In this document: positions 1 to 32,969 of the stretch, piece after piece
Layout: every line of letters starts with the position of its first letter
Numbering within the stretch: the stretch's first letter is position 1
Assembly (NCBI GenBank): GCA_958430865.1
Contig: CAUDNR010001101.1
Coordinates: forward strand, 25,003 to 57,971
Source of the DNA: Entrophospora sp. SA101
Taxonomy: Eukaryota > Glomeromycota > Glomeromycetes > Entrophosporales > Entrophosporaceae
Reading direction: 5' to 3'
Length of the DNA: 32,969 nt
The notes under the pieces: generated by a model
What the model was told of the DNA's origin: nothing
Database searches by the model: none
The model's input: the letters and a program-made list of their open reading frames with translations, nothing else
Made by a program: the position numbers and the translations under genes

Positions 1-1
1 T

Positions 2-166
2 CAAAATAGTGTTAATTCTTTTGATGATTTGGACTTAGAAGAAAATGATGAAGGAGAAGATAACATAATTGAAACAAGCGATGATGAAAATATTTCTTTA
101 AACTCTAATATAGATTCAATTTTAAATAATCATTTATTATCATTTAAAATTTTAGGAGCTAAATAA
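2..166 (+). CDS. C-terminal end of an unknown acidic protein (5' end outside window)
   Basis: An open frame runs in from the left edge and ends at a TAA at 164-166, giving the last 54 residues. The stretch is rich in Asp, Glu, Asn and Ser, with acidic runs such as DLDLEENDEGED followed by SDDEN, and ends with a short hydrophobic tail, LLSFKILGAK. No catalytic motif is visible and I do not recognise the family. The composition is that of a disordered acidic C-terminus. The frame is open over its whole length and stops cleanly, so a real 3' exon is more likely than chance, but it is short and cannot be assigned a function. Confidence 0.4.
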   Translation, partial: QNSVNSFDDLDLEENDEGEDNIIETSDDENISLNSNIDSILNNHLLSFKILGAK

Positions 167-686
167 TGAATGTCTTTTTTTTTTTGTATTTTATTATTAT
201 TATTATATAGTTAATTTTATTTATTATTCATTTTTCTTAACATTAAATATTGTTAACGGTAAAATAAAAATTGCAAAAATTTTATTTTAGTAATGATCAT
301 CATTTTACACAAAATAAAATAAGCCAATCACAGGGAAAGCCCGCTATGTTGTACAAACCCCATATGCATATTCGATAAATTCCGAATTACAATAATAATA
401 TAATACTATATAACAATAACATCTCCCTCTTTAAGTCAAATTTTTTTATTCTTTAAATATTATTTTATTCTAAAGAATATCTATTATTATTAAAAAAAAT
501 TAATGCACATTAATAATATATATGTTTTGTATACATATATAGACCCTATGTAAAATTTTGTATATATGTATATAAAGGAAACAATATCTTTAAAATAATT
601 TTCATTTCATTTTCATTTTCATTTTCATTTTCATTTCATTTTTTTCAAAAATTTTTCAATTGTTAAAAAATAATTCCTCGCTTAAA
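167..686. other. AT-rich intergenic spacer
   Basis: There is no coding frame of note. The spacer holds poly-T/poly-A runs, a less AT-rich patch near 330-360 and a CATTTT microsatellite just before the next gene. It must contain the promoter of the CBS-PB1 gene, but no specific element can be pointed to. Confidence 0.5.
601..640 (+). repeat. CATTTT/CATTT microsatellite
   Basis: Six to seven units of TTTCAT / TTTTCAT lie about 45 bases upstream of the first ATG of the CBS-PB1 gene, probably in its 5' untranslated leader. Confidence 0.85.
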
Positions 687-3515
687 ATGAGAAATCCTTC
701 AATTGAGAGAAAGAGGTAAGTTTATTAATAGTTTTGAATAAAATTTTTATGTGCGTGTAACAAATTATAATAGGTCATAATGACATACACGTTTTTCATA
801 CCCCGAAAAAATTTTTAATTATATTAAATATTTAATATTAAAATATGAGCATGACGACGATCAAAAATAATTTTTTTATTTGTTTGGGAAAATATTTATA
901 TAAATTATAAGAATTTCAATTTAAAAAAATTTTTTTTAGAAAAAAAATACACCTTCTTTTAATATAGCAAAATAACATTATTATTATCATCTGTTATTTC
1001 ATAAAACAGATCACCACCAAAACCTAACATGTCAACAACACATTTTAGAACAAGAAAAACTTCTTCTCCAACACGTTACCCGTCATCTCATTCCCTAAAC
1101 GGGTATTTCCCAAACGGCAATAATAATGAGGTTGGTGATGGTGTAGCTCGTAAAAGAACCTCAAAAAAGGACGAGGTAATCTTACTCGTGACCATTATGA
1201 CATTTTCAATAATAATCCAATTTTCATGGTTTTTTTGTAACGACGTTTAATCTGTGATCTTTCTAAACCTTAATATTAGGCAATACGTAAAAAAGCAGAA
1301 TCAAATTTAGCTAAAAAGAATTCTCGTAGAAATTCAAGACCAATTCCATGTAACAAAAATGGAACAGTTTCCTCATTAAAGCCTTCACAAGCATTAACTG
1401 TCAGAGAAACAACTTTGGTGGTTGCAGCTTCACAACTTATGGCTGCGAAACGTGCCGATTGTGTATTGGTTATAGATGAAGAGGAACAATTGTCCGGAAT
1501 ATTTACTGCAAAAGATTTAGCATTTAGAGTGGTGGGGGATGGTTTAGATGCTAAAACTACTACCGTAAAACAGATCATGACTACCGATCCAATGTGTGTA
1601 AGAAGTGATACATCTGCCACTGATGCTCTTAATACAATGGTTAAAAAAGGCTTTAGACATCTTGTAAGCATATTAATAATAGTTATAATGATAAAAATTA
1701 TTATTATTTAAAAATCATTATATTCATTTTTTTATATTTATCATTAATAACAACAATAGCCTGTGTGTAATGAAGATGGTGATGTTGTGGGTCTTTTGGA
1801 TATTACTAAATGTTTATATGAAGCTTTGGAAAAGATGGAGCGCGCATATGGTTCATCCAAAAAATTATATGATGCTCTTGAAGGTGTTGAAAAGGAGTGG
1901 TCGTCGGGTCAAGTGTCTCCCATAATGCAATATATGTCGGTTCTACGTGAAAAAATGGCATGTCCTGATTTGACAAGCGTTTTGGATGGTTCAGTGCCTG
2001 CTGAAGTTGGTTTGAAAACTACTGTAAGAGATGCTGCTAGAATGATGAGACAATTTCGTACAACTGCTGTTTTGGTAATGGAGAATAATATGATTGCTGG
2101 GATTTTCACTAGCAAGGATATTGTATTAAGAGTAATTGCTGCAGGATTGGACCCTTCTACTTGTAGCGTTGTGAGAGTAATGACTCCACATCCCGATACT
2201 GCTCCTCCTATGACCAGTATTTTGCAAGCATTAAAAAAAATGCACGGTGAGTATCATCAATTTATTATAGTGATAATTATAACTCCTTATATAAAGCGAG
2301 TTTGTTTATTAAAATATATGTGCTTAATGCTGAGTATCATAAATATTTTAAAACAACAATTCTCGTCATCCTACAGGAGAATAATAAATATTTGGGTTCA
2401 ATTTTCAAATTTTAATTGATATATATATTGATTATGATATTATTAAAAATATTGAATCTACAAATATATTTATATTTATATTTATATTTATATTTATATT
2501 TATATTTATCTATCCATTATTTTATTTATGTAAATATATTAGATGGTCATTACCTTAATTTACCGGTAGTAGAAGGCACAACTATTATAGGAATGGTGGA
2601 TGTTTTAAAATTAACATACGCAACATTGGAACAGGTACATACATACATACATACATACATATTTATTCTTTTCCAGAAAATAATAATATTTTTTTTAATT
2701 AGATGTATTCAATGCAAAATCAAGAAAATGGTGGATCGGATAATGGTTCAGGTCCTATGTGGAACAAATTTTGGAATTCAGTAAATGGAGAAAACGGTGA
2801 TGACAACGACTCTGTAATATCAGATTCACTAGCTCCTTCACAAAGCGCATCAAATATACCACCTGCTTCACCGAATATGCGTAATAATAGTGTCCGTAAT
2901 TCAGGCAATGTTTCTCCAGTACCTGAAATTCATCCCGGTGAATCTGCCTCAGTAATTGATGATAACTCGGCTGTTTCATTTCCTCATTGCCATGCTGAAA
3001 ACTTTTTCACCTTTAAGTTTAAAGCTCCAAATGGTAAATCACATCGTTTCACTGTTAATTACTTAAGCCTTGATAATATACGTTCAACTGTATTATCGAA
3101 ACTTCCATCATCTGTAAAAGATTTCACGATTTCATATGTCGATGATGATGAAGATCATGTAACTATCTCAACAGAGGATGATGTACTTGATGCTGTTAAA
3201 ATTGCTCAACGTCAAAATTCATCGAAAGTCATTTTATTTATTAATGAAATCAAAGAAAATAGGAAATCGTCATCATCATCAGTTGCTTCTTCGCCAAGAT
3301 CCAGAGCTATAAATAATGATGATTATTTTGAAAATGAGGATGACGAGGATGATTTTAGTATTAACACCAATAAAAGAAAAAGAAAATCTCAATTATTTGT
3401 AAATAAAGGTGACGATGATTTTAATCTTACAATTCCAAAGGATTTATTATTACCTGGCGCGCTTGTAACTCTTGCAATTATAATAGTGGGTGTTTTTGCT
3501 ATTTCGAGGAAATAA
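687..3515 (+). CDS. CBS-domain and PB1-domain protein with C-terminal membrane anchor
   Basis: Exons read as 687-715, 1010-1175, 1280-1663, 1760-2246, 2543-2634 and 2703-3515, with GT...AG introns and matching phases, giving about 656 residues. I chose the ATG at 687 because its donor (AG|GTAAGT) joins in phase to the acceptor at 1009 and keeps an open frame through the later ATG at 1029, which is the alternative start. Residues ~85-230 and ~250-385 form two Bateman modules, each a pair of CBS repeats with motifs such as GIFTAKDLAFRVV and GIFTSKDIVLRVI. A PB1 domain follows at ~487-566 (FTFKFKAPNGKSHRF...). The last ~23 residues are a hydrophobic helix followed by SRK, typical of a tail-anchored protein. 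The same architecture occurs in fungal CBS-PB1 proteins such as S. pombe Mug70. CBS pairs usually bind adenine nucleotides and PB1 pairs with other PB1 domains. The biological role is unknown. Confidence 0.9.
2464..2509 (+). repeat. TATATT hexanucleotide microsatellite in an intron
   Basis: About seven tandem ATATTT units lie in the fourth intron of the CBS-PB1 gene. The following intron begins with a short ACAT run (2636-2660) immediately after the donor GT. Confidence 0.8.
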
Positions 3516-3954
3516 TAACAATAGCAAAATGAATTGGTTTTATAATTTTATTTTATGCATATAGAAAACGGATTATTTCTTAAAAATAATAACAACAATA
3601 GTAGATTGTATTTTAAAGGTTCTTTTTATGACATTGACTCATATATTTATCTACCAGCATTTATATTCTTAACATATTAACAATTGTATTAATTTTATAA
3701 TAATAATTATTATCCTTCACATAACATTCATTTAATAATACATTCATTCAATTAAATTCATTTATTCATTTTTTTTTTCATGTATATAAATATAAAATCC
3801 ACTTATTATTATTAATTAATTGCTTTTTTTTTAAAAAAAAAGAACAATATATTTTGTATTTCTCTGCCTTTTTTTTTAATAATTAGTTATTTTAATTTTT
3901 GATTTTAATTATTATTTTTTTGAAGATTGAGAATTATTAACTAATTTAAAATTT
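3516..3954. other. Spacer between convergent gene ends
   Basis: AT-rich sequence between the stop codons of two genes that face each other (CBS-PB1 plus, NOC3 minus). It must hold both polyadenylation regions. Homopolymer T and A runs are the only structure seen. Confidence 0.5.
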
Positions 3955-6900
3955 TTAATTTTTTGGTTTGTAATTCATCAACAGTTTTGCTTTAGATCTA
4001 ATTTTTGGGTCATAGTGATTCTATCAATTAATTAAATATTGTGTGTAATTAATTAATAATAAAAAATATTTTTTCAATTGTTTCAAAAAAAAATTTTTTT
4101 TCATGCTTACTTCAAGTAAACTTAGTTCCCATAAACTTGTAGCAAAAGGATTGCATAATTCTGGATCATTTAAATCAGGTTTATAAATTCCGTTGGTAAT
4201 CTTATCTTCTGATGATAAAAATGTTTCCAAACAAATTTGTCTTTTGATCATTTTCTCTATTGTATTTAAACATTTTAAAACTGTTTCATTTGACCAATTT
4301 AAACTTGCAATTGATAATCTTTTTAGAAAAGATGCTGATCTGTTAATAGGAATCTATATTCATTTTTAATCATAAAGGATCATTAAGATGTTTTCTCTGA
4401 TCAAATAAAAATTACAAATAGGCTATAAATAGATATTACTTGTCTGTATTTAAAAAACATAAATTCAAATCCTCTCATTAATAATTCTTGTTCACTTGTT
4501 AAACTAATTTCATTACTAATTTTTATTTTTCCCAATTCGTCATCGTCGTCGTCGTCGTCGTCACCATCATTCTCCACCATTTCTGATTTTCTTATTTTAG
4601 AATCAAGGTTTGGATTCAAAGCAAGTGGTAATATTATTGTGTAGAATTGTTTATAAAAATCTTGTAAATCTATATTCAATGCCTCTCCTATTAATTTAAT
4701 TAATTAATTAATTAATTAATTTTAATTATAATATTACAGAAAAAATTAAAAAAGCGTATTCATTCTACCTTGACCAGAAAGTAATTGAAATGTTGTAATG
4801 ATGCATAACAAACATTTACGTGTATCAATTCTTTCCATACCAGAATTACCAACAACTTTTATTTTTCTATTCTTTGTCACCGCCATATTCTCTTCTTCCG
4901 GTATACAGTCAACCATTATTTTTTTTAAAACTTCTAATAAATCATTAAAAAAATCGATATTTATCAAATGTGAAAATCTACACAATTTTCAAAAAAATTT
5001 ATTATTGTTATTAATTAAATTTTTAAAATTTTAAAGCCTTTTTGATGTAATACGAACTTTGCTAATCCTTCCAAAACTGGTAACAATAAATTTGAACCGT
5101 TTGCATGTTTTAATATTCTAAAATATGTTATAAACACTAATTTCAAAGTTTCAGTTTGCTTTTTTTTTAAAAAATAAAAAATAAGTCATTTTTTCTTAAT
5201 TTGTAAATTAAACAAAATTCTATCTCAAATCAAATCGATCCTCTCTTACTTACTCTATTTTCTTTTTCCTTTTTATCAACAACTGCCTCGACCTCTTTCA
5301 TTTCAATTTCTTTTTTCTTCTTTTCTTTTTCCCATTTTCTCGTTTTTCTTGATAAATGCTTTTTTGATGCCAACTTATTTTCCATTTTTCTTTTTTTCTT
5401 ACCAATTTTATCATCACCATCGTCATCATTATTATTCATTTTATAATTTAATTCTTCTTTTAATCTTAAATGCAAAAATGATCTAAGTATCTGTATATAA
5501 TAATAATAATATATTTATTAATATTATATATTCATTGATTTTCTCTTCCTCTGCATATATGACTAACCTCTTCATGAACAATATAATTTTTAAATTTAAA
5601 CATTTTTGTCATCAATTTAACTGCGTCCAAACTCGCTTCTCCTGACTCATCATTCTTAAATAATTCAATTATAGAATCGCAACAAATCGCTGTCATCTAC
5701 AACAAGGAAATAAACTAATTAATAATAATAATCATAATAATATTTAGTATTTATATATAGCACACACATAAACTTACCTTAGTAAAAGTTTTTTTACTCA
5801 TCCTTCCAATAATAATGTTCATCAAGTTTAATCTAAAATTAAAATGAGTAACAGATGTCAACAATTCACATACACATCTTAATGCAGTGACAACTAGGGA
5901 TTTTTGATCCTTCACATTCCTATCATTATCATTGTTATTTGTCGGGTTTTTTGAGTTTTCTGCAAGGAAAAATTTTTTTTTAATTATTTTATAAGTATTT
6001 TAGAAGACAAGAGTCTTGGTATTTTTTCCAGAAATCATTAAATAAAAAAAGAATACCTTTTATATAGTCCTCAAGTAAATTCAAATATTTCTGATAATTT
6101 GATAATAAATCTTGTTCATAATTTCGTAACTTTTTAACTTCTTTAGATACCTTAATTGGAATATTAAATTGCCGTCATCATTATCATTATCATCATCATA
6201 ATTATTATAACATGTCTTTTTTTTTAACAAAATCTTTTTTTGATACCTTAACAGCTTTTTCTTTATCGGTTAATTGTCTTATCCGATATCTAATATATAT
6301 ATATATTGTATATACATAATTAATTATTTAAATACATATTTAAATCATTAAATAATAATTAAATAAAATATTTGTCATTTTACCCTGGTATTATATCTTT
6401 ATAAACTACTAATTGAGTCAAAAGTGCCAATTTTCTTATTTTGATATTATCATCCATTGCAATATCTCTTAATTTCTTTAGTTTACCAATCTAATCAAAT
6501 AATTCAAATAATAATAAATCACATGTTTTTTTTTAAAAAGAAATAAACATAATTTATTTTTATTATTACATTAGTTTCAGGATCTTCTAAAATCTTTTTA
6601 GCAATTTGTCCCAATTCTTTTTTCTTTTGAATAATATATTCCTTTTTGGTTATTACTTTTTCCTTCTGATCATCATCAGCCATAATTTCTTTTTCATCAT
6701 CATCTTTTTCATTTTCTTCTTTATCCTCCTCGTCCATTTTCATCAATTCATCCACATTGCCAACTATCATCTCATCATTATTTTCTAATCAAATCATAAA
6801 ATCAGTAATTAATAAATTGGTAAAATTGATATATTTTTTGGAATATATAAGATTTTTTTTTTGACACCTAGAATTTTGTGTTGGAGTTTTCCATCAGGTA

Positions 6901-6994
6901 ATTTAATTGGAAGTTTTTTAGATTCTTTAATTATCCAATTTTTATTAACTCTTGGTAGTTTTTCATATTCTTGTTCGTTATCTGAGTAGTCCAT
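3955..6994 (-). CDS. NOC3: Nucleolar complex protein 3 (Noc3), ribosome biogenesis / replication licensing
   Basis: Thirteen exons, all with consistent phase: 6994-6868, 6784-6570, 6490-6384, 6289-6247, 6150-6057, 5959-5778, 5696-5568, 5490-5254, 5158-5058, 4977-4769, 4687-4440, 4353-4111 and 4020-3955. They give 666 residues, close to yeast Noc3 (663). Diagnostic stretches are [12 protein letters not shown] at the N-terminus, [19 protein letters not shown] (NOC3p domain), [12 protein letters not shown] across an intron, [17 protein letters not shown] opening the CBF/Mak21-type domain, and [13 protein letters not shown] with [11 protein letters not shown] near the end. The family works with Noc2 in 60S pre-ribosome maturation and export from the nucleolus, and in yeast also in pre-replicative complex loading. 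An acidic Glu/Asp/Lys insert lies near residues 45-85 and a run of Asp codons (GAC/GAT repeats, ~4540-4562) in exon 11. The C-terminus is shorter than in animals, and an extra basic N-terminal exon could have been missed. Confidence 0.93.
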
Positions 6995-7452
6995 TTTTTT
7001 TTTTTTACATGAAAAATTTTTTTTAAATATATTTATATTATTCTAATTTATCACGGTGACATTATCTGGTAATGCGGATTATACCATAAATGGTATTTCC
7101 TGATTTATAAGTGATAAACGTTCTGGGAGAAATTTTAGAATGTTACGACCCGTTAAGACCTTATCTGGATGAAAAAATTTTATAAAAGATTAATAAATAG
7201 ATAAAATAAATAAATTACATTACCCAAGGTATAGCAATACTAAAACCATACAAAAATGAACTTTAAGGAACCAATTCTCCATTCCCAATTGCATACAACT
7301 GCGAGTCTTAAAAATATTTTTCGAATTATATCCAACATATCAAGTTTAAAAAAAACACATCTAATTTATGCACCACCCCACAAATAATGCGAGATAGGCT
7401 AGCATTGGTTCATTGTTCTTTTTTTCAGAATTCTTTATTATTCGTGGCAGTA

Positions 7453-7745
7453 GAATTATACATGATATGGTAATTAGCTAATTACCGTAAATACGTAATT
7501 CGTAATTAACGTAATTAATTACCACGTTCACTCTTTAAAAACGTAATTACGTAATTAATTACGGGCGACAAATTAATTACTATTGTGAAAATTTTCTATG
7601 CAAACCATTGTTAACACTATACATGAGATGGTAACTGCATAATTACCGTAGGTACGTAATTATCGTAATTAATTACCATTTTCCTTTTTAAAAACATAAT
7701 TACGAAATTAATTATGAATAACAACGAATTAATTATTGGAAATAC
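7453..7745. repeat. Tandem duplication of a palindrome-rich TAATTA module
   Basis: Two diverged copies of a ~130-145 bp unit start near 7453 and 7615. Both open with TATACATGAKATGGTAA and carry the same order of GTAATTAATTACC-type palindromes, a TTTAAAAAC block and a second TAATTAATTA block. Each copy is rich in self-complementary GGTAATTA/TAATTACC sequence, so either could fold into a hairpin. A decayed non-autonomous transposon or duplicated palindromic repeat is plausible. No coding capacity is seen. Confidence 0.7.
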
Positions 7746-7755
7746 CATAATACAA

Positions 7756-7839
7756 GTCACTCCCGTTATAACAACACTCTCTGTACAAACAAAAAATGTC
7801 AGTATGACGAGAATGTCATTATAACGGGAGTTATACTGT
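7756..7839 (-). mobile_element. Pogo-like transposon end with inverted CTCCCGTTATAA motifs
   Basis: ACTCCCGTTATAA at 7760-7772 is exactly inverted at 7820-7832, and the outer side reads TATACTGTA. On the minus strand this is a TACAGTATAACTCCCGTTAT start. CAG next to a TA, followed by CTCCCGTTATAA, resembles terminal and subterminal repeats of pogo/Tigger-type elements. There is only ~80 bp and no transposase nearby, so this is either a solo end or a very short MITE. Confidence 0.45.
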
Positions 7840-8091
7840 AACAAAACCCACATTGTGACACACAGGGTTCAAAATTAGTATATATATCAGTAATAATATG
7901 AAATCATAAACAGGACCTTTGATTGGAAAGTCAATTCAAATTGAGATTTTTATGCAGCTAAAACATTGTTTGAAACTTTATTTACAATCTTTGTATATTC
8001 CTTAATTTAATAAATTTTTTGTTTTTCAACTGTAAACAAATAAAATAAAATAAATTGTTAAGACACTGTCTTTTAAAAATGAAAAAAAAAT

Positions 8092-10533
8092 TCATTCAAA
8101 ACAAGGAAGATAGGATAATCCATCAGCAGGAGTTGGTGATTGAGGATCTTGACTATTTTTTAGATAATCTTTAGTGGATTTTTCTGGTGAGCATTGAACT
8201 GTATTCACCTTTATATAACTAGCATCATTTAAATGTCTATTTATTTTATTCATTTTTCTGGCAGTTGAAAGTACCTCACTCTGTTGTAATAATAAAAGTC
8301 ATCATTAGTATCAAGAAAGAATATCTATGAATGAACATTCATTACTAATTCTTACCTGAAAACACATTAATTCAACCATATTTGTTGCAAAAATTTCAAA
8401 ATCATCAAAAGAAACTGGTATTTTTATGGATAGGAATTGATTAAGAAGATATATTGAAGGAAGTGGTCTACTCAAATACTTAATATTAATATATCCATCT
8501 ATAGAGAAAATATTTAGTTATACATATGTAAACAAACAGTATTTTTCTATCATGGACTTCTACTTACTGACTGACTGGATAATATAAACTCTTGCAATTT
8601 CCTTTGATACTGTTTTTAATAAATCATTTAAAATCCTCATTGCATTTCTACATAATTTCACATGATCATCACCTTTTTTTTCTGTTGCTTTTTTTCCTTT
8701 AGAGAATTCAATCAATACAATTGCTTTATTAGTTTTCTTTGTTTTAATCACTTTTAATACACCATCAAATTTATGCTTTTTAGTAGAGGGTGTTGTCAAT
8801 TCAATCCTAGTGAAATAAATAGAGAATTAGTAGTGGCAAAAAAATCAAATGAATTAAAATTCACAATTGATATTCACCATCCAAGATCTAACATATCACT
8901 ATGCATTCTAAATAGCCTTGAAATTATATAAACAATAGTGTCAATGGAATAGGTCCTTTCAAGGTTGCCATAATTTGATTCATTTGAGACTGGTGCCTCC
9001 AATCTAACAGAGCTATTAATATTAACAAAGTTAGAAATAATGCAAAGGTTGGTTTGCATGTGTGAAAACACTTACCAATGTGTCATAATTTGTTGTGCTA
9101 TATCATAATCCTCATTATAGTAAGGATCAAATCTACCATCAATAAAACTTTTCCTTACCAAGGTTGGGACCCAAGCCCTTTTGCAATATTTTTCATTAAA
9201 TTGATTAATGTATTCTTTAAATTCCTTTGTTTGATCCTGCCATTCCTGCTTTCTCAGCACACCATTTAACCAATTTAATTCTTCTTTGTCAAATTTTGAT
9301 TGAATTAGAAAATATATCTTTTTATCAGAAACCTCTAGAATCCCATTAAGCAATAAAGAATCCATATGTGTTTTCTTTGAAAATTTTTCTTTTTCTTGAG
9401 CTTTTCTTAAAATCGTAGTTAATTTACCAGAAATTTTAATTTCAAACTAGAAGATTATGCAGGGTGAGCATATAAAGAAAGAGATTAAATATTATGATTA
9501 AAATCACCAAGTTGCAGAAGCCATTTTACATTAAAAGAAAGTCAATAATACCTCTGTAAGATTTTCCCCTACATGTTCAATAACTTCTAAACCATTCTCT
9601 CCATCTTCTTCAGAAATCGCCTTAGTTGTTTTTATCTGTATGAAAATATAAATGTTAAAAAAGCAAGGATTTTTTGTAAGTTGAAACATTATCTGCAGGT
9701 TACATCTGTGCTGACCTTTTTATTAATCTTCTCAGAACAAATTTCGCCACTATTCAATGTTCGCTTTTCATAATTTGAAATAAAATTTAATTTTTGTTCC
9801 TCAATTAAATCATGTGCTTTATTATTTGATATCGATCTATCAACAATGAACTGAATCTGTAAGCCATTATCAAAAACAGAATTAATAATGCACCCAACCT
9901 TGGAATTTGACATAAATAACCATTATACATACCTCAGTTTGTTTCATCTGAAATTCACCTCTTTCAATTTCTACATCTAACCAAAATCTTTTAACCTCCT
10001 CATTTTGTGTTTGATCCTTACAAAAAGATAATAACAAAAATGATTAGTAAACTTGCTCCAAAACAGTGACAGCAAAGGCAGGTCCTTGGAGGCTACAAAA
10101 GAAACGCGCTCTTGGTACCAAGAACATGCCCTGGTCCTTCATGCAGATTTAGGATGAAGCCCATCAGATTGCATCTGTAACTAGCCTGAGCATGCCAGGC
10201 CGCTTAGATGGTTGTTTAGACAATGAAATTAAAATAAAAATATATTTTGCTATCACCTCATTTTTCAATATTAAACTTAAACTATACTGACCAGCATTCC
10301 ATCTTTTTTGAGTTTATTTGCAACCATAATCCATTTTTCATCTTTAGATATTTGTGCAATATATGATAGAAATTTTGAGATGAGTGCATGTTCAGCAGAT
10401 TTATTGTATGTAAAATCTTGTTTGATACTACGAAATCGAAGTATTGAAATGAGTGTAAGGTTATTTTTGTCTAAATAATCTTCAAATCCTTCAAATTTCA
10501 AATTGTAATAATATTTCTGACATTTTTGACGCT
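8092..10533 (-). CDS. Lineage-specific protein with a PD-(D/E)XK nuclease-like domain (5' end unresolved)
   Basis: Nine phase-consistent exons: 10533-10292, 10016-9933, 9856-9716, 9635-9552, 9446-9076, 9012-8878, 8806-8568, 8498-8356 and 8280-8092, ending in TGA. Together they encode ~541 residues. The first exon opens at an acceptor with no usable Met, so a 5' exon is missing or lost. Exons 1-5 are charged and partly helical. The C-terminal half has the pattern W-I-E ... KFDG ... AIVLIEFSKG ... DDHVKLCRNAMRIL ... RVYIIQ ... YINIKYLSRPLP, that is an acidic residue, strand, E-x-S/K and a helix, as in the restriction-endonuclease fold. I know this pattern as an expanded family in Rhizophagus proteomes, from memory only. 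In place of the usual E-x-K there is E-F-S-K, so activity is uncertain. Its neighbour at 10960 is a decayed relative in divergent orientation. Confidence 0.65.
10071..10215. other. GC-richer island inside an intron
   Basis: About 145 bases with roughly balanced composition (e.g. CTTGGTACCAAG, GCATGCCAGGCCGC) sit inside the first intron of the PD-(D/E)XK-like gene, in a background that is overwhelmingly A+T. There is no clear open frame or tRNA arms. An inserted short mobile sequence or foreign fragment is possible. Confidence 0.5.
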
Positions 10534-10555
10534 CTGTAATATTAACAATAAAATA

Positions 10556-10642
10556 AAAAAACGCGTAACAATAATAATAATAAAATGCGTAACAATAATA
10601 ATAAAAAAACGCGTAACAACAATAATAAAAAAACGCGGTAAC
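10556..10642 (+). repeat. Tandem ACGCGTAACAATAATAA repeat
   Basis: About three and a half copies of a ~25 bp unit, (A/T)(A)CGCGTAACAATAATAATAAA. Three or more copies carry ACGCGT or a one-base variant. The repeat lies just upstream of the first recognised exon of the minus-strand gene, between the two divergent relatives. ACGCGT is the MluI cell-cycle box bound by fungal MBF, but whether it functions here is unknown. Confidence 0.75.
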
Positions 10643-10959
10643 AGCTTTTTTTATTGGCTGTTGTTTGTAGACAACATTCCAATTCCGGCATTATTGGTCA
10701 CAATAACTCAGTGAACTCAATTTTTATTATTAAACAATACAATTGAGAGATTCTTTAATAGAGAATTGCTTTTATGTGAGCAAATAACCTTGAATGATGA
10801 TTTGGACAATAATAATATTACTTCAAAGTGTTAAAAGGGAAAAAAAATAATGAATAGGAAAAAACGGAGGTTGAATGACTAATTCACACTGGCAAGAAAA
10901 CCCCCAAATTAATATCCCTAATCTTTTCTTCTTTTTATATTAATATATGGTATATTCAG

Positions 10960-12368
10960 GAAGTAGCAGGTCCACCAGGAAACCAAATAATAACTCACAC
11001 TGTTGGTGACACCAAAAAACCATTGTGTACTGATATTCTAAATTTGGTGGCTATTTTAAGAAATCACCTTAATATTGATGTGAAATATAGCAAAAACAGA
11101 TTAAGATTTTCAGCACACAGGTTATAGGTAGTTCATTTGTCACATGTTCACTTTATGCAAAAGCAATAAATTATATTTTAATAACATACCTTTTTCTTTT
11201 ATCATTTATTTTAGAAAATCAATCAACATTATATGCCCTTAGCATCTTGGAAGATGGTAGGTTTCTGTCTTATAAGCTGGCATCTGCAGATTTGCCATTT
11301 GATTTCAATTCACGTTCAAAGTACAAGGGAATATTATGGATGATGGCCAAGTTTCATGTAAGTGAATAATATGAGTGTTATATGTTTCAAAGTATATAAT
11401 AACCTCTTTGCTATCTTTAGGATGAAATGATTCAACAAATGGCTATTTTAGACAAAATTGATCATTTACTTATTACATGTAAAGGCAAAACAGTACATGA
11501 TATTTTGAGAGTGTAATTCATTCCAATATAATAAAGGACAAATGGTAGTCTTAGTGCATTATTTTTATTATTTTTTACTTAAAAAATTTTTAAACATTTG
11601 TGTCCCGTTGTTTATAGGGGTGAGATCCAAGTCTTGGCTACACAGGATGAAAGAAATGAAAATAGCAATCCATTCCAAAGAAGCAAACTTGGTAGGAAGG
11701 TTGATATGCTGGGGTTCTTATTAAACATACCAAACAAAATGGAAATAATATTTGGTGAAGTATCTTTAGGATTAGGACCATTTGGGTTGCCTGTAGCAAC
11801 CAAGAAGAAGAAATATGTTGACAAGATAAAACTTTCGGTAATAATGAGAGATGCTTTAAATAAAACTTTAAAAGGATTGAATTTTGTATCTGATGAGCAA
11901 AGGAAGAAATTGGTTGTTTTTGGTTGGACGCAGATAGGTATAGGTTTTTTTTTCAATGCATTATGTAGGTTTTATTTCCAGGGTTTGTTGGTTAATTGAA
12001 ATATTTCTCCTAATACAGGATTTGAAATTAATCTTTATGTAATGACGTGGTATGGTGATGGGATTTACCTTTTTGGTTTAATAGATAAGTGCATTTGACC
12101 ATGCAATGAAAATGATTGCATGCTATATGAAGACATTTATTGTACTTTAAAAGAATTGGAGGTACACTATTACTTTTTATTCTATATGACAATTGATTTA
12201 ATTGATTTATATGATCAATCAACTAATTTAACTTAATTTTCATAGAATAAATTATCAGAAACTGAAAGTATAGCACAAACATTGCATGTTTTGAACATCA
12301 AAGGAAAACGAAGAAATCTTGTAACTGAGAATATTCCTATTCTAAACGTGAACAAAACTCCTGAATAA
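10960..12368 (+). pseudogene. Decayed relative of the PD-(D/E)XK-like family, two domain copies, 5'-truncated
   Basis: Exon-like blocks are 10960-11127, 11215-11357, 11421-11512, 11618-11937, 12019-12161 and 12246-12368 (TAA). Block 1 opens with EVAGPPGNQ and HTVGDTKK..LCTDILNLVAIL. Blocks 2-3 read LYALSILEDGRF and KFHDEMIQQMAILDKIDHLL. Block 4 begins a second domain with KVDMLGFLLNIPNKMEIIFG, then EVSLG and KKKKYVDKIKLSVIMRDAL. Block 5 gives FEINLYVMTWYGDGIYLFG. Damage: an apparent extra CA in GCACACAG (~11113-11119) shifts frame before the first intron, and a TGA at 12096-12098 interrupts the frame between LIDKCI and PCNENDCM, after which the same frame stays open to the end. No N-terminal exon is found upstream. 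An alternative acceptor at CTTAG (~11244) would restore the frame around the first lesion. The family is as for the divergent neighbour. Confidence 0.65.
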
Positions 12369-13092
12369 TAATGTTATTTAATGCTGTAATCAAATTCTTA
12401 TTAGATATTTGAGAATTAGTGGTGTTTTAATTTTAAATTTAAGTTGCTTAATTATTTTAATTTGCAAACTAAATTTTATAAATTGTTAAATAAATTGTTT
12501 TTCAAAAATTTAAATTTTTTATTCCATATCCACCAATTATGAATCACAATAAAAGAAAAAACTAAATCCTTATTGAATTTGCACCTTCGACCTAATTATA
12601 TTAAATTTTGATTAAAAAATGAGATGTAGATAAAACACCCTTAATCATCATGATCACATTATTGAAGCCACCATGACTAAATTTTGAACCCTGTAATCCT
12701 TAGTAATACTAATGTTCACTTTGTTTGGTTTTGTTGCAGTATGCCCCAAATAATCATATATTTACAGAGGGATTAACACCAATTTTGATCCCTGAAATTA
12801 TTGGTAATACCAATGTTCACTTTGTCTGGTTTTGTTACAGTATGCCCCATATATGAATACAAAGTCAAAATTTGACTTTAAGGCTGAGATTATTTTCGGT
12901 TTTATTAACAACTTGCTTCAAAAATTTTTTTAAAGCAGAAAGAAGTTATATATCAAATTTGGTGGCAATTGCTACACAGCAAGGGTATCAAACGAGGGTA
13001 TGAAGACATTCCATTCGAAATATCATGCTCTATAATTTTAATCCATTTTTATTTTTAGTGTAACTAGCTATATATATCTTGGAATTTTCAAG
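12369..13092. other. Intergenic region with two dispersed-repeat copies
   Basis: AT-rich spacer holding two copies of the ~75 bp repeat described separately. No gene is seen. It also contains the promoter of the downstream dioxygenase gene. Confidence 0.5.
12681..12858 (+). repeat. Two copies of a ~75 bp dispersed repeat
   Basis: Copies at about 12681-12757 and 12783-12858 share TTTTGAWCCCTG, then GGTAATACCAATGTTCACTT, then TGTYTGGTTTTGTTRCAGTATGCCCC. A third copy lies inverted at 28800-28866. The T-rich tract ending in TTGTTGCAG resembles a 3' splice acceptor. Confidence 0.85.
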
Positions 13093-14627
13093 ATGAAAAA
13101 TATTTCTTTCACCAGAACAAATAATCATTGTTTGTTGTTTTCAAACCTTTTAAATTCAATTTCACCATCATTCTCAAAATCCCTTAATAATAAAAATTTT
13201 TTTTCACACTCACATTCTACATTGATCAAAAATGGGTTATCATCATCTTCTTCATTATCCAATAATTCACTCGCTATTACTTGGCCAGACACTTCTTTCA
13301 CTTCTAAATACAATTATATCTGGTTACGTGATAATTGTCAATGTTCTCAATGTGTTCACCCTAACAGCGGACAAAAGTTGTTTTCCACTGCAAATATTCC
13401 ACTTGATATCAAACCATTATCAATTAATTTCATGGAGGATTCAGTTGAAGTTGCTTGGGATAAACCATTGTTACTATCATTAAATACAAAAGGATCACAA
13501 AAATCGGATTCTTTGTTCATGTCATCAATTAAATCTCATAAAAGCATCTATTCATTAAACTTTTTAAAAGCTTTTAGTGTAGTGCCATCTTCTTCTTCGC
13601 TCTCAATTGATTCCACAACCAGACTTACAAATGATATCACAAAAATCAATACAAGTAATCCATTTCTCCCTCGCCATAACAGATTTGTAAACCATATTTT
13701 GTGGGACAAATCATTATTTTCTGAAAAGATTACTTCAATTGACTATTCAAATTACATGTCCTCCAATAAAAATTTACTCAAAACTCTAGAACATTTATGG
13801 AGGTATGGATTGGTATTTATAAACAATGTGCCAATTGCTCTTCATCAGAATGAAGGAGAAAAACAACTAGCGATAGAGAATGTGGTGAAACGAATTGGTA
13901 CAATAAAAAATACATTTTATGGAAGAACTTGGGATGTTGTTTCATTACCTGGTGCTAAAAATATTGCTTATTCAAATTTGGAATTAGGTTTACATATGGA
14001 CTTATTGTATGAAATAATAATAAATAATCTTTTTTTATTTCTTATATTGTTAATTATATTTATTTTTTTTTTTAAAGATATTATGAATCACCACCAGGTA
14101 TACAACTTTTACACTGTTTAAAAAATTCAGCAGAAGGCGGATCAAGTATATTTTCAGATTCATTTAAGGCTATAGAAGTATTAAAGAACAAGTATCCTAG
14201 AGATTATCAAATACTCGTAGAAGTACCAATTACTTTTCAATATGTAAATGATGGACATCACATGTGTTTCAATCGTCCTTTGATAGTTAATGATAACTAT
14301 AATAATCAAACTTCACATGTAAATTATTCACCACCATTTCAAGGTCCAAATGAATATTTATTGATACTGTCAGATGATGAGATAAACAGATTTTATCAAG
14401 CGTATCAAAGATTTTGTTCAATAATTGAAGATCCTGACATGAAATTCGAAATAAGACTGAATCCTGGTGATTTGGCAATGTTCATGAATAGACGTGTACT
14501 GCATGGAAGAACAAGTTTTGACTTGAGAAATGGAGAGAGGCATTTGAAAGGAAGTTATATTGATTTATGTGAATTTAAAGATAAATACAGAACACTATTA
14601 TCAAAATATCAAGATATAAAACATTGA
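13093..14627 (+). CDS. 2OG-Fe(II) dioxygenase of carnitine biosynthesis (gamma-butyrobetaine / trimethyllysine hydroxylase family)
   Basis: Two exons, 13093-14006 and 14078-14627 (intron GTATGA...AAAG), give 487 residues. The first ~50 residues are Ser/Asn-rich with scattered basic residues and few acidic ones, fitting a mitochondrial presequence. Residues ~70-110 form the N-terminal zinc-binding domain typical of this family, with WLRDNCQCSQCVHPNSG (Cys82, Cys84, Cys87, His89). The catalytic TauD-like domain has the iron ligands His301-x-Asp303 (LGLHMDLLYYESPPG), the stretch IQLLHCLKNSAEGGSS, the distal His447 (RRVLHGRTSF) and an Arg near 459 (ERHLKGSY) suited to 2-oxoglutarate. Such enzymes hydroxylate gamma-butyrobetaine or trimethyllysine on the route to carnitine. 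The sequence does not settle which substrate is used; GGSSIFSDSF and HCLKN slightly favour the butyrobetaine type. A Ser/Asn-rich insert near residues 150-200 is unusual. Confidence 0.88.
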
Positions 14628-15262
14628 AGGTCAATATATATACAGTATATAATATATGTGTACATGGAAGATGTATTTTGATTTTTGAAATAATAACATA
14701 CATATAAATATTGATATATTCTATCTTATCATTATTATAATTTATTTACCATTCTCATCATATTTAGAAAGAAAGTTCAGAGATGCCATCCTGATGCACT
14801 AATAGTATAATATTCAGAATTTGTTTTCATCTAATTTAGGTCTTTACTAATTGCTTTATTAACATATTCAACTAACCACAATTTATAAAGATAAAATGTA
14901 TTCAAATACTGCTCTTGCCTGTATGCCTAACAAAAGTAACTAAACAATGTCTTTAATGTACTCTCTTTCAAATATCGTAGTACTTTCAAGCTTTCGATAA
15001 AAATTTTTAAAGCTGAATTGATTTGTTATTGGTGCGCACTTGCAATTGTATTATTATTATAACGAATAGACTTCTTTCCTGAAAGGTATTGTATTGAAAA
15101 AAAATCGATGATGATTGTCATGTGATTCAAGTGTAACAATAAAATTGACGTGTCTTTCTGATAAACAAAACAAATATTTAATAGATCTAATAGATCCAAA
15201 AATTAAATAATATTAAATCGGAATTACCAAAATCCAATTTTTTTACTAAATTAAAAAATAAT
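14628..15262. other. Intergenic region
   Basis: Downstream of the dioxygenase and upstream of the kinesin gene. It is AT-rich and no gene, repeat or RNA structure is seen. Confidence 0.5.
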
Positions 15263-17334
15263 ATGGAAATAACTTCTGTTAACAGTAATTACGTTGGTTC
15301 AGAAAGATCAAAAAAACGAAGGAGAAGTAATTTTGATAATGTTGGGAAGATTGAAGAAATGAATATTCAAGTAGTAGTTAGGTGCAGGTGAGTTATACAA
15401 AGAATAAAAATACTAAACAATAATTTTTAAACATTATTGCTTAACGCTTTGTTGTTCTTTGAAAAAAAAATTTTCAATTAAAAGGGCAAAGTTGGAAAGA
15501 GAGGAGAAAATCAAATCTCCAGTTGTCATAAAAACCACACACTGTGATGTACAAATACGATTAAAAACTGAGGATGCATCTTGTAAAAGTTATACTTTCG
15601 ACAAAGTATTCGGGAAAGAAGCAAATCAACAAAAAATATTTGATTCTGTGGTTAACCCAATATTGTATGAGGTGTTGGATGGGTTTAATTGTACTCTGTT
15701 TGCATATGGTCAAACATCAACTGGTAAAACGTATACAATGGAAGGAGATTTGAATATTAGATATGGTATTAGTGGTGACAATGTGATTATTAGTCCAAAT
15801 GCTGGTGTCATCCCACGTTCTCTTTGCAGTCTTTTTCAAACTTTGGAATCAGAATCTGCTGATTATTCAGTGAAGGTTTCTTATATCGAATTGTATAATG
15901 AAAAATTGAAAGATCTTTTGTCTAATAATAGCCAACAAAGTTTGAAAGTTATAGATGATGGTAATAATAAAGGTGTTTTGTATGGACATGAAGAAGTGCC
16001 TTTAAAAGATGCCGCTGAAGGTATCAATGTTTTGAAACAAGGATCTATTAAAAGACAAAATGCTTCAACTAATTATAATGATAAATCAAGGTATCTATCA
16101 AATAATAATTTAGTGATTACATAAACAATTAGTATATGGATTAATTGAAATAATATATGCTATGCTATTATTATTATTATTAATAGTCGTTCACACTCAG
16201 TATTCACAATTACAGTTCATATTAAAGAAACAATGCCTGATGGTGAAGATTTGTTGAAAGTTGGTAAATTTAATTTTGTTGATTTAGCAGGATCAGAATG
16301 TATTGCTCGTACAGGTGCTGAAAACAAACATGCAAAAGAAGCTGGAGTAATTAACAAAAGCTTGTTAACACTTGGTCGATGTATTAATAATCTTAATGGA
16401 CATTCTCTACATATTCCCTATAGGTACAGTATATTAATTAATTAAATATTGTTAAGTGGAGATAATTAATGATTTTTACTTTATTATTATTTTTATTATC
16501 ATCATTAAGAGAAAGTAAATTGACAAGGTTATTACAAGACTCACTTGGAGGTAGAACCAAAACTTGTATTATTGCAACCATATCTCCAGTAAGATTGAGT
16601 CTTGAGGAAACCATATCAACATTGGATTATGCAACTCGTGCTAAAAATATTCGTAATAAGCCAGTTGCTAATCAGCGTGTGACTAAAAAGGCATTGATTC
16701 AAGAATATATATACCAAATTGAACGTCTTAAAGCAGATTTATTAGTAAGGAGAATGATTTCTTTTTGGTCTGAAATAAATCATATATATATAAAGAAATT
16801 TATGTATTATAGGCTGCACATGGACAACATGGTTTTTACATTACAAATGAAACACACCAAGAATTTTTAGACAAACAAAAAGAAAATGCAAATCAAATAG
16901 AAGAATTACAAAGAAAAAATGATGAATTAATTACCAAAATAGATACAATTGAAAAAGAAAATGCCGAACTATCCTCAAAATTAGGTATTATTTTATATTC
17001 TCTCTTTGGTGGTATATAATGATTGTTTTTTCTTAATATATAATGAAGGTAATGATAACAGATAGCTATATTAAATGGTAGATAATCAATTGAAAATTAG
17101 CAATCAATATTGTCAAGCTCTTCAAGAACTTCAGCATAAAATGGTGTCAGTTAAGTCAGAATTTAAATATAAATTGGTAATATTGTATTACTATTTTTAT
17201 GAGAGAAGATAAATAATTCAAGATTATAAATAATAATATTGCTAATGTTATAATATCTTATATTTTAGCTTCAATTATTTGATGATCAATTGAACCCTAT
17301 TACCGATTGTTTTGAAGATAAGAAAGATTTTTAA
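15263..17334 (+). CDS. Kinesin-5 (BimC/Cin8/Eg5) motor, unusually short
   Basis: Exons 15263-15387, 15485-16090, 16187-16423, 16510-16744, 16813-16984, 17082-17176 and 17269-17334 join in phase to give 511 residues. A basic leader (SKKRRR) precedes the motor (~35-365), which starts NIQVVVRCR. It carries the P-loop GQTSTGKT (117-124), KSSRSHS (switch I) and DLAGSE (276-281, switch II), then the [14 protein letters not shown] and [20 protein letters not shown] motifs. The neck [21 protein letters not shown] is the kinesin-5 type, followed by coiled coil ([17 protein letters not shown]...). Kinesin-5 slides antiparallel spindle microtubules as a bipolar tetramer. Family members are usually ~1000 residues or more. 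Here the stalk is cut short, with KKDF then stop, and no BimC box. The P-loop has Ser where most kinesins have Gly (GQTGTGKT), still within the GxxxxGKT rule. A missed exon or a 3' truncation are both possible. Confidence 0.85.
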
Positions 17335-18419
17335 ATAAAATCGGTGTAATCAAAAATCCATACAAAAAGGATTTCGATGCTCCACGAATTTAATTGGGTT
17401 GTATATATAAATATATATATATTCAAGCTTCCCAAAAAATTTTTAACGAATATTCAAAAGAAAAACTTCGATTTCTGACAGTAATGGTTTGTTTAAATTA
17501 TCGTTGTACATGACTACACACTAACCTTCTTGGCTTGGACGTTTTTATCTTCCATATTCCATGTGATCGTTGATTATACAATCGTTGGTTATCTTAATAA
17601 ACCAACTAAACTTTTTTGTTGTTCATCTATTCATCCATCTATTTACAAATTTATTCATAATACATAAATAAACGTAGAAATGATATATACAATATATAAT
17701 TAGTTCTTTTTTGTTTAATAAAACACTTTTGTGTTGGAAATTGTAATAGCAGTAGGATTTGATCTTTTGTTTGGTTATCAGAGTGATATAGAACTTTGAG
17801 GTTGAGTATTTGCTTTGGTATAAAGTAAAGGTTTTGTTTTTGATTTTGTTATGCATAAACATTTTTGTTTAACTTTTCGTAAACAGGTTTAATTGTTTAG
17901 GTGTAGACATAAGGTGTTAATACCAGTGTCGTTAACAGTTATTACTGATCGACTACCTATACAAAGAGCTAACAGTTGCCGTTATCACATGTTGTATTAT
18001 TTTAAAATAATTGTTGTAAACATACGTCTGACTTTAATCGACCAAAAGATTCATTGCAATAAAGCATGATAAATTCGTAAAATAATTAATTGACAAGTGT
18101 AACTAAAATGTTAAATTGAACTCGGCCATACAACGTAAAATAATTGAGGTTGACCAAAAAGCCACCTCGCAATATCCCAAACATTTTATGTTTAAAAAAA
18201 GTTTAGATCTTTTTCAGAACTTAATCCCGAGTGTTTAAATACTTTGAATTTTATTTAACACCTGGATAATCGGTTATCGTTATTGTTATTATTATTCGCT
18301 AAATATCCGTTGAATCTCCTCCTCATTTAATCAATTTAATACAAAAAATATAACATTATATTCATCAGGAAAAATATTTCAATACATTCATATTTTTTTA
18401 AGAAAGAAATATATACAAC
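17335..18419. other. Intergenic region
   Basis: More than 1 kb without a convincing gene. A 19-codon open stretch in another frame directly after the kinesin stop (17334-17393) may be a lost 3' end. The rest is AT-rich. Confidence 0.5.
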
Positions 18420-19333
18420 CCTTTCAAATAACAATGGATTCAATTTTGTTCGTTTGGCTGTCATTGTGTTTCCTCTTTTAAAGTAAGATCAGTTTAATTT
18501 TAATTATTTTGAATGATTATTAAATAAATTTTTTTATATAAATATAAAACTAAAACAATTAAAATAAAATTTTTTTTTTCAAAGGTATATTTATAGTGGA
18601 ATTATTAATATTAATAATTTTGATTGCAATGAAATTATGGAGCTTCTTATGGCATGTGATGAATTGGATGTTAGTGATTTACTTAATGACTTACAATACT
18701 GTTTAATTGCCAAAAACAAAGAATGGATTCAACAGAACCTAATTTATCTTTAGCAATTTTCATCAAGACACCCATCATTTAGCATACTTTATAAATACTT
18801 TGAAAACTTAACTGCACAAGATCTAAAATTGATTTTTACATCTAACGATTTCAAAAGTATTGAAAAGCCAATGTTAATGAGTTTGTTAAAAAATGATAAT
18901 TTAAATTTAAAGCAAATTGATGTTTGGGACCATGTTATTCAATGGGAGTTGGAAAAAATAAAAAATTGGAAGAAAAAAACATTTTAAATTGGGATACAGA
19001 TGATTTTAAGGAGTTAAAGAATACACTAGGAGATATCATTCCTTTAATAGGGATTTTAGTGACAAAATTTTTGTTCAATATCAAATGCTTTTTCCTACAG
19101 ATTTATGGAGAAATATTTGGAATTATTATACAAAACTTGATGAAGAATCAGCTTCAAATTTATTACCATCAAGAGGTTCAACAATTGGATCAACAATAAT
19201 TAAACAAAACCTTATTTTGTCTTTTGAAAATTGGATTGATAAAAAACAACTATCACTTGCTTCATTCAAGAAAGCTAAATATAAATTTAAACTTTTATAT
19301 CATAGCATTAGAGATGGTTTACATCAGGAAATT

Positions 19334-19488
19334 TCCCCACCATAATATTACTTCCATAAATTTTAATATGTAAAGTTGTAATATTTGCATAAAAAATTAT
19401 GTAATATTTACACTCAATGTAATAATTGCATAATATTATGGGGCCTGCTGTAAACTTACATAAATATTGTAATAATTATGTAAATCCA
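19334..19488. mobile_element. Probable short insertion (MITE-like) within the TLDc pseudogene
   Basis: About 150 bp of non-coding sequence separates two pieces of the TLDc reading frame. Similar CATCAGRAAATTTCC-type sequence occurs on both sides (19323-19335 and 19488-19503), as expected from a target duplication. Near its left end CCATAATATTA (19340-19350) is exactly inverted at 19431-19441. Boundaries are approximate. Confidence 0.35.
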
Positions 19489-19676
19489 CATCAGAAAAAA
19501 TTTCCTGATGTATTTCATAAAAATTGTAAAGACATTAAGAAAACTATTGTAGTTGTGAAAATACAAAATTCTGAGCAAATAGTTGGTGGGTACAATCCAC
19601 TTGGTTGGAATGGAAATGGATATAAAGATACAGACAAAAGCTTCATATTTAATATTAATAATAGAAATGATAATAG

Positions 19677-19705
19677 TACATAGATAAACTTGATAAGTCG
19701 GACAC
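19677..19705 (+). repeat. Left terminal inverted repeat of the pogo element
   Basis: 29 bp identical, as reverse complement, to 22140-22168. A second inverted copy of GTGTCCGACTTATCAAG lies just inside at 19720-19736, forming a subterminal palindrome with it, and TCTGACTTATCAA follows at 19740-19752. Confidence 0.95.
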
Positions 19706-20074
19706 AAATGGCTGGACATGGTGTCCGACTTATCAAGAGATCTGACTTATCAAAATATGCAATTTTACAAAAAAAAAAAAAAATAAGAAAATCATGTTTA
19801 AATTGTTTATTTATTTATAATAATAATTGAAAAAATAATTTAATAAAACAGATAAAGATAAAACAAAAAAATCTCTACTCTTTATCTAAATAAATATTCA
19901 TACTGGTTTGTACTAAAGAATTATTTTGTTTTCTATTAATTTTCCATTTTAAATCATTTAATCCTGAAACAAATGAACTATTTACTTGTATATCATTATT
20001 CTGTTGCAAGTAATTATATAGATTTGAATGCTTTCTAAAGCAATTTTATTAGGTATTGGTGGGCCAATATCATC

Positions 20075-21587
20075 TTATTCTTCTTCTTCAGGTGCTTCTT
20101 GAACTGCTGCAATAATTTTGTCATCATCAAGCATTTCAGTTCCTAAATCAGAATCAATCTCAATGTAACTTCTTGCTGTAATAGTATCATCATCATTATT
20201 AACATTGATTTGATCAATAAGCAATTGTACTTCTTCTATTTCAGAAACAACTTCCATAGTAATAGGTTGGTCAACTTCATTATCAGGTAGAATACCTGTT
20301 TTTTCCCAACATCTATAAATCACATCATCAGTTACATTTTCCCATGCTTTTGCACTCCAATCAATTGCATTCAAAATGTTTAAAATTGGAATTGGGGTTT
20401 CACATTCTTGTGAATTATCAAATGCATTTATCCTGTTATGACACAGGAGTTTTCTATAATGTGACTATTTATTTAAAAAAAAGTCAATTATGTAAATGTA
20501 ATAAAAAATAAAATTTCAATTCAATAAGAATAATTACTTTAAATGAATGAATTATGCCCTGATCAATTGGTTGGAGATGAGCTGTTGTATTTGGCGGAAG
20601 AAAATATAATTTAATATTGCTTAACACTTCACTTTCTTCCAAATAGTGTGAAGGAACATTATCAACTAATAATAAAATATTTCTATGTTGGTTGTGCATC
20701 TGTTGATTAACTTGTTTAAACCATGATTGGAATATTGAACATTGCATCCATGATGAGTTATTCCAATAGTACCACACTGGAAGTGTTTTCTTATCAATAT
20801 TACAAATACATTTTGGATTTTTATATTTATGAATAAATACAGCTGGCAATTTATGAGAACAAGTTGCATTACATGCAAGCATTATTGTAATTCTATCTTT
20901 AGGTTTTTTTGTGCCAGTGATAGGACCACTACTGAGAGTTTTGTTGGGTTCTAACTTACAATAGAGGGCAGTTTTGTCAGCATTATAAACATCATTCAAG
21001 TCATATTCTGCAATTAAATTTTTTAATTCAGCTCTAAATTCTGGTAAGTCATCAATTGGTGCACTTGCTGCTTCACCCGCTTTGTAATGTTCTTTTACAC
21101 CTTTTCTTTTTTTAAAATTAGTAAGCCATCCCTATTAAATATATAGATAAAATGATTAAAATAAAACGAAATTTAATAAATAAAATAATCAAAAAATTGA
21201 TACTTACTTGTGAGGCTGTAAATCCAATAATTTCGAGTCTTCTAACATAATCCAGTGCCTTTTGACAAATGATGGAACCAGTTATGGTATAATTGGCTCT
21301 ATTGGCATTATTAATCCAAATTGCTAATGCTTCTTCCAACTGTGGCCATTCACCTCCATGATCTCATTTAGTAGCATCTGAGCTCTCAGTAATTGCAAGC
21401 CATTTCTCCTTATCTCTAATAATATCTCCTACAGTTGATTTACCAATTCCGAATTTCTTACCAATTTCTTCATATGTTTTGTTTGAATTGGCAATCTTAT
21501 ATTCACATAATTCTTTTTTTGAATATTAGTAAGTGCAACCAATTTTCTTCCTTTCTTGCTTCCAAATCTACTGGATGTTCCTTCCAT
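20075..21587 (-). pseudogene. Pogo/Tigger (CENP-B/DDE_1) transposase, inactivated
   Basis: Three exons, 21587-21208, 21131-20538 and 20464-20075, would encode ~454 residues. The N-terminal part has a helix-turn-helix of the CENP-B/Psq type (KTYEEIGKKFGIGKSTVGDI). It is followed by WPQLEEALAIWINNANR, the CENP-B second HTH region, then a DDE catalytic core with YNADKTALYC, LLLVDNVPSHY and HLQPIDQGIIHSFK; the last two Asp are separated by 32 residues. An acidic tail ends in PEEEE. Two lesions disable it. A 7-A run near 21520 is one base short of the expected frame (between TNIQKK and ELCEYK), and a TGA lies at 21366-21364 in the segment DATK-x-DHGGEWPQ. It cuts and pastes at TA sites in its active form. 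This copy could move only if a relative supplies transposase. Confidence 0.9.
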
Positions 21588-21680
21588 AATTATAAATGGT
21601 TATTTTATTTTATTTTTTATCTAGAAATTCAGAAGGTTGGGAAATCTACCCTTTTTATACATATTTTTGAACATAATAAA

Positions 21681-21810
21681 TCATGAATTATTTAATGATG
21701 AGATAATAAATCGTGAATTATTTAATGATGAGATAACAAATTGCGAATTATTTAATGATGAGATAACAAATCACTAATTATTTAATGATGAGATAATAAA
21801 TGACATAATT
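21681..21810 (+). repeat. 30-bp tandem repeat inside the transposon
   Basis: Four-plus units with an exact 30-base period, each containing TTTAATGATGAGATAAYAAA at 21691, 21721, 21751 and 21781, lie between the transposase start and the right inverted repeat. The few differences between units are single bases. Confidence 0.9.
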
Positions 21811-22139
21811 GATAAATATAACAATAAAATACATTATTTGCAAAGATAAATTTTTAAAATGATACAATGATTATAATATTATTCACGAAACAGATATTTA
21901 TGAATAATGATTATTGGATCATACATTACTAAAAATAGTAAAGATTATCTCTCAAAGATTTACGAAAATCGCGTGAACCGACTTATCGAGAGTCATTTAT
22001 TATTATCTGGCTGGAGGAGTTGTCCGACTTACAGCTTAACAAGAGTTTTTATATATGTCTGACTTATCAAGAAATTTTTAAATATAAAAAAAAAGGGCTG
22101 GAAATTTTTGTCCGAGTTAGGCCAAATCCAACTTATTGA

Positions 22140-22168
22140 GTGTCCGACTTATCAAGTTTATCTATGTA
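22140..22168 (-). repeat. Right terminal inverted repeat of the pogo element
   Basis: Perfect reverse complement of 19677-19705. Inner subterminal copies of the same motif, with one or more mismatches, occur at about 21979, 22021, 22060 and 22110. Confidence 0.95.
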
Positions 22169-22380
22169 CTGCACAAATTAGTTATGTCATTGATGGTAAA
22201 AATCAGTTTGCAATTGGTTGTAAACCTAGTTCATTTCCTATTTTTGGCTATAATTATGATCTTTATTTTAATCAAAATGGTACAATTTATGGTACTCCAA
22301 AAACTTATAGTAACTTCAATATACCAAATTATGGTAAATTTGATGAATTGGAAGTTCTTCAACTAATTGATAATAATTGA

Positions 22381-22876
22381 TAATTATTGAAAATGAATTA
22401 ATAATAATTTGCTAATAAACTTAAATATCTATTGCTTTTTAATGTTCAACTTTTTTTAATTTAATACTTAATGTGATACTTTTAATAATGAGTGATCTGC
22501 ATTGATTTTTAAATAAGGACCAGCAGGATAATTATATTAATAAAACACATATAAAGGATTAAACCAACCCTTATTAAAAGTAAATTCAATTTCATTAAGT
22601 TCAATCATTCCTCATTTACTTTATGAAAGCAGATTGGAAAGAAACTCTAAACAATATATTAAATAAATATTTTTCCTACTTATAAAAATTTGTGTAGAAA
22701 TTTATTCCAAAGGTGTAGTATAGTACAATGCACTATCAATATTAATTATACCAATTGAATGTACAAAATGAAAAATGCTATATAATGATGATTCCTGGGA
22801 ATGAAGATGAAGCAGTTAAAATGAATAAGGTACTCCCTTTATATTTAATAATAATGGACTGAGAATTTAAGCCCAA
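22381..22876. other. Intergenic region
   Basis: 3' flank of the BTB-TLDc pseudogene. AT-rich; nothing recognisable. Confidence 0.45.
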
Positions 22877-22880
22877 TTTA

Positions 22881-23001
22881 CAGTTTACTCTCTCTATAAT
22901 GGACTGATAATTTAATCCAATTTATATAAATTATTATTATTATTGTATATAATGGTCATTTTTTCCTAGGTCAAATGGTTCATTTTAGAGAGTGTGAACT
23001 G
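22881..23001. mobile_element. Small MITE of Tc1/mariner-pogo type
   Basis: 121 bp bounded by CAG...CTG next to TA on both sides. The ends CAGTTTACTCTCTCTATAAT and its inverted partner (AGAGAGTGTGAACTG, 22987-23001) match over ~24 bases with few mismatches. The motif ATAATGGACTGAKAATTTAA occurs twice in tandem at the left border (22851 and 22897). It has no coding capacity, so it is a non-autonomous element. Confidence 0.6.
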
Positions 23002-23055
23002 TAAAATAGAAAAAAAAATTTTTAATATAATAAATATTTTCTAGATGTTAAATTA

Positions 23056-23320
23056 ACAAATTTTCAGAACGAATTACTTTGAACTGGGTTGGACTCTTCA
23101 CGAAAAGCAAAATTTTAAAAGTGTGATGGAAGTAAATGTATGTCTGTAAAACAACTTCTAAGAGCCTATTTTTTGTCAGGAAATGTAGATAAGAAGGATA
23201 GATTCACTGCTGAAACAATGCTTGCAAATCTAAAATAAAGAGTGAGTTGGATGCAAATGAGTTACCAAAATAAAATTGGATGACATATTTTAGAGAGAAC
23301 ATAAAAAAGAATCAGCCAAG
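23056..23320 (+). pseudogene. Decayed coding remnant of a repeat-borne gene family
   Basis: Readable pieces in shifting frames are FELGWTLHEKQNFK, KCDGSKCMSVKQLLRAYFLS, GNVDKKDRFTAETMLANL, then ELDANELPK. Frameshifts and stops separate them. I recall a similar W-T-L ... G-N ... K-D-R ... A-E-x-M pattern in multicopy Rhizophagus proteins, but cannot name the family. The fragment follows the small MITE directly. Confidence 0.35.
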
Positions 23321-24583
23321 AAAGAATTGGATATTATACTATAAAAAAAATACAAATCATTATTCTGTAAATTCCAGTATTATGTGCACTTCCCCTTTCC
23401 TCATGTTTGTTTATTATCTCAGATCAAAAGATCAATCAAAAATTTTTTTTTCAAGGATAAGCATCAAACGAATTTCGATTATTAAAAAAAAAATTAGCTA
23501 AGCTTTTTTTCTTAATTAAAAGCGTTTGTCATATAAATCAAATTTTATTTGCATTCTCCAAAAGGAGATTTTCCATTATGGTTTTTATGGTTTTTCCATT
23601 ATCCTTAAATGGTCAAAATCAAAAAATTTACCGATCACTAAATTGACAACATGAAAAAGCCTTTTTGAATCCCGGTCGCATGACCAGCAATATTAATACC
23701 AACACGTTGTGTAACAAGTCTTTGACGATTCGAAGCAAAAGTTCCCAAGACAAGGCCATCAGTTTTTGGTTATTTCAAACGATCCGAAATGTCAGAGCAA
23801 GACGAATATCTAATGGTAGGCAACGGTAGACAATGCACAGAAACATCTAAAGTGAAACACGATTTCCAGCCAAGCATCTGCTTCTTTTTTCAACCCTGAC
23901 GTTTTAAAAAAAAATAGATAAATTTTCCGGGTAACTGTAAATAAATAAATATGGCACTTTTACAAAGCTCAAGGGTTTTTATAAAGTTCCTATTTCAGTT
24001 GTTTACTCTTGTTTATATTTATTGGCCGATTGCAAAAATTTAAACAACTTGTTAACGGCCTTACGTTTACACTAGTATTTCCGATTAACCTTTGGACAAT
24101 ACTTCACTAACCGTTGCAAACACCCACTGGTTAACCAACGTTAGTACTAAACCCTTGTTTACTCACTAAAGCAAATTACGTCACTAGTCACATTTTTTTT
24201 AATCCATGCTTCCCAAAAAAATTGAGAATTAATAAAATATTTGTTTTCACCTATTTAATATTAAATGCTAAATGTTTGATATTTATTTAATATCAAGTAT
24301 CTCTATACAATGCTTTTAATTAGTTTTGTAAAAATTTTAAAAAAATTCAACGCTTTACGCAGCTCAAAACGAGTTGTATAGTTATGTAACTCTCTTCCAG
24401 TTAAGGAAAGTCTCGAGACAAACTGAATCATTTAGAATAAATGCCACACCAATATAAATGGAAAAAACAGATCAGGTATTGATCAAGCGTTTACTTAATC
24501 ATAACATTAATTTTAGATTATTTAAAATAATTATTATAATGATGAAGTAGCATAATAACAACAACATTAAAGTTATCAGCCAA
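23321..24583. other. Intergenic region with a more GC-balanced stretch
   Basis: No gene recognised. Around 23640-23910 and 24020-24190 the sequence is clearly less AT-rich than its surroundings. Conceptual translations on both strands give only short frames. It forms the 3' flank of the DDX41 gene and could include an old insertion. Confidence 0.45.
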
Positions 24584-27217
<2,634 letters not shown>

Positions 27218-27429
27218 TTTTTTTTTATAAAATTTTTTTTTTAAATTTTACTATTTATATAGATTTATTAATGTAATACAATTTATTTAAAAAGGGAAAG
27301 CACATTATTATTGGTAAAATAGAAGAAATTTTATTATTATCGCTGTTATTATCAATTTTGATTAATTTAGCAATTGTTAAATTTTCATTTTAGGATATGT
27401 TAATTTTTCATCTATTCATTTGAACCCAA

Positions 27430-28314
27430 ACCAAATATTAATATGGTAATTTTGGATCTTTGTGAAGTTAAAGTTCCAGCATTTGTTCACCGGCTGTACA
27501 TAAATATTGTGATGTACGAAATAAATCTCATCAATGCTAATAGTGCCATTGATCTCTCGAGTTCAATAAAATCAGACTTATATTGTTATAATTTTTTTGG
27601 ATATGTATAAATATGAATTACAACATATTATATTTATATATGTTGTTAAAATTGTGACTTGCATTTTCTTCTTCAAGAGATGCCAATTCATCTTGTGCAA
27701 ATTCCAAAGCTCTAAATATTCTTCCTTTCTATTAATCAAGATGAACATGGCAAATGATCAATAGAAATAGCTTCAAGAGGCTTATAATTCTGGATTTGTA
27801 TCTAATATTTAGAAGAAAAGAAATAATGTAAAGGGGTGATTAATTAAAATAATAATAATATTATTATTTTATATACATATATATATATTGGCTCATTTTT
27901 GAAGAATGAAAGGTGATGTTTAACTTCATTGACCATGATACGGTCTAAGAGTGGTGCAAAACCATTTTCTAATCATTGTCATTTTTATATATAATTCGTA
28001 ATAAAATTTTAATACTTGCCTCTGGATTCAAATTATTTACATACCCATTCTAACTTTTATCAAGCGTCGATATTGATAATTGGTAATTGACCATATTATT
28101 GACTAAATGTTTCAGCTCCATTTTTTTTTTTTTTTGTGTTCTTCAATCACAAAGTAATTTATAATAATAAATTTATAAAAAACAATTTTCAACAAGTAAT
28201 TTATGAAGAATAGAAAAATAGTAATGAATCACTTTCTCGAAAATAAATATGATTAGATAATAATAAAAACCAATTCAAAATTTGTTTACTGGAAATATCT
28301 TTAATATCTGCCAT
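27430..28314 (-). pseudogene. Decayed Gid8/Twa1-like gene (LisH-CTLH protein of the GID E3 complex)
   Basis: Pieces in the correct order on one strand resemble Gid8. There is a possible N-terminus MADIKDISSKQILNWFLL (28314 downward). Then STLDK and, after a stop, NGYVNNLNPE (~28070-28020), then ILDTNPEL (~27812-27789). ALEFAQDELASLEEEN follows (~27720-27673), then ELERSMALLA (~27565-27536), and a remnant R-x-TNAGTLTSQ-R (~27490-27460). In intact Gid8 these correspond to the CTLH/CRA path NLNPE-ILDTNP, ALEFAQ-x-LA, ELERTMALLAF and TA-x-LNAAILTSQ. Stops, frame changes and damaged splice sites (GC donor after NLNPE, acceptor reading TTCTAA before ILDTN) show decay. Head-to-head with DDX41, about 210 bp away from its start. 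Confidence 0.6.
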
Positions 28315-28943
28315 TTTGTCCGTAAAAAATTTCTTGATAAAAAATTTTTTATTAATATGCAAGAGTAAAAAAAAATAGATCAATTTATAATAGAAATTCG
28401 TTTGCTGATCTGTAATTTGAAAATTCTTCACTCTTTTGGTTTTGGACGGTACAAAGTTCCACACACACACTCTCTATAGTAAACCTTCTATATTTTCGTA
28501 TTAATTATAAAAAAATGAATTCCGGACAAGGAGAAGTTCATCAATATTAATATTAAAAAAAAATTTTTATACAACATCATAAACTTTATTGTCATAAATT
28601 CTTTTTAAATTTAATTATATCCATGTAAAAGTTCGTCAAGTTACATATGTAATATAAACAAACACATATATATGACTATTTACCAATAAATCTCTATTAC
28701 TTGCAACTCGCCGCAGCTAATTACAGTATATATATAAGAATAGAATTATGGTTGTGGTTGTGGCATATGAAAATTGAATTGTGGTTCATCTTTATATGAG
28801 GCATACTGCAACAAAACCAGACAAAGTGAACATTGGTATTACCAAAAATTACAGGGATCAAATTTAATTATTATCATCACAATTTAGTTTATAATGCCCC
28901 ATTCATTAAGTGATGTATATGTAGAACTGTCCCTATATAAAAT
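28315..28943. other. Intergenic region
   Basis: AT-rich spacer without a gene. It contains one copy of the dispersed repeat (28800-28866). The change from fungal to TGA-as-Trp sequence must lie between here and ~29.2 kb. Confidence 0.45.
28800..28866 (-). repeat. Third, inverted copy of the ~75 bp dispersed repeat
   Basis: The reverse complement reads TTTGATCCCTG, then GGTAATACCAATGTTCACTT, then TGTCTGGTTTTGTTGCAGTA, nearly identical to the copies at 12681-12858 about 16 kb away. Confidence 0.85.
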
Positions 28944-29207
28944 AGTTAATATGAAATTAATTTACTATGGAACCCAAGAATCATAGTACTATCAGAAGTA
29001 TTTTTAAAAAAGGAACAAGGCGAAAAAATTGCTCCCTATATTTTCAAAATAAATGATACTCAAACAATGGAAGCTTATCTAAGAAAAGAAAGGATTACTT
29101 ATGAAATTTACCAAGAAGAAAGAAAAATAATAAATGTTAGAAAAAGAAAGCAGAATGAAAGTATGCTATTACCTAACAAAAAGCAGAAATCCTTAAAAGG
29201 AAAATAA
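28944..29207 (+). CDS. Short lysine-rich reading frame of unknown nature
   Basis: An 87-codon stretch without stops ends at TAA (29205-29207). It reads EVFLKKEQGEKIAPYIF, then YLRKERITYEIYQEERK, and ends KKQKSLKGK. It is highly charged, without a recognised domain or a clear start. It sits at the edge of the tract with the altered code and could be the end of a gene from either source. Confidence 0.3.
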
Positions 29208-29278
29208 CTACCATTTTCTTTGATAGTTGGAATGAATTTCAATTTATACAGAAACTACTTTCTCATTTTCAATCAAGA

Positions 29279-29813
29279 TCATCTTTTAGTCTCTTTAACT
29301 TCAATTTGAGCAATTTGACCATTCTGTTGTTGCAATTGGGTTAATTGAACTTTTAAATCATTGATTTCCTTTTCTTTAGCACTTAATTTATCAACTAGTT
29401 CTTTAGGGGTTAATTTTTTTAATCTTTCTAGTTCAGTCTCCAATTCCTTTATTCTATCCAAAAGTTCTTGCTTTTGCCTCTTACCTCAGACTTTTCTTGA
29501 AACTTGATTACTTCTTCCCTTTTAAATTCTAGGGCTTCTTCAGTCTTGTTTAGTTGTTTTTTTCAGAGAGTTTATTGGCTGTTTGTAGAAAGCAGATTGA
29601 CTTATTTCTTCATGAGGCAAGAGAGGAGGTTCTTTTTCTTCCATATCTTCTTCATATTTGACACAAAAACAAATATATTTGCCACTAAGAACATCAAGGT
29701 AATTTCTAGTTTGTAATCTGCCACATTTCTCACATTTTTCTAGTTCATCATTTTCAAACTTTTCCTTACAGCTCTCACAAACTACATCATCTGCAACATA
29801 TTTACCATTTGTT
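29279..29813 (-). pseudogene. Frameshifted continuation of the coiled-coil / zinc-ribbon gene
   Basis: After the TAA at 29816-29814 the same protein appears to continue one base out of frame. FKTNGKYVADDVVCESCKEK joins on, followed by CEKCGRL and YICFC, a set of CxxC pairs. A second shift leads through TEEALEFKREEVIKFQEKSE to the final DRIKELETELERLKKL coiled coil (29461-29279, stop TAG). The Cys pairs, together with CDFC in the upstream frame, suggest a zinc ribbon between two coiled-coil stretches. At least two single-base shifts are needed to read it through. These could be mutation or sequence error. Confidence 0.5.
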
Positions 29814-31019
29814 TTAAATACAAGCTGCTATTTGATTAACAGACTTATTATCCTCTCCATAAAGATTAGAACAAAAATCACAAGTTTTTCAACTTGCTTT
29901 TTCTAAATCTAAAAGCATGTAAGTTAACTCTCTCATTAATCATCTGTTTACTTCTATTCTAGCAACTAACTCTTGGATTTGGTGTTTTTTGTTCTCTATC
30001 AATTGATTTAATTTAGTTTTTGTTTTTTCCTTAAATAACTTAAATTTACTTTGTTTTTTAGGTAAAGCAGGTAAATCCTTTTCAAATAAATGTAATTGGT
30101 TTTGCAACTTTTTTGTTTTCTTTTGTAAGGTTTTGATTTGCAAATCTTTTTCTGAAATTGTCTTATTAGATGTTTCTGCCTTTTCCCTTTCTTGAACTAG
30201 TTCTTGCTCTAACTTATCAATTATCTTACTAGAAATTTCTAATTTTTGGTTTTTCTCTTTTATGTCTTCTGCTTGATTTTTGCTTCATTTTTCACCAACT
30301 GCTATGACTTCCTTAACTTGTTCCTGTTCTATTTCTACCCTTTCTCCCAATTCCTCTATTCTTTCATCTTGATTTTTTAACTCAGCCTCTAACTCTTTAA
30401 TCTTTTCTTCATATTCTTGATTTTGTTTAGCCACTTTATCAAAATTTTCCTTAGTTTTAAAAGTTAATTCATTCAAACTATTGACTAACTCATCAAGAGA
30501 AAGATTTCTAAGGCCATAATAATTATAACAATTTAGTTTGATTGAATCTCATCCTTCATATCCTTTTTCCAATATTCCTTTTAGAGTTGAATTATCTTCT
30601 ATTTTGCCTTTTTTCAACCACTTTTGAAATAGTTCTTTACTTTCTTCAGAATTTAATTTGATAAGGTTAATAAAGATATCTCTTTTAGCCTTATTCCTTA
30701 CCTGTCAATGAACACTTGATTGCTTATAATAAGAATAATATTGATAAGTATTGAGAACTAAATTCCTGCAAGCTGGTTCAGTAGGATATAATTTACAAAA
30801 ATTAGACCACTTTTCTTGGTCACAATAAACTCTCATAATTTCACCAACCACATCTACATTAGGATTGTCAGTATAATGACTTTCACTTAAAATAGTAGCT
30901 ATTCATGCTCTAATTTCTTTATTATTCAACTGTTTAAATTGTAAAGGTGCTTTTAACTTTTCTACTTCTCCTAATAGTTGTTTATTTCTCTCTTGGAGTT
31001 CATTTATTGTGTTTACCAT
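29814..31019 (-). CDS. Coiled-coil protein readable only with TGA as tryptophan
   Basis: From ATG (31019-31017) to TAA the frame is 402 codons if TGA means Trp. The universal code breaks it six times, at 30905, 30707, 30551, 30287, 29942 and 29891 (first base of each TGA), all in one frame. It starts MVNTINELQERNKQLLGEV. A mixed helical part follows, with a normal TGG also used (QEKWSNFCKLYPTEP). The rest is long coiled coil (EKIKELEAELKNQDERIEEL, DLQIKTLQKKTKKLQ) and it ends near CDFCSNLYGED, a possible zinc ligand pair. There are no introns. I do not recognise the family. Code, lack of introns and composition point to a mollicute-type bacterial origin. No clear Shine-Dalgarno sequence precedes the ATG. 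Confidence 0.7.
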
Positions 31020-31199
31020 ATTTATTTTTTTTTATTTGCTCTTAAATTAAGTATATAAATTATTTTAGTACTTTTTTATTTTAAAGGTGGAAGAAGCTAA
31101 CAATATTTGTCAAAGATTAAACTTATTAAACTTAATGACAGTAGGGGGACAAATTAACAAGTGTGATAAAGTAATGGAGGTGTTTTTGTTCTAAATATT
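31020..31199. other. Spacer between the two TGA-as-Trp genes
   Basis: About 180 bases. The plus strand has a 37-codon open stretch (~31087-31195) with no recognisable feature. No promoter or terminator hairpin is evident. Confidence 0.4.
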
Positions 31200-32612
31200 T
31201 TATTTGTTGCCAGTATAGAATGGTCTTGGACAAGTAATATCTTTGTATTCATCTTTCACAAATGGGTGAATATTATGATAAAGATACTCTTGTCTTTTGT
31301 GATCCAAAGGAGGTGGTGTTAACACTAAAATAGATAAAGCTTTAATCTCTTCAAAAATATCTGATTTCTTGGTTTTCAATAAATTGAATTCAGCAAAAGG
31401 TCCATTAGCAATTTCCTGAGCTTTGACCATACAAGATTAGTTGCTTCAAAAAGAAAATGCTGGTATTTCTGTATACTTGGTAACTTCTTAAAATAAATTC
31501 CCAAAATTGCTTTAAGCATTGAAAACCTTTTCCGCTCTCATAACATTGGGCTTTATTTAATCCTGCTGGACTAGACTTCTTTACTACCTCAACTACATGA
31601 TCTAAACAATCTACTCTTGTTCTTCTATAGAGTTTTTTAATCATGCCAAAATTACCATCACATTTGAATTTAGTATGTCCAGGAATCATGAAATTCAATT
31701 CAATACTTTCATAATAACCACATATTACCAAATATAAATAAAATCAAATAGTAGTGTTATTTTTATTCTGTCCACCAGCATTATCACAAGTAACCTTTAA
31801 ATGCTTTTCACCTTTATCCAATTTCTTAATTCCATCAAAAATTATACTAAGTGTACCATCTTCATTAGGAACATAGTTAATTTGCTCCCTTACTGCTTCA
31901 TCTTGAATACCAAATAAATGAACTTTACATGGACTAAGGTAATAAATTTTACTTACTTGTTGATCTAAATGTGGCACATAAACATTTTGGGCTCAATCAT
32001 AACTATAATGAGCAGTAGCATAAACACTACAATATTGTATTTTACTCTTTGAATAATTCTAATTAACTAATTTTTCTTGTTCTTCTGCTAACTTGGTATT
32101 TTTATTATCTCTTAAATGGTCAGAGTATATTTTAATGGTAACACAAATCAAGGTTTTGATCATTCTTATTGGTCAATTTAACAATCAGCAAAGTAAAAAC
32201 AGTCAATCGACCAACTTTTAAAGAAGATTTTACAAAAACCATAAGGACAACAACTGGATTTTTATTTATAGATTAATCAGCTGAATCTCAAAGATCATTT
32301 CGTATTAGAAAGTGATACCCTCAGGAAAAATTTTTTATATCAGAAAAATTTTATCAGCTATCAATAGCTGATTAACCGTTTAGGGGATAATAATTTCTTT
32401 TTAGACAGATGTTCTTTAAACCTTTTGAGCAAATCTTTAGCTTCTTCCTCTTGGCGAGCATTATAATATAAACCATCTCTAAAATGTTGACAAGTATCAC
32501 ACAAACCAGTCCTTGGACTCATAATTTGAATTTCTAGTGTCAATTGATGTCACCGTTTTCTGAAAGCATCATATTTTAAGGATTTCAATTTGTTATCTTC
32601 TTCTAAACTCAT
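31200..32612 (-). pseudogene. Transposase-like gene with TGA-encoded tryptophans, broken
   Basis: Block A (32612-32358): MSLEEDNKLKSLKYDAFRKR, TGA (32552-32550) as Trp, HQLTLEIQIMSPRTGLCDTC, with a Cys pair, then YYNARQEEEAKDLLKRF. Block B (32058-31405): SVYATAHYSYD, TGA (31995-31993) as Trp, AQNVYVPHLDQQV, then VTCDNAGGQNKNNTTI, TGA (31746-31744) as Trp, FYLYLVICGYYE, then FMIPGHTKFKCDGNFG and LYRRTRVDCLDHV. Block C (31430-31200) is a frameshifted end: VKAQEIANGPFAEF, PPPLDHKRQEYLYHNIHPFV. The D-N-x-GGQN and PGHTKF motifs belong to an RNase-H-like transposase-type family common as repeats in eukaryotes including AM fungi (from memory). There, Trp is expected in D-W-A-Q and in the W after NNTT. 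Stops, frameshifts and an intervening ~300 bp show it is not functional. Confidence 0.65.
32062..32357. other. Non-coding interruption inside the transposase-like gene
   Basis: Between ..FKEHLSKKKLL and NKNTKLAEEQEKL, which I would expect to be nearly adjacent, lie up to ~290 bases with stops in all minus-strand frames. TTAATCAGCTATTGATAGCT and a nearby AGCTGATTAATC are partly self-complementary. A small insertion is likely; its borders cannot be fixed. Confidence 0.35.
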
Positions 32613-32969
32613 TATTGCAAACTTGTCATAGATTTCATTCTATTTTGACTGATGAATCTAATCAAACTAACAAAATTTGGGAGAGATCAAGAACAACATA
32701 CCTGTACTATTTCAAGCTGCCTCCACCATCATGTTGGTCCAAGTTACAATATATACAATTTTTTTTTGAGCCAAACATGTTCTTTTTGCAATAAAATTGA
32801 ATCAACCAAAATTTATTGGAATTCTGCACAAGGTGTTGTGTGAGTTGTCTTGACAAAAAACCATTAAAGTCAAGTAAGTAATTATTACAGATTAATGATG
32901 CCGTCTGTAAATAGTTTGGCCATTCTGTAATATGACAACTTTTCAAGTATGCAGTTGTCAGAAAATCTG
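32613..32969. other. Right-edge sequence, no secure call
   Basis: Minus-strand fragments such as CILEKLSYYRMAKLFTDGII run in from the right edge but are soon interrupted. I see no recognisable domain. Confidence 0.35.

Follow-up and report, generated by a model that had tools for sequence, protein, structure and literature searches.

A transposon that reads TGA as tryptophan in the genome of Entrophospora sp. SA101 and its probable source in Mollicutes-related endobacteria

A tract with in-frame TGA codons in a 32,969-nucleotide stretch of the Entrophospora sp. SA101 assembly (the window, meaning that whole stretch) is a truncated and frameshifted copy of a dispersed transposon. It is probably the decayed nuclear copy of a Mollicutes-code DNA transposon that comes from Mollicutes-related endobacteria (MRE) and has entered the fungal nucleus repeatedly. 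This explanation draws on several findings: the dispersed repeat has a common right end and a first frame (ORF1) of the DUF7869 family with a modelled integrase/transposase fold; TGA and TGG alternate in its tryptophan columns, where relatives in ordinary code, also from this genome, have TGG only; and purifying selection continues beyond TGAs that never vary, with proteins of Moeniiplasma in a sister clade.

Results

The copy in the window

Translated with code 4, the minus strand yields the frames of 401 codons (31,019 to 29,817) and 217 codons (32,058-31,408) that a preliminary description of the window had claimed, and the nine TGAs it had counted are indeed there: the 401-codon frame has six of them, the 217-codon frame two and a 93-codon frame the last (Table 1). 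The 93-codon frame also has a tenth TGA (32,363), which belongs to a ~280-base insertion. As had also been stated, TGA terminates the tauD-like gene at 13,093-14,627, but the boundary of the tract, given as 29200..32620, has to be moved at 29,200, since the feature runs to 28,794. When window ORF2 is compared with P0064, TGA falls on Trp three times and on Phe once; every Pfam match of its zinc-ribbon-like piece was below the cut-off. ORF3 is present in the window and in 10 of the 22 other loci. Part of the insertion directly adjoins the C904 copy of the element, in the opposite orientation.

Table 1. Parts of the transposon copy in the window and their positions
Feature	Position	Strand	Remarks
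Entire transposon copy (TGA=Trp) in the window	28794..32608	-	Extents by blastn; right end sharp, 5' part missing
Right terminus	28794..28838	-	Ends ...GTTTTGTTGCAGYATGCCYCATAT; contains ACAAAGTGAACAT at 28,821-28,833
ORF3, small convergent frame	28947..29207	+	Frameshifted in window; about 88 aa in L012
ORF2 C-terminal coiled-coil piece	29258..29521	-	Three in-frame TGAs
ORF2 zinc-ribbon-like piece (CxxC...CxxC)	29525..29827	-	One TGA; frameshifted relative to the 401-codon frame
ORF2 main coiled-coil frame of 401 codons	29817..31019	-	ATG at 31,019
ORF2 main-frame TGAs (first bases)	30905, 30707, 30551, 30287, 29942, 29891	-	
ORF1 C-terminal piece	31203..31436	-	Frameshifted relative to the preceding piece
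ORF1 core (DUF7869, transposase-like), 217 codons	31408..32058	-	PF25273, E 6.6e-14, 52.4 bits
ORF1 core TGAs	31,993-31,995; 31,744-31,746	-	Trp304; Trp395
Insertion of about 280 bases	32108..32387	.	Missing from all 18 other aligned copies
ORF1 N-terminal remnant	32388..32608	-	TGA at Trp208 (32,550-32,552)

A dispersed repeat with a common right end

The tract had been taken as unique, and it is a repeat. The TGA-type transposon occupies at least 74 scored places in the 101-Mb fungal assembly, some of which may be allelic or on duplicated contigs (several rows are alike), so that there would be fewer independent insertions; the fuller copies measure about 4 kb. TGA is present in all 77 listed matches, and eight near-full-length matches contain neither TAA nor TAG, only TGA. 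No relative was confirmed in genome_contigs, by an ORF2 query or a DUF7869 alignment, or in viral_contigs, two collections from which near records may be left out; this counts against our preferred explanation.

With small variations, the right end is common to 12 of 23 loci, beyond which the flanks diverge, and its 13-base motif (ACAAAGTGAACAT) recurs, in opposite orientation, on the left of the fuller copies. For the outer right-end bases no left counterpart was found, and a scripted search at the left for the reversed right-end sequence returned noise only. Two candidate empty sites were rejected: C951, a 100% match considered as the empty site of the window copy, is an inverted duplication in which the element's right end is included, and at L028 the flank is itself a repeat. 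An abundant nuclear repeat lies upstream of five copies, in the same orientation, which speaks against our preferred explanation by suggesting possible amplification in the nucleus or a unit of greater complexity; at two other places of this repeat no clean empty site was found.

The constancy of the right end beside variable left ends is what one-ended copying would leave, by a rolling-circle or reverse-transcription-like process instead of cut-and-paste, and L015 and L023 agree with it in that they are alike for ~1.7 kb upstream of a truncated element and diverge exactly at its right end. This mode of movement, itself compatible with an endobacterial source, nevertheless seems rather unlikely given the integrase-like fold of the ORF1 core, the inverted 13-base motif near both ends and the sharp left break in L017/L021.

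TGA and TGG at tryptophan columns

The reading of TGA as Trp put forward in the preliminary description is confirmed by the tryptophan columns of ORF1, which in 19 aligned copies (88 codons) hold 57 TGA, 30 TGG and one TAG; at columns 208 and 304 all 37 codons are TGA. The non-Trp columns of these copies (10,254 codons) hold 25 TAA, seven TGA and three TAG, with six of the seven TGAs coming from two poorly aligned copies. Because TGG is converted to TGA and to TAG by a single G-to-A change in each case, the excess of TGA over TAG is beyond chance. The count includes gap codons but ignores insertions, and L024, which seemed intact in it, carries a frame change according to the ORF2 comparison and was excluded from the intact copies. 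At conserved tryptophans of the element TGA and TGG are thus interchangeable, as in the Mollicutes code.

ORF2 is less clean than ORF1. Its Trp columns hold 43 TGA, 22 TGG and 16 other codons and its other columns 13 TGA, 14 TAA and four TAG, in a cruder count made from the best tblastn pieces of 16 loci, two of which (L008 and L009) are near-identical; the 13 TGAs outside Trp columns count against our preferred explanation.

Ordinary-code relatives at 30 loci of the same genome (L029-L058) have 209 TGG and no TGA in their Trp columns, and where TGA is present in them it stands at Arg or other columns, never at Trp. The code-4 frame of L043 has one TGA, placed by frame lengths (605 versus 598) just before the start of the standard frame; because of this TGA, and because only eight frames had been chosen by length, all 30 loci were checked.

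Selection and decay

Beyond and before the two never-varying TGAs, dN/dS is 0.155 and 0.133, respectively, and this equal constraint indicates that the TGA-type family evolved where TGA means Trp. Even the close pair L017/L021 gives 0.12. The family is more constrained than the ordinary-code DUF7869 elements, for which eight frames picked for length from the 30 gave 0.30-0.44 in 26 of 27 pairs and 0.63 in a near-identical pair. Private changes are closer to neutral than shared ones (private N/S 1.65, not fully neutral, with 76 positions of more than two bases unclassed), and copies therefore seem to decay after insertion. The window copy, L014 and L022 were left out of both the dN/dS and the private/shared counts. 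The decayed copies L008 and L009 are 99.2% alike and differ in their right flanks, which suggests that a dead copy moved inside the nucleus and is a further point against our preferred explanation.

Low dN/dS even in L017/L021, pairs of nearly identical copies whose breakpoints on fungal contigs are precise and the nuclear repeat upstream of five copies would also be in keeping with amplification in the nucleus of an element whose TGAs cytosolic fungal translation decodes as Trp, through either efficient readthrough or a suppressor tRNA, with no need of a present-day endobacterium. We consider this improbable: a working copy would require at least two successive TGAs to be read, the standard code should favour TGG and yet columns 208 and 304 are invariably TGA, the ordinary-code relatives in the same genome keep to TGG, and private changes are nearer neutral.

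The ORF1 protein and its relatives

ORF1 belongs to DUF7869 (PF25273), exceeding the cut-off of 26 bits in the window (52.4), the L017 frame (62.6) and P0001 (62.4). The model of its core shows an RNase-H-like integrase/transposase fold. Among the candidate residues for a catalytic acidic triad, E356 and D432 are invariant in 43 sequences, and D390 is nearly so. Likeness to retroviral integrases and the Mos1 mariner transposase is in the fold only, with sequence identity near 10%; the Mos1 comparison covers 277 residues with an rmsd of 14, in a search that barely tested the rest of the protein. At E <= 0.001 Foldseek itself found nothing in the PDB, which counts against our preferred explanation.

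Two proteins from Candidatus Moeniiplasma glomeromycotorum MAGs (P0031 and P0115) join the TGA-type family at 100/100, in a sister clade that also includes Ambispora and Cetraspora gene models. Like ORF1 they have DUF7869, but they are shorter (329 and 231 aa) and known as proteins. That they are not nested among the nuclear copies, and share their clade with those gene models, is a point against our preferred explanation. The proposal of endobacterial DNA is upheld in its link to mycoplasma-related endobacteria, but a stretch of such DNA was the wrong unit: this is a multi-copy transposon, and fungi and animals have members of its family in ordinary code as well. The ordinary-code elements L029-L058 and Rhizophagus P0043, which share the Pfam family and are likewise multi-copy, form a clade of their own apart from the TGA-type family and have TGG for Trp.

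Fungal mitochondria, too, read TGA as Trp, and mitochondrial DNA enters nuclei; NUMTs and nuclear mitovirus copies are nuclear DNA in such a code. A mitochondrial element or plasmid that was decoded in that compartment and seeded the nucleus in the manner of NUMTs would fit on both counts. It is nonetheless very improbable, since Moeniiplasma is the only named bacterial or organellar source among the listed homologues, and since NUMTs and nuclear mitovirus copies are inserted fragments, whereas the element is a repeat of many copies with common transposon ends and selected transposase frames.

Integrity of the assembly

Endobacterial sequence is reported in assemblies of these fungi (PMC11423566, PMC10507103), and the preliminary description had allowed for a misassembly. 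That endobacterial contigs were joined to fungal ones here, by assembly or contamination, is scarcely credible: besides occupying its many places in the assembly, the element has matches on dozens of contigs with lengths reaching 247 kb, carries near-identical right ends next to unlike flanks at 12 loci, and in the window has its junction within an inverted duplication (99.8% identity) comprising both flank and element. The Entrophospora gene models P0076 and P0077 start in other L006 sequence and continue into the element. DnaA and beta clamp, searched for as bacterial markers in the assembly, were not found, which argues against a complete endobacterial genome in the assembly, though stray bacterial contigs could still be there.

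Ordinary decay of an old standard-code transposon, with Trp codons turning into TGA after its death, would suit the truncated, frameshifted window copy and the single transition from TGG to TGA, but is close to inconceivable, being already contradicted by the near absence of TAG from Trp columns, the two columns with TGA in every copy, near-full-length frames interrupted by TGA alone, purifying selection past the TGAs and the Arg or other columns at which ordinary-code relatives have theirs.

Discussion

According to the endobacterial explanation, the element would live and be selected in Mollicutes-related endobacteria of the fungal cytoplasm, where full-length transposase could be made, and its DNA, perhaps with bound transposase, would repeatedly reach the nucleus and insert. 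There TGA would halt the fungal ribosome ahead of the catalytic core, and nuclear copies would therefore drift and break; some may have been moved or duplicated further. The shape of the tree suggests that a fungal DUF7869 transposon was probably taken up by bacteria, recoded and sent back.

We also advance, tentatively, the possibility of a two-compartment transposon, in which transposase would be made only in the endosymbiont, where TGA means Trp, and the element would keep colonising host chromosomes in which it is unreadable. The code difference would silence the nuclear copies while the endosymbiont supplied new ones, and the nucleus would be a sink or reservoir. This would probably hold for several mycorrhizal fungal families.

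Gene flow from fungus to MRE has been described (PMC10507103), a subject to which the MRE genome papers of 2015 in PNAS reportedly also belong; the same partners exchange DNA as here, but the direction in the present case would be from bacterium to nucleus, repeatedly, and by a mobile element in a different code. For the bacterial genes in Rhizophagus irregularis, one study (PMC5982333) places the donors outside the known MRE. A full-text literature search for DUF7869 found no paper, and for other topics no title or abstract start among the matches listed describes such an element, within a scope outside which preprints and most subscription journals fall.

At the level of gene models, four genera of these fungi show what seems to be distortion by copies of this kind. 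Dozens of nuclear copies of an element on which selection acted under a bacterial code would reveal heavy traffic from bacterium to fungus, would record past endobacteria in fungal genomes and would directly test how a foreign code limits horizontal transfer. If the two-compartment reading is true, a single element would link a bacterial and a eukaryotic genome across the divide between them.

A dispersed element with precise ends

Translation with the Mollicutes code (code 4) recovers what the preliminary description had reported at 29,200–32,620: frames of 401 and 217 codons, and nine in-frame TGAs spread over three open stretches. Its inference of endobacterial DNA, integrated or misassembled, stands as far as the reading of TGA as tryptophan (Trp) is concerned but not in treating the tract as unique, as the tract is a copy of a dispersed repeat. 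Searching the assembly (101 Mb, 2,123 contigs) with the tract DNA gave at least 82 matching pieces on many contigs at 64–96% identity, self excluded (best 40 of 1,039 candidates scored), and searching with the intact-frame protein gave at least 77 matches from 74 scored of 1,644 candidates; these copy counts are lower bounds and some matches may be allelic. Locus alignment gives a unit of 3.7–5.2 kb in seven loci, mostly ~4 kb, bounded on the left by the motif ACAAAGTGAACAT and on the right by an end containing the same motif inverted.

The right end, at 28,794 in the window copy, is near-identical in 12/23 loci, and the 300 bases beyond it are alike in a single pair only, across 24 bases. In L008 and L009, two loci of the family that are 99.2% identical, likeness is lost no more than 3 bases from the right end, and in L017 and L021 (95%) it begins one base inside the left motif. 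Breaks this sharp in the alignments point to transposition rather than random fragments. Misassembly, offered earlier as the other option, is argued against by these right ends with their unlike flanks and by the window copy's junction, which belongs to a 99.8% identical inverted duplication within the same contig. The window copy itself lacks the 5' third of ORF1, carries frameshifts, and contains ~280 bases absent from all 18 other aligned copies.

Loci L015 and L023 have the same 5' truncation and share ~1.7 kb of upstream sequence at 95%; their likeness stops precisely where the element ends on the right, as though one terminus stayed fixed while the other picked up flanking sequence. The fuller copy L012 has a second ORF3 fragment 1701–1956 bases upstream of its left motif, so element remnants adjoin one another. 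By eye, the basic clusters of ORF3 resemble a bipartite nuclear localisation signal.

Coordinates of features in the window and elsewhere in the assembly (G000; C951 is the window's contig, L019 a locus of the TGA family)
Feature	Location	Strand	Remarks
Inverted duplication, 1.4 kb	window 27731–29142 and G000:C951 about 8030–9441		Holds flank and the element's right end
ORF3	window 28947–29207	plus	C-terminal basic clusters RKRKQ...NKKQK
DDE_1 (PF03184) transposase	window 20487–21131	minus	Decayed; ordinary code; distinct transposon
Nuclear repeat, example	L019:5512–6917		Upstream of ORF1

The window lies in a contig of 103,970 bases, and its remaining genes are eukaryotic in kind, with kinesin, CBS and PB1 domains and a tauD/GBBH gene that does stop at TGA, as had been said of the fungal genes alongside. 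Two Entrophospora sp. SA101 proteins (P0076, P0077) appear by eye to be identical to locus L006 except for stretches omitted from the gene models (tblastn identity 56–86%, gaps counted in); the models skip these stretches and fuse other L006 sequence to the element's ORF2, and are probably annotation artefacts. The host of the window is probably this fungus or a close relation of it.

An abundant nuclear repeat stands upstream of ORF1 in L017, L019, L024, L026 and L027, some 200–600 bases or more from the left motif and in one orientation in 5/5 copies, which could reflect target preference or a composite unit. This repeat also occurs apart from the TGA element: most of its best 40 scored places (of 839 candidates) lie, by eye, away from the listed TGA-type matches.

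TGA codons occupy tryptophan columns

The majority frame of the ORF1 alignment (19 copies; 579 codons including the stop) stays open when read in code 4 and includes five Trp columns. Their 88 codons comprise 57 TGA, 30 TGG and 1 TAG, and TGA is invariant at columns 208 (18/18 copies) and 304 (19/19); the 10,254 codons of the non-Trp columns include 25 TAA, 7 TGA and 3 TAG. Two all-TGA columns of five are not odd, given that 56/119 Lys/Glu/Gln columns are all-A and that Lys/Glu/Gln codons have an A share of 0.84, somewhat above the 0.63 of Trp codons. TGA is found in 77/77 protein-search matches, 42 of which have no further stop type, and is the sole stop type in eight matches spanning at least 584/590 residues (on contigs C636, C145, C1934, C1657, C1532, C1744, C1452 and C1574, the last being the query's own locus). 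ORF2 agrees, though its signal is noisier: its Trp columns hold 43 TGA, 22 TGG and 16 codons of other kinds, and 13 TGA lie outside them.

Relatives in endobacteria and mycorrhizal fungi

Mycorrhizal fungi (Ambispora, Geosiphon, Gigaspora, Diversispora, Rhizophagus and others) supply named homologues, as does a Candidatus Moeniiplasma glomeromycotorum MAG with two proteins, whose contigs reach 125 and 27 kb; many further homologues are metagenomic. A midpoint-rooted tree of 51 proteins unites in one group (100/100) the TGA-type copies, the Moeniiplasma proteins and their relatives among metagenome proteins and fungal gene models. Within this group a clade that contains the Moeniiplasma proteins (100/99) is sister to the one containing the nuclear copies (97/97); outside the group lie the ordinary-code copies with Rhizophagus, and still further out fish and sponge proteins. 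One Moeniiplasma protein (P0115) pairs with an Ambispora gene model that could stem from contamination or from a further insertion.

Protein sequences of 19 named fungal models (Rhizophagus P0043 excluded) have Trp at column 304 in two cases (P0034, P0047) and a gap or another residue in the rest, apart from one that is too short. At the protein level only, P0016, P0034 and the metagenome proteins P0013 and P0015 terminate just ahead of Trp395, and P0028 ahead of Trp304. PMC10507103 reports multiple Mollicutes-related endobacteria in Claroideoglomus etunicatum, whose family is now named Entrophosporaceae (PMC9835108). Against a whole endobacterial genome in the assembly speaks the absence of matches there to DnaA (control positive 13/14) and to the DNA-polymerase beta clamp (control positive 10/14).

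Selection on ORF1

Under code 4 the TGA family has a median dN/dS of 0.135 at dS 0.37 (120 pairs, 16 copies). The ratio is 0.133 for codons 1–207, ahead of the first invariant TGA, and 0.155 for codons 305–578, out of reach under the standard code; downstream of column 395 it is 0.144 in the eight copies with TGA395 versus 0.206 in the seven with TGG395. Such constraint past the TGAs indicates that the part of the protein beyond them was made and mattered.

The same genome holds many ordinary-code DUF7869 genes (best 150 of 277 candidates scored, in a list that also contains TGA-type copies). Trp columns of 30 control loci from the top of this list contain 209 TGG, no TGA or TAG and 12 other codons, and such TGAs as occur in some of these loci sit at columns of Arg, Ile or Glu, which is the pattern of ordinary decay. 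Eight long frames selected among the 30 gave dN/dS of 0.30–0.44 in 26/27 pairs. With TGG alone of the two codons at Trp columns and a higher range of dN/dS in the controls, the TGA family is a lineage apart and not this fungus's way of writing a DUF7869 gene.

Changes shared among copies of the family are strongly synonymous (N94:S174) whereas private changes are far less so (N195:S118, with 7 stops), where neutrality would give a ratio of 2.4–3.9. The private changes fall short of full neutrality, so that some would predate insertion or some copies would remain constrained. The contrast fits a lineage selected elsewhere, its copies relaxing once inserted.
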